DNA from: Flavihumibacter rivuli
Lineage (GTDB): Bacteria; Bacteroidota; Bacteroidia; Chitinophagales; Chitinophagaceae
NCBI RefSeq assembly: GCF_018595685.2
Contig: NZ_CP092334.1
Location: 524,001-588,000 of the forward strand
Direction of reading: 5' to 3'
DNA length: 64,000 nucleotides
The notes under the pieces are model-generated. The model saw nothing but the letters and a program-made list of their open reading frames with translations. It searched no databases and was not told where the DNA came from. The position numbers were made by a program, and so were the translations under genes. Shown here one piece after another: positions 1-64,000 of the stretch (its first letter is position 1; each line of letters starts with the position of its first letter).

Positions 1-1017
1 CCTGGCACATAGTTTATCCAGCAGGTCCAACTGGTTCAATGCCCGGTTGTAATTGTGGCCGGGATACCTGGTGCCGTAATAACTGTCGTTATTGAAATGA
101 TCGGTTAGGAATCGCAATGCCTGCATATAGATCATGAACTTCCCGGCATAGAGGATCGCTTCCCTTTCCTGCGCTGTCAATAGTTCACCCATTTCTTCCA
201 GGTAGCCCTTAACGATGGCCCTGAATATTTCATCCCTCACTTCATTCTTGCTGAGGTCGGTCTCTTCTTCGGTTGCGGGTGACAGGTAGGTGCGCATCAT
301 GTCGCCTACATCACTGATGAAATATCCCGGCATCACCGTGTCCAGGTCTATCACACAAAGTCCCTTGTTGTCCTTGTCCAGCAATACATTGCTGATCTTA
401 GTATCATGATGGATGACCCTGGTCCGGAATGCAGGGTCATGCAGGATCTTTTCATATTGGTCTACCAGGTTGGAATAGGCCATTATTTGGTCGATAGCTT
501 GCCGGGCTGCTGTAACCCTTTCCTGGTTGCCATTTGTGATGGATTCCCTGAACTGACGGAATCGCAGTGCAAGGTTGTGGAAGTCAGGGATGGTTTCGTG
601 CAACTGGCTGGCATCAAACCCTGCCAACAATGCAGTAAACCGGCCGAATTGCCGGGCGGCATGGTAGGCCTCACTGGCATCGCCCACCACATCTGTGGTG
701 TGGGACCCTTTTACAAAATGGAATAGCCTGAAATAGCCATCGGTTGCCGAGAAAGCCAGTTCCTGCTTGTTCCTGGTGCGGATAGGGGTTACAAAAAGGT
801 AACCGGGACTATGCTGTTCGAGATAGTCGGCGATCTTGCGGATATTCTCAGCGATCTCGAATGGCTTTTTGAAGACCAGGTGATTGATGCGTTGAAGGAT
901 ATATTCTTCCCTTCCATGGTTGATCTTCCATGTTGTATTGATCAGTCCAGAGCCATAGGGTATTAATTCCAGACTTTCGGTCTCCAGGTTAAATTCCGGT
1001 AGTATCGATTGTACCAT
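1..1017 (-). CDS. Aminoglycoside-phosphotransferase-type sugar kinase (partial, 3' end outside window)
   Basis: About 339 codons are visible, with the C-terminus lying beyond the left edge. The ATG is at 1017. The family phosphorylates small molecules with ATP. Near residues 204-216 the motif VIHHDTKISNVLL carries the catalytic Asp and metal-binding Asn, and VIDLDTV near residue 225 supplies the second metal-binding Asp. The N-terminal GSGLINTTWKI is the nucleotide-loop region. In Bacteroidota this subgroup resembles N-acetylhexosamine 1-kinase (NahK-like, often labelled mucin desulfatase). The nearby amino-sugar kinase and murQ make an amino-sugar substrate plausible, but this is inference. 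The gene stands alone, facing away from the TPR gene only in being separated by about 100 bp; both read leftward. Confidence 0.75.
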   Translation of the reverse strand, partial: MVQSILPEFNLETESLELIPYGSGLINTTWKINHGREEYILQRINHLVFKKPFEIAENIRKIADYLEQHSPGYLFVTPIRTRNKQELAFSATDGYFRLFHFVKGSHTTDVVGDASEAYHAARQFGRFTALLAGFDASQLHETIPDFHNLALRFRQFRESITNGNQERVTAARQAIDQIMAYSNLVDQYEKILHDPAFRTRVIHHDTKISNVLLDKDNKGLCVIDLDTVMPGYFISDVGDMMRTYLSPATEEETDLSKNEVRDEIFRAIVKGYLEEMGELLTAQEREAILYAGKFMIYMQALRFLTDHFNNDSYYGTRYPGHNYNRALNQLDLLDKLCAR

Positions 1018-1120
1018 TGCCGCGTTGCTGTTTTCGGTATTCGGCAACTAACTTAGTACATTGCCCCCGGCTATCAATATGCAACCGTTTGTTCAAGTTT
1101 TCGGTAATAAAAATAGCTGC

Positions 1121-2782
1121 TTACCGGCCTGATTGCTGTTTTACCCTGTTCAGTCCTGCAAGTGAATACCTGTTACCCGGGTTGATCGCAAGGTCATCCC
1201 TGAATGTCTTTTCTGCTACTTTCCATTGCTGTTGCCGGATATAGGCATCTGCCAGGAAATGCCTTGCCGGTAACAGCCAATCCTTGGGTTCGGTATAGAT
1301 CATGGCATCTTCCCGGGTTACGGCCTCCTTGTAAGATGCTATTGCTCCCGCAAGGTTGCCCCTACTTTCCTCAATACAGCCCTTGAGCAATGCCTGGGCC
1401 ACACTGGCGCCGGAGAGGGGCGCATTCATGGGACCAATGGGAATGGCCAGGTCGGGGACCTTCATCATCCTTTCCAAATGTTCAAGTGATGCCGCTGCTG
1501 AAGACAGTTCGCCTTTTTTGGCATAGGAAATACCCTTGGCAAAATGCTGGAGCAGGTTGGCGTAATGATAAGCAGTATCCACATCCGGCTGGCGGATGAT
1601 CTCATCCCATTGCTGGAAGGCGATCATGATGATCTCCGGTGACATGTACATGTATTGGATATAATAGGCGAAACCTGGGAAGAGCAGCCAGTCGGCTGAA
1701 AAACTATTCCTGGTCTGGAAGGCGATCTCCCTTGCCTTCGCATAATCATCCTGGTTGATGGCACAGGCTGATTGCATATGTCGATTATGGATATCATAGA
1801 GATCTGCCTTGGTCTCTACCAATGGATAGAGTTTCTTGTATTGTTCATAGGCTTCCAGCGCCATGGTATTGACCGTAATGCCCTTGCTGTAATTGCCGGT
1901 CCTGATATAGATATGGGATGGCATGTGTACCATATGCGATAGCCCTGGGGCAAGGCCCACCAGCCGGTCCGCGGTTTGGGTGGCCCTGCCCGGGTTGGGT
2001 GAGGCTTCCACCGCATGGATATAGTAATGGCTGGCTCCCGGATGGTTGGGGTGGGCCTTCAGTATTTTTTCCAGCAAGCTAACCAGTTGGGGTGTCCATG
2101 CCCTGGGACTGCCATCATGGTTCCAGTAATCCCATGGATGCAGGAGCATCTGGGCATCGGCATAAAGACTGGCGATATCAGGGTCCTTTTCAAACCTTGT
2201 ATATACGGCTTTCATGGCCCCTGTATAGCCTTCGTTCAGATTGGCCTGGTTGGCTGCACTGTCTTTGCTATACCGTACCAACATGGCTTCGATCAATGCC
2301 TTTTCCTTGGCAGATGCATTGCCAGATAAACTGGCCGCTTTTTGGGCCGCGGTGTAGGCCTCTATACTTGCGGTATAGCCAACGTCATTGATGTTCGGGC
2401 CCAATGCCAGGGCCTCACCCCAATAGGCCATGGCGCATTGGGGGTCGAAAGACTGGGCTTTCCTGAAGGAGGGCACCGATTCAACAATATGGAAGCCATA
2501 ATACAGGTTGATACCCTGGTTAAAATAGAATTGGGCACTATCGTTACTGGTGCTTACCTGCCATTTCCAGGTGCCTGTCCCGGGCAATGGGATCATTTCC
2601 TCGGCCAGTTGGCCAATGTCCAATTGTTTCCAATCAGGCGTGCAGCCCGGGGCCCGAAGTTTCTTTAGGCGGATGCTTTCAAGTGTTTGGGGTGATCCTT
2701 CCGGCCGGTGATTGGCCGGGGAGAAAAAAAAGGCGGTCAATGAGAGCATGATCACCAACGGCAGGAAAAGGAAAGGTTTCAT
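1121..2782 (-). CDS. Secreted tetratricopeptide-repeat protein
   Basis: This 553-residue protein begins with a hydrophobic export signal (residues 1-22, MKPFLFLPLVIMLSLTAFFF). Helical TPR-like units follow: one is visible at about residues 85-120 (FNQGINLYYGFHIVESVPSF, then a PxxAMAYWGEALALGP repeat end), and others lie near the C-terminus (NLAGAIASYKEAV; VAEKTFRDDLAINPG). The middle holds conserved His-rich stretches (HMVHMPSHIYIRTG) typical of a widespread bacterial family of uncharacterised TPR proteins. No catalytic motif is evident. It likely acts in the periplasm or at the envelope as a scaffold, but the role is unknown. It is transcribed leftward and is separated by 214 bp from the anti-sigma gene, so it may be independent of the sigma operon. 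Confidence 0.8.
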   Translation of the reverse strand: MKPFLFLPLVIMLSLTAFFFSPANHRPEGSPQTLESIRLKKLRAPGCTPDWKQLDIGQLAEEMIPLPGTGTWKWQVSTSNDSAQFYFNQGINLYYGFHIVESVPSFRKAQSFDPQCAMAYWGEALALGPNINDVGYTASIEAYTAAQKAASLSGNASAKEKALIEAMLVRYSKDSAANQANLNEGYTGAMKAVYTRFEKDPDIASLYADAQMLLHPWDYWNHDGSPRAWTPQLVSLLEKILKAHPNHPGASHYYIHAVEASPNPGRATQTADRLVGLAPGLSHMVHMPSHIYIRTGNYSKGITVNTMALEAYEQYKKLYPLVETKADLYDIHNRHMQSACAINQDDYAKAREIAFQTRNSFSADWLLFPGFAYYIQYMYMSPEIIMIAFQQWDEIIRQPDVDTAYHYANLLQHFAKGISYAKKGELSSAAASLEHLERMMKVPDLAIPIGPMNAPLSGASVAQALLKGCIEESRGNLAGAIASYKEAVTREDAMIYTEPKDWLLPARHFLADAYIRQQQWKVAEKTFRDDLAINPGNRYSLAGLNRVKQQSGR

Positions 2783-2996
2783 GTTGGCGGGTTTCCTTAA
2801 AGGTAGCGATTATTCCCCTCTCCCGTAGAAGCAACAGGTGGTCGTAACCAAATAAAAAAACAGTGAAACTTCTTGCTTGAACCCACTGGGCGCCTTTTTT
2901 CGAATTGGCCTGGAGGTCCTTAGAAAGGTTCACTGTTGTCTGCAGGGATCCCAACGGTCATTCAGGGATCCCGGTATAGTTTAGGAGCCTACTATA

Positions 2997-3512
2997 TTAC
3001 CCATCCTTCCACTGCTTTTTTTGCTGGGAAAGGTATTGGTCGAGCAGCATCAATCCTGCCACTATATTCACGATCATGAAGGCATTCAGGTAATTGTTGT
3101 TGAAGACCTTTGACGTATCCACCTTGCTGAGGTCGAAAGGTAATGAACCGCCACTGCTGCTGGCAGCAGACCAGTCGATCTGGCCGATGGCATAGATCAG
3201 TGCGCCTACAATGATGGTGAGCATAAAGCCTGCAATGCCGTAAATGATCTTCTTGTTGATATAGCTCTTCGCTGCCGGTGCGATATGGTATTTGGAGATC
3301 TCTTCCATTACATTCCGGGTGAAACGCATGGAGGGCTCTTCCAGCTCTACAGAAGAGGAAAGGCTGTTGTTCAGCAGGAGCAGCTCTTCGTATTTCCTGC
3401 GCCATTCGATATTGGTAGCGATCAGCTGCTCAATAGTGCTGCGCTCCTCGCTGGTGGCCAGGCCATCAATGTATTCCCATAATTGCGCTTCCATCAGTTC
3501 TGTGGTATGCAT
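2997..3512 (-). CDS. Putative anti-sigma factor, small membrane protein
   Basis: This protein has 171 residues. The N-terminal 80 residues (ELMEAQLWEYIDGLATSEER onward) resemble the cytosolic helical sigma-binding domain of short anti-sigma factors: a leading L-W-E-Y-I-D-G segment and a conserved E-W-R-x-K-Y-E. Two hydrophobic segments follow at about residues 88-108 and 143-161. The gene starts 54 bp after the ECF sigma gene on the same strand, the usual sigma/anti-sigma order. The expected role is to hold the sigma factor at the inner membrane until an envelope signal arrives; this is inferred from position and architecture. No zinc-binding HxxxCxxC motif is seen, so it is not a ZAS-type anti-sigma factor. 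Confidence 0.7.
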   Translation of the reverse strand: MHTTELMEAQLWEYIDGLATSEERSTIEQLIATNIEWRRKYEELLLLNNSLSSSVELEEPSMRFTRNVMEEISKYHIAPAAKSYINKKIIYGIAGFMLTIIVGALIYAIGQIDWSAASSSGGSLPFDLSKVDTSKVFNNNYLNAFMIVNIVAGLMLLDQYLSQQKKQWKDG

Positions 3513-3566
3513 AGCATGAGCTTGATTGTTTATGAATAGGGTTCCCGGGGGATACCCATGTTAACC

Positions 3567-4151
3567 TTATGATACAATGTCCTTCACCTCCGCGGCAAAA
3601 TGCTTCTCCATTTTTTCCTTCAATCGCTGCCGGGCCCGGTGCAGCCTTACCTTCACGGCATTGGTCTCCACACCCATGATCTTGGCGATCTCGTCCAGGC
3701 TCTGTTCCCCTTTGTAAAAAAGGGTGATCACCTGCGCATCTTCGGGTGAAAGGAGGCTGATGGCCTGGTTCACCATATTTACCCTCGATTTTTGTTCCAC
3801 CTGGTTGGCCCTCATGCCACTGTCAATATTATCGGCTACAGTGAACACCCGCTCATCGTCCAGTGAATGCACTTCCAGCTTTTTCTTCCGGAGGAAGGTA
3901 ATACAGGAAGTAGTGGTAATGGTGTACAGCCAGGTGCTGAACTTGCTGTCGCCACGGAAATCGCCCAGGCTCCGGTATGCCTTCACAAAGATATCCTGTG
4001 CCACCTCTTCGGCATCCTCCCTGCTGGAAAGATACCTCAACGCAATGGTGAACACATAGTTCTGGTACTTGTTCACCAGTTGCACATAGAGTTGGTGCTC
4101 GCCCTTGAGGACGCGCTGGATGATCTCTATTTCGGTTAGCCCGGTTTGCAT
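3567..4151 (-). CDS. RNA polymerase ECF sigma factor (sigma-70 family)
   Basis: This 194-residue protein has a complete ECF architecture. Region 2 lies at about residues 22-90 (YQNYVFTIALRYL, then the core-binding DAEEVAQDIFVKAYRSL and the -10 recognition FSTWLYTITTT). Region 4 lies at about 125-180 (LLSPEDAQVITLFYKGEQSL, then the helix-turn-helix EIAKIMGVETNAVKVRLHRA). It is the first gene of a two-gene unit with the downstream anti-sigma gene. An ECF-like promoter is visible immediately upstream on the same strand (4162-4190) and twice in front of the divergent gene at 4485. This suggests autoregulation and control of that membrane protein. The predicted transcript would have only a few untranslated bases before the ATG. 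Confidence 0.9.
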   Translation of the reverse strand: MQTGLTEIEIIQRVLKGEHQLYVQLVNKYQNYVFTIALRYLSSREDAEEVAQDIFVKAYRSLGDFRGDSKFSTWLYTITTTSCITFLRKKKLEVHSLDDERVFTVADNIDSGMRANQVEQKSRVNMVNQAISLLSPEDAQVITLFYKGEQSLDEIAKIMGVETNAVKVRLHRARQRLKEKMEKHFAAEVKDIVS

Positions 4152-4161
4152 TGCTGGGAAT

Positions 4162-4190
4162 ATGACTCGTTTAAGGTGGCTCAGGTTACA
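4162..4190 (-). promoter_or_regulatory. Predicted ECF-type promoter of the sigma factor gene
   Basis: Read on the minus strand, TGTAACC (4184-4190) is followed by exactly 14 bases and then CGAGTCAT (4162-4169). The same two boxes with identical spacing occur twice on the plus strand in this intergenic region. AAC-containing -35 boxes and GTC-containing -10 boxes are typical of ECF promoters. The -10 box ends about 10 bases before the sigma ATG, so the leader would be very short. Confidence 0.65.
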
Positions 4191-4337
4191 GGCTGCCGGT
4201 GAAAAAATAAAGGAAAAGGTTTTTTGGGCCGGAAGCCTGCTTCCTGATGGTTAACGATACAAAATAACTATAATATATAGCGTCTTCCTATCCCATTTTG
4301 GGGTGAAAAGGCCGGCTGGAATTATTTTGGGGGAACC

Positions 4338-4366
4338 TGTAACCACATATTCATGTGCGTAGTCAT
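4338..4366 (+). promoter_or_regulatory. Predicted ECF-type promoter, distal copy
   Basis: TGTAACC at 4338-4344, a 14-base spacer, then GTAGTCAT at 4359-4366. It points toward the DUF6249-type gene at 4485. It matches the minus-strand promoter of the sigma gene in both boxes and in spacer length. The whole 4152-4484 gap (333 bp) holds these promoters and no convincing gene. Confidence 0.6.
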
Positions 4367-4409
4367 AGATAGCAGACCGGGCATTCCGGAAAAGTTCTTG
4401 AAAATTACC

Positions 4410-4438
4410 TGTAACCTTATCCAAACTCCGGTAGTCAG
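4410..4438 (+). promoter_or_regulatory. Predicted ECF-type promoter, proximal copy
   Basis: TGTAACC at 4410-4416, a 14-base spacer, then GTAGTCAG at 4431-4438. This is the closer of two tandem copies before the gene at 4485 and would give a leader of about 40 bases. The tandem arrangement suggests strong or graded dependence on the adjacent sigma factor. Confidence 0.65.
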
Positions 4439-4484
4439 ATAGAACAGTATAACCTAATACATTGAAAATATAAAAACAAGCAGT

Positions 4485-4847
4485 ATGCAAGGACCAGAAT
4501 TATTAGTGCCGATTTTAGTTCCCCTGGGAGGTTTTGCCATGGTATTCGGATTGGTTTACCTGAAAAGCAGGGAAAATATGGCCATGATCGAAAGGGGTAT
4601 GAATCCCAAGGAGTTCGCCAACAGACCGGCTCCTTACCGTAACCTGAAGAATGGACTGCTCTTTTTGGGCGCCGGTATTGGATTGGCTTTGGCCTACTTT
4701 ATCACCCAGTATGTTCTCCACGATGATGAGAACCCAGCCCTTTGGTTTGCCCTGATCGGAATTGGCGGCGGACTTGGCCTGATCGGCTCATATCGTATAG
4801 AGAAGAAGGAACTGCTGGATAAGCAGGATGACCGTAACAATTCCTAA
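4485..4847 (+). CDS. DUF6249-type small membrane protein
   Basis: This protein has 120 residues and three hydrophobic segments: about 7-26 (LVPILVPLGGFAMVFGLVYL), 55-75 and 85-102. Between the first two lies a conserved cytosolic loop with ENMAMIERGMNPKEF. This pattern belongs to a small membrane protein family common in Bacteroidota and often located beside ECF sigma genes. Its function is unknown. Here it lies divergently from the ECF sigma factor gene and behind two copies of the putative ECF promoter, so it is the best candidate target of that sigma factor. A strong hairpin terminator follows 23 bp after the stop codon. Confidence 0.8.
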   Translation: MQGPELLVPILVPLGGFAMVFGLVYLKSRENMAMIERGMNPKEFANRPAPYRNLKNGLLFLGAGIGLALAYFITQYVLHDDENPALWFALIGIGGGLGLIGSYRIEKKELLDKQDDRNNS

Positions 4848-4869
4848 ACCCCGATTGCCTTATCCAAAA

Positions 4870-4901
4870 AAGGGCAACACATCCAACGGTGTGTTGCCCT
4901 T
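4870..4901. terminator. Bidirectional intrinsic terminator
   Basis: A perfect 12-bp stem (4870-4881 with 4890-4901) has an 8-base loop. It is preceded by an A run at 4866-4870 and followed by a T-rich stretch near 4907. It lies between the convergent ends of the DUF6249-type gene (4847) and the S41 protease gene (4922), so it can serve both. The U-tract is better for the leftward gene. Confidence 0.85.
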
Positions 4902-4921
4902 AATGCTTTTTACGGGATTGA

Positions 4922-6514
4922 TCAACCGGCAACGGTCAATGCTTTCTTCAGGGTCTCATCCCAGGTATTCATCACCTGGAAATAGCCTGAACTCCTCCAG
5001 CGGTAGCGTGCCAGCAATCCCTTCATACGCTGCAGCAGGAACTGCCTGTCCTTTGCTGGTATTCCCTTCAAGGATCCTTTATCTGCTGCGGCAAAGACAA
5101 GGAAGTCTTTCCAGTCGTTTTCTGTCCACTCAAATCCCTTCGCGAAATCAACCGGGCTTTTGAACTGGTTCATCCGCTGGATATTCCTGACATAATAGAG
5201 GTAGGTGAAATTGCTGATGGCATTGGTACGGTAAAGACTGGCCAGCTGGTCAGAAATGGTGCTGGTGTCGAAGGCGACAAAATAATCAGGCATAATACCC
5301 CCGCCGCCATATACCGTCCTGCCTTTGCTGGTCTTATAGGCCTTTCCATTGGAAACCTTATTGCTGTCCTGGTTCACCAGTTCCCCATGGTTATAGCGGT
5401 CAATGATGTCCTGTTCATAAGCATCCACGCCTTTGTCATAAGGCTTCTGGATACTCCTGCCTGAAGGCGTATAATAGCGGGCCACGGTCAGCCTGAGGGC
5501 GGATCCATCACTGAGGTTGTATTGTTCCTGTACCAAGCCCTTGCCAAAGCTCCTGCGGCCAACGATCTCCGCCCTGTCCCAGTCTTGCAGGGCGCCGGCC
5601 AGTACTTCACTGGCTGATGCGGTGTTTTCATCTGTCAGCACCACCACTTTCCCGGTCTCAAACAGTCCCTTGCGTTTGCATCGGTAATCCTGCCGGGGCA
5701 TATGGGAACCTTCTGTATAAACGATCAGCTTGTCACCATCAAGGAATTCATCGGCAATATCCACCGCCTCGGTCAGGATGCCCCCGCCATTATCGCGCAG
5801 GTCCAGCATCATTGACTTCATCCCTTTGCCCAACAGGTCCTCTAGGGCGGCCATGAATTCCTCATAGGTGGTCTCGGAGAATTTCCCCAGCCTGATGTAA
5901 CCGATTCCCGGCTGGATCATATAGGCGGCATCCAGTGAAGGGAGGGGGATGGTGCCACGGGTTATGGTTACCTTCTTCTCCTGGCCATTGCGCAGGATGG
6001 TTGTGGTCACTTCCGAACCGGCCGGCCCGCGTAACATTTTCTTGATCTTTTCGGAGGTAATGCCCTTTGTTACAGAGCTGTCACCAACCCTGATGAACTT
6101 ATCGCCTACCTGCAAACCGGCCTGGTCACTGGGGCCGCCAATTAATACACTCAACACATTTACGGTATCATCAAAGATCTGGAACTCAATTCCTATGCCC
6201 TGGAAATTGCCCTGGAGGTCTTCGTTCACTTCCTTCAGGTGCACTGCAGGGATATAATTCGAATGCGGGTCGAGCTTGGCGAGCATGTCCTGTATGGCAT
6301 CATTACCAAGTGTATCGGTGCTGATCCTGTCAACATATTTCAACATCACCAGGTCAAGCACTTCCTGTATCGGTGAACGACGGGTAGAGAAATGGAAAAG
6401 GCTCTTGGCTGTTTGCGTGTTATCGCGGAGCTTATAGCCTAAAATCATCCCTATGACCATGATCACCGCAAAAAGCAGCGGGAGCCAGACCTGTAGCTTG
6501 TTTCTTCCTTTCAT
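4922..6514 (-). CDS. Carboxyl-terminal processing protease, S41 family (CtpA/Prc type)
   Basis: This 530-residue protein has an N-terminal membrane anchor (residues 8-26), then a PDZ domain (about 95-180, including GIGIEFQIFDD and IKKMLRGPAGSEV). The S41 protease core spans about 185-370. The catalytic Ser is in ENTASASEVLAGAL and the partner Lys in SFGKGLVQEQ, spaced as in CtpA enzymes. The family cleaves the C-termini of periplasmic proteins and acts in envelope quality control. The C-terminal 140 residues, with no motif I recognise, are a normal extension in Bacteroidota homologs. The gene is monocistronic, bounded by a terminator at its 3' end and by the divergent kinase gene at 6628. Confidence 0.9.
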   Translation of the reverse strand: MKGRNKLQVWLPLLFAVIMVIGMILGYKLRDNTQTAKSLFHFSTRRSPIQEVLDLVMLKYVDRISTDTLGNDAIQDMLAKLDPHSNYIPAVHLKEVNEDLQGNFQGIGIEFQIFDDTVNVLSVLIGGPSDQAGLQVGDKFIRVGDSSVTKGITSEKIKKMLRGPAGSEVTTTILRNGQEKKVTITRGTIPLPSLDAAYMIQPGIGYIRLGKFSETTYEEFMAALEDLLGKGMKSMMLDLRDNGGGILTEAVDIADEFLDGDKLIVYTEGSHMPRQDYRCKRKGLFETGKVVVLTDENTASASEVLAGALQDWDRAEIVGRRSFGKGLVQEQYNLSDGSALRLTVARYYTPSGRSIQKPYDKGVDAYEQDIIDRYNHGELVNQDSNKVSNGKAYKTSKGRTVYGGGGIMPDYFVAFDTSTISDQLASLYRTNAISNFTYLYYVRNIQRMNQFKSPVDFAKGFEWTENDWKDFLVFAAADKGSLKGIPAKDRQFLLQRMKGLLARYRWRSSGYFQVMNTWDETLKKALTVAG

Positions 6515-6627
6515 AGCTTCAATTCAAATGCAAGGTAAATAAATGTGCCGATGCCATTCTCTTTTCATGAAAATAACGCAGGTATGGCAACATAGTTTTA
6601 TTTTCGTTTCATTATTAACTGTTAATC

Positions 6628-7470
6628 ATGGCCATACTAATAGCCGATAGTGGTGCTACCAAATGTGAGTGGTGTGTGGTGGATAAGAGGAAAGCAAAGA
6701 AGACCATTTTTACCATGGGCATCAGTCCCTATTTTCTCAATAGTGCCCAGGTGGAAGATATCGTGAGGAGGGAGGTTTTTCCTGCTGTTAACCGGTATAA
6801 GATCGAAGCTATCTATTACTATGGGACGGGCTGCAAGAATCCCGCCAACCGCACCATGATCAGGAAAGCGATCCAGAGGGTATTTCCTGGTATTGAGGTA
6901 ACGGTTGATAATGACCTGATGGGGGCGGCACGGGCGGTATGCCTGGATGGTAAAGGCATCGCCTGTATCCTGGGTACGGGCAGCAACTCCTGCTACTATA
7001 ACGGCAAGAAGATCGTTAAGAATAGTCCCGGACTGGGATACGTGCTGGGTGATGAGGGCAGCGGTGCCTACCTTGGCAAGAAAGTGCTGCAATACTATCT
7101 GTACGAAACCTTTGATGAAGAGCTCAAATACCGCTTTGAAGAGCAGTACAAACTGACCAGTGTTGATATCCTCGACAAGGTTTATAAACAACCCCTTCCC
7201 AATAAGTTCCTTGCCGGGTTCACCCTGTTCCTGGCGGAGAACAGGGGGCATTACATGATCGAGAATATCATTGAGGATGGCCTGAATGATTTCTTCTTCC
7301 AACATGTCATCCGGTACAATGAGAGCTGGAAATACCCCATCCATTTCGTAGGTGGGGTAGCTTCCGGTTTCCGCGATGTGGTACGCGATCTCTGTTCTTC
7401 CTATGAACTGGAGATGGGGACCATCCTGCAGAATCCCATGGAAGGACTGATCAAATACCACAAATCCTGA
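6628..7470 (+). CDS. BadF/BadG/BcrA/BcrD-type ATPase, probable amino-sugar kinase
   Basis: This protein has 280 residues and the actin/hexokinase-like ATPase fold. The first phosphate loop is [17 protein letters not shown] (residues 3-19), and the second is [15 protein letters not shown] (about 111-125). A metal/acceptor region has [11 protein letters not shown] (about 93-103) and [11 protein letters not shown]. Members phosphorylate N-acetylglucosamine or N-acetylmuramic acid. The murQ gene begins 29 bp after the stop codon on the same strand. I therefore infer a MurNAc/GlcNAc kinase supplying MurNAc 6-phosphate to the etherase in peptidoglycan recycling, as described for the MurK-MurQ pair of Tannerella. 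The exact substrate cannot be read from the sequence. Confidence 0.85.
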
Positions 7471-7499
7471 CCAATACTAGATTAACTGAACTGATAATT

Positions 7500-8318
7500 A
7501 TGCCTGAGTTTGAAAAAGTAACCGAACAACCAAGCCATTACCGTCACCTTGAACAGATGCCCATCAAGGACATCCTGGAAAATATCAATAAAGAGGACCA
7601 ATCGGTTCCCCTGGCCGTTCAAAAGGCCATTCCGCAGATCGAGAAGCTGGTTGAAGTGATCGCCGATAAGATGATGGCAGGCGGACGCCTGTTCTATATG
7701 GGCGCAGGAACCAGTGGCCGTTTGGGTATCCTGGATGCCAGCGAGATCCCGCCAACCTATGGCATGCCCTATGGACTGGTGATCGGCCTGATCGCGGGTG
7801 GGGAAGAAGCCATCCAGAAAGCTGTAGAGAATGCGGAGGATAGCATGGAGCAGGGATGGAAGGACCTCGAAATGCATTTTGTCAGCGACAAGGATGTAGT
7901 GGTAGGAATAGCCGCCAGTGGGACCACTCCCTATGTTATCGGTGCCTTACAACGCTGCCGCGAAAAGGGGATCGTTACCGGTTCAATTTCCTGCAACCCC
8001 CATTCACCGGTTAGCCAGAATGCGGACTTCCCCATTGAAGTGGTGGTGGGCCCCGAATTTGTGACTGGTAGCACCCGGATGAAAAGTGGAACGGCCCAGA
8101 AACTGGTACTCAACATGATCTCAACCACCGTGATGATCCAGATCGGCAGGGTAGAGGACAACAAGATGGTCAATATGCAGCTGAGCAATGAAAAGCTGGT
8201 TGACCGGGGCACTAAAATGGTGATGGAAAGACTCAAATTGACCGATTATGAACAGGCCCGTAACCTGCTGCTGAAATACGGCAGTGTGAAGAAGGCCGTG
8301 GATTCGGTTGCCCAATAA
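7500..8318 (+). CDS. murQ: N-acetylmuramic acid 6-phosphate etherase
   Basis: This cytosolic enzyme of 272 residues cleaves the D-lactyl ether of MurNAc 6-phosphate to give GlcNAc 6-phosphate and lactate during wall recycling. It has the SIS sugar-isomerase fold. The signature [17 protein letters not shown] (about 65-81) contains the catalytic Glu, [13 protein letters not shown] lies at about 140, and [17 protein letters not shown] at about 190-206. The length is slightly shorter than the E. coli enzyme (about 298) because the C-terminal tail is reduced; all core motifs are present. It forms a two-gene unit with the upstream BadF-type kinase. Confidence 0.95.
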
Positions 8319-8384
8319 GCCTATTGCAGGGGCAGGGGAAAAAGCGTACCTTATAGGACTGTAAGAACTATTAAACCTTTTAAT

Positions 8385-9614
8385 ATGAAATACAGGACCT
8401 GGGTGCTGGCCGTTTTTGCCCTGCCCTTATCCCTCCGGGCTCAGCAATCAGCTGAAGCCTATGCGTTTACCGGAAGTTCCAGGGGAGAAACCAACTGGAT
8501 GAATATCCGGTTGATCGATCTTGCTACAGGTAAGGTCACCGGTTCGGTTTACCATTCTGAAAAGGATAAGAAACTCATCTTTGATGCAACCAGTCAACGG
8601 CCTTTTACCGGGTTGCCTGCCAAAACGCAACCGGTTAATGGCGTACAAAAGGAGGAAGGACTGGTTGCAGCCTGCGCCTTTGATAGGGTCAATAAGCGCC
8701 TCTATTATACCCCCATGCAAGTGAACCAACTCCGGTACGTTGACCTTTCCGGCAATATTCCCCGCTTTTTCCATATCACTTCACAGGAGCTCAATCCGGG
8801 TTCCGATCTGGGCAATGTGGCCAACCAGGTGACCAGGATGGTGATGGATGGGAAAGGAAATGGGTATGCCCTGACCAATGATGCCATGCACCTGATCAGG
8901 TTTCGTGTTGGGGAAGGCACAGAGATCCGTGACCTTGGCATGGTGGACGACCACCCGGAGAACGCGGAAGTTTCCATCCACAATCCCTGCCTGAGTTTTG
9001 GCGGCGATATGGTGGCCGACAAGAATGGTAACCTCTACCTCGTGACCGCCAATCATGCAATATTCTTCATCAATGTTCAAGCCATGCAGGCCAAATACCT
9101 GGGGATGATCTCCGGCCTGCCAACTGGTTTTACGACCAATGGGGTGGTGGCAGATGATGAGGGTAATATGGTGGTAGGGAGCGCGAACACCACGAAGGGT
9201 TATTATAAAGTAAACCTGAATACCCTGGTGGCGGAACGCACGGGCGCTGGTACTGATGTATTCAATGCATCCGACCTTGCGAATGGTAACCTGTTGTTTG
9301 AAAAGAAAGCTATGGAGAAGCGCAAACCTTTTGTCTATGAACTGGTACGGAATGATAAAATAGCGATCTATCCCAACCCCATTACAGATGCAAGTTTCCG
9401 CCTGAGCTTTGACGAACAGCCTTCCGGTAATTATGAAGTGCAGGTATTTGACTGGAATGGCCGGCTGGTACTGCAGCAGCCTTTAAGGGTGCTTGGAAAG
9501 TTCCAGGTGGAAAAGCTTACCCTTCAGAAAGAGCCAGCCAAGGGCGTTTACCTGGTAAAAGTCACCGGTAAGGAATCGAAGACCGTTATGGCCACCAAGC
9601 TGATGGTGCAATAA
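8385..9614 (+). CDS. Secreted protein with type IX secretion sorting domain
   Basis: This 409-residue protein has a signal peptide (residues 1-19, ending LRAQ). The central 300 residues repeat short beta-strand segments (for example RLYYTPMQVNQLRYVDLSGN and NGNLYLVTANHAIFFINV), suggesting a beta-propeller-like fold. The last 80 residues form a type A type IX sorting domain: IYPNPITDASFRLSF, then DWNGRLV, and a final GVYLVKV...TKLMVQ. Such proteins are exported by the Por/Spr system and attached to or released from the surface. An SprE/PorW homolog lies in this window at 25604-28669. Its function is unknown. A terminator lies about 40 bp after the stop codon. Confidence 0.8.
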   Translation: MKYRTWVLAVFALPLSLRAQQSAEAYAFTGSSRGETNWMNIRLIDLATGKVTGSVYHSEKDKKLIFDATSQRPFTGLPAKTQPVNGVQKEEGLVAACAFDRVNKRLYYTPMQVNQLRYVDLSGNIPRFFHITSQELNPGSDLGNVANQVTRMVMDGKGNGYALTNDAMHLIRFRVGEGTEIRDLGMVDDHPENAEVSIHNPCLSFGGDMVADKNGNLYLVTANHAIFFINVQAMQAKYLGMISGLPTGFTTNGVVADDEGNMVVGSANTTKGYYKVNLNTLVAERTGAGTDVFNASDLANGNLLFEKKAMEKRKPFVYELVRNDKIAIYPNPITDASFRLSFDEQPSGNYEVQVFDWNGRLVLQQPLRVLGKFQVEKLTLQKEPAKGVYLVKVTGKESKTVMATKLMVQ

Positions 9615-9656
9615 GGAATTTATCCGAAATACAAAATTTGGAATCACCACCCCAAT

Positions 9657-9684
9657 GGCTGTAAATTGCTTTTACAGCCTTTTT
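9657..9684 (+). terminator. Intrinsic terminator after the type IX cargo gene
   Basis: A 9-bp perfect stem (9657-9665 with 9671-9679) with a 5-base loop is followed directly by five T residues (9680-9684). Confidence 0.85.
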
Positions 9685-9746
9685 GATGTAATGCATGGGC
9701 TGAATGAAAAGGCGCAACAATGCCGAAGAAGGGAGGAGGAATCAGT

Positions 9747-10310
9747 ATGCATGAAATTGAACCATTTTACAATTGGCGCCACATTTATGTGAGTGAGGAA
9801 GATGAACGCAGTCCTTTCTACGGAAGGGTATATTCGGAATTTGAATTTTCACAAACCATTTACAATTACTATATCCATCCTCAATGGGATGAGTTTGGTT
9901 CGCGCACCCTTTACATGAAGGTGATCATGGCTGATTATGAGGAAGGGTATGCCGTGATAGAATTATTGGGCGAATGGAATGATGCCATCGAAAATGATAT
10001 CATGAACCTCAAGCGCGAAGTGGTGGACAAGTTCCAGCAGCAGGGAATCTACAAGTTCATCATCATCACGGAGAATGTACTGAACTTCCATTCAGGGGAT
10101 CGTGATTACTATGAGGAATGGTATGAAGAAATGACGGATGAGAATGGATGGGTGACCTTGCTGAACATGCCCGAACAGACCCAATATGATTTCAAGAGGG
10201 CCAAACTCAATCGTTATCTTGAACTCATGGACCTGGGCAATTGGCGCACTTACAAGCCCTATCATTTGTTTAAGAAAATTGATGACGAACTCATGAAACG
10301 CTTGTCCTGA
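9747..10310 (+). CDS. Conserved hypothetical protein of Bacteroidota
   Basis: I recognise the N-terminus MHEIEPFYNWRHIYVS as that of a conserved Bacteroidota family without assigned function. The protein has 187 residues from the ATG at 9747; a longer start at 9720 would add nine residues rich in Gly and Lys. The internal start is preferred because the extra codons are a purine-rich GGGAGGAGGAAT tract and the family begins at this point. The protein is acidic, aromatic-rich and probably cytosolic, with no signal peptide or membrane segment. It contains NVLNFHSGDRDYYEEWYEE, with His-Ser-Gly-Asp that could be an active or binding site. It lies just upstream of the aromatic amino acid leader, with no obvious link to it. 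Confidence 0.7.
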   Translation: MHEIEPFYNWRHIYVSEEDERSPFYGRVYSEFEFSQTIYNYYIHPQWDEFGSRTLYMKVIMADYEEGYAVIELLGEWNDAIENDIMNLKREVVDKFQQQGIYKFIIITENVLNFHSGDRDYYEEWYEEMTDENGWVTLLNMPEQTQYDFKRAKLNRYLELMDLGNWRTYKPYHLFKKIDDELMKRLS

Positions 10311-10344
10311 GCGGAAAAACGAACACTAGTTAGGAAAAAATCTT

Positions 10345-10374
10345 TTGTTCGGTAATTTTCATTTCCTATTTTTG
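10345..10374 (+). promoter_or_regulatory. Bacteroidota primary-sigma promoter of the aromatic operon
   Basis: TTG at 10345-10347 (within TTTTG), a 19-base spacer, then TATTTTTG at 10367-10374. This is a full match to the Bacteroidota form TTTG/TAnnTTTG. The predicted start of transcription falls at about 10378-10381, that is, at or next to the ATG of the leader peptide (10380). Confidence 0.75.
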
Positions 10375-10379
10375 GAAAG

Positions 10380-10475
10380 ATGACACAAACAAAGGCATAT
10401 CGTTGGTTTTATTTTTACTTCTACTTTTTTACAGGCAGGAGGCCGGCGATGCTTTGGTTGAGATCAACTAATTAA
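10380..10475 (+). CDS. Aromatic-rich leader peptide (pheL-like attenuator peptide)
   Basis: A 31-codon open frame runs from ATG at 10380 to TAA at 10473-10475. Residues 7-17 are YRWFYFYFYFF, and another Trp is at residue 26. In total there are 5 Phe, 4 Tyr and 2 Trp. It lies directly behind a strong promoter and just before the pheA terminator. Such a run is expected in a leader peptide whose translation speed reports the charging of aromatic tRNAs, as with pheL in enterobacteria. Being probably leaderless, it would be translated from the very 5' end of the transcript. The peptide itself is unlikely to have another role. Confidence 0.8.
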   Translation: MTQTKAYRWFYFYFYFFTGRRPAMLWLRSTN

Positions 10476-10509
10476 GATCAAATAACAATCAACATAAAGA
10501 GTCCCGGCC
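10441..10509 (+). promoter_or_regulatory. Candidate antiterminator pairing of the aromatic attenuator
   Basis: GGCCGG at 10441-10446, inside the leader frame just after the aromatic codons, can pair with CCGGCC at 10504-10509, which overlaps the 5' arm of the terminator. A ribosome stalled on the Phe/Tyr run (10398-10430) would leave 10441-10446 free. A ribosome reaching the stop codon at 10473 would pass over it and allow the terminator to form. The pairing is only 6 bp, though all G-C. Confidence 0.5.
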
Positions 10510-10532
10510 GAGAGGTGCGGGACTTTTGTTTT
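10500..10532 (+). terminator. Attenuator terminator abutting pheA
   Basis: The stem pairs 10500-10506 with 10518-10524 (7 bp, mostly G-C) around an 11-base loop. TTTTGTTTT runs to 10532, immediately before the pheA ATG at 10533. Its location between the leader peptide and the first structural gene fits transcription attenuation. Confidence 0.8.
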
Positions 10533-11363
10533 ATGGCAGCAAAAGTATCTATACAAGGTTATGAAGGCAGTTTCCACCAGGTGGCTGCAAGGCAGTTCTT
10601 CGGGAGTGATGTGGAAGTGATCCCCTGTGCTACTTTCCGGGAAGTGGTGAAGATCGCCGCTGACAAGCAATTGAGCACCGGAGGGGTGATGGCCATTGAG
10701 AATTCCATTGCCGGCAGTATCCTGCCCAACTATAATCTCCTCCAGAAGAGTGGTTTGCAGGTGGTAGGGGAGGTTTACCTCCAGATCGAACAGAACCTTC
10801 TGGTGAACCCCGGTGTGCGACTGGAAGATATCCGCGAAGTGCATTCCCATCCCATGGCGATCCTGCAGTGTATCGATTACCTGGAGCAATACAATTGGAA
10901 ACTGGTGGAAACAGAGGATACGGCCTTAAGCGCCAGGCATATCCACCAGCACCGCCATAAACATGCGGCAGCCATAGCCAGCAAACTGGCTGCTGACCTT
11001 TTCCAACTGGAAGTGATCGCGCCCAATATCCATACCATGAAGAACAATTATACGCGCTTCCTGGTACTGCAGCCTGCAGGAAGGGTAACTGATGCTGGTG
11101 ATGCCAACAAGGCTTCGGTCAATTTCCATACCGACCACTCCCGTGGCAGCCTTGCCAAAGTATTGACGAGGATTGCGGAAGGGGGCATTAATCTCAGTAA
11201 GCTGCAAAGCTTCCCTATTCCCGGCAGTGATTTCCAATACAGTTTCCATGCAGATATGGAGTTCGATTCACGCGAACAATTCGATACGGTGATCGAGGCG
11301 ATCCGTCCGTTGACGGCAGCCTTGCAGGTTTATGGTATTTATAAAAATGGTAAAGCATCATGA
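10533..11363 (+). CDS. pheA: Prephenate dehydratase
   Basis: This enzyme makes phenylpyruvate from prephenate, the committed step to phenylalanine. From the ATG at 10533 it has 276 residues. An ATG at 10515 would lie inside the attenuator stem-loop, so it is rejected. Dehydratase motifs include GYEGSFHQVAA (residues 8-18), MAIENSIAGSI (about 54-64) and the catalytic Thr in NYTRFLVL (about 171-178). A C-terminal ACT domain (about 195-276, SRGSLAKVLTRIAEGGINLS) should bind phenylalanine for feedback control; its usual ESRP element reads QSFP here. There is no chorismate mutase domain, which is instead fused to DAHP synthase downstream. The stop overlaps the next start by 4 bp, so translation is coupled. 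Confidence 0.95.
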   Translation: MAAKVSIQGYEGSFHQVAARQFFGSDVEVIPCATFREVVKIAADKQLSTGGVMAIENSIAGSILPNYNLLQKSGLQVVGEVYLQIEQNLLVNPGVRLEDIREVHSHPMAILQCIDYLEQYNWKLVETEDTALSARHIHQHRHKHAAAIASKLAADLFQLEVIAPNIHTMKNNYTRFLVLQPAGRVTDAGDANKASVNFHTDHSRGSLAKVLTRIAEGGINLSKLQSFPIPGSDFQYSFHADMEFDSREQFDTVIEAIRPLTAALQVYGIYKNGKAS

Positions 11364-12538
11364 TCAAGACGGCAAATAGACTGGAAGGAATTGGTGAATA
11401 TTATTTCTCCATGAAGTTGAGGGAGATCGATACCCTCAATAAGGAAGGCAAGGCCATTATCAACCTGGGCATTGGCAGTCCCGACCTGCCACCCCATCCT
11501 GATGTGATCAGGGTATTGCAGGAAGAGTCCGCCAAACCGAATGTGCATGCCTACCAGAGCTACAAGGGTTCGCCGGTGTTGCGCAAGGCCATGAGCGATT
11601 GGTATGCCACCTGGTATGGCGTAAGCCTCGATGCCGATACGGAAGTATTACCCTTGATCGGTTCCAAGGAAGGCATCATGCATATCTGCATGACCTACCT
11701 CGATGAAGGTGACCAGGTGCTGATCCCCAATCCCGGTTATCCCACCTATAGCAGTGCCGTGAAATTGGCCGGTGGTGTACCGGTGCCATATGAAATGAAG
11801 GAATCCCTCAATTGGGAGCCGGACCTGGAAGCATTGTCAAATACAGACCTTTCAAAGGTGAAGCTGATGTGGGTGAACTACCCGCATATGCCAACCGGCC
11901 AGGTGCCTTCCCAGTCCTTCTTTGAAGCATTGGTGGCCTTTGGCAGGAAGCACGCCATCCTGATATGCCATGATAACCCGTATAGCTTCATCCTGAATGA
12001 GAAGCCTGCAAGCCTGCTGGCCATCCCGGGTGCGAAGGAAGTGGTGTTGGAACTCAACTCACTCAGCAAGAGCCAGAACATGGCCGGTTGGCGGGTGGGC
12101 ATGCTGGCGGGAGCAAAGGATCGCATCGATGAAGTGCTGCGGTTCAAGAGCAATATGGACAGCGGGATGTTCCTTCCCCTGCAACTGGCGGCTGCAAAGG
12201 CGCTGAGCCTGGGAAAGGATTGGTACAACAGCGTTAATGCCATCTATGCCCGCAGGAGGGAATTGGTTTTCCGTTTGCTGGACATGCTGGATTGCCATTA
12301 CGACCGTAACCAGGTTGGCATGTTTGTTTGGGCAAAGATCCCGTCAACTTACGCAGATGGTTATGCGCTAAGTGATGCGGTGTTGTATAATGCTAATGTA
12401 TTCATCACGCCCGGTGGCATATTTGGTGATGCGGGCAAAGGATTTATCAGGGTGAGTTTGTGCAGCCCTGAAGAAAAATTGCAGCAGGCCATGGATCGGA
12501 TCGCCAAGGCCATTCGCCAACCTGCTGAACAAAACTGA
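11360..12538 (+). CDS. Class I/II aminotransferase (probable aromatic/aspartate aminotransferase)
   Basis: This PLP enzyme of 392 residues has fold type I. SLSKSQNMAGWRVGML at about residue 234 carries the Schiff-base Lys and the phosphate-binding Arg. NPGYPTYSSAVKLAGG near 122 and CHDNPYS near 205 match the substrate and cofactor pockets of LL-DAP/aspartate-type aminotransferases. In this operon the likely task is the last step to phenylalanine and tyrosine, transferring an amino group to phenylpyruvate and 4-hydroxyphenylpyruvate. The substrate is inferred from context; its motifs also resemble the DapL/AspC group. It starts by the ATGA overlap with pheA. Confidence 0.85.
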   Translation: MIKTANRLEGIGEYYFSMKLREIDTLNKEGKAIINLGIGSPDLPPHPDVIRVLQEESAKPNVHAYQSYKGSPVLRKAMSDWYATWYGVSLDADTEVLPLIGSKEGIMHICMTYLDEGDQVLIPNPGYPTYSSAVKLAGGVPVPYEMKESLNWEPDLEALSNTDLSKVKLMWVNYPHMPTGQVPSQSFFEALVAFGRKHAILICHDNPYSFILNEKPASLLAIPGAKEVVLELNSLSKSQNMAGWRVGMLAGAKDRIDEVLRFKSNMDSGMFLPLQLAAAKALSLGKDWYNSVNAIYARRRELVFRLLDMLDCHYDRNQVGMFVWAKIPSTYADGYALSDAVLYNANVFITPGGIFGDAGKGFIRVSLCSPEEKLQQAMDRIAKAIRQPAEQN

Positions 12539-12552
12539 ATGGTGACACAACA

Positions 12553-13401
12553 ATGGAAAGAAAGAAAATAGCAATAGTGGGAGTAGGCCTTATTGGCGGT
12601 TCGCTGGCCCTGCAGCTGAATGAAAAGGGACTGGCAGCTGGTATCATAGGCGTAGACAATAACCCCTTCCATGCTGAGAAGGCAAGGGAACTGGGATTGG
12701 TGGACGAGATGATGGACCTTGATGCGGCTATTGATAACTGTGAGGTGATCATCCTGGCCATTCCGGTTGATAAGATGGTGGAGCTGTTGCCTGGTGTTTT
12801 GGACCGGGTGGATCAGCAGATCGTATTCGATGCGGGTTCTACCAAGTCGCAGCTGATAAAGGCCATCAAGGGCCATCCCAAACGTGGACGTTTTGTAGCT
12901 ACCCATCCCATGTGGGGTACGGAGTATAGCGGCCCACAAGCCGCCGTTAAACAAGCATTTGAGAACAAGGCCGTGGTGATCTGCGATACCCAGGACAGCG
13001 ATAAGGATGCGGTGGATTGGGTGAAGCATGCTTATAGCAAGATCGGCATGCACCTCCTGGAAATGGATGCCATTGCGCATGACCTGCACGCGGCCTATGT
13101 GAGCCATATTTCACATATCACTTCCTTCGCTTTGGCTAATACAGTATTGGAGAAGGAGAAGGAAGATGATGCCATTTTCGAACTGGCGAGTGGTGGTTTT
13201 GAAAGCACGGTGCGCCTGGCAAAGAGTAACCCTGCCATGTGGGTGCCCATATTCAGGCAGAACCGGGAGAATGTACTGGATGTGCTGAACGAACACATCA
13301 GCCAGTTGAGGAAATTCAAGTCATGCCTGGAGAAAGAGAACTACGAGTACCTGGGTGAACTGATCGAGAACGCTAACAAGATCAAAAGGATTTTAAAATA
13401 A
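12553..13401 (+). CDS. tyrA: Prephenate dehydrogenase
   Basis: This 282-residue enzyme oxidatively decarboxylates prephenate to 4-hydroxyphenylpyruvate with NAD for tyrosine. The N-terminal Rossmann motif VGVGLIGGSLALQL (about 9-22) and an acidic residue at VDNNP (about 35) favour NAD. ATHPMWGTEYSGP (about 116) includes the catalytic-site His. The helical dimerisation region includes YVSHISHITSFALA (about 183). Lacking an ACT or mutase domain, it is a minimal monofunctional form. It sits 14 bp after the aminotransferase and 14 bp before the DAHP synthase. Confidence 0.93.
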   Translation: MERKKIAIVGVGLIGGSLALQLNEKGLAAGIIGVDNNPFHAEKARELGLVDEMMDLDAAIDNCEVIILAIPVDKMVELLPGVLDRVDQQIVFDAGSTKSQLIKAIKGHPKRGRFVATHPMWGTEYSGPQAAVKQAFENKAVVICDTQDSDKDAVDWVKHAYSKIGMHLLEMDAIAHDLHAAYVSHISHITSFALANTVLEKEKEDDAIFELASGGFESTVRLAKSNPAMWVPIFRQNRENVLDVLNEHISQLRKFKSCLEKENYEYLGELIENANKIKRILK

Positions 13402-13415
13402 ATAGCAACCATCAT

Positions 13416-14507
13416 ATGCAAGCAACCGAAACAAAAAACATGAAGCAGATCACGCAGGAAGCGTGGTCCAAGCGCCCCCTGATCATATCAGGACCCTGTA
13501 GCGCAGAAACAGAAGAGCAGGTACTGGCAACAGCACAAAGGCTGGCCAATACCGGTAAAGTGGATGTATTGAGGGCCGGTATCTGGAAGCCCCGTACGCG
13601 TCCCGGAAGTTTTGAAGGCATTGGCACCAAGGGATTGCCCTGGTTGCAGCAGGCCAGGAAGATCACCGGTCTTCCCGTAGCCGTTGAAGTAGCTACCGCC
13701 AAGCAGGTGGAAGATGCCCTCCATTTCGATGTGGACATCCTCTGGATCGGTGCCCGTACCACTGTTAACCCTTTCTCGGTGCAGGAAGTGGCCGATGCCC
13801 TACGTGGTGCAGATGTGCCTGTATTGATCAAGAACCCCATTAACCCCGACCTGGAACTCTGGATCGGAGCCGTTGAGCGTGTGGCCAAGGCTGGCATCCA
13901 GCAGATCGGTTTGATCCACCGTGGTTTCTCTTCTTACGGCAATACCGAATACCGCAATGCCCCCATGTGGCACCTCGCTATCGAAATGAAGCGTCGTAAC
14001 CCCGATATGCTGATGGTGAACGATCCTTCGCATATCTGTGGCCGCAGGGATATCCTCATGGATGTTGCACAGAAAGCCATTGACCTCGACTTCGATGGCC
14101 TGATGATCGAAAGCCATATCGATCCCGATAATGCCTGGAGCGATGCCAAGCAGCAGGTGACACCGGAGAAACTGGCAGAAATGCTGGGCAGCATCAGGTG
14201 GAGAAGGGAAGATGTGGATTCAGAAGCATACCACGCGGCATTGGAAAAACTGCGCCAGCAGATCAACCACCTCGATGATGAACTGATGCAGATCCTGGGC
14301 CAGCGGATGAAGATCGCAGAGCAGATCGGTAAATACAAGAAGGAGAACAATATCACTATCCTGCAGACCAACAGGTGGAACGAGATCCTGGACCGGGCAT
14401 TCAAGAAAGGTGAAAAACTTGGACTGAGCAATGAGTTCATCACCCGTTACTTCGATGCCGTTCACATGGAAAGTATCAACCACCAGAACAAGATCATGAA
14501 CTCCTGA
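13416..14507 (+). CDS. DAHP synthase / chorismate mutase fusion
   Basis: This 363-residue fusion performs both the entry step (PEP plus erythrose 4-phosphate to DAHP) and chorismate to prephenate. Residues about 15-270 form a class I-beta DAHP synthase: ISGPCSAETEEQ, RAGIWKPRTRPGSFEGIG, LIHRGFSSYG and NDPSHICGRRD (metal and PEP ligands). Residues about 275-350 are an AroQ-type mutase helix bundle (RQQINHLDDELMQILGQRM, then IGKYKKENNI). In Bacteroidota this order, synthase first and mutase second, is standard. The start at 13416 adds nine residues to a possible internal Met at 13443; either is acceptable. It is embedded in the aromatic operon. Confidence 0.93.
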   Translation: MQATETKNMKQITQEAWSKRPLIISGPCSAETEEQVLATAQRLANTGKVDVLRAGIWKPRTRPGSFEGIGTKGLPWLQQARKITGLPVAVEVATAKQVEDALHFDVDILWIGARTTVNPFSVQEVADALRGADVPVLIKNPINPDLELWIGAVERVAKAGIQQIGLIHRGFSSYGNTEYRNAPMWHLAIEMKRRNPDMLMVNDPSHICGRRDILMDVAQKAIDLDFDGLMIESHIDPDNAWSDAKQQVTPEKLAEMLGSIRWRREDVDSEAYHAALEKLRQQINHLDDELMQILGQRMKIAEQIGKYKKENNITILQTNRWNEILDRAFKKGEKLGLSNEFITRYFDAVHMESINHQNKIMNS

Positions 14508-14527
14508 TGAGGTCTTTTGCTGTTCAA

Positions 14528-14582
14528 GGCTTCCAGACGCTTAGTGCCACTTCGCGTCTTAGCGCCTTCGTGGCAAAAAACA
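14528..14582. repeat. Probable dispersed intergenic repeat (cttcgcgtcttagcgcc type)
   Basis: The 105-bp gap before aroB holds a low-complexity stretch with the segments cttagtgccacttcgcgtc and cttagcgccttcgtggc. Stretches of the type 'gcgtctttgcgcctttgcg' are familiar dispersed repeats in Bacteroidota genomes. A related piece, tcctttgcgtccttcacg, occurs near 55770. Only two copies can be seen here, so the assignment rests mostly on recollection. Confidence 0.35.
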
Positions 14583-14612
14583 AATAAGGATAGGAATAAC
14601 TCAGTCAAATCA

Positions 14613-15644
14613 ATGGAAAAGAAAAAGATCAGGATAGGCCAGTCAACAGTGGAATATTATTTCGGTGCCAGTCTTTCCAGATTGAAGGACGTAGCGGATA
14701 AGGCCCACAGTGTTATCCTCACCGATGAACACATCTACCAGCATTACGGCAATAAGCTGAAGGGCTGGAAGACCATTGTGTTGAAACCAGGAGAGGAATA
14801 CAAAGTGCAGCAGACAGCCGATGCCGTGATCGATGAACTGATAGCGTTAGAGGCCGACCGCAAAACCACGCTGATAGGCATGGGCGGCGGTGTGATCACC
14901 GACCTCGCCGGTTATATCGGGTCTGTATACATGCGCGGTATCCGCACCGGGTTCATCCCAACCAGCCTTCTGGCCATGGTGGATGCATCCATCGGTGGAA
15001 AGAATGGTATTGATGTCGGCGTGTACAAGAACATGGTGGGCATCATCCGCCAACCGGCTTTTTTATTCTTTGATACTTCCTTATTGGCAACCCTGCCTGA
15101 TATGGAATGGCGCAACGGCTTTGCTGAGATCATCAAGCATGGTTGTATAAAAGACGCCGCAATGTTTCGGGAGCTTGCAGCAAGGGACCTCGGGTATTAT
15201 CAGAAGAATAAGAAGGCTGTGGCAGAATTGGTGAAGCGCAATGCGCTGCTGAAGACCAAAGTTGTGCAGCAAGACGAGACCGAGCAGGGCGATCGCAAGC
15301 TGCTGAATTTCGGCCATACACTTGCACATGCCCTGGAGAACCAGTATGAACTCACCCATGGCCAGGCTGTTGCCATCGGTATAACCTATGCCGCGCACAT
15401 CTCAGCCTCCCTGCTTGGATTTAGGCAGGCAGAAAAGGTGGTAGAGTTGATCGATCGCTATGGGTTGCCTACCTATGCTCAGTTCGACAAGGAGAAAGTA
15501 CTTTCCGTATTGAAGCATGATAAGAAACGTGAGCGCGACCATCTGCACTACATCCTGTTGCAGCGGATCGGCAAGGGAGTTATCCATACCCTTCCCCTGA
15601 AGGAAATTGAACAAATTTTTGAACGAATCAATCAAGGTCTTTAA
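14613..15644 (+). CDS. aroB: 3-dehydroquinate synthase
   Basis: This NAD- and zinc-dependent enzyme makes 3-dehydroquinate from DAHP. It has 343 residues from the ATG at 14613; an in-frame start at 14517 would translate the intergenic repeat and is rejected. Motifs: GGGVITDLAGY (NAD contact), a catalytic Lys in KNMVG (about 132), PTSLLAMVDASIGGK, and the zinc ligand in FGHTLAHALE with a second His in THGQAVAIG. It is followed after only 6 bp by aroA. The 105-bp spacer before it is the first loose joint in the operon. Confidence 0.95.
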   Translation: MEKKKIRIGQSTVEYYFGASLSRLKDVADKAHSVILTDEHIYQHYGNKLKGWKTIVLKPGEEYKVQQTADAVIDELIALEADRKTTLIGMGGGVITDLAGYIGSVYMRGIRTGFIPTSLLAMVDASIGGKNGIDVGVYKNMVGIIRQPAFLFFDTSLLATLPDMEWRNGFAEIIKHGCIKDAAMFRELAARDLGYYQKNKKAVAELVKRNALLKTKVVQQDETEQGDRKLLNFGHTLAHALENQYELTHGQAVAIGITYAAHISASLLGFRQAEKVVELIDRYGLPTYAQFDKEKVLSVLKHDKKRERDHLHYILLQRIGKGVIHTLPLKEIEQIFERINQGL

Positions 15645-15650
15645 ACCAAT

Positions 15651-16928
15651 ATGATAGCTACTATTCAACCTTCCTCACTGAAGGGCGATATTTATGCACC
15701 TGCCTCCAAAAGCTCTATGCAGCGGGCATGTGCAGCCGCCCTTGTTGCGGGAGGTACCACCGTCATCCGTAACCCCGGTCATAGCAATGATGACAAGGCT
15801 GCCCTTGGGGTGATACAGGCCCTGGGTGCAGAAGTTCGTGCAGTTGAAGATACCCTGGAAGTAAAAAGTGCGGGTGTACATGCCCGTGATTCGCAGGTGC
15901 ATTGCGGGGAGAGTGGCCTTGGTATCCGGATGTTCACCCCTATCGTTGCGTTGAACAATACTCCGATCACCGTTACCGGTGAAGGCAGCCTGGTATCCAG
16001 GCCCATGGATTTTTTTGATACCGTACTCCCGCAATTACAAGTGGAGACCAGTACCAACCAGGGAAGATTACCACTGGGTATCAAGGGGCCATTGCAACCC
16101 GCTGATATCACCATCGACGGGTCACTCAGTTCCCAGTTCCTTACAGGCATGCTCATGGCCTATGCGGCAGCGGGTGCAAAGAATGTGTCCATCCATGTTA
16201 CCAACCTGAAGAGCAAGCCTTATGTGGACCTTACGCTGGCAGTAATGAAGGCTTTTGGCCTGAAAGTGCCGGAGAACAGGAACTATGAATCCTTCTATTT
16301 TGATGATCAGCCTGTCCGGTTGAATACCAATGTTCAACGGACCTATACCGTTGAAGGCGATTGGAGTGGCGCAGCCTTCTTATTGGTGGCAGGTGCCATT
16401 GCCGGTAACATTACCATCAAGGGGTTGGATGTTTTCTCCACCCAGGCGGATAAGGCAGTATTGCAGGCCCTGATGAGTTGTGGTGCAGGCATGAGCATAA
16501 CGCCGGAACATATCGAAATGCGTAAGCTTCCGCTCAAGGCCTTTCATTTCAATGCTACGGATTGCCCTGACCTCTTTCCGCCATTGGTTGCCCTGGCCGC
16601 CTGCTGCGAAGGAACCACGGTCATTGAAGGGGTTAATCGTTTGGCACACAAGGAAAGCAACCGGGCCCTGACCCTCCAGGAAGAGTTTGGCAAAATGGGT
16701 ATTGAGATCACTTTACAGGATGACCTGATGATCATCAAGGGTGGTACCGGCCTGAAAGCCGCCACCGTTCATTCCCATCACGACCACCGGATTGCAATGG
16801 CCTGCGCAGTCGCGGGTTTGTGTGCAGATGGCCCAACCCATATTGAATGCGCGGAAGCGATCAATAAATCCTATCCTGATTTCTACCGACATATAGGCTT
16901 GTTGGGCGCATCTGTCCTGATCAACTGA
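15651..16928 (+). CDS. aroA: 3-phosphoshikimate 1-carboxyvinyltransferase (EPSP synthase)
   Basis: This 425-residue enzyme joins shikimate 3-phosphate and PEP to form EPSP. Motifs: SKSSMQRACAAALVAGG (about 20-36, substrate Lys and Ser), NPGHSNDD, CGESGLGIRMFTP (about 87-99), LVSRPMDFF, GDWSGAAFLLVAG (about 240) and HDHRIAMACAVAGL near 380. The usual NAGTAMR loop of class I enzymes is replaced by SGLGIRM, a divergence typical of Bacteroidota EPSP synthases. This is relevant to PEP-site chemistry but does not suggest loss of function. Transcription is coupled to aroB. Confidence 0.93.
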   Translation: MIATIQPSSLKGDIYAPASKSSMQRACAAALVAGGTTVIRNPGHSNDDKAALGVIQALGAEVRAVEDTLEVKSAGVHARDSQVHCGESGLGIRMFTPIVALNNTPITVTGEGSLVSRPMDFFDTVLPQLQVETSTNQGRLPLGIKGPLQPADITIDGSLSSQFLTGMLMAYAAAGAKNVSIHVTNLKSKPYVDLTLAVMKAFGLKVPENRNYESFYFDDQPVRLNTNVQRTYTVEGDWSGAAFLLVAGAIAGNITIKGLDVFSTQADKAVLQALMSCGAGMSITPEHIEMRKLPLKAFHFNATDCPDLFPPLVALAACCEGTTVIEGVNRLAHKESNRALTLQEEFGKMGIEITLQDDLMIIKGGTGLKAATVHSHHDHRIAMACAVAGLCADGPTHIECAEAINKSYPDFYRHIGLLGASVLIN

Positions 16929-17135
16929 TAAGGGGAAGGGCAATTATCATTCGGCAAACAATATTGCGCAGGATGCCGTAAATAGGATATTTAATGGAAT
17001 AAGCAGTAATGCCTATCTTGTTCCGGTCAGCCTGCTGGTTGGGGAAGGATAAGATAGCAGGAAGGAGTAGGCACAATTGCATTTACTTTGGCAGCATATG
17101 GGATCCGATGGGGTCCCTGTAAACAGATATCTTGT

Positions 17136-18131
17136 ATGAATTCATTTGGCAAATTATTTCGGGTAAGCATTGTAGGGGAATCGCATGGCCCTGGTGTGGG
17201 GGTGATCCTGGATGGGGTGCCGGCTGGACTTCCCCTGGCGCTGGAAGATTTCCTGGTGGATATAGAACGCCGTAAGGGAGGAGTGCAAAAAGGCACGACA
17301 CCCAGGAAGGAAGATGACCTACCGATATTCCAGACCGGATTGTTCAATGGGCATGCTACAGGTGCGCCCATGACCATCCTGTTTGAGAACAAGAATACCC
17401 GCTCCGGCGATTATGAAAAGCAAAGGGCCGTTCCCCGTCCGGGACATGCCGATATGGTTGCCCACCAGAAATTTGGGGGTTTTGAGGATTTCAGGGGCGG
17501 AGGGCATTTCAGCGGCAGGCTGACTGTTGGCTTGGTTGCTGCAGGGGTGATCGCCAAAAAGTTGCTGGGGGCCATTAAGGTGGAAGCCAGGATCCTGGAA
17601 ATTGGCGGGGAGCCGGATATTGAAGCCGGCTTGCAAAAAGCCATTGATGCGAAGGACTCCATTGGAGGAATCGTAGAATGCAGGGTGAATGGGTTGTCTG
17701 CAGGTTTGGGTGAACCTTTCTTTGATTCCGTGGAATCGCTGATCAGCCATGCGGTATTTGCCATTCCTGCCGTGAGGGGAATTGAGTTCGGTACCGGTTT
17801 TGCTGCAGCGAGGATGTTTGGGGTAGAGCATAATGACCCAATTGAGGACATGCAGGGACATACCCGGAGCAATCATGCCGGTGGAGTGGTAGGAGGTATC
17901 ACCAATGGTAACGAACTGGTGTTCCGGATCGCCATTAAACCGACCTCCTCAACGCCCAGGGACCAGCTGACCCTGAACTGGGAGACCGGCGAACAGGAAA
18001 CCTTTTCTGTCAAGGGAAGACATGACCTCTGTATTGCCCTTCGAGTGCCTGTGGTGTTGGAGGCTGTTACGGCCATGGTGCTGGCCGACCTGATGATGCA
18101 GGTGAATGCCATTCCAAGGGTATGGAAATAA
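17136..18131 (+). CDS. aroC: Chorismate synthase
   Basis: This protein of 331 residues converts EPSP to chorismate using reduced FMN. The start is taken at 17136 (MNSFGKLFRVSIVGESHGPG), because the family begins there; an upstream ATG at 17088 adds 16 unrelated residues. Motifs: GESHGPGVGVILDGVPAG, IERRKGG, PRPGHADMVAHQKFGGF, GGGHFSGRLT and EHNDPIEDMQGHTRSNHAGG. It is about 25-30 residues shorter than many homologs but has all signatures. A 207-bp gap separates it from aroA, with no clear promoter or terminator, so it may be read through or have its own start. Confidence 0.93.
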   Translation: MNSFGKLFRVSIVGESHGPGVGVILDGVPAGLPLALEDFLVDIERRKGGVQKGTTPRKEDDLPIFQTGLFNGHATGAPMTILFENKNTRSGDYEKQRAVPRPGHADMVAHQKFGGFEDFRGGGHFSGRLTVGLVAAGVIAKKLLGAIKVEARILEIGGEPDIEAGLQKAIDAKDSIGGIVECRVNGLSAGLGEPFFDSVESLISHAVFAIPAVRGIEFGTGFAAARMFGVEHNDPIEDMQGHTRSNHAGGVVGGITNGNELVFRIAIKPTSSTPRDQLTLNWETGEQETFSVKGRHDLCIALRVPVVLEAVTAMVLADLMMQVNAIPRVWK

Positions 18132-18156
18132 TTACTAACGAAAACGATTAAAAGAA

Positions 18157-18453
18157 ATGATCTATCATATAACATTTAGGGAGGACTGGGAAAAAGCAAA
18201 GGCCAATGGCGAATATGTAACGGAATCCCTCCACAAAGAAGGTTTTATCCATTGTTCTGAGTCCGCGCAGGTTGCCGGTGTATTGGATCGCTACTATGCC
18301 GGAAAGAAGGGTTTGGTCAAGCTGACCATTGATCCTGCAAAGCTTTCGAGCCGCCTCATTCATGAATGGTCACCATCAACGCTGGATACTTTCCCCCATA
18401 TTTATGGCCCCATCAACCTGGATGCGGTAGTTGAAGTAGAACAATTGAATTGA
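18157..18453 (+). CDS. DUF952 family protein
   Basis: This 98-residue protein begins MIYHITFREDWEKAKANGEY and contains GFIHCSESAQVAGVLDRYY and a terminal HIYGPINLDAV, the hallmarks of DUF952. The fold is related to small ADP-ribosyltransferase-like or glutathione-transferase-associated modules, but no activity is established. The conserved GFIHCS with His and Cys/Ser is the probable functional site. It follows aroC by 25 bp on the same strand and may be cotranscribed, although a metabolic link is not known. It is convergent with the dipeptidase gene that ends at 18504. Confidence 0.85.
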   Translation: MIYHITFREDWEKAKANGEYVTESLHKEGFIHCSESAQVAGVLDRYYAGKKGLVKLTIDPAKLSSRLIHEWSPSTLDTFPHIYGPINLDAVVEVEQLN

Positions 18454-18503
18454 GGTCTGCAATAGATTCCCTTTTATTCTTTTGCTGTTGACTCATATTT
18501 GGT

Positions 18504-19208
18504 TCAATGCAGTTTGCCAAACCCGATATCCATAATGGGATAATTCCTGTCGTTTGGCCAATAGTAATGCCACCATTCCGTTTCAAGCGCCTTGAATCCA
18601 TTCGTTTCCATCACCTCCCGCAGCAGTTTCCGGTTTTGGATGACCTCCTGCGGCAGGTTGGTGAAACTATGGTGGGCAGTATCGGTGAAATTGTCGAAGC
18701 CTGTCCCCATATCCAATTCCTTGCCGTTTCGGTTGTTGATAATAGTTAGGTCAATGGCCAGCCCACGGTTATGTCCGCTTCCCTTGGCCGGATTGGCGGC
18801 ATATCGTTCATCCCGCACCAGTTCCCACATCACCACGGTAGCGGAATAGGGCCGGTAGGCATCAAACACCTTCAGGGAATAACCCTTTTCCATTAATGAG
18901 GACTGGATTTTTGCCAAAGCCCTTGCTGCTGGTAAACGGAGATAGCTGGTAGCAGGCTTGCCGGGGTATAATTTCTTCCCGGTAAAATTATTTTCAGTAG
19001 CATAGCGGAGGTCGAATGGCAAGCCGGGTATGGCTTTTGCAAGATTGACCATCAGGTGGTTACTGTCGGCCCTCGCAACTTCCCGGTATTTTTTTGCATC
19101 TTTCCATACCGGGACACCATAAGCAGAAACGGATTGGCCAATGACAGGGGTGGATAAAAAGAGTATGGCCAATAGGGACAATTGATAGCGAATAATTATA
19201 TTGTACAT
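18504..19208 (-). CDS. D-alanyl-D-alanine dipeptidase, VanX/DdpX family
   Basis: This 234-residue protein has a signal peptide (residues 1-25, ending PVIGQ), so it is exported. The zinc-dependent M15D peptidase motif includes YATENNFTGKKLYP (about 69), an Arg in VFDAYRPYSATVVMW (about 115), SGHNRGLAIDLTI (about 145; His and Asp ligands) and ETEWWHYYW (about 210; catalytic Glu and His ligand). Members hydrolyse D-Ala-D-Ala. An envelope location suggests wall-derived peptide turnover rather than vancomycin resistance, since no vanHA or regulators are nearby. It diverges from the L,D-transpeptidase gene. Confidence 0.9.
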   Translation of the reverse strand: MYNIIIRYQLSLLAILFLSTPVIGQSVSAYGVPVWKDAKKYREVARADSNHLMVNLAKAIPGLPFDLRYATENNFTGKKLYPGKPATSYLRLPAARALAKIQSSLMEKGYSLKVFDAYRPYSATVVMWELVRDERYAANPAKGSGHNRGLAIDLTIINNRNGKELDMGTGFDNFTDTAHHSFTNLPQEVIQNRKLLREVMETNGFKALETEWWHYYWPNDRNYPIMDIGFGKLH

Positions 19209-19256
19209 GTGTGGTCGTTTCCGTCATGGAAAATAATGATTCTGTGTTGCCCATTG

Positions 19257-20957
19257 ATGAAAATAAATTTTGACAGTTTGAAAAAATGCCTGCCTGCCTT
19301 GTTGATCGTTTCGGGACTTGCGTTCCTGTTTGCCTGTGGCAACCCCTCAGGTTCCCAGCCTCCTGAAGAAGTGGTGATCGTAAAGGAACCTGAGCAGGCA
19401 GAGGCCAAAGCGCATGAACAGATCAGGGACCTGGTCAGTTACCTCGATGAAGAAAAGGGTAAATTGAATGATTCTGTGCGGCTGCCCAATTATGCCTTGT
19501 TGTCGACCATTTATGAAGAGAATAATTACCAGCCTTTATGGAGTGAGGGGGACCGGTGGAAGCCATCAGGGGATTCCCTTTTTTTCATGATCAGCAAGGC
19601 GAAACTTTTCGGGTTATTCCCTTCTGATTACCATTTACCCGCCTTGCTTGCTATCCGGAACAAGATCGTTACGGATACCCTTGCCCGTAAGAATATCGCC
19701 CTTTGGTGCAGGGCCGACCTTCTGTTGAGTGATGGCTTTCTCCAGATGGCCCGCCACCTGAAACAGGGACATCTCCAACGCGATAGCGTGACCTTGCGCA
19801 ATGATTCACTCATCAATGATGATTTCTACCTGCAGCAACTGCGATCTTCCCTGTCATCGGGTAATATCGTTGGTGTTTTGGAATCCCTTGAACCGGTACA
19901 CCCGGATTACAAGGCCATAAGGGCCGCATTGCCGGCTTTCCTCGATTCGGTGAAATTCAGGGAGTATACCTATATACAGTACCCGAACAAGGACTCCATA
20001 GCACTTGTGCAACAGGTGGCCCAAAGATTACAGGAATCCGGTTTGTTGAATCCTTCATGGGAGATCAGCGACAGTACCACTTTCTTCAATGCAGTAAGGT
20101 CATACCAGAAATCCAAAGGCATCCGGACCACCGGTCGGGTAGGGGACCAGACCGTTAAGAGCCTCAATTCCACCGATTGGGACAAGTTCCGCAGAATCGC
20201 GGTTAACCTTGACCGTTACCGCCAATTGCCGGAACAAATGCCCCTGACCTACCTCTGGGTCAATATCCCGGCTTACCAACTGACCGTGATGGATGGGGAT
20301 AGTATTGCTTTCCGCTCAAAGGTGATCGTGGGTACGCCGAAGAACAGGACACCCGTATTGAATAGTGAAGTGGTGAACTTTATTACCTACCCGCAATGGA
20401 CGGTACCTTATAGTATCATCTTTAAGGAGATGTTGCCAAAGATCCAGAAGGATATCAGGTACCTGGCAAAGCAGAACCTGATGGTAGTGGATAAGTATGA
20501 TAGTGTGATCAATCCTGCCAATATTGATTGGTCAAAATTGAGCAAGACCAATTTTCCCTACCTGTTAAGGCAGCGCCAGGGGGATGATAATTCGCTGGGG
20601 GTAATGAAGTTCAATTTCCGCAATAAATATGCGGTTTACCTGCATGATACTAATGCCCGGGGCCTGTTCTCCCGTTCCTCCAGGGCCCTGAGCCATGGCT
20701 GTGTAAGGGTACAGGACTGGGAAAAGCTCTCCCATTTCCTGGTGAGGGACGATACCATTACCTACCATACCGACACCCTAAGGGCCTGGATCCAGCGCCA
20801 GGAGAAGCATGTAGTCAGCAATTTCCCGAGGGTGCCCATATTTATCCGCTATTTTACCGTGGAGGCTGTTGATGGGAAGATCAGGTTTTTTGAGGATATC
20901 TATGGCGAGGACCGGCTATTGGTAGAGCGTCATTTCCTATCCAAACCTATAAACTGA
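19257..20957 (+). CDS. L,D-transpeptidase lipoprotein (YcbB/LdtD type)
   Basis: From the ATG at 19257 it has 566 residues and starts with a lipoprotein signal, LIVSGLAFLFACGNPSG, in which Cys follows L-F-A. An upstream in-frame start at 19182 is rejected because it precedes the signal. A scaffold region is followed by a peptidoglycan-binding segment (FFNAVRSYQKSKGIRTTGRV). The YkuD domain carries YLHDTNARGLF and the catalytic SHGCVRVQDW (Cys about residue 480). The enzyme makes 3-3 crosslinks or anchors proteins in peptidoglycan. The rlpA-like gene begins 4 bp after its stop, so the two form an envelope operon. Confidence 0.9.
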   Translation: MKINFDSLKKCLPALLIVSGLAFLFACGNPSGSQPPEEVVIVKEPEQAEAKAHEQIRDLVSYLDEEKGKLNDSVRLPNYALLSTIYEENNYQPLWSEGDRWKPSGDSLFFMISKAKLFGLFPSDYHLPALLAIRNKIVTDTLARKNIALWCRADLLLSDGFLQMARHLKQGHLQRDSVTLRNDSLINDDFYLQQLRSSLSSGNIVGVLESLEPVHPDYKAIRAALPAFLDSVKFREYTYIQYPNKDSIALVQQVAQRLQESGLLNPSWEISDSTTFFNAVRSYQKSKGIRTTGRVGDQTVKSLNSTDWDKFRRIAVNLDRYRQLPEQMPLTYLWVNIPAYQLTVMDGDSIAFRSKVIVGTPKNRTPVLNSEVVNFITYPQWTVPYSIIFKEMLPKIQKDIRYLAKQNLMVVDKYDSVINPANIDWSKLSKTNFPYLLRQRQGDDNSLGVMKFNFRNKYAVYLHDTNARGLFSRSSRALSHGCVRVQDWEKLSHFLVRDDTITYHTDTLRAWIQRQEKHVVSNFPRVPIFIRYFTVEAVDGKIRFFEDIYGEDRLLVERHFLSKPIN

Positions 20958-20961
20958 TACT

Positions 20962-21423
20962 ATGAAAATCCTGTCAAGATTAACCCTGGCCATTGGGCTG
21001 ATGGCCCCGGTTGCCGGTCGTTCCCAGGATGGGAAGCTGGTAGATACCGGTTTTGCCAGTCCCCCGGCGGCCAAAAGAAAGGCCAATACCGCCAAGGTAC
21101 AATATGGAACCGCCAGTTATTATGCTGCCAAGTTCAATGGCAGGAAAACTTCCAGTGGTGAACTATATGATAGCAAGAAGTTCACAGCTGCGCATAATGG
21201 TCTTCCGTTAGGCACATGGATAAAAGTAACGAACCTTCGTAACGGGCGAACTGTTGTAGTCAAGGTAAATGACCGTCTCCACCACAGGAATACCCGCCTG
21301 GTGGACCTTTCCGGGGCTGCTGCCGCCAAACTTGGCTACCTTAGCAGGGGCCTGACCAAGGTAAAAGTGGAAGTCCTGGGGAAGAAAAAGCCGGAAGCGG
21401 ATAGCGGTGAGATGACGAATTAA
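20962..21423 (+). CDS. rlpA: RlpA-like septal/peptidoglycan-binding protein
   Basis: This 153-residue protein has a signal peptide (about 1-21, ending GRSQ) and a double-psi beta-barrel domain. The domain carries YGTASYYAAKFNGRKTSSGE (about 49-68), ahead of a conserved His in FTAAHNGLPLGTWIKVTN. It ends with VKVNDRLHHRNTRLVDLSGA, which contains the catalytic-type Asp of RlpA lytic transglycosylases. There is no SPOR domain, so septal targeting by denuded glycan binding is not expected. It is translated directly after the L,D-transpeptidase gene. Confidence 0.88.
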   Translation: MKILSRLTLAIGLMAPVAGRSQDGKLVDTGFASPPAAKRKANTAKVQYGTASYYAAKFNGRKTSSGELYDSKKFTAAHNGLPLGTWIKVTNLRNGRTVVVKVNDRLHHRNTRLVDLSGAAAAKLGYLSRGLTKVKVEVLGKKKPEADSGEMTN

Positions 21424-21429
21424 TAATTT

Positions 21430-21458
21430 TTGTTCTTCGAATCCGCGCTCTATTTTTG
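21430..21458 (+). promoter_or_regulatory. Primary-sigma promoter of the OmpA gene
   Basis: TTG at 21430-21432, an 18-base spacer, then TATTTTTG at 21451-21458. The predicted start lies near 21464, giving a short leader before the ATG at 21482. It sits right after the rlpA stop codon. Confidence 0.65.
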
Positions 21459-21481
21459 CGCCAGCATATAAACATTGCATT

Positions 21482-22801
21482 ATGAAGAAAATTTTTATGT
21501 CATTGTTCGCGCTGTGCAGCATTTCAATTGTTGCATTCAGCCAGGACTATGAGTACAAAAAGCGTCCTGCTATTGGAATCCATTTCTTTGGAAACGACTT
21601 TCAAACCCCGCAGCGTATCAAAGAATCCTCATTAAGTGATGTTCTGGAAAATGGGGAATGGGCTAAATTCAACGAGCACAAATTTGGTTTTGGCGTTAAC
21701 TACATGAAAGGCCTGACCAATACCTTCGATTTCTCTACAACCCTTGGCGTTTCCTTTGTGGATTACCCTGTACCCAACAGGACTTCCACTGGCAATAGCG
21801 AAGCCCTTTTCGAATGGGATGCCATGGTTCATGCCAAGATGGTTCCGGATAAATATTGGGTGAGCCCCTATCTTTCCGCAGGTATTGCCGCCTCTAAGTG
21901 GAAAGGTTATTGGGGAGCTATCGTGCCTGTTGGTGTTGGTCTCCAGGTGAACTTTTATGATGAAGCTTTCCTGCTGATCAATTCACAGTACCGCATGAAG
22001 GTTACCAATACCACCGCTAACCATTTCTACCACAGCATAGGTATTGCCGGTAATATCGGTAAGCCCAAACAGCCTAAGGTACTGCCTCCGCCTCCTCCGC
22101 CAATTGTACTGGATACGGATAAGGATGGCATTGTGGATTCAGTCGACGCTTGTCCTACTGAACCCGGACTGGTAGCCCTGAACGGTTGCCCTGACAAGGA
22201 TAACGACGGTATAGCTGATAAAGATGATAAGTGTCCTGATGTTCCCGGTATCGCCCGCTACCAGGGTTGTCCTATTCCTGATAGTGATAACGATGGCGTG
22301 AACGATGAGGAAGACAAGTGTCCCCAGGTTGCCGGTCTGGCCCGTTACCAGGGTTGTCCTATTCCTGACCGTGATAATGATGGTGTGAACGATGAAGAAG
22401 ACCGTTGTCCTGATATCGCCGGCCCTGCTGATAATGGCGGATGTCCCAAGCTGGAAACTTCGAAGTTCAACGCATCCAATGTTCAGTTTGTAACCGGTAG
22501 CGCTGCCCTGACTGCTGCTGCCAAGAAGGAACTGGATAAGGCTGCAAGGATCCTGAATGAAGAATACCCCCAGTTGAAGGTGGAGATCGGTGGTCATACC
22601 GATAATACCGGTAAGGCAGAACTTAACCAGACACTTAGCCAGAAGCGTGCTGAAGCTGTTAAAGCTTACCTCGTGAAGAAGGGTGTAGTTGCAGATCGCC
22701 TGAATGCTGTTGGTTATGGCCAGGATCAGCCGGTTGCCGATAACGCAAATGCTGCCGGTCGCGCCCAGAACCGTAGGGTTGAATTCAAAGTAAGCCAGTA
22801 A
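21482..22801 (+). CDS. OmpA-family outer membrane protein with thrombospondin type 3 repeats
   Basis: This 439-residue protein has a signal peptide (1-20, ending VAFSQ). An N-terminal beta-barrel (about 25-195) precedes a Pro-rich linker (VLPPPPPPIVLD). Three to four calcium-binding Asp-rich repeats follow (DTDKDGIVDSVDACP, then DNDGVNDEEDKCP twice). The OmpA C-terminal domain (about 325-439) binds peptidoglycan and carries VEIGGHTDNTGKAELN and GRAQNRRVEFKV. Two repeats are near-identical at the DNA level with a period of 87 bp (CCAGGGTTGTCC at 22261 and 22348), a site for repeat-number change. It is monocistronic, with its own promoter and terminator. Confidence 0.92.
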   Translation: MKKIFMSLFALCSISIVAFSQDYEYKKRPAIGIHFFGNDFQTPQRIKESSLSDVLENGEWAKFNEHKFGFGVNYMKGLTNTFDFSTTLGVSFVDYPVPNRTSTGNSEALFEWDAMVHAKMVPDKYWVSPYLSAGIAASKWKGYWGAIVPVGVGLQVNFYDEAFLLINSQYRMKVTNTTANHFYHSIGIAGNIGKPKQPKVLPPPPPPIVLDTDKDGIVDSVDACPTEPGLVALNGCPDKDNDGIADKDDKCPDVPGIARYQGCPIPDSDNDGVNDEEDKCPQVAGLARYQGCPIPDRDNDGVNDEEDRCPDIAGPADNGGCPKLETSKFNASNVQFVTGSAALTAAAKKELDKAARILNEEYPQLKVEIGGHTDNTGKAELNQTLSQKRAEAVKAYLVKKGVVADRLNAVGYGQDQPVADNANAAGRAQNRRVEFKVSQ

Positions 22802-22825
22802 TCCAAACTGGTCATCAGATAACTT

Positions 22826-22865
22826 AATCGGCTGTCCCGTTCTCCGGGGCAGCCGATTTTATTTG
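22826..22865 (+). terminator. Terminator of the OmpA gene
   Basis: A 14-bp stem (22826-22839 with 22845-22858, including one G-U pair) has a 5-base loop and is followed by TTTATTTG. It is strong and lies 24 bp after the stop codon. Confidence 0.9.
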
Positions 22866-23018
22866 TGATATAATGAGCTGGATTTCCCGTTCCCCTAAAG
22901 GGTAACCGAACCTTTTCGGGTGCATTGTTTCAATACAAAATCTGTTACAGGAAGGAGAAAGGAGTTATGGGAACTGCCTGGTTCTTGGATTAATAAATAA
23001 AGTGTCAACCCAAATAGC

Positions 23019-23040
23019 AATGCCCCCAACTGGGGGCATT
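23019..23040 (-). terminator. Probable terminator of the PBP1A gene
   Basis: A 9-bp perfect stem (23019-23027 with 23032-23040) has a 4-base loop, 53 bp beyond the PBP1A stop codon. On the minus strand the following bases are only moderately T-rich. It could serve either direction. Confidence 0.6.
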
Positions 23041-23092
23041 TGCCATGATTTTCAAGTAAGCTTTTGAATTCATTTAATTGATCCGGCCTGGA

Positions 23093-25513
23093 TCATTCGC
23101 CGTTCTTCTTATCCTTTCCACCGAAGATTTTTTTGAATAGTCCTTTCTTCTTTTCTTCCTTAGGCGGCTCCTGGACGGCAGGCTTGTTGGTGGCTTTCTT
23201 TTCTTCCTTATTGTTGCCCTTGGCCTCTTTCAAAATATTCTCTTCTTCCGGATTGAGTTGGGATTCTACTGGTACATTGCTGGTGTCGGGAACGGAGAGG
23301 TAGTCATCTGCCTGGCCATTACCCTGGTCAACTCCCTCGGCACCGGGCGGTGGAGCCTGGTCAATGATATTCATGTAGTCGAACATGGTCTCGTTCCGCA
23401 TTTGCTCGGGTTGGACAAACCTGGCCTCCTTATCAATACCCAGGGTCTTATCGGCATAAACCTTCTGGAAAAAATATTCCCAGATCGGCCTGGCGGCCTG
23501 GCCACCATAACCAAGGCCGCTTTCCAGCCTGATGAAGCGGTCATCGCAACCGATCCAGGTGCCGCCCAGCAACTGGGGGGTGAAACCTATGAACCAGGCA
23601 TCGGCATTGTCGTTGGTGGTACCTGTTTTACCGCCCATTTCAGCGGCACCCAACCTGGCCCTTAGGCCTTTTGCAGTACCCATTTCAACGGGACCACCCA
23701 GCATCTTCACCATGGTATAGGCTGCAGCTTCGCTGATCACCTGGTTCATCTTAGGCTGGAAGGATTCCAGAACGTTGCCATTACGGTCTTCTATCCGCGT
23801 GATGTAAACGGGTTCAGTGCTGAAGCCCCTGTTGGCGAACATGGTATAGCCATAAAGCATCTCGTACATGGACAGGTCAACGGCGCCAAGGCAGATGGAA
23901 GGATAGGCTTCCATTTCCGTCTTGATATTGATATTGTGGAGGAAATCCACAAAACGCTTTGGTGTCACCTGCTTCATCAGGTAGGCTGTGGCACAGTTCA
24001 GGGAATAGGTAAGGGCGCTGGCCATGGAAACCGTATTGCCTTTACATTCTCCCTTGGCCGGTACCATACCAAAACCCGGGAAGTTCTGGGCCACGTTGGG
24101 CACTGGTGTTTCAGGGGTAAAGCCTGCCTCTTCAATGGCCTGGCAATACAGGAAGGGCTTGATGGAAGAACCCACCTGGCGCTTGGTATTGATATTAACG
24201 TGGTCGTACTTGTAGTTCTTGAAATCAATTCCCCCTACCCAGGCCTTCACCTCGCCGGTTATGGGATCCATCACCATAAAGGAGGTCTGCAACATCTGGC
24301 GGTGGTACTTGATGGAGTCCAGCGGGGTCATGATGGTGTCGAGTTCACGCTTGGAGTTCCAGGCAAATACCTTCATCTGGACCTTCTGCTTAAAACTGGC
24401 CCTGATCTCTTCGTCACTGGCGCCATCCTCCTTCATGTTTTCCCAGCGGTCGCTGTTTTTCATGGCTGATTCCAGCACATTATTGCGACCATTCCAAACG
24501 GCTCCCTTCTTCACAGATGACTGGGCGTTCAGGGCTTTTTGCAGTACAGGCATATGCTTGGCCACGGCCTCTTCGGCATACAATTGCATCCTGGGGTTGA
24601 TGGTAGTATAGATCCTCAGGCCATCTTTGTAAATATCGTAAGGGTCGCCGGTAGCGGGATTGGTGTGTTCCTTACACCATTTCTTGATATCATCCCTCAG
24701 GACCTCCCTGAAATAGGGGGCGAGGCCGGCATTCTCATCCTGCTTCTTGTAGTTGAGGGCGATCGGCTTTAGCTTCAGTTCCTTACCCTTGGTTTCGGTG
24801 AGGTAGTTGTTCTTTACCATCTGGTCCAGCACCACATTCCTTCGGTTCACTGCAGCCTTCGGGTTCTTACGGGGATTGTAAATGGTATTGCCTTTCAGCA
24901 TGCCCACCAGGACAGCGGCCTCTTCAACGTTGAGGCGGTCGGGTTCCTTCTGGAAAAAGGTAAGGGCCGCATTGCGGATACCATATACGTTCTCACCGAA
25001 GGGTACCGTATTCAGGTAGAGTGTCAGGATCTCTTCCTTCGTAAAATTCCTTTCCAGTTTGATGGCAATGATCCATTCCTTCAGTTTCTGGATCACCCTT
25101 GTGATCGGGTTCCTGGCCCTTTCCGAAAACATGTTCAGGGCGAGCTGCTGGGTAATGGTAGAACCACCGCCTTCGCGGCCCAGGAAGATCACCGCCCTGG
25201 CCACAGAACGGCCATCGATACCGGAATGGTCATAAAAGCGTTCGTCTTCGGTGGCCACCAGGGCATTGACAACATGCTTGGAAATATCATTATAGTCAAC
25301 ATTGCTCCTGTTGCCCCTATCGCGGTAGAACTTGCCCATCAGTGTGCCATCTGAGGCATACACTTCTGTTGCCTGAAGGACAGAAGGGTTCTCCAATTCG
25401 CTAAGGGATGGAAGCTTGCCGAAAATGCCAAAGTTGATCAGCAGCAGCAATAGTACGAAGGCTGCAAAACCCCAAAGGACAATTTTCCAGAAAACTTGTA
25501 CGGTATGTTTCAT
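23093..25513 (-). CDS. Class A penicillin-binding protein 1A (bifunctional glycosyltransferase/transpeptidase)
   Basis: This protein has 806 residues from the ATG at 25513; a start at 25543 would add ten residues before the anchor. A membrane anchor (about 8-28) precedes the glycosyltransferase 51 domain: ATEDERFYDHSGID with the catalytic Glu, GGSTITQQLALNMF, and KEEILTLYLNTVPFGENVYG. The transpeptidase domain has the SxxK in GSSIKPFLY, SLNCATAY (SxN) and GGKTGTTNDNADAW (KTG). The lysine- and glutamate-rich tail (last about 70 residues) is low complexity and probably disordered. It polymerises and crosslinks glycan strands. It is followed 90 bp upstream by the SprE-like gene on the same strand. 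Confidence 0.95.
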   Translation of the reverse strand: MKHTVQVFWKIVLWGFAAFVLLLLLINFGIFGKLPSLSELENPSVLQATEVYASDGTLMGKFYRDRGNRSNVDYNDISKHVVNALVATEDERFYDHSGIDGRSVARAVIFLGREGGGSTITQQLALNMFSERARNPITRVIQKLKEWIIAIKLERNFTKEEILTLYLNTVPFGENVYGIRNAALTFFQKEPDRLNVEEAAVLVGMLKGNTIYNPRKNPKAAVNRRNVVLDQMVKNNYLTETKGKELKLKPIALNYKKQDENAGLAPYFREVLRDDIKKWCKEHTNPATGDPYDIYKDGLRIYTTINPRMQLYAEEAVAKHMPVLQKALNAQSSVKKGAVWNGRNNVLESAMKNSDRWENMKEDGASDEEIRASFKQKVQMKVFAWNSKRELDTIMTPLDSIKYHRQMLQTSFMVMDPITGEVKAWVGGIDFKNYKYDHVNINTKRQVGSSIKPFLYCQAIEEAGFTPETPVPNVAQNFPGFGMVPAKGECKGNTVSMASALTYSLNCATAYLMKQVTPKRFVDFLHNINIKTEMEAYPSICLGAVDLSMYEMLYGYTMFANRGFSTEPVYITRIEDRNGNVLESFQPKMNQVISEAAAYTMVKMLGGPVEMGTAKGLRARLGAAEMGGKTGTTNDNADAWFIGFTPQLLGGTWIGCDDRFIRLESGLGYGGQAARPIWEYFFQKVYADKTLGIDKEARFVQPEQMRNETMFDYMNIIDQAPPPGAEGVDQGNGQADDYLSVPDTSNVPVESQLNPEEENILKEAKGNNKEEKKATNKPAVQEPPKEEKKKGLFKKIFGGKDKKNGE

Positions 25514-25603
25514 ATATGTCTCTCTCGTATGTTTTAAAGGCAAAAACCAGGCCCGAAAATATTAAAACTGATTGTTCCGCAATGGGTTAAGTTGGAAGTT
25601 ACA

Positions 25604-28600
25604 TTATTTGAACCGGTTCGGGAATACCTGCTCCAGGAACTCCTTATAGGCTTTCAGGTCCTTGCTGTTCATCAGGAGGGTAAGGTTCACCTCTGCCACC
25701 GGTAACAGGACATACTTGTCCTTCTTCAGCCAGGGGATGATCTCCTTGGTGGTGAGCGGATTGGCCTTCTCTATATAATCTATTGCTGCCTGTTCATTAG
25801 CGAAGCCGGTAATGGTCACCAGTTTGATGGTGTCTGTCAGGCTTGCAACAGCAGCGGGAAGTTTTTGGTTATAATAATTCTCCCTGTTGTAGCGGTCGAA
25901 AGCGTTCCTGGCCTCATTCACATAAACCGGGTCTACCTTATCCAGTACCAGGATCACCTGGTGCGGCTGGTTGGCGAACCTCGTGTAGGGCGATTTGGGG
26001 GCCAGTACCGGTGCTTCCTTTTTCAGCTTGGAACTATCAATGCCCACAGGCTTGGCCCTGGCAACCTCTACTTTTTTGGCTGCCTTGATCTCTGCCTCGG
26101 GAATGTAAACCTGCGGCTCTTCTTTCTTATTGGCGAGCTTTTCAGGCCCCACCTTTACTGCCTCAGCCGGTTTCTGGCCTTCTGCCTTCTTGATATTGGC
26201 GGCTTTGGGATCTGCTTTGGCAACGGGTTCCTCATCAAGGATAACCGGTGTATCCTCGGCCGGGCGCTCGATCTGAAGGTTCCTCAGGTAATCTTCGATC
26301 TCCTTCCTCCTGCCAATGACATCGATAAGGGTTTCTGCCTTAAGTGCCAGTGGGTGGTCGGGGAACTTGTTCCTCAATTGGGTGAGGGTCTCTATGGCAA
26401 TGGTATCCGCCCCTGTCTTTACCTGGTAGATGGCCTCGATGTAAAGCAGTTGCGGGGTCCAGTAATGATCGCCATAGAGGCTGTCGGCCTTTTGCTTATT
26501 GCCGATGGCATTGGTGAAATCCCCTTCAATGTATTGGTTATAGATCTCAGTATAGGTTTTCGTTGCCGCCTCAACCTGTGCACTGTCTGCCTTCTGGACG
26601 GCAACAGGGTCCTGTGCCATTTGCTGGAAACGGGTGCCGGGATAGGATTTGTTCATGAGTTCCATGACCCTGGCTGCGTCTGCGTTCCTTCCTAATTGTT
26701 TATAGCAAAAGTGGAGGTTGTACAATACTTCCGCTTCCCTGTTATTGGCGGGGAACCTTGCCAGCAGCCCTTCATAGGTCTGGATGGCCAGGTCATAGTC
26801 CTCCATCCCATCCTGTAAGGCTAGCCCCAACTGGAATTGGGCCATCAGGATGGAATCATTGGAAACCTGCATTTGCTCAGGGGTAAGGGGGATCTTGCTT
26901 TCCAGGCCTTCCATACTCAGTTCATCCACCGGTGTGGGTTCCTGCTGTAAGGCTTCTGTTGAAGGGGTCTCTTTTTGGAAAGTGGCATTGGAAATACTGG
27001 CTGCCCTTCTCCAGTTATCAACATTGGGACGGTTGCCCCATTTGGTCCTGAACTCGGTAAAGCCCCTTGCCTTCATAGAGGTATTATAGAAATACCATTC
27101 CCCCTTATCGTAGGTGCTGAACAGGTCCGAAGGGGTATTGGCAGTCAGCGAGGTGAACATGCCTGCTCCCTGCGGGGTGACGGTAGTTTCCTCTTCCTTC
27201 AGTCCCCTTTGGCGACGCAGGACCCGGAGTTGCTTTTTTATAATGGCCTTGCGTTCATCTTCGGGTAAAGCCGCCAGTCTTTGGAGACTGTCCTGCCTTT
27301 CAATGATCCGGTATTGTGCGGCAATGCGGGATAGCAATTCCCGCTTTTTCTCAAAGTCCATGGCCTCCGTCTCTGCCATCAGGGTTACATCGACACTATC
27401 GTAGTAAGTGCTGGCAGCTACATAATGATGGTTTTGCATGGCCACATCCCCGAGCAACTGGTAGGAGGTACTTTTCTGCTCAGGGTTGTTCATGGAATAT
27501 TTCACACTCTTCTGCAGGCTTGCCTCTGCATCGGGGTATAATTTCTGGTTGATCTCGATGCGGGCAATGGTATAATAGATGAGGTCGCGGTAAGCCGTGT
27601 AGCGTTCCTTTTTGGCCATCTTTTTCAGTTCTTCAACAGCTTCTTTCCAGTTCACATCCTCTGGGCCCCTGATCTGCTGGCTGGCTTGCAGCCTGGCCGC
27701 CACTTCCATTACAGGGTTCATGGTATGTTTGATGCATTCCAGGAAGGCGTTGCGGGCGGCCTCTGGTTTACCGGCCCGGTCGTAGAGCTGGCCGAGCAGG
27801 TATTCCCACCTGGCCCTTTCTCCTTTTGTCTGGGCAACGGGCAGTGCTTTTTCCAGGTAAAAGGCTGCGCTGTCGTATTGCTCCTGGAGATAGAAATAAT
27901 TGGCGGTCACTTCTGCCAGCTGGGGTTGCAGGCGTTCTGGGAATTCCGGGTCATTACGCAGGGTCTGTATCATGGTGGAGGCGGCACCAAGGTTATTGCC
28001 GGCCAGGAAGGTACGGATCAGCCAAACCAGTGCTTCGTTCCGGTTGGGCGGCATGGAGAAAGTGCGCTTGATGATATTCCGCTTTTCAACGGTGGATACC
28101 ACCATATTACTGCCCCCTTCATTGGCATTGCTCGCAATCACTTTGTCGTAACCATCCTCCTCTTTGGGGGAGAAGGCATAGTTCATGTATTGGAAGGAGA
28201 TATAGGCGGAATCCAGCTGGTTCTTGTAAAAGTAGGCCTGTCCCAGGAGCAGGTAAAGGTTATCCATCCAGTCGCTGCGCAGGTCGTGCAGTAACACCCC
28301 GGCCGTTACCTTATAAATCACAGAATCCAGTTCCACCCTGGCCTCGGCAGTTTGTTCCAGGGTATAATTATAGAAGGGGAGCAGGGAGGCATAGCGGTCG
28401 GTATGCTGGGCCTTTACCGCTTCCAGAACCTGGTCGATCTTGGTCTGGGCGTTGAAATAATAGTTGTAATGGGTAACGGTATTCTGGATGAAGCGCCTGG
28501 GCAGCTTGAATTTGGTGGTGGCGGTCTTTTCTGCCCCCAGTACCCTGTTTTCAAATTTTTTCGGTTTCTTCAGGTCGGGGTCAAGGGTGGGTTGCCCCTT

Positions 28601-28669
28601 GGCCATCAGTTGGAAGAACAGGCAGGAGAGAAGGATAAGGGTGAATTTATGGCTGTGGGGAAGATTCAT
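25604..28669 (-). CDS. SprE/PorW-like TPR protein of the type IX secretion and gliding system
   Basis: This protein has 1021 residues with an N-terminal export signal (about 8-26). Many TPR helices fill residues 80-480 and 600-800 (for example LYLLLGQAYFYKNQLDSAYI). A long Lys/Ala/Glu/Pro-rich linker lies at about 830-900. A C-terminal domain (about 900-1021, HQVILVLDKVDPVYVNEARN) resembles SprE/PorW. These lipoproteins are needed for type IX secretion in Flavobacterium and Porphyromonas and link outer membrane components to the motor. An LLSC tetrapeptide sits in the signal but continues hydrophobic, so lipidation is uncertain. The type IX cargo protein at 8385 supports an active system. Assignment is by recollection of architecture. 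Confidence 0.7.
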   Translation of the reverse strand: MNLPHSHKFTLILLSCLFFQLMAKGQPTLDPDLKKPKKFENRVLGAEKTATTKFKLPRRFIQNTVTHYNYYFNAQTKIDQVLEAVKAQHTDRYASLLPFYNYTLEQTAEARVELDSVIYKVTAGVLLHDLRSDWMDNLYLLLGQAYFYKNQLDSAYISFQYMNYAFSPKEEDGYDKVIASNANEGGSNMVVSTVEKRNIIKRTFSMPPNRNEALVWLIRTFLAGNNLGAASTMIQTLRNDPEFPERLQPQLAEVTANYFYLQEQYDSAAFYLEKALPVAQTKGERARWEYLLGQLYDRAGKPEAARNAFLECIKHTMNPVMEVAARLQASQQIRGPEDVNWKEAVEELKKMAKKERYTAYRDLIYYTIARIEINQKLYPDAEASLQKSVKYSMNNPEQKSTSYQLLGDVAMQNHHYVAASTYYDSVDVTLMAETEAMDFEKKRELLSRIAAQYRIIERQDSLQRLAALPEDERKAIIKKQLRVLRRQRGLKEEETTVTPQGAGMFTSLTANTPSDLFSTYDKGEWYFYNTSMKARGFTEFRTKWGNRPNVDNWRRAASISNATFQKETPSTEALQQEPTPVDELSMEGLESKIPLTPEQMQVSNDSILMAQFQLGLALQDGMEDYDLAIQTYEGLLARFPANNREAEVLYNLHFCYKQLGRNADAARVMELMNKSYPGTRFQQMAQDPVAVQKADSAQVEAATKTYTEIYNQYIEGDFTNAIGNKQKADSLYGDHYWTPQLLYIEAIYQVKTGADTIAIETLTQLRNKFPDHPLALKAETLIDVIGRRKEIEDYLRNLQIERPAEDTPVILDEEPVAKADPKAANIKKAEGQKPAEAVKVGPEKLANKKEEPQVYIPEAEIKAAKKVEVARAKPVGIDSSKLKKEAPVLAPKSPYTRFANQPHQVILVLDKVDPVYVNEARNAFDRYNRENYYNQKLPAAVASLTDTIKLVTITGFANEQAAIDYIEKANPLTTKEIIPWLKKDKYVLLPVAEVNLTLLMNSKDLKAYKEFLEQVFPNRFK

Positions 28670-28792
28670 CCGCGCAAACTAAATTGATATAAACTGATTG
28701 TCAAGAAAATTATTTTAAAGATACCCAAATATTTTGGCTCCGTTTTTTCTGTAAGTTGTGCCCTGTTTGGAGATTAAATTTTTAACAATTTC

Positions 28793-29188
28793 ATGGCCGA
28801 AAGCAATACCAATACCACACTTAAGCGTTTACGTAACAGGTACCGACTGGTAGTGATGAATGATGATACGTACGAGGAGGTGGTGACGTTCAAACTGAGC
28901 CGTTTGAGCGTGTACATCATGCTGAGTTCGATCTTTGTGCTGTTGACCGGCCTGACGGTGGCCCTGATCGTTTTCACACCGCTGAAACTATATATCCCCG
29001 GCTATGGCAGTGCCAGTGCCACCAGGGAGTTGAGGCAGTTGAAGATCAGGACCGATTCGCTGGAACAGGCCATGCAGTACAAGGATCAGTACCTGCAGAC
29101 CATCAAAGGGGTATTGCAGGGCGAAGCGACCATCAAACTGGATACGACATCTTTAAATATTCCACCTGCGGAAACGACCACAGATTAA
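28793..29188 (+). CDS. Membrane-anchored coiled-coil protein resembling the N-terminus of M23 peptidases
   Basis: This 131-residue protein has a short basic cytosolic part, then RYRLVVMNDDTYEEVVTF (about 16-33), one membrane helix (about 43-65, VYIMLSSIFVLLTGLTVALI), PLKLYIPGYG (about 67-76) and a helical periplasmic part (about 82-112). In many Bacteroidota this exact N-terminal layout precedes an M23/LytM peptidase domain; here the protein ends before any peptidase. The bactofilin gene starts 11 bp downstream. Bactofilins commonly pair with M23 proteins to localise wall cleavage, so this may be a scaffold whose peptidase is encoded elsewhere. The role is inferred. Confidence 0.7.
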   Translation: MAESNTNTTLKRLRNRYRLVVMNDDTYEEVVTFKLSRLSVYIMLSSIFVLLTGLTVALIVFTPLKLYIPGYGSASATRELRQLKIRTDSLEQAMQYKDQYLQTIKGVLQGEATIKLDTTSLNIPPAETTTD

Positions 29189-29198
29189 ATCCAAAACT

Positions 29199-29615
29199 AT
29201 GTTCAACGGTAAATCCAAGACTGAATTCGCTAATGAGACCGGCGGAAACAGCACCAGCCTGATCGGCAATGGAACAACCCTGAAAGGGGACATCAACAGC
29301 AACGGCGACCTGCGCATTGACGGGCACCTGATCGGAAACATCAACACTACGGCCAAGGTAGTGATCGGCGCCAACGGCATCGTAGAAGGGGACATCATTG
29401 GCACTCAGGCCGATATCATGGGCAAGGTAACAGGCACCATCAAGGTGAAGGAATTGCTCCAATTGAAAGCCAGTGCAGTGGTAAACGGGAATATACATGC
29501 AGGAAAGCTGCAGGTAGAACCCGCTGCTACCTTTAACGGAGGTTGTCATATGGGCAATGCCGGGGAGAAATCCACCGCAATGAATGAAAAACAGAAAGCC
29601 TCCAACGCAGCCTGA
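29199..29615 (+). CDS. Bactofilin (polymer-forming cytoskeletal protein)
   Basis: This 138-residue protein is built of short beta-helix turns rich in Gly and alternating hydrophobics, from about residue 22 to 118 (TLKGDINSNGDLRIDGHLIG, then VVIGANGIVEGDI, and SAVVNGNIHAGKLQV). Both ends are flexible. Bactofilins assemble into non-nucleotide-dependent filaments at the inner membrane and position cell wall enzymes. The neighbour upstream is a membrane protein resembling a truncated M23 partner. Its 3' end overlaps the next gene by 32 bp in another frame. Confidence 0.9.
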   Translation: MFNGKSKTEFANETGGNSTSLIGNGTTLKGDINSNGDLRIDGHLIGNINTTAKVVIGANGIVEGDIIGTQADIMGKVTGTIKVKELLQLKASAVVNGNIHAGKLQVEPAATFNGGCHMGNAGEKSTAMNEKQKASNAA

Positions 29616-29817
29616 CCCTAAGAACTGGCTGCATTATATTGGATTGGGCACCCAGCTGATGGTTGCCCTTGGATTGGCTATCTGGGCCGGTATCTGGTTA
29701 GATGACCGGCTCAAATGGTCTATGCCTTTATTTGTCTGGACCTTACCTTTGCTGGTCATTGGGGTTACCATATTCAAACTAATCAAAGAAACAGGAAAAA
29801 GATCCGATGGAAAATAA
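29584..29817 (+). CDS. AtpZ/AtpI-family membrane protein
   Basis: This 77-residue protein has two membrane helices (about 17-35, IGLGTQLMVALGLAIWAGIW, and 46-63). The turn motif GIWLDDRLKWSMPLF is the signature of the AtpI/AtpZ family, which helps assemble the F-type ATP synthase c-ring or carries ions. It overlaps the bactofilin gene by 32 bp and the next gene by 11 bp. In other Bacteroidota this gene precedes atpB; here no other ATP synthase gene follows in the window, so the pair seems to be separated from the main operon. Confidence 0.8.
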   Translation: MKNRKPPTQPDPKNWLHYIGLGTQLMVALGLAIWAGIWLDDRLKWSMPLFVWTLPLLVIGVTIFKLIKETGKRSDGK

Positions 29818-30205
29818 GACCAGCAGCACCCGCCGCGCTTTCTTGCCAATAGCTTTGTTCTTCATCCTTATCAATACCATTACCATTGGGTTAAAAGCCA
29901 GGTTCCAGGAATGGGGAATGGATACCTCCGTTTTGCAAGGGGGGAATATCCTGCTCTTCCTGATCTCCATCATCACCTTTTACATGTATAAAAGGGGAAT
30001 GGAGACCAGTTCCACCCAGATGTTCCTGCGGAATGTCTACGGCAGCATGATGCTGAAACTTTTCGGCTGTGTTATTGCAGCTTTTGTTTATATCTACATA
30101 GCCAGGGACCAGGTGAATAAACCGGCACTGTTTGCCTGTATGGGACTTTACCTGGTGTATACGGCACTGGAACTTCGTGTGGTACTAAAACAACCCAAGG
30201 CCTGA
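29807..30205 (+). CDS. Small membrane protein, probable second AtpI-like subunit
   Basis: This protein has 132 residues and four hydrophobic segments (about 12-29, 45-61, 80-97 and 103-122). It is encoded in an 11-bp overlap with the AtpZ-like gene, which suggests coupled expression and a shared complex. Four-helix proteins in this position are often annotated as ATP synthase subunit I in Bacteroidota. I see no motif that proves this. Basic residues cluster at the cytosolic ends (KAR, YKRG, RVVLKQP). Confidence 0.55.
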   Translation: MENKTSSTRRAFLPIALFFILINTITIGLKARFQEWGMDTSVLQGGNILLFLISIITFYMYKRGMETSSTQMFLRNVYGSMMLKLFGCVIAAFVYIYIARDQVNKPALFACMGLYLVYTALELRVVLKQPKA

Positions 30206-30212
30206 TCCCTGC

Positions 30213-30845
30213 ATGCCCCGGAACGAATATCCCCTTCACCAGTTGCAGCATTTTCTGCCGGAGGGTTCTTACCCAATGGTAGCCCATTACCTGCAGCGCT
30301 ACCAGGTACATCTAACCGTAACCCGTGAGCGAAAATCTGTCCTGGGCGATTACCGGCATGCCTTCAGGGGCAGGAACCACCGGATCAGTGTGAATGGCAA
30401 CCTGAATCCCTATGCTTTCCTCATTACCCTTGTGCACGAATTGGCCCACCTGGTGACCTTTGTGCAATTTGGTAATCGGGTGGCTGCCCATGGCCGAGAA
30501 TGGAAGGATATCTATGGCATACTGCTAAAGGAGTTCCTTGGTAAACAATTCTTTCCTCCTGATGTTGAAGCAACATTGTACAAAAGCCTGCACAACCTGC
30601 CGGCCAGCAGCTGCTCTGATGAAAACCTGATGCGTATCCTGAGGAAGTATGACCATCCCGACCGTCGCACCATGACCGTTGAGGAGCTACCGGAGGGAAC
30701 GGTTTTTGCCATCGATGGCGGCCGGATTTTCCAGAAGGGTAAGAAACTTCGTAAAAGATACCAATGCAAGGAACTGGGTACAGGCAAGACCTACCTGTTC
30801 AGTGGCTTATATGAGGTGGTGGCCACCAATCTCAATGGGGATTAA
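30213..30845 (+). CDS. SprT-like zinc metalloprotein
   Basis: This 210-residue protein has the zinc motif LVHELAHLVTFVQFG near residue 73, followed by a third ligand in AAHGREWKDIYG. This is the SprT/Spartan-like HExxH arrangement, with the Glu as catalytic base. The C-terminal part (about 150-205) is a zinc-ribbon-like region that has lost its cysteines except one (KRYQCKELGTG). Substrates in bacteria are unknown. It follows the AtpI-like gene by 7 bp, probably in the same transcript. Confidence 0.8.
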   Translation: MPRNEYPLHQLQHFLPEGSYPMVAHYLQRYQVHLTVTRERKSVLGDYRHAFRGRNHRISVNGNLNPYAFLITLVHELAHLVTFVQFGNRVAAHGREWKDIYGILLKEFLGKQFFPPDVEATLYKSLHNLPASSCSDENLMRILRKYDHPDRRTMTVEELPEGTVFAIDGGRIFQKGKKLRKRYQCKELGTGKTYLFSGLYEVVATNLNGD

Positions 30846-30890
30846 GGTTAACTGTGAAGTAGCGATCATTTGTAAAATAAAAAATCGCTT

Positions 30891-31448
30891 ATGAAAAGAC
30901 AGTTCATTTACGTTTGTACTTTACTGCTAGGATTACTGGGATCTGCCAATGCTTTCAGCCAGACCGAAAAAGGGGATTGGCTGGTTGGGGGAAATTTCAC
31001 CCTGAATACCACCAGGAACACCACTATTTCCCTGACGCCTAATGCCGGATATTTTTTCGCCAGGAATTTTGCAATGGGTGGCAATGTCAGGCTTTCGTAT
31101 GATAAGTCAGGGGACCTTGAATTGACTACACTGGGTATTGGTCCCTTTGTGCGGTATTATTTTGGCAAGAACAACCTACGTCCATTCGGATTGGTAGAGT
31201 ATAATTTTACCAGTATTAAAGCTAAAAACGGGGAGAGCTCAACAACATCAAATGGCGGTGAGTTCTTTATCGGGCCTGGCCTGGCAGCCTTTGTCAATGA
31301 ACATGTGGCCATAGAAACCATAGCCGGTTATATTAACTCCAAGTATAGTGGTGAATCTGCAAATGGCGGGTTTTCCCTGCGGATCGGATTCCAGATCTAC
31401 TTGAGTCCCCGGAAGATCGTGGATACTTACCGGTCGAACGGGAAGTGA
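30891..31448 (+). CDS. Small outer membrane beta-barrel protein
   Basis: This 185-residue protein has a signal peptide (1-23, ending NAFSQ). About eight amphipathic beta strands with aromatic edges follow (for example FARNFAMGGNVRLSYD, IGPFVRYYFGKN), and the penultimate region FSLRIGFQIYL is typical of a barrel closing strand. It resembles the OmpW/OmpX-like porin-family barrels of Bacteroidota. Its function is unknown. The gene is followed by a strong bidirectional terminator. Confidence 0.8.
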   Translation: MKRQFIYVCTLLLGLLGSANAFSQTEKGDWLVGGNFTLNTTRNTTISLTPNAGYFFARNFAMGGNVRLSYDKSGDLELTTLGIGPFVRYYFGKNNLRPFGLVEYNFTSIKAKNGESSTTSNGGEFFIGPGLAAFVNEHVAIETIAGYINSKYSGESANGGFSLRIGFQIYLSPRKIVDTYRSNGK

Positions 31449-31458
31449 TCATGATATA

Positions 31459-31499
31459 GGTAAAAAGCCTGTCCCTTCTACATGGACAGGCTTTTTACC
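31459..31499. terminator. Bidirectional intrinsic terminator
   Basis: A perfect 16-bp stem (31459-31474 with 31484-31499) is bordered by A and T runs (5 A, 5 T). It separates the beta-barrel gene (ends 31448) from the convergent acetyltransferase gene (ends 31516). Confidence 0.92.
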
Positions 31500-31515
31500 T
31501 ATTATTCATTTGCGG

Positions 31516-32007
31516 TCAGGTATCCTTTAGTGATTTTAGCATCCAGACATCACAACCAAAATGGCCTGAGTTGCCCATCGGACCGTTGAGGTACTGAAAC
31601 CCGAATTTCTCATAAACACTCACTGCTTTCCTGAGTTCCGGCATGGTCTCCAGGTAAATATGGGTATAGCCCATGGCTTTTGCAGTTGACAGGCAATGGC
31701 TGATCATTTTACCCCCAAGTCCTTTACCCCTCGCCTTACTGTCGAGGTACATTTTCACCAATTCACAATGCCCTTCCGGAAGCCCCGGGGTGGGGAAGAT
31801 GCCAGCCCCGCCCAATAGTTCCCCGTTCTCTTCAGCAATAAAATAGGCGCTACCCGGCTCCCGGAATAGCTCATAAAGATGGTCTGTTGATTCGTCAAAA
31901 TAGACCGTGCCGGGCTTGTTCGCACCGAATTCTGCCAGTGCTGTCCTGATGATCTGCGCCATCCTTTGGTTATCGCCCGGATTGATTGGCCTGATGGTCG
32001 TTTCCAT
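31516..32007 (-). CDS. GNAT-family N-acetyltransferase
   Basis: This 163-residue single GNAT domain starts TTIRPINPGDNQRMAQIIRT. The acetyl-CoA binding loop is LDSKARGKGLGGKMISHCLS (about 92-111), and YLETMPELRKAVSVYEKFGF carries the catalytic-type region near the C-terminus. The acceptor is unknown. It is close to the small acetyltransferases that bear a Gly-rich AGIFP strand before motif A. The gene stands alone between a terminator and a short intergenic region. Confidence 0.85.
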   Translation of the reverse strand: METTIRPINPGDNQRMAQIIRTALAEFGANKPGTVYFDESTDHLYELFREPGSAYFIAEENGELLGGAGIFPTPGLPEGHCELVKMYLDSKARGKGLGGKMISHCLSTAKAMGYTHIYLETMPELRKAVSVYEKFGFQYLNGPMGNSGHFGCDVWMLKSLKDT

Positions 32008-32064
32008 GCCCTAAAGATAGCAGACCGGGATGATATGTCCGGCCTCCGATCACCAGTCAGCTGA

Positions 32065-32148
32065 TCAGGCCAGCCAAACGAAGATGGAGTACAACATCAC
32101 GAGGGAGGTGCAAATAGCCGCCAGGAAGAATTTGTCCGCATGTTTCAT
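32065..32148 (-). CDS. Possible 27-residue membrane peptide
   Basis: A very short open frame from ATG at 32148 to TGA at 32065 encodes MKHADKFFLAAICTSL followed by a hydrophobic stretch ending VWLA. It has a positively charged N-terminus and one membrane helix. It lies alone in the 278-bp gap before the metal efflux locus. Small single-helix peptides are easily missed, but chance frames of this kind are also common, so this is only a candidate. Confidence 0.3.
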   Translation of the reverse strand: MKHADKFFLAAICTSLVMLYSIFVWLA

Positions 32149-32248
32149 AACAGCTCTTTTTCCAAAAACGTGCCAGCCTGCCAAATATTATAAAAAAATG
32201 CAAACAGGGGGGGGGCTTATTGTATTAGGTTGATATTATAATCTGCAT

Positions 32249-32284
32249 TAAATTTGTCTAAAATATAATTTAGACGAGCCTAAA
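32249..32284 (+). promoter_or_regulatory. Promoter and inverted-repeat operator of the metal efflux locus
   Basis: TAAATTTG at 32249-32256 fits the TAnnTTTG box, with a TTG at 32230-32232 (short 16-base spacer). Overlapping and following it are three half-sites. GTCTAAA (32256-32262) and TTTAGAC (32269-32275) form a perfect inverted pair, and TTTAGAC with GCCTAAA (32278-32284) forms a second pair with 2 bases between. The ATG is at 32286. TTTAGrC-N2-GyCTAAA resembles DtxR/MntR-type operators, so metal-dependent repression is likely; the regulator is not in this window. Confidence 0.6.
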
Positions 32285-32285
32285 A

Positions 32286-34580
32286 ATGTTTCGATATTGT
32301 TTCATACTGTTAATGCTTGTTGTGTGTTCCGGCCTATGTGCACAGGATAAGTGGGTGTCCGGCACTGTAGTGGACAATCTCTCCCGGCAGCCAATACCAT
32401 CCGCCACCATCAGGGTTGCCAGCAATGGCAGGACTGTGGTGGGGGCATCGAATGGTGGTTTTCGTTTATTGGTTGCCGATAGGCAGGATAGCCTGGCTGT
32501 TACTGCAACAGGTTATCTGCCCATGATCCTCGCGGTTCCGGATACCGGTCTGGTAATGGTTGAACTAAGTCCCCGAAAGGATGCCATGGATGAAGTGGTG
32601 GTAACCGGTACCTTAAGGGCAGTGCAGCGTTCTGCCAGTCCGGTTCCCGTGGAAGTATACTCGCCCCAGTTCTTTAAGAAGAACCCTACGCCAACCTTGT
32701 TCGACGCGCTCCAATTGGTGAACGGGGTGAGGCCCCAGCTGAATTGTAATGTCTGCAATACTGGAGATATCCATATCAATGGGATGGAAGGCCCCTACAC
32801 CATGGTATTGATCGATGGTATGCCCATTGTCAGCAGCCTGTCGACCGTATATGGACTGCAAGGTATACCGGCATCGTTGATTGAGAAGGTGGAAGTGGTG
32901 AAAGGCCCTGCCTCTTCCCTTTATGGTTCTGAAGCCATAGGTGGACTTATCAATGTCATTACGCGCAATCCCAGGAAGGCGCCGGTTTTCGCAGCGGATG
33001 TTTCAACCACCAGCTGGCTGGAACATAATATTGACCTTGGCCTCAGGTATTCATTGGGAAAAAAGGTGCATGCCCTCGCCGGGATGAATTACTTCAACTT
33101 TACCCATCGCTTCGATAAGAACGGGGATAATTTTACTGATATCACTTTGCAAAACAGGTTGTCTGTTTTCAACAAGCTGAGCTGGAACCGGCAGAAGGAC
33201 CGCCAGGCTGCGCTGGCCTTCCGACTGGTTGGGGAAGACCGGTGGGGGGGTGAAATGCAATGGACGCGGGAGTTCAGGGGTGGTGACTCCATCTATGGGG
33301 AGCAGATCGGTACCAGGCGTTTTGAGCTGCTGGGAAACTACCAGTTACCAACAACAGAAAAATTGATCTTTTCCTATTCCTATAATTACCATCGCCAGCG
33401 TTCTGCCTATGGCAATACCCTGTACAACGCCGACCAGTCAGTAGGATTCGCACAAATTACCTGGGACAAGCCCTGGTCGGGGAAGCATAATTTGCTGGCT
33501 GGCGCAGCCATTCGTTATACCTATTATGACGATAATACGCCCGCCACACTTGATGGGAATGGAAAGGATAACCGACCCGACAAGGTAGCGATCCCCGGCA
33601 TCTTCCTGCAGCAGGAAACGAGCATCCATGGCCGCCATAACCTGCTGCTGGGAGCCAGGCTGGACCATGACCCCCGTCATGGCTTCATATTCACGCCGCG
33701 TTTTGCCCTTAAACTGGCCGTTTCCGACAAAGACCAGCTGAGGGTGAATGCCGGATCAGGTTTCAGGGTGGTAAACCTCTTCACCGAAGACCATGCTGCG
33801 CTTACGGGTGCCCGTGAGGTAGTGCTGGTCGGGGCGCTGGAACCGGAAAGGAGCTATAACCTTAACCTGAACTATTCCCGGAAGTTCTCCTGGGCTGGTG
33901 GTTTCCTCCACCTCGATGCGGCAGCCTGGTATACGTATTTTACCAACAGGATCATTCCAGATTATACTACAGACCCCAATAAAATCATCTACCAGAACCT
34001 TGACGGTAGTTCCGTTTCGAGGGGAGTAAGCATCCAGGCAGATGCCAGCTTCGTTAACCGGCTGAAGGTAACCCTTGGGGGCAACCTCCAGGATGTGATG
34101 ATCAATTCAAAAGATGACCAGGGGAACAGGGTTGCTGAAAGGCAGTTGCTGACGGAGTCATGGTCGGCCACCTGGACCGTCTCCTATAGTTTCGGGAAAT
34201 CGGGCTGGGGCTTGGATTATACCGGGAATGTTTATGGACCCATGTTGTTGCCATTGCTATCCGACCTCGATCCCCGTGATGGCCGCTCACCGGTATGGTC
34301 ATTGCAGAATATCCAGGTGAACCGCAAGTTCAGTAATGGTATGGAATGGTATGGTGGCATCAAGAACCTTTTTGATTTCACTCCAGATAGGGGTAACCCC
34401 TTCCTGATCGCCAGGGCCCATGATCCATTTGACAAGCAGGTACAGTATGATGCCAATGGCACTGTATTGGCTACGCCGGAGAATCCCTATGCCTTAACTT
34501 TTGACCCTAATTATGTATATGCACCCAACCAGGGAAGAAGGTTGTTTGTAGGGTTTCGTTATATCATAGGGCGTAACTGA
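32286..34580 (+). CDS. TonB-dependent outer membrane receptor of the metal locus
   Basis: This 764-residue protein has a signal peptide (about 1-19). A carboxypeptidase-like regulatory domain (about 22-95, VSGTVVDNLSRQPIPSATIR) precedes the plug domain (about 105-235, MDEVVVTGTLRAVQRSA, then MVLIDGMPIVSSLSTVYGLQ and GPASSLYGSEAIGGLINVIT) and a 22-strand-type barrel to the C-terminus. The plug contains a Cys pair in NCNVCNTGDIHINGMEG, typical of receptors near heavy-metal efflux genes in Bacteroidota. It likely binds or moves a metal chelate across the outer membrane. It is the first gene of the efflux locus. Confidence 0.88.
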   Translation: MFRYCFILLMLVVCSGLCAQDKWVSGTVVDNLSRQPIPSATIRVASNGRTVVGASNGGFRLLVADRQDSLAVTATGYLPMILAVPDTGLVMVELSPRKDAMDEVVVTGTLRAVQRSASPVPVEVYSPQFFKKNPTPTLFDALQLVNGVRPQLNCNVCNTGDIHINGMEGPYTMVLIDGMPIVSSLSTVYGLQGIPASLIEKVEVVKGPASSLYGSEAIGGLINVITRNPRKAPVFAADVSTTSWLEHNIDLGLRYSLGKKVHALAGMNYFNFTHRFDKNGDNFTDITLQNRLSVFNKLSWNRQKDRQAALAFRLVGEDRWGGEMQWTREFRGGDSIYGEQIGTRRFELLGNYQLPTTEKLIFSYSYNYHRQRSAYGNTLYNADQSVGFAQITWDKPWSGKHNLLAGAAIRYTYYDDNTPATLDGNGKDNRPDKVAIPGIFLQQETSIHGRHNLLLGARLDHDPRHGFIFTPRFALKLAVSDKDQLRVNAGSGFRVVNLFTEDHAALTGAREVVLVGALEPERSYNLNLNYSRKFSWAGGFLHLDAAAWYTYFTNRIIPDYTTDPNKIIYQNLDGSSVSRGVSIQADASFVNRLKVTLGGNLQDVMINSKDDQGNRVAERQLLTESWSATWTVSYSFGKSGWGLDYTGNVYGPMLLPLLSDLDPRDGRSPVWSLQNIQVNRKFSNGMEWYGGIKNLFDFTPDRGNPFLIARAHDPFDKQVQYDANGTVLATPENPYALTFDPNYVYAPNQGRRLFVGFRYIIGRN

Positions 34581-34625
34581 TAAAAATCATTGTCTTGTTG
34601 GGACTGTGCTTAGTATATTTACACA

Positions 34626-35006
34626 GTGAAGACAAGGGTCACCATATTTTTCCTGCTGCTTTTTACCCTGGCGCAAACCGAATTGCACCAGCTGGTCAAG
34701 TTGCCGGTTCTTGTCGAGCATTTCCGTGAGCACCGGAAGGCAGATCCCGGTATTTCCCTGGTGGATTTCCTGGTGTTGCATTACAAGGCACAACAAAACC
34801 CCGACAGTGATTACCAGAAAGACAGGCAACTGCCTTTTAAGACAGCAGATTGCCTTACCGCCATCAGTTTTGTTTTCGAAACACCTTTCTCCATAGAAGT
34901 GAAGCGTGAGGTGGCTGAGTTCAAGCAGGAGTTTTATATCCGCCACCAGAATTTCGCCGCTGACCAATGCCCGGGTTCTATTTTCCAGCCTCCCCGGCAG
35001 GCATGA
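34626..35006 (+). CDS. Small exported protein of the metal efflux locus
   Basis: This 126-residue protein starts with GTG at 34626 (KTRVTIFFLLLFTLAQTELH) and has an export signal. A His-rich region follows (ELHQLVKLPVLVEHFREHRK at about 19-38), plus single Cys residues near 78 and 115. I recognise proteins of this kind between TonB receptors and CusA/CzcA pumps in Bacteroidota but know no function for them. The histidines suggest a periplasmic metal buffer or sensor. It starts 45 bp after the receptor and 40 bp before the pump. Confidence 0.6.
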   Translation: MKTRVTIFFLLLFTLAQTELHQLVKLPVLVEHFREHRKADPGISLVDFLVLHYKAQQNPDSDYQKDRQLPFKTADCLTAISFVFETPFSIEVKREVAEFKQEFYIRHQNFAADQCPGSIFQPPRQA

Positions 35007-35046
35007 TCGATATGTTTTTCCTTTATTGATCATGTAATAAAAATTT

Positions 35047-38000
35047 ATGCTGAACAAGATTATCCGCTTTTCTATACAGAATAAGCTGATCATAGGGCTG
35101 TTGGTATTTGCCCTGATCGGCTGGGGTGCTTATTCTGTTTCCAGGTTACCCATTGACGCATTACCGGATATTACAAGTAACCAGGTACAGGTGATCACTG
35201 TTTCGCCCACCCTTGCAGCCCCTGAGGTGGAGCGATTGATCACCTTCCCCATTGAGCAGGCCAGCGCCAATATTCCTGGCCTGACTGAAATGCGTTCCAT
35301 TTCCCGCTTTGGTTTGTCGGTGGTAACCGTTGTATTCAATGACGAGACTGATATTTACTGGGCCCGCCAACAGATGGCAGAGCGAATGATACAGGTAAAG
35401 GACCAGATCCCTCCGGATGCGGGACTGCCTTCATTGGCACCACCCACAACAGGATTGGGTGAGATCTACCAATATGTAGTGAGGCCCAAGCCAGGGTATG
35501 AACAACAATATGACCTTACAGAACTCAGGTCCATACAGGACTGGATCATCCGCCGCCAGTTATTGGGCACACCGGGTGTTGCCGATGTGAGCAGTTTTGG
35601 TGGTAACCTCAAACAGTATGAGGTAGCCGTAAATCCCGACAGGCTCAAGAGCATGAACACCACGGTAGCGGAAGTGTTTGCCGCACTGGAACAGAACAAC
35701 CAGAACTCAGGTGGCTCCTATATTGAAAAGAATGCCAATGCGCTTTTCATCAGGACGGAGGGCCTTGCCACCAACATCAGTGATATTGCCTCCATATTCA
35801 TCAAGCATACCGCAGGGGGAATACCCGTTTACCTGAGGGATGTAGCCGAAGTACGGATAGGTAAGGCTGTTAGGTATGGTGCCATGGTGTACAAGGACCA
35901 GGGCGAAGTAGCCGGCGCGGTGGTGCTGATGCTAAAGGGGGCCAATGCTTCACAGGTGGTGAAGGCAGTGAAACAGAAAATGGAAGCCATCAAGAAAACC
36001 CTTCCCGAAGGCGTAACGGTTGAACCCTTTTATGATCGCACCAAGATGGTGACCAATGCCATTGAAACGGTAAAGAAGAACCTGCTGGAAGGGGCGCTGA
36101 TCGTGGTATTTGTACTGGTGCTCTTCCTGGGCAACCTGAGGGCAGGCCTGATCGTGGCATCCGTGATCCCCCTGGCCATGCTGTTTGCGGTCAGCATGAT
36201 GAGGGTCTTCGGCGTTTCCGGCAACCTCATGAGTCTGGGGGCATTGGATTTCGGGCTGATCGTGGATGGCGCCGTGATCATCGTGGAAGCGGTCATGCAT
36301 AAACTGTATCACAGTAAGGGATATGCGAAGGTCACCCGGATCGACCAGGCAAAGATGAATGGTGAAGTGGAAGAAGCTTCCAGCAAGATGATGAATGCCG
36401 CAGTGTTTGGACAGATCATCATCCTGATCGTTTACCTTCCGATCCTTTCCCTGGTGGGTATAGAAGGCAAGATGTTCAAGCCAATGGCCCAGACCGTTTC
36501 ATTTGCCCTGATAGGGGCTTTCCTGCTTTCTTTGACCTATGTGCCTATGATCACCTCCCTTGTCCTGAGTAAGAAGATCAGCCATAAGGAATCCTGGGCC
36601 GATAAAATGATGAATGCCATCCAGGCGGCCTACAGTCCGCTCCTGAAGAAGGTATTGGCATTTCCTAAAACAATCGTTGTTGTGGCGCTGGTGCTCTTCG
36701 CTGTGGCAGTCTGGCTGGCCAGCAGGTTGGGTGGGGAATTTATCCCTGAATTGGAAGAAGGTGATTTTGCCGTCGATACGAGGGTGCTTACGGGTAGTTC
36801 ACTGACCACCTCCATCAAGGTTTCCCAGCAAGGCGCGGGCATATTGCTGAAGCGGTTCCCGGAGATCGAGAAGATCGTGACCAGGATCGGGGCAGGCGAG
36901 ATCCCAACTGATCCGATGCCGATTGAAATGGGGGATATGATCATTCTTTTAAAAGATAAATCTGAATGGACATCAGCAAAGTCTTATGATGAACTGGCCA
37001 ATAAAATGAGCGAGGCGCTTTCTGAAGTACCAGGGGTAACAGCGGGCTTCCAGTTCCCCGTGCAGATGCGTTTCAATGAACTGATCTCCGGTGCCAGGCA
37101 GGATGTGGTATGTAAGATCTTTGGCGAGGACCTGGATGCCCTGGCCTCCTATGCGCACCAATTGGGCGGATTGATCAGACAGGTAGAGGGTGCAAAGGAT
37201 ATCTATGTGGAACCCGTTACCGGGCTTCCGCAAGTGGTGATCCGTTACAACCGCGAAGCCATGGCCAGGTACCGCCTTTCCATCAGTGAAGTGAACCGCC
37301 TGGTGCGTGCCGCTTTTGCCGGTGAAAGTGCAGGCCTGATCTATGAGAATGAAAGACGCTATGACCTGGTGGTCCGCCTGAGTGACCTCAACCGCCAGAA
37401 CATCAGTGATATCAGGCAATTACTGGTACCTACCGGAATCGGGACACAAGTGCCTTTGTACCAGGTGGCGGAAATCTCCCTGAAGGAAGGTCCTAACCAG
37501 ATCCAGCGGGAAGATGCCAAACGCAGGATCGTAGTGGGCTTCAATGTGAGGGGCCGTGATGTGGAAACAGTAGTAGGTGAACTGCAAAAACTGGTGAACA
37601 AAAAACTCAGCCTGCCTGCCGGGTATTATATCCATTACGGTGGCCAGTTCCAGAACCTGCAGGAAGCCAAACAGCGTTTGTCCATTGCCGTTCCTGTTGC
37701 CTTATTGCTCATTTTCCTGATGCTTTATTTCTCCTTTGGTTCCATCAAGTATGGCATCCTGATCTTTTCTGCCATTCCACTTTCGGCCATTGGTGGCATA
37801 ATGCTCCTGAATTTCAGGGAAATGCCTTTCAGTATCTCCGCCGGGGTGGGCTTCATTGCCTTATTCGGGGTGGCAGTATTGAATGGGATCGTATTGATCA
37901 CAGAATTCAACCGTCTCAAAAAACAAGGTATGACAGATATCAAGCAGGTGGTGATGGAGGGCACTGCCCTAAGGCTGAGACCGGTCCTGATGACCGCAGC

Positions 38001-39408
38001 CGTTGCTTCCCTTGGTTTCCTGCCCATGGCCCTGAGCCATGGCCCAGGGGCAGAGGTTCAACGACCGCTCGCAACAGTGGTGATCGGGGGATTGGTGACC
38101 GCCACCTTCCTCACACTGGTGGTTCTCCCTGTATTGTATGTATGGGTAGAGCAATGGCAGGCCAGGACGTCAAAGAATGTCATTGCCGCCACTTTGATAT
38201 TCCTTTTAGCGGGATATACCGCCAATGCACAAACGAAAACATCTGATCGTTTGCCTTTGGATAGCATGCTTTCCATAGCTGAAAGGCAAAACCTTGGATT
38301 GCAGGCCAGCAGGAAAGCTGCTGATTTTTACAAGCAGCTGGGTTCCGGTGTATTTGAGCTCAATAAAACCCAGGTAGGGGTTGAGTATGGCAATATCAAT
38401 AGCTTCAATAACGACAACCGTTTTTTCATCAGCCAGGGATTCAGCCTGCCTGCGATCTATAACCGGCAGAAGGACCTTTATGCCGCACAACGTCAGTCAC
38501 AGTTAGCGTTATCGGAGATCCAGGCCAACGATATCCGTCGCATGATCAAGCAGGCTTTCTACCAACTGGTGGAGCTGGATGAGCGGGAGAGGCTATTGTT
38601 ACAACTTGATTCTGTATATGGAAGGTTTCGGGAGGCGGCTGCCTTACGGCTGCAAGCAGGGGAAACCAATCAATTGGAAAAAACCACGGCCGATGCACAG
38701 GTGGGGCAACTGCAATTACAGCTGGACCAATTGCGGGCTGACCGTATCATTGTCCAGCAACAATTGTCCCTGTTGCTGAATTCCGGGAATGCCTACCTGC
38801 CCTTATACCAGCAACCCATTAAGCCTTTTGAAGCGGTGCAGGGAGCTGGTGCAAGCAACCCGTTAATACGTTACCAGCAGCAACAGGCTGCTATTGCCAG
38901 GGCGGAAGGGGCAGTGGAGAAAGCCCGCCTGAACCCGGATTTTGGCCTGGGCTATAGCAACCAGTCCATTATTGGCTACCAATCGAAGGATGGGGTGACC
39001 CAGGATTACTTTAGTGGCAGCGACCGTTTCCATATCGTCAATTTTTCGGTGGCCCTTCCCTTGTTCATGAAGGCCACCCGGAACCGGGTGAAAGCGGCCG
39101 AGATCAGTGCATCTGTAGCCGAATTGAATGCCAATGCAGCCTTACAGCAATTGCAGTACAGGCAAAACCAATTGATGGAAGACCATGCCAAGTACAGCAA
39201 GCAGGTCAGTTATTTTACCAGTACGGGTAATGAACAGTCCGGGCAACTGATGCGGCAGGCAAGGGAAGCTTTCCAGAAAGGGGAGATCGACTACCTGCAA
39301 TGGGTGCAACTGATGAACCAGTCGGTTCAGATCAGGTTGAATTACCTGGAAGCGGTTAGGATGCTGAACCAAACCACTATTGAAATTGAATACATCAACG
39401 GAAAATAA
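35047..39408 (+). CDS. CzcA/CusA heavy-metal RND pump fused to a TolC-type outer membrane channel
   Basis: This is a 1453-residue fusion. Residues 1-1035 are an HME-type RND pump: the usual N-terminal helix, a periplasmic loop with PEVERLITFPIEQA and GLSVVTVVFNDETDIYWARQ, and FGLIVDGAVIIVE in the transmembrane proton relay near 400. FGVAVLNGIVLITEFNRL lies near 940. A hydrophobic joint (about 1045-1062) leads to a TolC-like part (about 1065-1453): DSMLSIAERQNLGLQASRKA and long coiled coils. Heavy-metal type is judged from the HME signature motifs and the CusB-type partner; the ion is unknown. The fusion is known in Bacteroidota. Operon order: receptor, small protein, pump-channel, adaptor. 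Confidence 0.92.
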   Translation: MLNKIIRFSIQNKLIIGLLVFALIGWGAYSVSRLPIDALPDITSNQVQVITVSPTLAAPEVERLITFPIEQASANIPGLTEMRSISRFGLSVVTVVFNDETDIYWARQQMAERMIQVKDQIPPDAGLPSLAPPTTGLGEIYQYVVRPKPGYEQQYDLTELRSIQDWIIRRQLLGTPGVADVSSFGGNLKQYEVAVNPDRLKSMNTTVAEVFAALEQNNQNSGGSYIEKNANALFIRTEGLATNISDIASIFIKHTAGGIPVYLRDVAEVRIGKAVRYGAMVYKDQGEVAGAVVLMLKGANASQVVKAVKQKMEAIKKTLPEGVTVEPFYDRTKMVTNAIETVKKNLLEGALIVVFVLVLFLGNLRAGLIVASVIPLAMLFAVSMMRVFGVSGNLMSLGALDFGLIVDGAVIIVEAVMHKLYHSKGYAKVTRIDQAKMNGEVEEASSKMMNAAVFGQIIILIVYLPILSLVGIEGKMFKPMAQTVSFALIGAFLLSLTYVPMITSLVLSKKISHKESWADKMMNAIQAAYSPLLKKVLAFPKTIVVVALVLFAVAVWLASRLGGEFIPELEEGDFAVDTRVLTGSSLTTSIKVSQQGAGILLKRFPEIEKIVTRIGAGEIPTDPMPIEMGDMIILLKDKSEWTSAKSYDELANKMSEALSEVPGVTAGFQFPVQMRFNELISGARQDVVCKIFGEDLDALASYAHQLGGLIRQVEGAKDIYVEPVTGLPQVVIRYNREAMARYRLSISEVNRLVRAAFAGESAGLIYENERRYDLVVRLSDLNRQNISDIRQLLVPTGIGTQVPLYQVAEISLKEGPNQIQREDAKRRIVVGFNVRGRDVETVVGELQKLVNKKLSLPAGYYIHYGGQFQNLQEAKQRLSIAVPVALLLIFLMLYFSFGSIKYGILIFSAIPLSAIGGIMLLNFREMPFSISAGVGFIALFGVAVLNGIVLITEFNRLKKQGMTDIKQVVMEGTALRLRPVLMTAAVASLGFLPMALSHGPGAEVQRPLATVVIGGLVTATFLTLVVLPVLYVWVEQWQARTSKNVIAATLIFLLAGYTANAQTKTSDRLPLDSMLSIAERQNLGLQASRKAADFYKQLGSGVFELNKTQVGVEYGNINSFNNDNRFFISQGFSLPAIYNRQKDLYAAQRQSQLALSEIQANDIRRMIKQAFYQLVELDERERLLLQLDSVYGRFREAAALRLQAGETNQLEKTTADAQVGQLQLQLDQLRADRIIVQQQLSLLLNSGNAYLPLYQQPIKPFEAVQGAGASNPLIRYQQQQAAIARAEGAVEKARLNPDFGLGYSNQSIIGYQSKDGVTQDYFSGSDRFHIVNFSVALPLFMKATRNRVKAAEISASVAELNANAALQQLQYRQNQLMEDHAKYSKQVSYFTSTGNEQSGQLMRQAREAFQKGEIDYLQWVQLMNQSVQIRLNYLEAVRMLNQTTIEIEYINGK

Positions 39409-39413
39409 TCAAA

Positions 39414-40553
39414 ATGAAAAGTTTGTATAGTGCATTGTTGATAGTAGTCTTTTTAGCGGCCTGCGCCGGTAAAAAGGAAGAGGCGCCCACCGAGACCAAA
39501 CCGGCAGCGGTTACTGAAAAGGTTACGCTCACCAAAGAGCAGGTTACCAATGCCGGTATCCTTGTTGGTGCTGCCGTTGATACCACGGTGAGCCGGGAAT
39601 TGATCGTTAATGGAACGGTGGATGTGCCGCCACAGAACATTGTGTCGGTAAGCTTCCCATTGGGTGGTTACCTTAAATCCACCAAACTGCTTCCGGGGAT
39701 GCGGGTGAGCAGGGGAGAGGTGATCGGTATGATTGAAGACCAGGGCCTGGTGCAATTGCAACAGGATTACCTGGTGACAAGGTCAAAATTGCAATACCTG
39801 AAACAGGAATATGACAGGCAAAAGACCCTTAGCGAAAACAAGGTGAATGCGGAAAAGATCTTCCAGCAGGTGCAGGCCGATTACCAGTCGCAGCAGGTAA
39901 TGCTGAAAGGGTATGAGGAGAAACTGTTGCTGATCGGTGTTTCCCCTGCCTCCCTGAATGAACAGAATATTTCAAGGTCTGTAGCCCTTCGGTCACCAAT
40001 CAATGGTTATGTGTCTAAGGTGAACGTGAATATTGGTAAGTATGTGAATCCAACCGATGTGTTATTTGAACTGATCAATCCGGATGATATCCATGCCGCC
40101 CTGACCGTATTTGAGAAGGATATCAGCAAGATCAGGAAAGGCCAGCGGGTGGATATCAGTTTTGTGGATGACCCTTCCACCACCTATAAGGGTGAAGTAC
40201 TGATCTTCTCCCATAACCTGGATGATGACCGCAGCGGCATTGTGCATTGCCATTTTGAAACCCGGCCAAGGAACCTCATGCCGGGTATGTTCCTGACGGC
40301 AAAAATAAAGTTGGATAATTCACCGGCACTGACCGTTCCTGATGAAGCGGTGGTGCGATATGAAGGCAAGCACTATGTGTTTGAATCCCTTGGTAATAAT
40401 GAATTTCACCTGATCGAGGTGAAGACAGATACCGTGTCATCCGGAATTCTCGCTATTTCGAGTCAGGAACACGACCTGCAACGCAAGAAGCTGGTAGTAA
40501 AGAATGCCTATTCCGTATTGGGTAAAATGAAGAATACCACTGAAGAGGAATGA
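39414..40553 (+). CDS. RND efflux periplasmic adaptor (CusB/CzcB type) lipoprotein
   Basis: This 379-residue protein begins with a lipoprotein signal, LIVVFLAACAGKKEEA (Cys after LAA). A barrel-sandwich hybrid half, VSVSFPLGGYLKSTKLLPGM (about 82), is followed by a coiled-coil hairpin (about 115-165) and the second half, LRSPINGYVSKVNVNIGKYV. Beta-barrel and membrane-proximal domains complete it. It bridges pump and channel. The gene starts 5 bp after the pump and is the last of the locus; a terminator follows. Confidence 0.9.
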   Translation: MKSLYSALLIVVFLAACAGKKEEAPTETKPAAVTEKVTLTKEQVTNAGILVGAAVDTTVSRELIVNGTVDVPPQNIVSVSFPLGGYLKSTKLLPGMRVSRGEVIGMIEDQGLVQLQQDYLVTRSKLQYLKQEYDRQKTLSENKVNAEKIFQQVQADYQSQQVMLKGYEEKLLLIGVSPASLNEQNISRSVALRSPINGYVSKVNVNIGKYVNPTDVLFELINPDDIHAALTVFEKDISKIRKGQRVDISFVDDPSTTYKGEVLIFSHNLDDDRSGIVHCHFETRPRNLMPGMFLTAKIKLDNSPALTVPDEAVVRYEGKHYVFESLGNNEFHLIEVKTDTVSSGILAISSQEHDLQRKKLVVKNAYSVLGKMKNTTEEE

Positions 40554-40574
40554 TAGATCCTGTTGATAGAAATA

Positions 40575-40609
40575 ATAAAGGGTCATTGTCAGGTACAATG
40601 GCCCTTTAT
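40575..40609 (+). terminator. Intrinsic terminator after the efflux locus
   Basis: A 15-bp stem (40575-40589 with 40595-40609, one G-U pair) with a 5-base loop lies between the adaptor stop (40553) and the convergent cupin gene (40628). A/T borders permit action in both directions. Confidence 0.88.
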
Positions 40610-40627
40610 CATTAATGGAAGAATGCT

Positions 40628-40948
40628 TTATTGAAATTTATACTCTTCCCTTACTGGTGAGAAGCTGTCGATCACAATACAATCGGTCAATGCAATTGCG
40701 CTATGGGGGACATTAGAGGGGATCACCTGTGTAGATCCTGCGCTGAAAACCGTGGTGACGCCACCAATAGTCATCTGGAGCTCACCTGATAGGATGAAAG
40801 TGATCTGTTCATGTACATGGTGGTGCTCAGGCAGGGAACTGCCTTTCCTGATCTCCCAATACGTTAGGCTGCTTTTGTCACCATGCATGAAGCGCCCGAA
40901 AAAGCCGGGTACCACTTCCCTTGGTGTCATGTCTTTTATATTTTGCAT
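40628..40948 (-). CDS. Cupin-domain protein
   Basis: This 106-residue protein starts at 40948 (MQNIKDMTPREVVPGFFGRF); an in-frame upstream ATG at 40990 adds 14 poor-context residues. The single cupin barrel carries the metal triad in SLPEHHHVHEQITFILSGEL (three His and a Glu, about 44-63) and a second motif in PSNVPHSAIAL. It is probably a metal-dependent isomerase, oxygenase or small-molecule binder; the substrate is unknown. The gene lies just after (downstream of) the ATP-grasp gene at 40987 on the same strand, with a 38-bp gap, so co-transcription is possible. Confidence 0.85.
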   Translation of the reverse strand: MQNIKDMTPREVVPGFFGRFMHGDKSSLTYWEIRKGSSLPEHHHVHEQITFILSGELQMTIGGVTTVFSAGSTQVIPSNVPHSAIALTDCIVIDSFSPVREEYKFQ

Positions 40949-40986
40949 TGTTCCTTGTTTTTGATAGTAATGACAATCAGGGAGTA

Positions 40987-42180
40987 TCAATGTTCAAATA
41001 GGCAAACACTTCCCCCAACCCATTCCTTGTCTTTATTGTACCTTACGCCGATCATCTTGCCCTTGCTCAGGCGGGCCAGGTTGATGGCCGGTTTTGGCCT
41101 TTCCCATCCTTCCTTCCAGATATACATCATCCTGATCTCTGCCTTTGCCGGTACATCCGGTGTGGGTATCACATCGGCATAGTTGACCTTCTTCTGGAGG
41201 ATCCAGTTTTCCGGATCCTTGATGGCTTCAATATCGGCCTGTGTTACATCAATCACCACTCCCTGCCCTGCAAAAGAAAACAGGGGTTTTAATACATATT
41301 GGCCAAGGTCCCTGGGTACCTGTTTGAGTTCATTCAGGAAATAGGTAGGTGGAACATAGGGATGCCTGATGAAAGGCAGGGTAAACTTGCTGATGCGGTA
41401 AAACCAGTTGGGATGCGGTATCCATTCTACATCCAGGTCCTGGGTTATATCCACATGTGGACCAATCGCTGCCTGCTGTGCATGCAGGTCATCGAATATA
41501 ACGCGATTGTATATGCGCTTTATCCTTGTCTTTGTCCCGTTGTTGAGATAGTAAAGGGCATTCCCTTCCTGGATCAGCTCGGTCAGGCAGACCGGTTGGA
41601 TGCCGAGGTAGTCCTGGGTACAGTAGAAGTCTATCCTGGTCTTTTGCTCATGCGGCCTGATCTCCAGCAGGATCACCTCTTCCTTGCTGTAAGGGCCAAG
41701 GATCAGTTCCATCAGGTCGGCCAGGTAAGATGCCTTATCATAGCCACCCAGGTATTGATGGTAATTGGCCGGGATATCAAAGTGGCGCCTGATCACCTCA
41801 GGGTAGTATACCTGAAAGCCAAATAACGTCGGGAAGCCTTGCATTTCAATGAGCTGTGGTTCCAGCTCCTGTTCTTCATTAATGCAGATGCCAAAGTCGA
41901 ATGCGATCATATGGGCATGGTCATTTTCGTTCGGCACCCTTTCGCTTTGGGGAATACTCCTTTCGGTAAGTTCCTTGAAGCCGGGGGCCGTAATCACATC
42001 AATGATGGATTCGCAGGCGTCCAGTAGTTTATCCCGGAATGCCTTATCTATGAAGACCGGCGTTTCTGCAACCCTGAACTCAATGGCGCCGGGGTGCAGG
42101 CTGTGCAGGTCCTTGAGGAAAGCGTCATACTTCTCCCTGGTGAACTGGGCATTGAATGCTGCCCGGATTGATGGAACCAT
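40987..42180 (-). CDS. ATP-grasp-like ligase of unknown substrate
   Basis: From the ATG at 42180 it has 397 residues; a start at 42231 would add 17. I read a divergent ATP-grasp fold. YVLKPLFSFAGQGVVIDV (about 285-302) has the nucleotide Lys and Gly-rich loop. WILQKKVNYADV is the adenine hinge, and AEIRMMYIW and INLARLSKGKMIGVRY carry the acidic and Asn metal ligands. The N-terminal half has ELEPQLIEMQGFPTLFGFQVYY, reminiscent of glutathionylspermidine-synthetase-like enzymes. It probably forms an amide bond. The neighbours are the glutamine-amidotransferase-like gene upstream (42360) and a cupin gene downstream. Confidence 0.7.
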   Translation of the reverse strand: MVPSIRAAFNAQFTREKYDAFLKDLHSLHPGAIEFRVAETPVFIDKAFRDKLLDACESIIDVITAPGFKELTERSIPQSERVPNENDHAHMIAFDFGICINEEQELEPQLIEMQGFPTLFGFQVYYPEVIRRHFDIPANYHQYLGGYDKASYLADLMELILGPYSKEEVILLEIRPHEQKTRIDFYCTQDYLGIQPVCLTELIQEGNALYYLNNGTKTRIKRIYNRVIFDDLHAQQAAIGPHVDITQDLDVEWIPHPNWFYRISKFTLPFIRHPYVPPTYFLNELKQVPRDLGQYVLKPLFSFAGQGVVIDVTQADIEAIKDPENWILQKKVNYADVIPTPDVPAKAEIRMMYIWKEGWERPKPAINLARLSKGKMIGVRYNKDKEWVGGSVCLFEH

Positions 42181-42359
42181 GAAAGCCTTTTTGGGAAGAT
42201 AGGAAATTTTTCGACTATGGTTGGGTCGCATTACGGTGCAGTATTGCTATGGCCAGGCAATTCCTGATGGACAGCTAAAGTGTTTTCCTCCGATTGGTTG
42301 GCCGGCAATGCATGAGGCCTTCTAGGATCAATACACTTTATTCTATAGTGAAGATTGGG

Positions 42360-43208
42360 CTACACTAAAGCGGTATTGGACTGCAATTGCCTGATGCTAT
42401 GCGACAGGAAATTGGGCAATACATGGGAATAGGTCCAGAGGATCTTATCCGGGTCATTCAGGTGTTCGATCATGCTTTGCCATTTTTCGAATCCATGGCT
42501 ATTGATGACCGTTGTTTTCTTGTCTTCCCTTTGCAGGTACATGCTCATACCTATGGCATCCGCTTCGGGGTGGAACTGCGTGCCTACCATGTAATGGTTG
42601 AACCGGATGGCCATCATGGCCCTTTCAAAAGGTACATGTGGTCTTTCTTTCTCAATAGCCAGGATCTTTGCGCCCATGCTCCTGATGCGGGCATGGTCAG
42701 GCTGTATGACCTGGAAGTCCCGGCTGTCCACTGCATAGAAGGGGTCCTTCAGGCCGCCAAAAACAGGCTCTTGGTGTGCTCCGGGAAGCATATGTACCGG
42801 GAATACGCCAAAGGCGGTGGATTTGCGCCTGGCAACCTGGCCCACTTTGTAATGCCTGCAAGCCAGCTGGTAGGAATGGCAGATGAAGAAGACGAATTTC
42901 TTTTCTGTGTTGGCCGGGGAATTGTTCCAGTCTTCTACCGATTGCAGCCAATTGAAGTAAACCTTTTCCCATTCGCTGCCCTCGCTGTCGAGTGGGGAAC
43001 CCGGCCCCCCGGAAGAAATATAGAGTTGATAAGAAAGGTCAGGTACCTGGTGGCTGAGTCTCACTTCAAACTCATCCCACTCCAGGTCGATATGATTGGC
43101 CTCTGCATATTGGTTCAGGATCTCCCTGATACAACGCATACCCTGGTTCTCGACGCCTTCGTAGAGGTCGAGGATCGCTACCCTTATCTTGTTTCTTCCC
43201 AAAGCCAT
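42360..43208 (-). CDS. Class I glutamine amidotransferase-like protein
   Basis: From the ATG at 43208 (MALGRNKIRVAILDLYEG) it has 282 residues; the longer in-frame start at 43319 would run through a perfect hairpin. The domain order is a Rossmann start, YISSGGPGSPLDSEG (about 75-90), the nucleophile region VFFICHSYQLACRHY (Cys about 122), and QFHPEADAIGM with the His and Glu of the triad. The nucleophile elbow reads I-C-H-S rather than the usual G-x-C-x-G, so it may be altered or inactive. It could supply ammonia to the ATP-grasp ligase encoded next (40987) or hydrolyse gamma-glutamyl groups. Confidence 0.8.
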   Translation of the reverse strand: MALGRNKIRVAILDLYEGVENQGMRCIREILNQYAEANHIDLEWDEFEVRLSHQVPDLSYQLYISSGGPGSPLDSEGSEWEKVYFNWLQSVEDWNNSPANTEKKFVFFICHSYQLACRHYKVGQVARRKSTAFGVFPVHMLPGAHQEPVFGGLKDPFYAVDSRDFQVIQPDHARIRSMGAKILAIEKERPHVPFERAMMAIRFNHYMVGTQFHPEADAIGMSMYLQREDKKTTVINSHGFEKWQSMIEHLNDPDKILWTYSHVLPNFLSHSIRQLQSNTALV

Positions 43209-43306
43209 AGCTGCAAACTTAAGGGTTTTACCGTTTTTACGGGGGGATGGGCTTCGGGACATGGATAATCGGGATGGTGGGGTTGATCTCCGGCAATACA
43301 GGATTG

Positions 43307-43333
43307 GGATCGGGGCCATTATAGCCCCGATCC
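43307..43333 (-). other. Perfect 10-bp stem-loop
   Basis: Bases 43307-43316 pair with 43324-43333 around a 7-base loop. It lies after the OmpA lipoprotein stop (43374, minus strand). It is probably a terminator for that gene, though no clear U-tract follows in the minus-strand direction. Confidence 0.5.
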
Positions 43334-43373
43334 TATATTGTTGACGGATCCGGGATTGCCTGCTGCCAGGACT

Positions 43374-44132
43374 TCAATTCGTTTGTTCAGCCAGTTCCCA
43401 AAGCTTACTGAGGTCGGGGTTGAGAATGATCTCGGTTCTCCTGTTCCTTGACCTTCCTTCAGGGGTGGCATTGTCATCTACAGGCTGGTACTTACTCTTG
43501 CCTGCTGAGGTCAGGCGGCCGGGATCAACACTATAATTGTCCCTCAGGATCCTAACGATACTGTTTGCCCTTTCGGTGCTTAGTGACCAGTTGTCCTGGT
43601 AGGCTTTCTTAATGGCAATAGAGTCTGTATGGCCCACCACTGTCACCTTTATATCAGGGTGTTCATTCAAAACGGCTGCCACAGTTCCCAGGGCTTCAAT
43701 GCCGGCCTTTCCCAATTTGGCACTTCCGGTCTGGAAAAGCAGCTTGTCCTGCATGGAAATGTACACCAGGCCGTTCTTGTAGGTTACTTCTATATCCTCT
43801 TTGCTGAACTTATTCATGGCCTCAGCTACCTGGTGCCTGATCTCTTCCATTGATTTGCCCTGGGCAGCAAGGGCTCCCTCTAATTGCTGTTGTTTTTTTT
43901 GAATAGTGGCATAAGCGTCCTTGCATTTCTGGATGTCGCTGTTGAGGGAGCTGTTCTGTGATTGAAGGTTGCTAACCTGCCCATTCAAGTCCTTCACCTG
44001 GTTGTTCAGGTTACCGTTCTCGCTTTGCAGTTTCGCGATCTCTTCGTTCGCCGCCGTCAGTTTCTTCTTGGAAACACAACTGCCCATTGTCAATACCAAT
44101 GCGGCCAGCAGGAATAATCTTACTTGTTTCAT
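43374..44132 (-). CDS. OmpA-like lipoprotein with coiled coil
   Basis: This protein has 252 residues from the ATG at 44132; an upstream start at 44231 is rejected because the lipoprotein signal LLAALVLTMGSCVSKKK starts here (Cys after MGS). A coiled coil spans about 24-95, rich in Leu, Gln and Asn heptads (EIAKLQSENGNLNNQVKDLN). The OmpA C-terminal peptidoglycan-binding domain (about 125-245) carries VTVVGHTDSIAIKKAYQDN and EGRSRNRRTEIIL. It anchors the outer membrane to the wall. It stands alone between two stem-loops. Confidence 0.9.
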   Translation of the reverse strand: MKQVRLFLLAALVLTMGSCVSKKKLTAANEEIAKLQSENGNLNNQVKDLNGQVSNLQSQNSSLNSDIQKCKDAYATIQKKQQQLEGALAAQGKSMEEIRHQVAEAMNKFSKEDIEVTYKNGLVYISMQDKLLFQTGSAKLGKAGIEALGTVAAVLNEHPDIKVTVVGHTDSIAIKKAYQDNWSLSTERANSIVRILRDNYSVDPGRLTSAGKSKYQPVDDNATPEGRSRNRRTEIILNPDLSKLWELAEQTN

Positions 44133-44269
44133 GGTTGGTAGTTTAATGATGAATGGTTCCATTGCGGAAATGGAATGCTGGTACTGATTCAGTGCATTAA
44201 CCAAACAGGTGGATACGTTTAGCGTTGGCAAAGGGAATGGAGTCCGCGAGGGTATCTAAAGTTACAAAA

Positions 44270-44296
44270 CAAAACGGGACACCTGGTCCCGTTTTG
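44270..44296 (-). terminator. Terminator of the amidohydrolase gene
   Basis: An 11-bp perfect stem (44270-44280 with 44286-44296) has a 5-base loop. On the minus strand it is followed by TTTTGTTTTG. It sits 20 bp past the amidohydrolase stop codon (44317). Confidence 0.88.
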
Positions 44297-44316
44297 CCTT
44301 TTACTGTTTAATGTGC

Positions 44317-45957
44317 TTATTGCTTTTTCTGGTAGACTTCTTTTCCTCCCACATAAGTGCTGATGGCTTTGGTGGAAAGGATCTTGTCTTCCGGGATAGT
44401 CATGAGGTCCTGGTCAAGGATAACAAAATCGGCCAGTTTACCTTTTTCCAGGCTACCTTTTTCCTGTTCCTCGAAATTGCTTTTAGCTGCCCAGATGGTC
44501 ATGCCCCTGAGTGCATCCTGCCTGCTCAGTGCGTTCTCCATTTGGTAACCTTCCTTTGGATAGCCTTTGGCATCCTTCCGCACTACGGCTGCATAGAAGG
44601 TCTTGAAGGGGGAGATGTCTTCCACCGGGAAATCAGTGCCCAACGGTATCCAGCCATTCTGGTCCATCAGGTCCTTGAAGGCATAGGCGCCTTTCTCCCT
44701 TTCCTTACCCAGTCTTTGTCCTGCCCAATACATGTCGGAAGTGGCATGGGTGGGTTGAACCGAGGGGATGATATTATAAGCGCCGAATAATTTGAAATCA
44801 TCCTTGTTCACCACCTGTGCATGTTCTATTCTCCAGCGCTGGTCGTTCTTGCCTTTCAGGTACTTACCATAGATTTTGAGGATGGTTCGGTTGCCGCTGT
44901 CGCCAATGGCATGGGTACACATCTGGAACTGCTTGGCTGCAATGACTGCGGCCACTGAATCGAAATGTTCGGGATTGCTCAGGAGGAAGCCGTAATGGCC
45001 GGCCCTGTCATTGTAAGGTTGCAGCAGGCAGGCTCCCCTTGATCCCAATGCGCCGTCTGCATAAACCTTAAAGGACCTTACATTCAGGAAGGGGGTCTTG
45101 ATCTTTCCCCGCTTGAAGATGTAATCGTAATTCTTTTTGGCATCGCTCAGCATGGCGAAGATGCGCATCTGCAGGTCACCGCTTTGCTGCAGGCTGTCAA
45201 TGAACAAAACTTCATTGTAATCGAGACCGCAATCATCAACGGTTGTCAATCCCATGGCGAAACAATTCTGCTGGGCATCGAGCAAGGCTGCTTTCATTTG
45301 TTTGGCATCGGGTGCCGGGATCTTTGATCCGACGAGGTCGACTGCATTATCGATCAGTACGCCTGTTAGCTGGCCATCCTTTACCTCGATATCACCACCC
45401 ACCAGTTTGTCACCGGCTTTTATCCCTGCCAGGGTAAGCGCCTTCTGGTTGGCAATGGCGGCATGGCCATCGATGCGGGTAAGGATGACAGGCCGGTCGG
45501 GGAACAGCTGGTTGAGTGCGATATTGGTGGGGTATTCCTTAATGGGCCAGTCATTCTGGTCCCAACCCCTTCCAATCAGCCAGCCATCGGGATGTTCAGC
45601 TGCGAAGGTGCGCAATTTGTCGAGGATGGCTTCCCAGCTTTCAGTTCCCACCAGGTCGGCAGTTTGCAATCCCAGGCCATAGCGGTAGAAATGGCAGTGT
45701 GCATCTATCAGTCCGGGGTAGACGAATTTTCCACCGGCATCCACGGTGTTGGAAGAAGCATATTGTCCCATGATGGCATCATTGGAGCCGGTAGCGAGGA
45801 TCTTGCCATCCTTTATAGCCATGGCTTCTGCCTTGCTGAATGCGCTGTCGATCGTATAGATGGTGGCATGGTGGATGATGAGGTCGGCCTGCTCCTTGCT
45901 GTTGCAGGAAACAATGGCCAGGGCAGCCAGGCCCATCAGCAATAAGGATCGTTTCAT
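44317..45957 (-). CDS. YtcJ-type metal-dependent amidohydrolase, exported lipoprotein
   Basis: This 546-residue protein has a lipoprotein signal, MGLAALAIVSCNSKEQ (Cys after IVS). The amidohydrolase-3 domain carries DAHCHFYRYGLGL (metal-binding His, about 86), HAIGDSGNRTI (about 345) and GTDFPVED near the C-terminus (Asp metal ligand, about 440). It hydrolyses amide or imide bonds of an unknown substrate. An outer-membrane-tethered or periplasmic location is predicted by the signal. It has a -7 box TATATTTG upstream and its own terminator, so it is monocistronic. Confidence 0.88.
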   Translation of the reverse strand: MKRSLLLMGLAALAIVSCNSKEQADLIIHHATIYTIDSAFSKAEAMAIKDGKILATGSNDAIMGQYASSNTVDAGGKFVYPGLIDAHCHFYRYGLGLQTADLVGTESWEAILDKLRTFAAEHPDGWLIGRGWDQNDWPIKEYPTNIALNQLFPDRPVILTRIDGHAAIANQKALTLAGIKAGDKLVGGDIEVKDGQLTGVLIDNAVDLVGSKIPAPDAKQMKAALLDAQQNCFAMGLTTVDDCGLDYNEVLFIDSLQQSGDLQMRIFAMLSDAKKNYDYIFKRGKIKTPFLNVRSFKVYADGALGSRGACLLQPYNDRAGHYGFLLSNPEHFDSVAAVIAAKQFQMCTHAIGDSGNRTILKIYGKYLKGKNDQRWRIEHAQVVNKDDFKLFGAYNIIPSVQPTHATSDMYWAGQRLGKEREKGAYAFKDLMDQNGWIPLGTDFPVEDISPFKTFYAAVVRKDAKGYPKEGYQMENALSRQDALRGMTIWAAKSNFEEQEKGSLEKGKLADFVILDQDLMTIPEDKILSTKAISTYVGGKEVYQKKQ

Positions 45958-46008
45958 TTGTGAAGTGATTTTACGGATGTTTTATTGGCTAGGAGAAGGT
46001 AGTGCCGG

Positions 46009-46016
46009 CAAATATA
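46009..46016 (-). promoter_or_regulatory. Primary-sigma -7 box of the amidohydrolase gene
   Basis: On the minus strand TATATTTG occupies 46009-46016, followed by C as in the Bacteroidota -7 form. The start of transcription is expected near 46004, about 47 bases before the ATG. No clear upstream TTG box is visible. Confidence 0.45.
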
Positions 46017-46123
46017 GGGATAGCCTGGGGTTAATAGGGGAGTTGATAAAGGGGGTATGGCAACTTGCTTAGCGCTTCGGCGGGGTCCTCTGCGAGAGCT
46101 ACTGTGTATCCACATCTTCACCT

Positions 46124-46336
46124 CAGCAGGGTCTCCCGCAGGGGACCCTGATGTATAAAAGGTGAAATGATTTATGCATCCAACAGCTAATCTCATCTTC
46201 CAACTACCCGTTGGTCATAAGACACGACGGGGGCGCGGGGGGGTAAATCTTTTCATCCCATAGTGGTTCTCTTCAAAAGTCCCCGATTTATATCTATCCT
46301 ACTATTCATCAGGGTCCCCTCCGGGAGACCCTGATG
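46124..46336. mobile_element. Composite palindromic repeat unit, copy 1
   Basis: The left end 46124-46153 is a hairpin with core CAGGGTCTCCCG-CA-GGGGACCCTG; the right end 46307-46336 is the same hairpin in reverse orientation. Between them lies a second hairpin (46207-46232, CCCGTTG arms with a cataagac loop). The whole is about 213 bp, AT-rich inside, and occurs again near 63430-63646 and in diverged form at 55505-55740. Terminal inversion suggests a non-autonomous mobile element, with no transposase gene seen in the window. Confidence 0.7.
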
Positions 46337-46374
46337 GGGGATAAAGGATCCCGATGAACTTTCATCTTATTATT

Positions 46375-46407
46375 CATCAGGGTCCCTTTCAGGAGACCCT
46401 GCTGAGG
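46375..46407. repeat. Hairpin repeat, copy (catcagggtccctttcag type)
   Basis: An additional copy of the terminal hairpin, in the same orientation as the right end of the composite unit. It diverges in the loop, with a CTTTCAG core. Confidence 0.7.
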
Positions 46408-46427
46408 TTAAAGGGAGCGGTTGTATT

Positions 46428-46460
46428 CATCAGGGTTCCTTTCAGGAGACCCCGCTAGGG
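46428..46460. repeat. Hairpin repeat, copy
   Basis: Another diverged copy of the terminal hairpin, 53 bp after the previous one, again in the catcaggg orientation. Confidence 0.65.
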
Positions 46461-46476
46461 TTAAAAGATCACTTCA

Positions 46477-46565
46477 CCTCAGCAGGGTCTCCCGCAGGGG
46501 ACCCTGATGATTAGTAGGGTGAAAATTCATCGGGGATTCTTGAAGAGTACCAATAGGGAGTGGAA
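46477..46565. repeat. Truncated, inverted composite unit
   Basis: The hairpin at 46477-46509 is in the cctcagcaggg orientation. It is followed by an inverted copy of the internal segment that precedes the right end of copy 1 (attcatcggggattcttg, then aagagtaccaatagggag). It breaks off by about 46565. This indicates that composite units occur in both orientations and can be cut short. A short palindrome, ccgaagctttagcgaaagc, follows at 46583. Confidence 0.6.
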
Positions 46566-46615
46566 ATATTTATCCCCCCTCGTCTTCCGAAGCTTTAGCG
46601 AAAGCAGGTCTCCTC

Positions 46616-46945
46616 TTACAACACCAACCCGAAAACCGTATCCACCACCAGGTTCAGCAAACTCTGCCGGAACTGGTCAATGCGGATGAGCGATAAGCCC
46701 GCCTGTTTCAAAGCGACCATCTGTGCCAGGTCCTTCTGGCTCAATACCAGCCATTCAAAATCGCGGGTTGTCAGCTTTCCTTCGGCAAGCAGTATGGTCC
46801 AGCGTTTGAGGTTCTCCTTGGTCTCTTTGAGGAATTGCTTGCCATCCTTTACAGCCTGTTTGGTATAATGCTGTACCGACATCTTCGCCAGTTCTTCCAA
46901 CTGGCTGACAAGTGTCTTGAAGATCTTTTCAAAATCAACCGGCAT
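46616..46945 (-). CDS. Hypothetical helical protein
   Basis: This 109-residue protein is predicted all-helical and basic, with no signal peptide (PVDFEKIFKTLVSQLEELAK, then LKETKENLKRWTILLAEGKL). The C-terminal hydrophobic face, LLNLVVDTVFGLVL, might associate with a membrane. I do not recognise the family. It starts 11 bp after the upstream lipoprotein-like gene, which follows the ligase genes on the same strand, so it may belong to that unit. Confidence 0.65.
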   Translation of the reverse strand: MPVDFEKIFKTLVSQLEELAKMSVQHYTKQAVKDGKQFLKETKENLKRWTILLAEGKLTTRDFEWLVLSQKDLAQMVALKQAGLSLIRIDQFRQSLLNLVVDTVFGLVL

Positions 46946-46956
46946 GGGAAAAAGTT

Positions 46957-47403
46957 TTATTGTTTGAGTTCTTTAGGCGTGATTTTCCCGCTTTCCAATT
47001 CTGCCAGCTGGTCAAAGGCCTTGCCCACCTGGATCTTCGCCTCATTGATGAAGGTTTCGGAGAGGGTCGATTCTGTCTTCCAGCGTTTGAGGAATCCTCC
47101 CATCAGGTTCTTGTCGGGGTCGCGCAACAGGTTCCACATGCTGATCCGGATATCATTCTTTGCCCGGTGCAGTTCATACTCGTACAACTTATCCCATTTA
47201 TCGGTGAAATTGCTGATGGCCTCCGATTGGCTATCATAGGTCCTGGTAGCTTTATCCATCAGTTTGAGGGCATCCACCTTTAACCCGGTGGTCTGCGAAT
47301 AGACCTGCTGGTCGTAGGGGGCAGTAATGGCACAGCCCATTGACTGGGCCAGTGCAAGGGAAAGGAAAAGGCCCGTCAGCAGGAGTTTGAATCGTTTAAG
47401 CAT
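46957..47403 (-). CDS. Hypothetical exported protein, possible lipoprotein
   Basis: This 148-residue protein has a hydrophobic signal (about 1-21, KLLLTGLFLSLALAQSMGC); a Cys follows S-M-G, an atypical lipobox. The rest is helical and charged (LDALKLMDKATRTYDSQSEA, then WDKLYEYELHRAKNDIRISM). There is no recognised domain. It lies 76 bp after the carboxylate-amine ligase gene on the same strand, and the next gene follows by 11 bp. Its link to the ligases is by position only. Confidence 0.6.
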   Translation of the reverse strand: MLKRFKLLLTGLFLSLALAQSMGCAITAPYDQQVYSQTTGLKVDALKLMDKATRTYDSQSEAISNFTDKWDKLYEYELHRAKNDIRISMWNLLRDPDKNLMGGFLKRWKTESTLSETFINEAKIQVGKAFDQLAELESGKITPKELKQ

Positions 47404-47479
47404 ATCCGTTATAGTGGTATAATGTTAACTACTGTTCTTCCATCCTGGCAACGGGCCACTGTATCTTCAGTAATGTTCC

Positions 47480-48592
47480 CTAGATGCCATAGAGGAACTG
47501 GTCGTGGATATAATCCACTACCGAAACCATGCTATTGGTTTCCTGGTACGTCTTCAGTTGCCTGTCGGCGCCTGTTCCGGTCTCCAGCAAATTGGGTACC
47601 AGTGACAGGATATGGCGGCTGCCCAGTTGGTCCACTACATCGTCAATGAAATCGAGCAGCTCATAGATCAGCACACGGGTATTCACTTCTTCCTCCTTAC
47701 CGAAATCGATCAGCCTGCCGTCGATACCGTAACGGCTGGCCCGCCACTTGTTCTCATTGATCAACGCGCGGGAATACTGGATATAGTTCATGTTATTGGT
47801 CCGCAGCTTGTAAATCTTGGCACAGATGGCCTGGAACAATGCTGCAATGATAATGGTCTCATGAACGGTGAGCGGCACATCGCAGATCCTGAACTCTACC
47901 GTGTTGAAGAAGGGGTGCACCCTGAGGTCCCACCATATCTTCTTGGCATTATCAATACAGTTGGTCTTTACCAACATCTTGATATAGTTGTCATAATCCT
48001 CGATGGTCGCGAAATATTCGGGTATCCCTGTACGTGGGAACTTGTCGAATACCTTGGTGCGGAAAGATTTATAGCCCGTTAGCCTGCCTTCCCAGAACGG
48101 CGAATTAGTGCTGAGCGCGTAGATATGGGGCAGGAAATAGCGGGTACTGTTGGCGATATGGTTGGCCATCTCACGGCTTTCCATGCCCACATGCACATGC
48201 AGGCCGAAGATCAGGTTGCTCCTGGCCGCTTCCTGCAACTCATTTACGATCTCACTGTAACGGATATGTTCAGTGATGAGCTGGCTTTCCCAATGGCTGA
48301 AGGGGTGTGTTCCTGCCGCGCCCATCCAGAAGCCGAGGTCTCCGGCCACCTGTGAAATGGTCTTGCGCAGCATGGCCACATCATGGAAGGCCTCATCAAT
48401 ATCTTTACAGATATCGGTCCCTACTTCCACTACGGCCTGGTGCATTTCAGCCTTTACTTTATCCTTGATGATCTTTTGTCCTTCCAGTACGATCCGTTGT
48501 TCATGACTTTTCAGTTCACGGGTCTGTGGATCAATCACCATGTATTCTTCTTCAACACCCAGGGTAAACTGCTGGTAATTGATAGTTGACAT
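47480..48592 (-). CDS. Carboxylate-amine ligase, GCS2 family (YbdK-like)
   Basis: This 370-residue protein has the glutamate-cysteine ligase 2 fold. It begins FTLGVEEEYMVIDPQTREL with the Glu-rich nucleotide/metal motif, then GTHPFSHWESQ (about 95), FGLHVHVGMESREMANH (about 128-144) and FRICDVPLTVHETII (about 238). Family members join an amino acid to an amine or carboxylate with ATP and often make gamma-glutamyl compounds. The upstream ATP-grasp gene ends only 32 bp before it on the same strand, so the two probably act in sequence. Confidence 0.9.
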   Translation of the reverse strand: MSTINYQQFTLGVEEEYMVIDPQTRELKSHEQRIVLEGQKIIKDKVKAEMHQAVVEVGTDICKDIDEAFHDVAMLRKTISQVAGDLGFWMGAAGTHPFSHWESQLITEHIRYSEIVNELQEAARSNLIFGLHVHVGMESREMANHIANSTRYFLPHIYALSTNSPFWEGRLTGYKSFRTKVFDKFPRTGIPEYFATIEDYDNYIKMLVKTNCIDNAKKIWWDLRVHPFFNTVEFRICDVPLTVHETIIIAALFQAICAKIYKLRTNNMNYIQYSRALINENKWRASRYGIDGRLIDFGKEEEVNTRVLIYELLDFIDDVVDQLGSRHILSLVPNLLETGTGADRQLKTYQETNSMVSVVDYIHDQFLYGI

Positions 48593-48624
48593 AGCAAGTC
48601 GTTGTGTTTTACAAGGTCGGTTGG

Positions 48625-49578
48625 TTAAATCAATTTGTTTTTTGCTGAACTGCGCTTCACATATTCACCCCAGGTGAGGTTATCGGCACCGGGCTTTTGC
48701 GCCAGGGCCTTCTCAATGGCATAGTTGGCGGCTGTTTCCACCACCCACGCAAAATTGTCTTCGCCTACACTCTTGAGGTCAGCATCCGGCGCAGGGTTAC
48801 AGAAGTCGATGGCATAGGGGATACCATCCCTAACGGCCAGTTCTACCGTATTGAAATCATAACCCAGGTATTGGTTGATGCGCAATACGATCTCTTCCAT
48901 CTGTTTCAGCCTTTCCGGACTGGGTGAAAAGTCAGCCACATAGCGCAGGTGGTGAGGGTTACGTGGTTCGTAGGGCATGATGCGTACATACTTGCCGCCG
49001 ATGCAGTAGCAACGGTAGTATTCGGTAAAGATGATCTCCTCCTGCAACAACATCACCAGTTCCCCGGTTTCACTGTGCTTGTCGAAGAAGTCTTCCATGC
49101 TTACCAGCTTATACACATTCTTCCATCCACCGCCGGCGAAGGGTTTCATATAGGCAGGGAAACCTACATAATTGAAGATGCCTTCCCAATCGAGCGGATA
49201 AGCCAGGTTGGAAAAGGACTGGTCGGTTGTGTCTGCCGGCAGGTCACGCGATGGCAGGATAACGGTCTTGGGTACCGGAACCCCGATCTTGGTGGCCAGG
49301 CAGTTGTTGAAGAACTTCTCATCGGCGCTCCACCAGAACGGGTTGTTGATCACGGCTGTGCCACAGAGTGCCGCGTTCTTGAGGAAGGCGCGGTAGAATG
49401 GCACATCCTGTGAAATGCGGTCAATGATCACCGCATATTCAGTGGCTTCCCCCTGTATCACCTTGTCTATCCTTACCGGTTCGGCTACGATTCCTTCAAT
49501 ATTCTTGCTGTTTACCCTTTCAATAAAGGCCATGGGGAAGCTCCGCTCCTGGCCAAAGAGAATGCCGATCTTTTTCAT
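48625..49578 (-). CDS. ATP-grasp peptide/amide ligase (RimK/DdlA-like)
   Basis: This 317-residue protein has ATP-grasp motifs. PAYMKPFAGGGWKNVYKL (about 140-158) carries the ATP-binding Lys and Gly loop. VMLLQEEIIFTEYYRCYCIG (about 185) includes the adenine hinge. The metal ligands lie in NTVELAVRDGIPYAIDFCNP (about 250-270). It should phosphorylate a carboxylate and couple it to an amine. It is transcribed leftward with the GCS2-type ligase (32-bp gap) and divergently from the esterase gene at 49764. I infer a short enzymatic pathway making a small amide- or peptide-like product. Confidence 0.85.
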   Translation of the reverse strand: MKKIGILFGQERSFPMAFIERVNSKNIEGIVAEPVRIDKVIQGEATEYAVIIDRISQDVPFYRAFLKNAALCGTAVINNPFWWSADEKFFNNCLATKIGVPVPKTVILPSRDLPADTTDQSFSNLAYPLDWEGIFNYVGFPAYMKPFAGGGWKNVYKLVSMEDFFDKHSETGELVMLLQEEIIFTEYYRCYCIGGKYVRIMPYEPRNPHHLRYVADFSPSPERLKQMEEIVLRINQYLGYDFNTVELAVRDGIPYAIDFCNPAPDADLKSVGEDNFAWVVETAANYAIEKALAQKPGADNLTWGEYVKRSSAKNKLI

Positions 49579-49763
49579 ATGTGAAAAATTGTTTAATGGT
49601 AACTTACTGTGATGAATATACTATAAAATGATGAAGTACCATCAGGGGGCAAGGCTTTTCATTTTGCTGTCCGGAGAGCTGGTAATTTTTAAAGAAGTTC
49701 AAACATTTTTCTCCAAAATCCCTTATTTTGGGAGCTTTCTACTTTATTTCAGCGAGAACAGAT

Positions 49764-50603
49764 ATGATAGACGATGTGATGCCCCTTGAGAAAGAAACAG
49801 CCATACTAACTGCCAGATGGGAGATTGCTTCTAAACACCTTGACCGCAAGGTTGCCATTGATACCTATGTGCCTGCAGGGTTGACACAAGGGCAGCTTCC
49901 CAGTCTTTTACTGATCAATGATGGCCAGAACATGGACGAGCTTGGCCTGGTAGAAATGCTGGGTTCCCTGCTGGAAGATGGCCGTATCCATCCGGTGGTA
50001 TGTGTTGGCATCCATGCAGGGGAGGAGCGGAAGATGGAGTATGGTACTGCTGCTGTTCCCGATTATATGGGACGTGGTGCCAAGGCAGAATTGTACACCC
50101 TTTTTGTTTTTGAGGAACTCCTGCCTTTTGTCCGCAAGAAACTTGATATCCCACAGTTCAAGGAAAAGACCTTTGCCGGTTTCTCCCTGGGCGGCCTCAG
50201 TGCCCTGGATATTGTTTGGGCCCACCCCCATGAATTCACCAAGGTTGGGGTATTCTCCGGCGCCCTCTGGTGGCGTTCTATCGATCAGGATGACCCTAAT
50301 TATGACGATGACCAGCACCGGATCATGCACCAGCTGGTAAGGGAAGGGGAATATGCCTATTGGTTAAAGTTCTTCTTCGAAACCGGTACCCTCGATGAGA
50401 CCAATGACCGGAACAATAACGGCATCATCGACTCCATTGATGATACCGTAAGCCTGATGGAAGAGTTGGCCAGGAAAGGCTATGACCGCGACCGCGACAT
50501 GGTTTACCTGGAGTTGGCCAATGGCAGGCATGATGTGGAAACCTGGGCCATTGCCATGCCGGTATTCCTGGAATGGGCCTTTGGCAGGGGAAGGAAAGGA
50601 TAA
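49764..50603 (+). CDS. Alpha/beta-hydrolase esterase (EstD/Fes-like)
   Basis: From the ATG at 49764 it has 279 residues; an in-frame start at 49728 adds 12. The putative nucleophile is Ser in GFSLGGLSALDIVWA (about 141), within the typical G-x-S-x-G elbow. LLINDGQNMDE (about 50) supplies the oxyanion-loop side, and NGRHDVETWAI (about 258) the catalytic His. The sequence resembles bacterial esterase families acting on ferulate or siderophore esters. It lies divergent to the ATP-grasp/GCS2 unit, with a shared intergenic region, and may process or release the ligases' product. Confidence 0.8.
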   Translation: MIDDVMPLEKETAILTARWEIASKHLDRKVAIDTYVPAGLTQGQLPSLLLINDGQNMDELGLVEMLGSLLEDGRIHPVVCVGIHAGEERKMEYGTAAVPDYMGRGAKAELYTLFVFEELLPFVRKKLDIPQFKEKTFAGFSLGGLSALDIVWAHPHEFTKVGVFSGALWWRSIDQDDPNYDDDQHRIMHQLVREGEYAYWLKFFFETGTLDETNDRNNNGIIDSIDDTVSLMEELARKGYDRDRDMVYLELANGRHDVETWAIAMPVFLEWAFGRGRKG

Positions 50604-50656
50604 GGTAATAGATAAGCAACTTTCACCTGTATAGGAAGGGGTGTCAATATACCCGA

Positions 50657-50694
50657 TAAAAAAAGTCTGGACCATTTGGCCCAGACTTTTTTTA
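50657..50694. terminator. Bidirectional intrinsic terminator
   Basis: A 14-bp stem (50657-50670 with 50681-50694), including seven A/T pairs, surrounds a G-C core with a 10-base loop. It separates the esterase (ends 50603) from the convergent TonB receptor gene (ends 50722). Confidence 0.9.
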
Positions 50695-50721
50695 TGGATC
50701 TCATTCGACTGGCGAATGGAC

Positions 50722-53700
50722 TTAGAAGATGTAACGGATACCGAACTGGGCCTGCCATACATCGATCAGGCTGGTACCACGACGGTAGGTCTCGTAGTTC
50801 AGGCTGCCGCTGGTCAGGTTCATGCGGTAGATGGGTACACCAGTAGCTGGGTCATAACCACGGGCTGCCAGGGGAGCATTGTTGTTCACAACATAGCCAA
50901 CACCCCATGCAGAATTGATCATGTTTCCTACGTTGAAGATATCCGCACGCAGCTGGATAGTGTGACGCTGCTTACCAATGGTACGGAATACTTCCAGCAT
51001 ACCGCTCAGGTCGAAACGGGTAACCATTGGAAGATTAACACCATTACGCTCAGCATACTTACCACGACGGCTGCTCAGGTAAGCATCCTGGTTGATGTAT
51101 GCTTCGAAGGCATCAGCCTGCTGCTGGGCAGTATAGGTTACACCACCTGTTGTATAGGTTTGGAAGTTCATCTCGCCTTTGCTTGCAGGGATATACAGCA
51201 GGTCGTTACCCTGGATACCATCACCATTCATATCACCAGAATAGGTGTAAGAAGTACGGCCCTGGTTCTGGGATTGACCAGCAAGGGTGAACTGAACGGC
51301 CATAGTCTTGGCGATCTCCTTACGGTAAGTTACCTGACCGATTACACGGTGGCGCAGGTCGTTATCGCTGAAAGCGAGGTCAGGGCTGTTGTTACCCCTT
51401 ACGCTCCTGTTGTCCCTCCAGCTGGAGAAAGCGATAGAACCGGCCTGGATATAATCGCGTGAGCGACCGAAGTTATAAGCAACCATCCAGCCGAAGCCTT
51501 GTGCACGCATAGGCTTTTCAACCTTGAAGGTAGCCATGAATGACTGGCCAAGAGGACCGCTCTTCAATACGGTAGCGTCGGTGATCTTGGTGTTGATGCG
51601 GGATGCTGCGTTGAAAGCAGAACCAGACAGCAACTGACCGGTTGCAGGGTTGAAGGTGCCGTACCTTGGACGGTTATCCGGACCACTGAAAGTACCGGTA
51701 GCAGGCTTCAGGTTGGCATTGTAGTAGAATACGTTGCTCAGGCTCTGCGTGAACAATACTTCAGCAGAAGCAATGATTCCACCACCGATGTTCTGGTCGA
51801 TACCCAGGTTGGTACGGAATACCTGTGGGAAACGGAAGTCCTTCTCGGTAGTAGCAATGTTATAGGAAGGTGCAGGAGAGCCAGGGTTGTTGATAACCGG
51901 GATATTAGCAGTAACATCCGGGTTGAATGGGAAAGCCCTGGTATTATCGGTGCTGATAGAACCGCTCTGTACACCGTTGTTACCGATCTGGTTGCTGATC
52001 CAAACAAACGCAGGACGACCAGCGAACAGACCGAATCCACCACGGATCTGGGTCTTCTTGTTACCTGCTACATCATAGTTGAAACCAATACGGGGAGAGA
52101 TCATCAACTTGGCAGAAGGCAACTGGGAAGTGCTCAGCTTGGTTGGGTTACCGTCTTCGTCAACAAAGTTGAGACCATCCACTTCGGTGTTGGTGAAACC
52201 AGAACCACCGAAGAAAGGAATATCGAAACGGGCACCATAGGTCAGGCTCAGCTTCTCATCCAGGGTAACTTCATCCTGGATATAAAAACCAAGATTATAG
52301 GCCTTGGTCACGGCATTCCACAAACCACCACCGGGAAGGTTGCTGTAAGTAAGGGCATACCTCCTGAGGTTAACAGGGTTGGTTTCCATATCAGGATTAG
52401 CCAGGAATGCATTTGCAGAAGCATAGAAGCTATCCAGGTTATGGAAAACATACTGGCCATGGATAGTGGGGGTGAACTGGTTGAAGAACTTGAACGCTTC
52501 GAAGTTCACACCTGCAGAAATAGTATGCTTGCCGGAATAGAAGGTCAGGTTATCAGAGAACTGCCAGGTATCGGTGTTAAGGATATTGTTCGGGGTGAAC
52601 GGCTCTGAACCGAAAGTGATGTAGTTACGGTCGTTACCATCCAGGATATCCACAGTCGGGAAGGCAGGGGCCTTTGCGTTGCGGTAGTCCCTGTTGGCAG
52701 TGTAACCAACGATCAGGTCGTTCTGGAACTTATTGCTGATACGGCTGTTCAACTGGATGATACCGGAATAGATATCGTTGTTGATCTCATAGTTGGAGTT
52801 AGCAAAGGTCATAGCGAACAGGTTGTCCCTACGGCCGTTAAAACCACCTGAGTTTGAAACAGGTACATCGCGAACGGATTTCAGGATGTTACCACGAACG
52901 CTCAGTTTGTGTACATCGCTGATGTTCCAGTCGAACTTCACCAGGGCCTTGTCGCTCTTGGTTACCAGGCTATAATCCTGGTAAGGACCCGGGTTGTAGT
53001 TGAAGTTATTGATCAGGAAATCTGAAAGGGCTTCCAGGTCAGATTCCTTTACGCGGGTAACGTTACCGCCGGTAGTGGTGCCATCATTAGCGATGAAAGT
53101 GGTACCGGGGTCATTACGACGCTCTCCTTCATAGTTGGCGAAGAAGAACAATTTATTCTTGATGATCGGACCACCAATGCTGGCACCAAACTGCTTTACG
53201 TCGAAAGCAGTGGTCACAACATCCTGGTCACCATCCTTACCAGCCTTACGGCCTACCAAACCTTCGTTACGCATGTTGTAGAAGGCACTACCGTGGAAGG
53301 TGTTGGTACCGGAACGGGTAACAGCGTTGATAGAAGCACCGGTAAAGCCGGCGTCCTTCAGGCTATAAGGAGAAACGTTCACCTGGATCTCCTCGATCGC
53401 ATCGAGGGAGATAGGGGTAGAGTTGGTTTGGCTACCGGGCAATGCCTGCAGACCAAAAGAGTTGTTGAAGATAGAACCGTCAATGGTCAGGTTGATGAAG
53501 CGGTTGTCCTGTCCGGCAAATGATGTACCGTTTGCCTGGGGGGTGAACTTGGTTACATCAGTGATGCTACGGCTCAGCGTAGGTACGCTGCTGATCATGC
53601 GGCGGTTGAAGTTAGAAGCGGTTCCCTTCCTGTCTTTGGAGATCAGGGAGCCTTTCTTTGTAGTGGCCACCACTACTTCCTGTAGTTCCTTTGAAGTGGA

Positions 53701-54024
53701 AACCATGGCAGCATCAATACGGGTGGGTTCACCTAATTGAACAGTAATGTCGGAAAGCGTCTGGGTATTGTAACCAACATACGAAATGGTTACCTTGTAA
53801 GGCCCCCCGATACGGATAGAGGGCAGGTTGAATTTTCCATCGCTGGTGGTAAGGGTTCTGTAGCGGGTTCCGGAAGGCTCATGCACAGCTTCGATCGAAG
53901 CTCCGGCCAGGCCTTTGCCGTTATTATCGGTGATAAAACCGATAATGGTACCGCTTGTTACCTGTGCAAAACTGGCCGTGCACAGCAACAAAAAGGTTAA
54001 AACTTGTACAATTCGTTTTGACAT
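50722..54024 (-). CDS. Oar-like TonB-dependent receptor with carboxypeptidase-like domain
   Basis: This 1100-residue protein has a signal peptide (about 1-20, ending ASFAQ). A carboxypeptidase regulatory-like domain (about 23-108, GTIIGFITDNNGKGLAGASI) is followed by a plug (about 115-235; DVTKFTPQANGTSFAGQ, then IEEIQVNVSPYSLKDAGFTG and INAVTRSGTNTFHGSAFY) and a long barrel. The C-terminus is WQAQFGIRYIF, with the terminal aromatic residue needed for outer membrane insertion. It resembles Oar of Myxococcus and related exporters/receptors of Bacteroidota, which help export or take up proteins or peptides. No SusD partner is adjacent. It is monocistronic. Confidence 0.9.
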   Translation of the reverse strand: MSKRIVQVLTFLLLCTASFAQVTSGTIIGFITDNNGKGLAGASIEAVHEPSGTRYRTLTTSDGKFNLPSIRIGGPYKVTISYVGYNTQTLSDITVQLGEPTRIDAAMVSTSKELQEVVVATTKKGSLISKDRKGTASNFNRRMISSVPTLSRSITDVTKFTPQANGTSFAGQDNRFINLTIDGSIFNNSFGLQALPGSQTNSTPISLDAIEEIQVNVSPYSLKDAGFTGASINAVTRSGTNTFHGSAFYNMRNEGLVGRKAGKDGDQDVVTTAFDVKQFGASIGGPIIKNKLFFFANYEGERRNDPGTTFIANDGTTTGGNVTRVKESDLEALSDFLINNFNYNPGPYQDYSLVTKSDKALVKFDWNISDVHKLSVRGNILKSVRDVPVSNSGGFNGRRDNLFAMTFANSNYEINNDIYSGIIQLNSRISNKFQNDLIVGYTANRDYRNAKAPAFPTVDILDGNDRNYITFGSEPFTPNNILNTDTWQFSDNLTFYSGKHTISAGVNFEAFKFFNQFTPTIHGQYVFHNLDSFYASANAFLANPDMETNPVNLRRYALTYSNLPGGGLWNAVTKAYNLGFYIQDEVTLDEKLSLTYGARFDIPFFGGSGFTNTEVDGLNFVDEDGNPTKLSTSQLPSAKLMISPRIGFNYDVAGNKKTQIRGGFGLFAGRPAFVWISNQIGNNGVQSGSISTDNTRAFPFNPDVTANIPVINNPGSPAPSYNIATTEKDFRFPQVFRTNLGIDQNIGGGIIASAEVLFTQSLSNVFYYNANLKPATGTFSGPDNRPRYGTFNPATGQLLSGSAFNAASRINTKITDATVLKSGPLGQSFMATFKVEKPMRAQGFGWMVAYNFGRSRDYIQAGSIAFSSWRDNRSVRGNNSPDLAFSDNDLRHRVIGQVTYRKEIAKTMAVQFTLAGQSQNQGRTSYTYSGDMNGDGIQGNDLLYIPASKGEMNFQTYTTGGVTYTAQQQADAFEAYINQDAYLSSRRGKYAERNGVNLPMVTRFDLSGMLEVFRTIGKQRHTIQLRADIFNVGNMINSAWGVGYVVNNNAPLAARGYDPATGVPIYRMNLTSGSLNYETYRRGTSLIDVWQAQFGIRYIF

Positions 54025-54179
54025 AGTTCAAAATTTTCAGGCGCAAAGATGCATAATTATTGGCATTAAAAATTGACGAAGTATTAACAAATTGTATCCT
54101 TAATGGTTGAACATTCTTCATGGAAAGGTTCTACCCACTTGCCTTTGGGAATTATTCAACCTTCCAGCCTAATAATCGT

Positions 54180-54187
54180 TAGTTTTG
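54180..54187 (+). promoter_or_regulatory. Primary-sigma -7 box of ribBA
   Basis: TAGTTTTG at 54180-54187 followed by C matches the TAnnTTTGC form. Only about 16 bases separate it from the ATG at 54204, so the transcript leader would be very short. No FMN riboswitch can be present in so short a leader. Confidence 0.6.
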
Positions 54188-54203
54188 CATAAACGAGCCA
54201 TTT

Positions 54204-55418
54204 ATGTTAGATAGCATCGAAAGTGCGATTGAAGATATCCGGAATGGGAAGATGGTGGTAGTGGTAGATGACGAGGACCGTGAGAATGAAGGGGATTTTG
54301 TGATCGCTGCCCGCCATGCCACCCCGGAAGTGATCAATTTTATGAGTAAGGAGGGCCGTGGCCTGATCTGTGTACCCTTGCTGGAGGAGCGCTGTGAGGA
54401 ACTGGGGCTGGAAATGATGGTGAACAGCAATACCTCCCTCCACGAAACTGCCTTTACCGTATCCGTTGACCTCCTGGGCAATGGCTGCACCACCGGGATC
54501 TCGGCCCATGACCGGTCCAAGACCATCCAGTCCCTGATCGATCCCAATACCAAACCTGCCGACCTGGGCAAGCCCGGCCATATTTTCCCTTTGAGGGCCA
54601 AGAAAGGCGGGGTGTTGCGCCGCGCAGGCCATACCGAAGCCACTATTGACCTGGCCCGACTGGCCGGAATGGAGCCTGCCGGGGTGTTGGTGGAAATCCT
54701 GAATGAGGACGGTACCATGGCCCGCCTGCCCCAGTTGCAGGTGATCGCGAAGAAATTCGGCCTGAAACTGATCTCCATCAAGGACCTGATCGAATACCGC
54801 CTGAAAAGGGATACCCTAATTGATGAAGTGGTAAGGGTGGATATGCCTACCCAATACGGTCACTTCAAAATGGTAGCTTTTAAGGAGAAACATACCCAGA
54901 ATGAACATATGGCCCTGATAAAAGGGGAGTGGGAAAAGGATGAGCCAGTGCTGGTAAGGGTACACTCTTCCTGCTTCACCGGGGATATCCTGGGTTCCCT
55001 GCGCTGCGATTGCGGGGAACAACTGCACAAGGCACTCCAGATGGTGGAAGCCGAAGGAAAGGGTATTGTATTATATATGAACCAGGAGGGCAGGGGCATT
55101 GGCCTCATGAATAAGCTTCGGGCCTATAAACTTCAGGAAGAAGGGATGGATACCGTAGAAGCCAATATCCACCTGGGCTTCCCGATGGATAAGCGCGATT
55201 ATGGGGTGGGTGCCCAGATCCTGCGCCACCTTGGGGTTACCAAGATCAGGCTGATCTCCAACAATCCCCGCAAGCGTGCCGGACTGGTAGGCTATGGACT
55301 GGAGATCGTTGACTGTGTACCCATCAAGGTTAAACCCAATCCCCATAATGAGAAATACCTGAAGACCAAGCGCGATAAGTTGGGACATAGGATTTTGAAT
55401 GAAGGGGAGGGAGGGTGA
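54204..55418 (+). CDS. ribBA: Bifunctional DHBP synthase / GTP cyclohydrolase II
   Basis: This 404-residue protein catalyses two entry steps of riboflavin synthesis. The N-terminal domain (about 1-200) makes dihydroxybutanone phosphate: [14 protein letters not shown] (about 22-35) and [16 protein letters not shown] (about 140-155) with the substrate and metal residues. The C-terminal domain (about 205-400) opens [23 protein letters not shown] (about 255) supplies the zinc Cys ligands, and [12 protein letters not shown] carries the catalytic residues. The final helix and tail are normal. A region of palindromic repeats begins just after the stop codon. Confidence 0.95.
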
Positions 55419-55430
55419 GATATGGAGATG

Positions 55431-55481
55431 TGGACATGTGGAAACCCCCTCCGCTTCGCTACGAGGGCACGGTGTGGATAT
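55431..55481. repeat. Palindromic repeat, ccctccgcttcgctacgaggg type, copy 1
   Basis: The core ccctccgcttcgctacgag followed by ggcacggtgtgg lies directly after ribBA. It is a hairpin-forming unit (CCCTC with GAGGG arms). Two tandem copies of the same unit occur after the threonine dehydrogenase gene at 62956-63042. Confidence 0.7.
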
Positions 55482-55504
55482 GTGATCTTTACGCTAACCA
55501 TTTT

Positions 55505-55740
55505 AACCCCATCGGGGTCTTCCGAAGGGGACCCCGATGTATAAAAGGCGAAATATTAATGCATCCAACAGTTAAGCTAATCTTTCAACTACCCGTTGGT
55601 CATAAGACATAACGGGGGCGGGTATAAGTGATCTGCGCCGTTGATTGTAGCGATGCAATTATATGCTGAGCTACTGTTGTGTGTTATCACCAACAACTCC
55701 TTAACCCCATCAGGGTCTCTTTCAGGAGTCCTTGATGGGG
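55505..55740. mobile_element. Composite palindromic repeat unit, diverged copy 2
   Basis: The left end hairpin (55505-55539, catcggggtcttccgaagg type) and the right end hairpin (55705-55740, catcagggtctctttcagg type) are inverted. Inside are the CCCGTTG hairpin (55592-55616) and a GTTG-type hairpin with a tgttatcac loop (55676-55697). It shares the 5' half with copies 1 and 3 but has a different internal right half. The 55419-55842 gap (424 bp) holds only repeats of this type. At the end, a palindrome with cctgccgatgctaaagc (about 55793-55812) belongs to another repeat family. Confidence 0.65.
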
Positions 55741-55842
55741 AATAACAAGAACGCAAAGCATTGTTTTCCTTTGCGTCCTTCACGATTCCTTCGCCTGCCG
55801 ATGCTAAAGCTAAGTCAGGCAAAGCGTTATAAAAAAGTCTAA

Positions 55843-58800
55843 TCAATTACTCCCGTCCTGCGGGATGGAATCTGTGACCGGTGGTCCTTCTTTTCCCTTG
55901 TTCGCCTTCTTTTTCTTTCGCCTGAGGATCTCGTTTATCTTATCGAAATCGCGACGATAGGCCAGGCTGATACCCGAGCGGGCCAGGGCATTCTGGGCAA
56001 TATAGCTCCAGTTGTTACGGTAGAAGAAGGTTACCCTGAACTTGCCATCAGGGGTCAGTTTATATTCCGCCGTCACATCTGGCAGGAACTGGAAGGTAGA
56101 GGATTGCGCTGCACTGATCCCGAAATCAATCGCGCTTCCCACTACAAAGGTCAATCGCTCATTCATATAACTCTTGGCCACTTTCAGGTTCACATTGGTA
56201 CGGTCGGGTAGGTTGAAGCCCGAAGTCTGGCCGGTGATATTGGTGCCACTATAAAACGAGGCGTCAAGGTTGACTTTAAGACTCTTGTCATTGAAGATCT
56301 TCTGGAATGCCTTCGATAATTCATTGGTCAGCACTGTGGAAACCAAACCCGAGATACTGCTGATCACCAGGCTCTCAAAGGCTGCACTGCCTACTGTGCT
56401 TCCGCTACCCGCATTGCCGGATGTGGAGAGCGGTCCGAAAGTATTCAACAGGATCAGGTAGGAAACCTGCTTGTTCAACTCGTTCTCATCTTTCTGGATA
56501 ATGGTCAGCAGGCCCAGCGCCTCTGCATTGTTCTTCAGCGGACTGTTCTGCGGCAGTTCGATCTGGAAGGAGATCCTTGGTTGGGTAAGCCTGTCGGTGA
56601 TACTGGCCACCACATATACAGTACCCCTGAATCGTTTCACATCCTCACTGCTGATACCGGTGGCCATCAGGTCACTGAACTTGGCATTATCCGCTTCATA
56701 CAAGGCATCGATCTTTAGGATGGCCTCATACGGATCACCATTCCAGGTGATGGAATTGTTCCTGCCGGGTAAGAGGATAAAGTTCTTCTTCAGTGATTGC
56801 AGGTTGAAATTATACTGGCCACTCTCTATCTCATAACGACCGCTCAGGGTAAGGTCATCGGTGGTGCCTACCCGCATTTTCAATTTGCCACTACCCTTGG
56901 CATTGATCACATCACCGGTCTTCTCGTCGATGATCATGTATACATCGGCAAGGGGGTTGGCGGTAATATCCATGGTCATGGTCAGCTTGCTTTCCTGGGA
57001 GTAGGGACGATAGGTCTCCATTTCCTTACCATATTCCTTCCAAACGATAAAGTCGGCCTCTGCGCTCTCCCTTCCTGATGACGTGGCCAGGTATACCGTG
57101 GATGCCGCAGTGGGTTCCCCGCTGATGGCCATTTCCATATCATCCATAGGCCCTGAGAAGGAGAGTTCGGCCTTTCCGATCACGGTTCCATAAAATAGTT
57201 TGTTGTCTATATTGGTCGTGTTCAGCAACAGCATTTTATTGGTTTTTACCCTGAAGTCAAATGCCATATCCTTGAACGCGTTATGGTAGAGCTTGCCTTC
57301 CGTGATCTCCCCTTTATTGCCCAGCGTATCCTGGATCTCGATCTTGCCGAAATCGATCAGGCCATCCTTGAATTCGATGGTTGCCTTGGGGATCTTGTAA
57401 TAGACCTTGGTATAATCCACCATCATCCCAGCATCATGAAGGGTGGCAGAACCCAGGTAGCGCAAACTGCTCGACTTCCCAACGATCTGAAGGGTGCCAT
57501 TGGCATAGCCATTCATCTTGCTGAAGATACCACCCAGGTATTGCTGCAGTAGGTTGATCCGGGTCTCTTCGAACCTGGTGACGATATTGATCTCTTCATT
57601 CAGGGTATCCTTGGTATTGACCAAACCGGCGAGGTCGAAATTGTAATCCTTGTTAACGGAAACAGCCTTGAAGCTCACCCTTCCTGATTTCTGGGAGAAA
57701 GTGCTGTTAAGGTCCAATACGCCGATGGAATCATTATCGAGCCTGAACTGTTCTGCCTTGGCGGCTACTTCAACCTGTAGGTTATTGAATGGATCGATCA
57801 CTTCAATATTTCCCGACAACAAGCCTTCTATCCTGTTGGTCTTTACGAAGAAGGGGGTGAAGTCGCCGATATTGATCTTTTGCAGATCGATCTTCAGGTC
57901 GTTGCCCCTGCCAATGGCTGAAGGAACGGAACTGATCTTGATCTCCTGGTCGCCGCTGTAGATTCTCAACCCGTCGCTGGTCACCAGTTCTTTGGTCAGG
58001 ATAAGTTCCCCTCCCTGGTCTATCACCCATTCTTTCTTATTGATATCAAAACTGGAGGGATTGAACATGATGCGCACACCATTCTTGAGGGTCTGCACTT
58101 CGCCTGAGATATTGGCCCTGTTCAATGTCTGGCTGGCACTGGTGCTGATGTTCACCTGCGAAATATCATTGCTCGACCGGATATCCAGGTGGGAATCGGG
58201 GAAATGCAGGCTGTCATTGATATAGATATCACCGATATCCGTAGCTACGGAAAGGGAATCGTAGTTGCCCCTTCCCTGGAACTTCAGGTCATATACGGCC
58301 AGGTTCTTGTACCCGAACTGGGGGATTTCTGCATCCAGGTCAAATATGTTCTCCTTATTGTTGACCCTTCCATTGATGGTTGCGTAATTGAATCCTTTTA
58401 GGTTCTTGTCCAGGAGGTCGAGGTAGTCATCCACTTTCCTGGTGGTGATGAAGAAACTGAAATTATTGCTGGTCTTGCGCGATGAGGCCCTGATATAACT
58501 GGGGTAATACCTGTTCAGGAAGGTCTGGAAGGCATCGGGAAGGGAACTGATATTGAATTCCCCTGCCAGCACTCCTTCGAATTCATTGCTCTTGACAGTA
58601 ATGGTCTTGTTGGTGGCATTGATCCTGGATGACTCGATGTATAGCGAGTCAAAACTGATGCGCTGGCCATTCTTGAAAATGGACGCATTGGATACCCTTG
58701 CCGAACCCAGGAAGTTGTCGATCTTATCCCCTACGAAATTGATGTCAAAGGTTCCTGCAAAGTCGATCTCATCCCTGGAGAAGTTCAGGTTGCGAAGGTT

Positions 58801-60573
58801 GGCATTATTGATCAGGGCATTGAAATCGAAGCGGGGCACTTTCCCTGACAGGTCTACCAGGCCCTTGAGCTTGCCTTCCAGGAAAGCATCATTCACGACA
58901 AGGTTACCATTGAAGAGTTTATTGGCCACTTTACCATCCACGGCAATATCGTTATAACTATGGCCATTGTATTCAAAATAAGGCACAATACCCTTCAGCT
59001 GGGCATCGAGGGTTTTCAGGGTGAAGCCCTTTCCCTTCACGCTTCCTTCGAATGCGAATTTCCCCAACTGGCTATTGTCGATGAAACTGCCCAGGTCAAA
59101 GGGATTGGTACTGATATTACCACTGTAGATCGGTGATCCCTTGTCAGGAAACTTCATGTTCACATCTGTGATGAGGGTGCCCAGTGCCGTTTCAATGGTA
59201 CCATAGGTAACGAAGTCCTTGATGAAACCGGTAAAGTTGCCTTTAAAGTTTACATACTGAAGTTTGTCCAGCCTAGGGGTTTTGATGTCTTTCAGTTCAG
59301 GGATGATCCGTAAGGCATCCTCGTAAGTGGTATGGAACGCTCTTACTTCACAGTCCAGGAAGGTCTGGTCAATATCAGGAAGTCCGCGAAGGGCAAAGTC
59401 TCCCTGCAGTACCGTTCCCTGTCCGGCCTTGGCCATGATGTTCTTACTGGAGAGGTTGCTGATGGGGCCTTTCACAATACCGGTGATGGTTAAACGCTTT
59501 TTCCAGTTGGCCATTTCCGGCGCGAAATAAGCTATATCGTCACTATCGATAATGGCTTCTTCCATATCGCCTTCAAGGGTTACTTTATTTAGAAAGTCCG
59601 ACATATCATCGAAGGTCTTGTACCGCATGGCAAAGAACTTCTTGAGCCTGCTCTTGTTGGTCCGGATATCCAGTTTATGGAATTCCATGGCCTCCGGATG
59701 CCAGCGCAGGTTAGCCTTGAGTTGCTTTACCTCAAAGCCGCTACGTTCCTTTGTCGCAATATTGATATTGCCGCTGATGGTATCGTTCTCCAGTCTTACC
59801 TTTTCAAACCGGCTATTGATACTTGCCCACTGGAAATGCGCACCATCAAAGAAATAGTAGGGTTCCCTGTCGGTCTGCAGGTCATTGCGGAAAGAGCCAT
59901 TCCTGATGGTCATCAGGTTGATGGCCAGCTTCCACTTGCCGGCATTCCAGCGCAGGTTCCTGGGATCATTCGGTGGAATGGGGGAAGGCGGCCTTGGTGC
60001 CCTTGGGGGCCTCCTGCCATCGTAATTATAAATCGAGAAAACCGGTTCCACCAATGCCAGTTCTTCTATCAGGATCTCCTTCTTTTTCAGGTCGAAGGTC
60101 TTGGTGTTGAGGTGCAATGAACCGAGGGAAAGGCCAAGGTTTTCTCCCCGCCACTCGTCTTCCTGCAAAAGCCGGATATTCTTCAGGTCAACGGTTCGTA
60201 AAGAAAGTTCAATAGGCTGTTTATCCTTCTTGCTGGGGGTGGGGCTCGAAAAATAGTCTACCAGGAACTGGTAATTCCATACGGAATCGCGGCGGTGGAG
60301 GTAGACCACCGTATTCTCCAGCCCGATGTATTTCAGTTCGATCTTATCCTTGAGGAAGAACCAGTCGGTGATATTCACTTTCAGCGCACCCGCATACAAC
60401 AGCGTGTCCTTGTTGCGGTCGCGCACCAGTGTGCCTTCCAGTTCAAGTTTATTGAAAAAGGCCAGGTCAATGCGGGATACCCTCACCTCTGTATTCAGCG
60501 CCTTTGAAAGGCGGTTGCCTGCCTGGTGGATGAGGAAGTTCTGTACCGGGCCGGTCTGTAAAAGCAGGAACAC
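55843..60573 (-). CDS. TamB-domain translocation/assembly module protein
   Basis: This is a giant envelope-spanning protein of 1576 residues counted from a GTG at 60573. The family links TamA/BamA-type outer membrane pores to the inner membrane and carries lipid or assists barrel assembly. The body is long beta-helix-type sequence. The C-terminal TamB/DUF490 region (about 1200-1480) has NPLADVYMIIDEKTGDVINAKG and SGRYEIESGQYNFNLQSL, followed by a tail of Lys-rich residues. The reading frame continues upstream of the GTG with SILGYILLSLLVLILVV, which is the expected inner membrane anchor; no ATG precedes it (see findings). The true start therefore probably lies near 60651. Confidence 0.85.
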   Translation of the reverse strand: MFLLLQTGPVQNFLIHQAGNRLSKALNTEVRVSRIDLAFFNKLELEGTLVRDRNKDTLLYAGALKVNITDWFFLKDKIELKYIGLENTVVYLHRRDSVWNYQFLVDYFSSPTPSKKDKQPIELSLRTVDLKNIRLLQEDEWRGENLGLSLGSLHLNTKTFDLKKKEILIEELALVEPVFSIYNYDGRRPPRAPRPPSPIPPNDPRNLRWNAGKWKLAINLMTIRNGSFRNDLQTDREPYYFFDGAHFQWASINSRFEKVRLENDTISGNINIATKERSGFEVKQLKANLRWHPEAMEFHKLDIRTNKSRLKKFFAMRYKTFDDMSDFLNKVTLEGDMEEAIIDSDDIAYFAPEMANWKKRLTITGIVKGPISNLSSKNIMAKAGQGTVLQGDFALRGLPDIDQTFLDCEVRAFHTTYEDALRIIPELKDIKTPRLDKLQYVNFKGNFTGFIKDFVTYGTIETALGTLITDVNMKFPDKGSPIYSGNISTNPFDLGSFIDNSQLGKFAFEGSVKGKGFTLKTLDAQLKGIVPYFEYNGHSYNDIAVDGKVANKLFNGNLVVNDAFLEGKLKGLVDLSGKVPRFDFNALINNANLRNLNFSRDEIDFAGTFDINFVGDKIDNFLGSARVSNASIFKNGQRISFDSLYIESSRINATNKTITVKSNEFEGVLAGEFNISSLPDAFQTFLNRYYPSYIRASSRKTSNNFSFFITTRKVDDYLDLLDKNLKGFNYATINGRVNNKENIFDLDAEIPQFGYKNLAVYDLKFQGRGNYDSLSVATDIGDIYINDSLHFPDSHLDIRSSNDISQVNISTSASQTLNRANISGEVQTLKNGVRIMFNPSSFDINKKEWVIDQGGELILTKELVTSDGLRIYSGDQEIKISSVPSAIGRGNDLKIDLQKINIGDFTPFFVKTNRIEGLLSGNIEVIDPFNNLQVEVAAKAEQFRLDNDSIGVLDLNSTFSQKSGRVSFKAVSVNKDYNFDLAGLVNTKDTLNEEINIVTRFEETRINLLQQYLGGIFSKMNGYANGTLQIVGKSSSLRYLGSATLHDAGMMVDYTKVYYKIPKATIEFKDGLIDFGKIEIQDTLGNKGEITEGKLYHNAFKDMAFDFRVKTNKMLLLNTTNIDNKLFYGTVIGKAELSFSGPMDDMEMAISGEPTAASTVYLATSSGRESAEADFIVWKEYGKEMETYRPYSQESKLTMTMDITANPLADVYMIIDEKTGDVINAKGSGKLKMRVGTTDDLTLSGRYEIESGQYNFNLQSLKKNFILLPGRNNSITWNGDPYEAILKIDALYEADNAKFSDLMATGISSEDVKRFRGTVYVVASITDRLTQPRISFQIELPQNSPLKNNAEALGLLTIIQKDENELNKQVSYLILLNTFGPLSTSGNAGSGSTVGSAAFESLVISSISGLVSTVLTNELSKAFQKIFNDKSLKVNLDASFYSGTNITGQTSGFNLPDRTNVNLKVAKSYMNERLTFVVGSAIDFGISAAQSSTFQFLPDVTAEYKLTPDGKFRVTFFYRNNWSYIAQNALARSGISLAYRRDFDKINEILRRKKKKANKGKEGPPVTDSIPQDGSN

Positions 60574-60916
60574 TACCAGTATCAGGACCAGTAAGGATAG
60601 GAGTATGTAACCCAGTATGGAAAGCGCTCTTTTCAGGTTCCGGCTATTAATGGGTAAAAATAATAATATAGCTGCTTGTTCCGGTGTCCAATGGGCATTA
60701 TTATGACCATTGGGACAAGGGTGGTCATCCTAAGCTAAGGAAAAAGCCCGTTGGGGGTACAGGCCATCGCCCGGGCAAGGGTAATTTAACAGTGTTTTGG
60801 TGCCAGGGCCATTGCATTTTGGCTGACCCCGGAACATGTTGGCTACCAAAGGAGCATAGGCACGCCAATGACTTTTGCTTTTAGCGCGCCTTAGCTGCCT
60901 TAAAATGCAATTGGTC
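60574..60916. other. Gap upstream of the TamB gene: in-frame membrane anchor, otherwise nothing recognised
   Basis: The portion to 60651 is an in-frame extension encoding a membrane helix. It has no ATG; an ATT codon at 60649-60651 is the closest possible start. The rest (about 265 bp, up to kdsA at 60917) has no convincing gene, hairpin or promoter that I can support. Confidence 0.55.
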
Positions 60917-61738
60917 TTACAGGACTGCTTTTCTGATCCTTACCAGTTCTTGCAGGAGTCCTTCCAACTTGTCGAGGTGGAGCATGTTGGCGCCATCGCT
61001 GAGGGCTTTGGAGGGATCCGGGTGGGTTTCGATGAACAGGCCATCGGCACCGGAGGCAATGGCTGCCTTGGCGATGGTGCCGATCAGTTGGGGATTACCC
61101 CCTGTTACACCGCTGGTTTGGTTAGGCTGCTGAAGGCTATGGGTACAATCCATCACCACTGGTACACCATGGGCCTTCATCCAGGGAATATTGCGGTAGT
61201 CCACTACCAGGTCCTGGTAACCAAAGGTGGTGCCTCTTTCAGTAAGAATGATCTTGTCATTGCCCGCTTTGCGGATCTTTTCAACGGCAAACTTCATGGC
61301 CGGGCCGCTGAGGAACTGTCCCTTCTTCACATTGATCACCTTGCCGGTCTCGGCAGCTGCTACCAGCAGGTCGGTCTGGCGGCAAAGGAAGGCCGGGATC
61401 TGCAACACGTCGGCATACCGGGCCGCGGGTGCTGCTTCATCATGGGCGTGGATATCAGTGGTGGTAGGCAGGTGGAAGGCCTGGCCGGCCTTCTGCAGCA
61501 GGCCCAGACCCAGTTCATCACCCAGCCCCGTGAAAGAGCTGGCACTGGTCCTGTTGGCCTTGCGGTAAGAAGATTTAAAGATATAGGGAATGCCCAGGTT
61601 ATGGCAAATGGTCTTCACCTTGTCAGCCACTTCCATCAAAAGCTCTTCACTCTCGATCACACATGGTCCGGCTATCAGGAAAAAACTATTCTCGTCATAG
61701 GTCTGCCTCTTAAAGAGGTCTTTCAGAAATTGTTCCAT
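60917..61738 (-). CDS. kdsA: 3-deoxy-8-phosphooctulonate synthase
   Basis: This 273-residue enzyme condenses arabinose 5-phosphate and PEP to Kdo 8-phosphate for lipopolysaccharide. Motifs: FFLIAGPCVIESEELL (residues about 19-34), FKSSYRKANRTSASSFTGLG (about 54-73), GTTFGYQDLVVDYRNI (about 170) and GADGLFIETHPDPSKALSDG near the end. The Cys in AGPCVIES marks the metal-dependent class (E. coli has Asn here). It is convergent-free: it reads leftward toward the TamB gene without overlap, with the threonine dehydrogenase gene divergent upstream. Confidence 0.95.
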   Translation of the reverse strand: MEQFLKDLFKRQTYDENSFFLIAGPCVIESEELLMEVADKVKTICHNLGIPYIFKSSYRKANRTSASSFTGLGDELGLGLLQKAGQAFHLPTTTDIHAHDEAAPAARYADVLQIPAFLCRQTDLLVAAAETGKVINVKKGQFLSGPAMKFAVEKIRKAGNDKIILTERGTTFGYQDLVVDYRNIPWMKAHGVPVVMDCTHSLQQPNQTSGVTGGNPQLIGTIAKAAIASGADGLFIETHPDPSKALSDGANMLHLDKLEGLLQELVRIRKAVL

Positions 61739-61957
61739 CCCACAAAATTACGCATTATAGGCTTTCAGGAAGTTTCCACTGCAAAGGACCCGCCGGAGCG
61801 GATAAATTGGGACCGCTAACCGGTATCGGGGACTAACAGGGTAGCCAATGCGAAAAAGAGTCCACTGGCCTAAGGATAAACATTTACGCACACGATTGAA
61901 TCGCCTGTATTATACATTTTCGGCATAGCGGTTTTTTCAATTCCCGCATTTTCAACT

Positions 61958-61965
61958 TAGGTTTG
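61958..61965 (+). promoter_or_regulatory. Primary-sigma -7 box of the threonine dehydrogenase gene
   Basis: TAGGTTTG at 61958-61965, followed by C, matches TAnnTTTGC. The nearest possible upstream TTG-like box is poor. Transcription would begin about 61970, near the first ATG (61977). Confidence 0.5.
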
Positions 61966-61976
61966 CAGTCCCCAAA

Positions 61977-62936
61977 ATGCGTGCTATTATGATGAGAGAA
62001 AAAATCCTGGTGATCGGTGCCTGCGGACAGATCGGTGTTGAATTGACCCTGGCCCTGCGCAAGATCTACGGTAACAATAATGTGGTCGCTTCCGACCTGC
62101 GGGAAGAGAATGACCTGTTGAAGGGCACGGGACCCTATGTGTCCCTCGACGCCCTGAACAAGGAGATGCTCCATGTGCAGGTGATCCGCCAGAACATTAC
62201 GCAGATCTACCTGCTGGCGGCCATTCTTTCCGCTACCGGTGAGAAGAACCCCAACCTGGCCTGGCACCTGAACATGCAGAGCCTCCTGAATGTATTGGAT
62301 ATCGCGAGGGAAGAAAAACTGACCAAGGTGTACTGGCCTTCCTCCATCGCTGTTTTTGGTCCCACTTCCCCCAAGCAAATGTGTCCGCAGCAAACGGTCA
62401 TCGAACCCACCACCGTGTATGGCATCAGCAAGTATGCTGGTGAGTTCTGGTGTAATTATTATAACCACCGTTACGGGGTGGATGTGAGGAGCCTTCGCTA
62501 TCCGGGACTGATCAGTTATAAGTCTGCTCCGGGCGGTGGCACCACGGATTATGCCGTGGAGATCTACCACGATGCCCTGGAAGAAGGCCAGTACAAGTGC
62601 TTCCTGAAAGAGGATACCTACCTGCCCATGATGTATATGCCCGATGCCATCAGGGCTACGATCGAACTGATGGAAGCACCGGCTGATAAGATCTCTGTTC
62701 GTACCTCCTATAATATCGCAGCCATGAGTTTTTCACCTGCTGAGATCGCTTCCAGTATCCAAAAACACATTCCCGGTTTCTCCATCAGCTACGAACCCGA
62801 TTACCGCCAGGCCATTGCCGACAGCTGGCCACAGAGCATCGATGACAGCGTTGCCCGCAGCGACTGGGGTTGGAAGCACGATTACGACCTCGACAGGATG
62901 ACGGCGGATATGCTGGTGAATTTGAAGGAAGGCTGA
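61977..62936 (+). CDS. L-threonine 3-dehydrogenase, NAD-dependent epimerase type
   Basis: This protein has 319 residues, with possible starts at 61977, 61989 or 61992; the motif begins at MREKILVIGACGQIG. It is a short-chain dehydrogenase-like enzyme with VIGACGQIGVELTLALRK (NAD loop), SSIAVFGPTSPK with the catalytic Ser region, and YGISKYAGEFW (Tyr/Lys active site, about 147-155). The specific type oxidises threonine to 2-amino-3-ketobutyrate and is common in Bacteroidota. Divergent from kdsA. Repeats begin just after the stop codon. Confidence 0.88.
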   Translation: MRAIMMREKILVIGACGQIGVELTLALRKIYGNNNVVASDLREENDLLKGTGPYVSLDALNKEMLHVQVIRQNITQIYLLAAILSATGEKNPNLAWHLNMQSLLNVLDIAREEKLTKVYWPSSIAVFGPTSPKQMCPQQTVIEPTTVYGISKYAGEFWCNYYNHRYGVDVRSLRYPGLISYKSAPGGGTTDYAVEIYHDALEEGQYKCFLKEDTYLPMMYMPDAIRATIELMEAPADKISVRTSYNIAAMSFSPAEIASSIQKHIPGFSISYEPDYRQAIADSWPQSIDDSVARSDWGWKHDYDLDRMTADMLVNLKEG

Positions 62937-62955
62937 GAGGAGGGGAGGATGAGAA

Positions 62956-63042
62956 GATGTGGACACCCCCTCCGCTTCGCTACGAGGGCACGGTGTGGAA
63001 ATGTGAACACCCCCTCCGCTTCGCTACGAGGGCACGGTGTGG
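62956..63042. repeat. Tandem copies of the ccctccgcttcgctacgaggg palindromic repeat
   Basis: Two near-identical units (62956-62998 and 62999-63042) with a period of about 44 bp. Each contains the core CCCTCCGCTTCGCTACGAG plus GGCACGGTGTGG. They lie just after the threonine dehydrogenase gene, as the single copy does after ribBA. Confidence 0.75.
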
Positions 63043-63082
63043 ACATGAAATTTTACGCCAACCATTATTTATACGGAATACG

Positions 63083-63108
63083 GCCTTCGCTAGCGCGAAG
63101 GCTTTTTT
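63083..63108 (+). terminator. Intrinsic terminator after the threonine dehydrogenase gene
   Basis: An 8-bp G-C-rich stem (63083-63090 with 63095-63102) with a 4-base loop is followed by six T residues (63103-63108). It is strong for the plus strand and lies 147 bp after the stop codon, beyond the tandem repeats. Confidence 0.88.
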
Positions 63109-63123
63109 GTGCCCGCATTATTA

Positions 63124-63156
63124 CCTCAGCAGGGTCTCCCGAAGGGGACCCCGATG
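63124..63156. repeat. Hairpin repeat copy
   Basis: The cctcagcagggtctcccgaa hairpin, the same family as the ends of the composite units. The right arm ends ccccgatg. Confidence 0.7.
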
Positions 63157-63190
63157 GAATGAAATGTGCGATGCAATTCAATCCTGCGCC

Positions 63191-63215
63191 GCTGTTGGGT
63201 GTTATCACCAACAGC
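63191..63215. repeat. gctgttggg-type palindrome
   Basis: GCTGTTGG arms (8 bp) surround the 9-base loop gtgttatca. The reverse complement of this loop resembles the loop of the CCCGTTG hairpins inside the composite units. Read on the minus strand, the loop cores are tgataacac and tcataagac. Confidence 0.65.
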
Positions 63216-63267
63216 TTGTAGACGTCAACCTATAGCAATCTCAAGGTGTTTAATGAGTGTATACATG

Positions 63268-63425
63268 CTAACCTCAGCAGGGGCTCCCGAAGGGGACCCT
63301 GATGTATAATCGCCGAAATAATCATTGCATCCAATCGCTCAATAGTTCTTCCAATCACCTGTTGGTCATAAGACACAACGGGGGCGTCGGGGGTGTTAAG
63401 CATTTTCACCTCATAGTGGTACTCT
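63268..63425. mobile_element. Composite repeat unit, copy 3a (tandem half)
   Basis: It starts with a cctcagcaggg hairpin (63272-63304), continues through tataatcgccgaaataatc and the CCCGTTG-type hairpin (63358-63383), and ends with catagtggtactct. It lacks the right terminal hairpin and is followed directly by a second copy with a period of 158 bp. Confidence 0.7.
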
Positions 63426-63646
63426 CTAACCTCAGCAGGGTCTCCCGAAGGGGACCCTGATGTATAATCGCCGAAATAATCATTGCATCCAATCGCTCAA
63501 TAGTTCTTCCAACCACCCGTTGGTCATAAGACACAACGGGGGCGTCGGGGGTGTTAAACATTTTTATCCATAGTGGTACTCTTCAAGAGTCCCCAATAAA
63601 TTCTCATCCAACTATTCATCAGGGTCCCCTGCGGGAGACCCTGATG
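63426..63646. mobile_element. Composite repeat unit, copy 3b (full)
   Basis: A full unit. Left hairpin 63430-63462, internal hairpin 63516-63541, then catagtggtactcttcaag, and the right hairpin 63617-63646 in inverted orientation. It matches copy 1 (46124-46336) closely. The gap 62937-63756 (820 bp) contains nothing but repeats and a terminator. Confidence 0.75.
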
Positions 63647-63673
63647 GGGAGAAAAGTGTAAAGGCCACACCTT

Positions 63674-63702
63674 GTCTGCCGAAGCTTCAGCGTAGGCAGA
63701 TT
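63674..63702. repeat. ctgccgaagcttcagcg-type palindrome
   Basis: ctgccgaagcttcagcgtag followed by gcag forms a hairpin with CTGCC and GGCAG arms. Similar elements occur near 46583 (ccgaagctttagcgaaagc) and 55793 (cctgccgatgctaaagc). This looks like another dispersed repeat family. Confidence 0.6.
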
Positions 63703-63729
63703 TTCACATTTCCACATCCTTCCATTCCC

Positions 63730-63737
63730 TATTTTTG
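63730..63737 (+). promoter_or_regulatory. Primary-sigma -7 box of the last gene
   Basis: TATTTTTG at 63730-63737 fits TAnnTTTG. The gene's ATG is at 63757, giving a leader of about 14 bases. No clear TTG is found at the expected distance upstream. Confidence 0.5.
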
Positions 63738-63756
63738 TCCATCACATCAATAGACT

Positions 63757-64000
63757 ATGCGTAAAGGAATTTTATCCGCCCTGCTGATCGGTTTTTCTTT
63801 CTCCCAAACAAGTGCACAGCAACTGGCCACTGGTATGTGGAAGGCACAATTGTTGCGGGAGGACGGCCATCATATCGTTTTCAACTTCGACCTGCGATAT
63901 GAAAAGAAGCAGCCCTTTATCCGCGTCCATAACGCGGAAGAACGTTTGGAGGTGAGGTCAGTTAAGACCAGCGGTGATTCCGTATTCATCGATATGCCTT
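63757..64000 (+). CDS. Exported protein, 5' part only (probable TlpA/thioredoxin-like N-terminal domain)
   Basis: Eighty-one codons are visible from ATG at 63757 and run off the right edge. A signal peptide (about 1-20, ending SAQQ) is followed by WKAQLLREDGHHIVFNFDL and VHNAEERLEVRSVKTSGDSV. This beta-rich pattern resembles the N-terminal domain that precedes thioredoxin-like (TlpA) domains in Bacteroidota. The domain that would decide the function is outside the window. Confidence 0.6.
   Translation, partial: MRKGILSALLIGFSFSQTSAQQLATGMWKAQLLREDGHHIVFNFDLRYEKKQPFIRVHNAEERLEVRSVKTSGDSVFIDMP

Follow-up and report, generated by a model that had tools for sequence, protein, structure and literature searches.

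In the 64,000-nt stretch of Flavihumibacter rivuli DNA analyzed here (the window), the aromatic operon is very likely governed by a ribosome-mediated transcription attenuator: transcription would begin at the AUG of a short leader ORF or one base before it, and stalling of the ribosome on the Phe and Tyr codons of that ORF would lead to readthrough into pheA. The leader ORF very probably serves as a supply gauge for aromatic amino acids by way of the stalled ribosome. In our judgment, this mechanism is backed about as strongly as sequence alone permits.

Results

An aromatic-rich leader ORF precedes pheA and the aromatic gene run

The pheA gene (10533..11363, + strand) encodes prephenate dehydratase (PF00800, 189.5 bits) and is the first gene of the proposed controlled operon. 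Downstream of it on the same strand lie a class I/II aminotransferase gene (11360-12538), a prephenate dehydrogenase gene (12553-13401), a DAHP synthase/chorismate mutase gene (13416-14507), aroB (14517-15644), aroA (15651-16928) and aroC (17088-18131), the last marking the end of the aromatic gene run, so that the run behind pheA spans 11360..18131. Judging from their spacing and common strand, all seven genes are probably carried on one transcript. Relatives of the aminotransferase and the prephenate dehydrogenase were found 3' of pheA in all 67 full-length named loci. The promoter, a 31-codon ORF, and a G-C hairpin with a U-tract all fit between 10310, where the preceding ORF ends, and pheA at 10533. 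That preceding ORF (9720-10310, 196 aa), located 5' of the promoter, gave no Pfam or NCBIfam match at an E-value of 0.001.

The leader ORF (10380..10475, + strand), read from the sequence together with its ORF translation, is the 31-codon aromatic-rich frame named in the original prediction and encodes MTQTKAYRWFYFYFYFFTGRRPAMLWLRSTN. Its aromatic codons are codon 7 and codons 9-17 (10398-10430), and codon 8 encodes Arg.

We compared this region in 110 pheA loci, 30 from this genome and its relatives and 80 named loci. The two sets overlap, L029 and L030 come from other families, and the nearest named loci include several from Flavihumibacter (Chitinophagaceae). Window included, 109 of the 110 loci have, upstream of pheA, an ATG-initiated ORF in which a stretch of 10 residues holds 7 or more aromatic ones. 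The sole locus without an aromatic leader, L088, has only 69 nt of upstream sequence and was left out of the leader counts; the other 109 loci gave 97 distinct upstream sequences. In 96 of these 97 leaders, no other in-frame ATG, GTG or TTG comes before the aromatic run.

Over 92 distinct leader peptides, the residues sum to 535 Phe, 360 Tyr and 12 Trp. Phe and Tyr are both present in every one of the 92 peptides, and Trp in only 11. A joint signal from Phe, Tyr and Trp, as first suggested for this leader, was therefore rejected, because Trp is scarce in the peptides and a separate leader containing WWW stands before trpE in the same genome. In family f72, one Trp besides Phe and Tyr is found in seven of ten pheA leaders (L130, L135, L146, L148, L151, L155 and L161), so Trp may have a greater weight in the leaders of that family.

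The predicted RNA 5' end lies at or next to the leader AUG

In Flavobacterium johnsoniae, probable promoters start transcription 4 or 5 nt after a TAnnTTTG -7 element (PMC6847099), and in Flavobacterium psychrophilum TAnnTTTG occupies -12 to -5 (PMC9723704). Reading of the window sequence revealed a Bacteroidota-type promoter at 10343..10374 (+ strand), as had been claimed, with a -33-like TTTTG (10343-10347), 19 nt, and the -7 box TATTTTTG (10367-10374). The sequence GAAAG separates this box from the leader ATG at 10380. Because the gap from box to ATG is 5 nt, transcription is predicted to start at 10379 or 10380. This placement agrees with the earlier prediction of a start at or next to the leader ATG, and 86 of the 97 distinct leaders look alike in this respect: their -7 box ends 4-10 nt 5' of the ATG. 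The box ends 2-3 nt from the ATG in none, which is the limit expected if the start falls 4-5 nt after the box. With start distances taken from two other genera, the 5' UTR of these 86 leaders is predicted to be about 0-6 nt long. The other 11 leaders have no scored box within 10 nt of the ATG.

A perfect (6/6) -7 box combined with at least 2/3 of the -33 match was found 4-10 nt before the ATG in 71 of the 97 leaders, compared with 1.1 expected from dinucleotide shuffles. Within 10300-10540 of the window, TATTTTTG is the sole 6/6 box; those at 10398 and 10422 score 5/6 and are poorly matched at -33. With the sole perfect box at 10367, a transcription start downstream of 10430 is unlikely. For comparison, we scored 379 other ORFs of 250 aa or longer from the 80 named loci. 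Of these, 21 are preceded by a perfect box plus a -33 match, one within 10 nt and 17 at 15-24 nt; a single distance bin holds 14 of the 21, which may represent the same orthologous gene. The window's own ORFs of at least 250 aa had such a combination in 5 of 34 cases, one of them within 10 nt.

Mutually exclusive RNA structures between the leader start and pheA

The transcribed strand (+) of the leader region can be divided into four segments. Segment 1 (10388..10407) would pair with segment 2 if no ribosome were present (protector, 1:2). Segment 2, the antiterminator 5' arm GGCCGGCGATGCTTTGGTTGA (10441..10461), lies within the leader ORF right after the aromatic run. The antiterminator 3' arm TCAACATAAAGAGTCCCGGCC (10489..10509), which consists of segment 3 with an upstream extension, is shared with the 5' arm of the intrinsic terminator, and this terminator (segments 3:4) together with its U-tract TTTTGTTTT covers 10497..10532 and ends at the pheA ATG.

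The terminator hairpin (10497-10527) has a folding energy of -19.3 kcal/mol (z -3.79), and 1 of 200 shuffles was as stable. Its U-tract reaches the base before the pheA ATG (10533). That the terminator abuts the pheA ATG, as originally noted, is true of the window but not a general rule, because the script-called terminators of the 97 loci lie 0 to 223 nt away from the gene. The script called a hairpin followed by a U-run in each of the 97 distinct loci, at a distance of 8-43 nt from the leader stop codon. It placed those of L038 and L097 in the wrong register, and in L097 the U-run behind the G-C hairpin is poor. Both the frame and the terminator, whose conservation in related Chitinophagaceae had been proposed as a check, are thus present nearly throughout. 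The stretch GTCCCGGC..GCCGGGAC is nearly fixed across the 97 terminators. The upper stem of the window terminator (GCC GAGA GGU, with a single bulged base) is longer and imperfect, whereas in the genus-mates L002-L014 GGC..GCC closes a simple loop, so the window genome differs slightly from its closest relatives at this point.

GGCCGG at 10441-10446 is complementary to CCGGCC at 10504-10509. The complementarity with the terminator arm that had been pointed out is therefore real, but the helix is far longer than 6 bp. The region 10441-10509 folds as one long hairpin composed of GGCCGG/CCGGCC, GAU/GUC, CUUUG/UAAAG and GUUGA/UCAAC, with an energy of -26.1 kcal/mol (z -4.5; 0 of 200 shuffles as stable), compared with -19.3 kcal/mol for the terminator. 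Over the 97 loci, the 2:3 duplex has a median energy of -18.0 kcal/mol versus -9.4 kcal/mol when segment 2 is shuffled, and in 84 loci no more than 5 of 100 shuffles did as well. In the window's genus the base of the 2:3 helix is broken by a bulge, and the shuffles that matched it numbered 6 of 100 for the window and 18 of 100 for L014.

The protector fold (10380-10460) has an energy of -20.6 kcal/mol (z -3.05). The 1:2 duplex over the 97 loci has a median of -18.9 versus -12.4 for shuffled sequences, and a complementary run of at least 6 was found in 60 of 63 alignment rows, a raw count that carries no shuffle comparison. Support for 1:2 is weaker than that for 2:3, because only 61 of the 97 loci reach the level of 5 or fewer of 100 shuffles.

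The footprint of the E. coli ribosome extends up to 12 nt beyond the first base of the A-site codon. For the stalled state, with the last aromatic codon in the A site, we took the RNA to be free from the position 13 nt downstream of that codon's first base and folded it up to segment 3. The fold obtained was the antiterminator in 94 of the 97 distinct loci; the standard antiterminator was not found in L024 and L029, and L086 missed the counting rule though the hairpin was drawn. A ribosome at the last aromatic codon would leave the window RNA free from 10441, which is the first base of GGCCGG. The mutually exclusive pairings and the conserved aromatic run and terminator together suggest that this Bacteroidota lineage does have an equivalent of the pheL-type attenuator, as was originally predicted.

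Covariation supports both the antiterminator and the terminator

For the alignment set, L024, L029 and L030 were dropped and the remaining 94 sequences were reduced by similarity to 64 rows. Anchoring on CGG and CCG was possible in 63 of 64 (L025 lacks the CGG) and gave 63 non-redundant rows; in L052, L087, L091 and L108 the anchor had fallen on an earlier CGG. The 2:3 pair at -2/+4 is GC in 37 rows, AT in 17 and GT in 2; it is thus paired in 56 of 63 rows, compared with a mean of 45.7 and a maximum of 51 in 1000 shuffles. The pair at -1/+3 (CG 56, GC 3, TG 1) is paired in 60 rows versus a shuffle mean of 54.6 and maximum of 59. The remaining 2:3 pairs vary little or do not clearly beat shuffles. 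When the arm was slid by 1 to 3 nt, the number of paired cells fell from 440 to at most 293 of 504. An apical antiterminator pair (GC 25, AT 12 and one GT) is paired in 38 of 44 rows versus a mean of 30.2, and 0 of 2000 shuffles did as well, while four terminator (3:4) pairs were better than all 2000 shuffles. RNAalifold returned no consensus pairs on the 64-row MAFFT alignment A2, which we attribute to rows being out of register by 1-2 nt.

The RNA of segment 2 is read in another frame by 17 of 94 leaders. Because of these frame differences, we consider that selection keeps the base pairing rather than the C-terminus of the peptide.

The leader is widespread, but not universal, in the class

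A pheA match was obtained in 90 of 296 genomes drawn from the class. From this search and the earlier search of this genome and its relatives, we assembled 86 class-wide upstream regions, without six weak or contig-edge pheA matches (G051, G056, G080, G268, G305 and G338). A leader score of at least 7 was reached in 50 of the 86 regions, compared with 0 of 86 reverse-strand controls, and these 50 leaders span 14 families besides the window's own. No aromatic leader was found upstream of pheA in family f32 (0/8) or in families f3, f41 and f81 (0/2 each); the aromatic leader is not universal in the class. Among the 62 regions with a score of at least 5, the script called a terminator in 49, versus 1 of 62 sequence-reversed controls, and in 37 of these 49 the pairing of segment 2 to the terminator arm was matched by 5 or fewer of 100 shuffles. 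Inspection by eye of the 13 rows in which the script called no terminator showed a G-C hairpin followed by U's in 12; L181 does not show one.

We also measured the distance from box to ATG in 60 class-wide leaders that start with ATG. It is 10 nt or less in 13 and longer in 42, and 5 have no scored promoter. Short gaps (10 nt or less) were found in families f22 (4/4) and f1 (2/2), longer gaps in f58 (12/12, 15-28 nt), f52 (5/5), f75 (3/3) and f72 (9/10, >10 nt), and mixed gaps in f18, f35, f36 and f55. The 20 nt before the ATG contain 24% A in near-leaderless leaders compared with 46% in the leadered families. Because several other families carry longer, A-rich UTRs, the near-leaderless form appears to be lineage-specific.

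Mapped or predicted transcripts elsewhere in the phylum mostly have longer leaders. Leaders longer than 10 nt precede 87% of predicted transcripts in F. johnsoniae (PMC6847099), leaderless mRNAs make up 5.5% of those examined in F. psychrophilum (PMC9723704), and about 3.7% of 5' UTRs are shorter than 10 nt in Bacteroides thetaiotaomicron (PMC7366714).

Leaders for other amino acids in the same genome

A Trp leader, MNKEMINKHWWWHTNSYGVL, precedes trpE (L198:1264-1326), with a CATATTTG box 7 nt 5' of its ATG and a terminator-like hairpin after it; the 7 nt is a direct reading, the multi-locus Trp scan having scored an internal ATG for the window genome. The Trp leader is found in 29 of the 30 relatives' loci, with a box 4-10 nt before the ATG in 24 of the 29, and WWWHTNS recurs in many of the 30 loci. 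A His leader, MKQNTQKHHHHHYLPAR, precedes hisG (L197:1212-1265) and has a -7-like box (5/6) 8 nt before its ATG. The 5' arm of its terminator, GCTTACCGG, is complementary to CCGGTAAGC at the end of the leader. This leader is found in 25 of the 30 relatives' loci (L210 being doubtful), 19 of the 25 with a box 4-10 nt before the ATG. Both the His and the Trp leaders are built like the pheA leader and are predicted to be near-leaderless. An Ile/Val/Leu-rich ORF, MQARKNHIAILLNAIIIVVVVIIPALQGGGISL (L204:41-142), lies about 1.2 kb 5' of ilvD with other sequence between, and is followed by a strong terminator-like hairpin and a T-run. Its -7-like box TATATTCG is 17 nt from the ATG, so this leader does not look leaderless.

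Discussion

A model for the attenuator

We propose the following mechanism. Transcription would begin at the leader AUG or one base earlier, and the ribosome would therefore load on a bare 5' end. When charged tRNA-Phe or tRNA-Tyr is short, the ribosome would stall within codons 7-17 and cover segment 1, leaving segment 2 free from about 10441. Segment 2 could then pair with segment 3 (10489-10509) into the long antiterminator, so that the terminator would be blocked and pheA and the genes behind it transcribed. When the tRNAs are charged, the ribosome would reach the stop codon at 10473 and cover segment 2; the terminator (10497-10527) would form and transcription would stop before pheA. If the leader is not translated, the 1:2 pairing would form, leading again to termination. 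Classic attenuation of this kind needs close coupling of transcription and translation.

A broader interpretation, to which we give about an even chance, is that attenuation is old and general in amino acid operons of the Bacteroidia, that the Phe/Tyr, His and Trp leader ORFs of Chitinophagaceae moved to the RNA 5' end whereas several other families have retained an A-rich 5' UTR before their homologous Phe/Tyr leaders, and that leaderless initiation was selected as a means of early ribosome loading without a Shine-Dalgarno sequence. If selected leaderless loading is correct, it implies tight transcription-translation coupling in Chitinophagaceae.

Alternative explanations

The attenuator could be the same and yet be transcribed from a promoter farther upstream, with an ordinary 5' UTR and the TAnnTTTG box near the ATG unused. 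Leadered forms do exist elsewhere (f58, f72), the box is weaker (TATTTTTA) in many members of the window's genus, and 11 of the 97 leaders have no scored box close to the ATG. An unused box, however, would hardly keep to 4-10 nt before the ATG in 86 of the 97 leaders and never to 2-3 nt, in accordance with the limit set by a start 4-5 nt after the box, when shuffling places a perfect box there in 1.1 of 97; moreover, the A-rich tract typical of the leadered families is missing from the 20 nt 5' of the ATG. We regard an upstream promoter as unlikely.

The other explanations concern the switch itself, and each is less probable. Since the window hairpin and U-tract adjoin the pheA ATG, the hairpin might control translation of pheA by burying its start region instead of ending transcription. 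We rejected this very improbable reading because the distance from hairpin to pheA varies from 0 to 223 nt among the 97 loci, whereas the G-C stem and U-run hardly vary. Slightly less probable still is a leader peptide that works as a TnaC-like nascent-chain arrest sensor with the C-terminal RPGMLLL as its arrest motif. The C-terminal residues are indeed similar in many loci, but they coincide with the pairing segment, and 17 of 94 loci read the same RNA in another frame to give, for example, SRVVFAK or SRECFC; because the pairing segment is kept while the frame shifts, nascent-chain arrest was rejected. Finally, AT-rich DNA commonly holds short ORFs, and the leader might be a chance ORF above a constitutive terminator. 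Conservation across families, the reverse-strand control (0/86) and the covariation contradict this, and we give it almost no weight.

Significance

Leader-peptide attenuation is a textbook mechanism of Proteobacteria. The device described here appears to be classic attenuation, and what appears to be new is its breadth in the class Bacteroidia and a lineage-specific near-leaderless form common to several operons. In the sources consulted, attenuation in Bacteroidota is the subject of short remarks only (PMC9723704, PMC7366714), and mRNAs of the phylum are described as having no Shine-Dalgarno sequences (PMC6847099). If our model is correct, many members of a large phylum regulate amino acid operons by attenuation, and ribosome-polymerase coupling is required in Bacteroidota. 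Homologous leaderless and leadered attenuators in related families would provide a natural experiment on ribosome loading, and the leader peptides are now open to annotation.

Comparison with known systems

The enterobacterial pheA attenuator (pheL) has an aromatic-rich leader ORF and a four-segment terminator/antiterminator switch, and controls pheA; the element described here is alike in all three respects. It differs in that the run mixes Phe and Tyr, in that almost no 5' UTR is predicted, and in that the genes behind the leader form a longer run, common pathway included. Rfam RF01859 (Phe_leader) matched the leader region with 18.5 bits (E 0.72) compared with a gathering score of 55, so the element is not a member of that family; of the weak Rfam matches there, Phe_leader had the lowest E-value, with a bit score level with that of an unrelated Enterococcus sRNA. 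Nothing in the whole window reached any Rfam gathering score. Accordingly, no T-box or metabolite riboswitch was found at gathering level in the window, and none was among the 12 weak matches at the leader.

Within Bacteroidota, the work on F. psychrophilum comes closest. It reports strong indications of leader-peptide attenuation in front of amino acid operons, as well as structured 5' elements ahead of pheA, hisG and others that are conserved in other Flavobacteriaceae and have no Rfam hits (PMC9723704). These brief remarks give no leader sequence, segments or covariation and do not mention leaderless leader ORFs. In B. thetaiotaomicron, short ORFs reminiscent of leader peptides have been noted (PMC7366714). 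A 2010 survey stated that, before its own additions from Firmicutes, leader-peptide systems were known only in Proteobacteria and Actinobacteria (PMC2965389). We found no description of leaderless attenuators in Bacteroidota in the literature searched, which was mostly non-subscription papers.

The trp attenuators of Actinobacteria likewise combine a leader peptide (2-3 Trp codons) with alternative hairpins, but they concern a different amino acid and phylum, and the word "leaderless" does not occur in the main text of that paper (PMC1262725). A leaderless attenuator ORF is already known, because the trpL RNA of Sinorhizobium meliloti (rnTrpL attenuator) starts with the leader ATG (PMC7298713). 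S. meliloti is an Alphaproteobacterium and its leader responds to Trp only, whereas the leaders described here differ in phylum, amino acids and sequence, and belong to a phylum in which the mapped mRNAs are mostly leadered.
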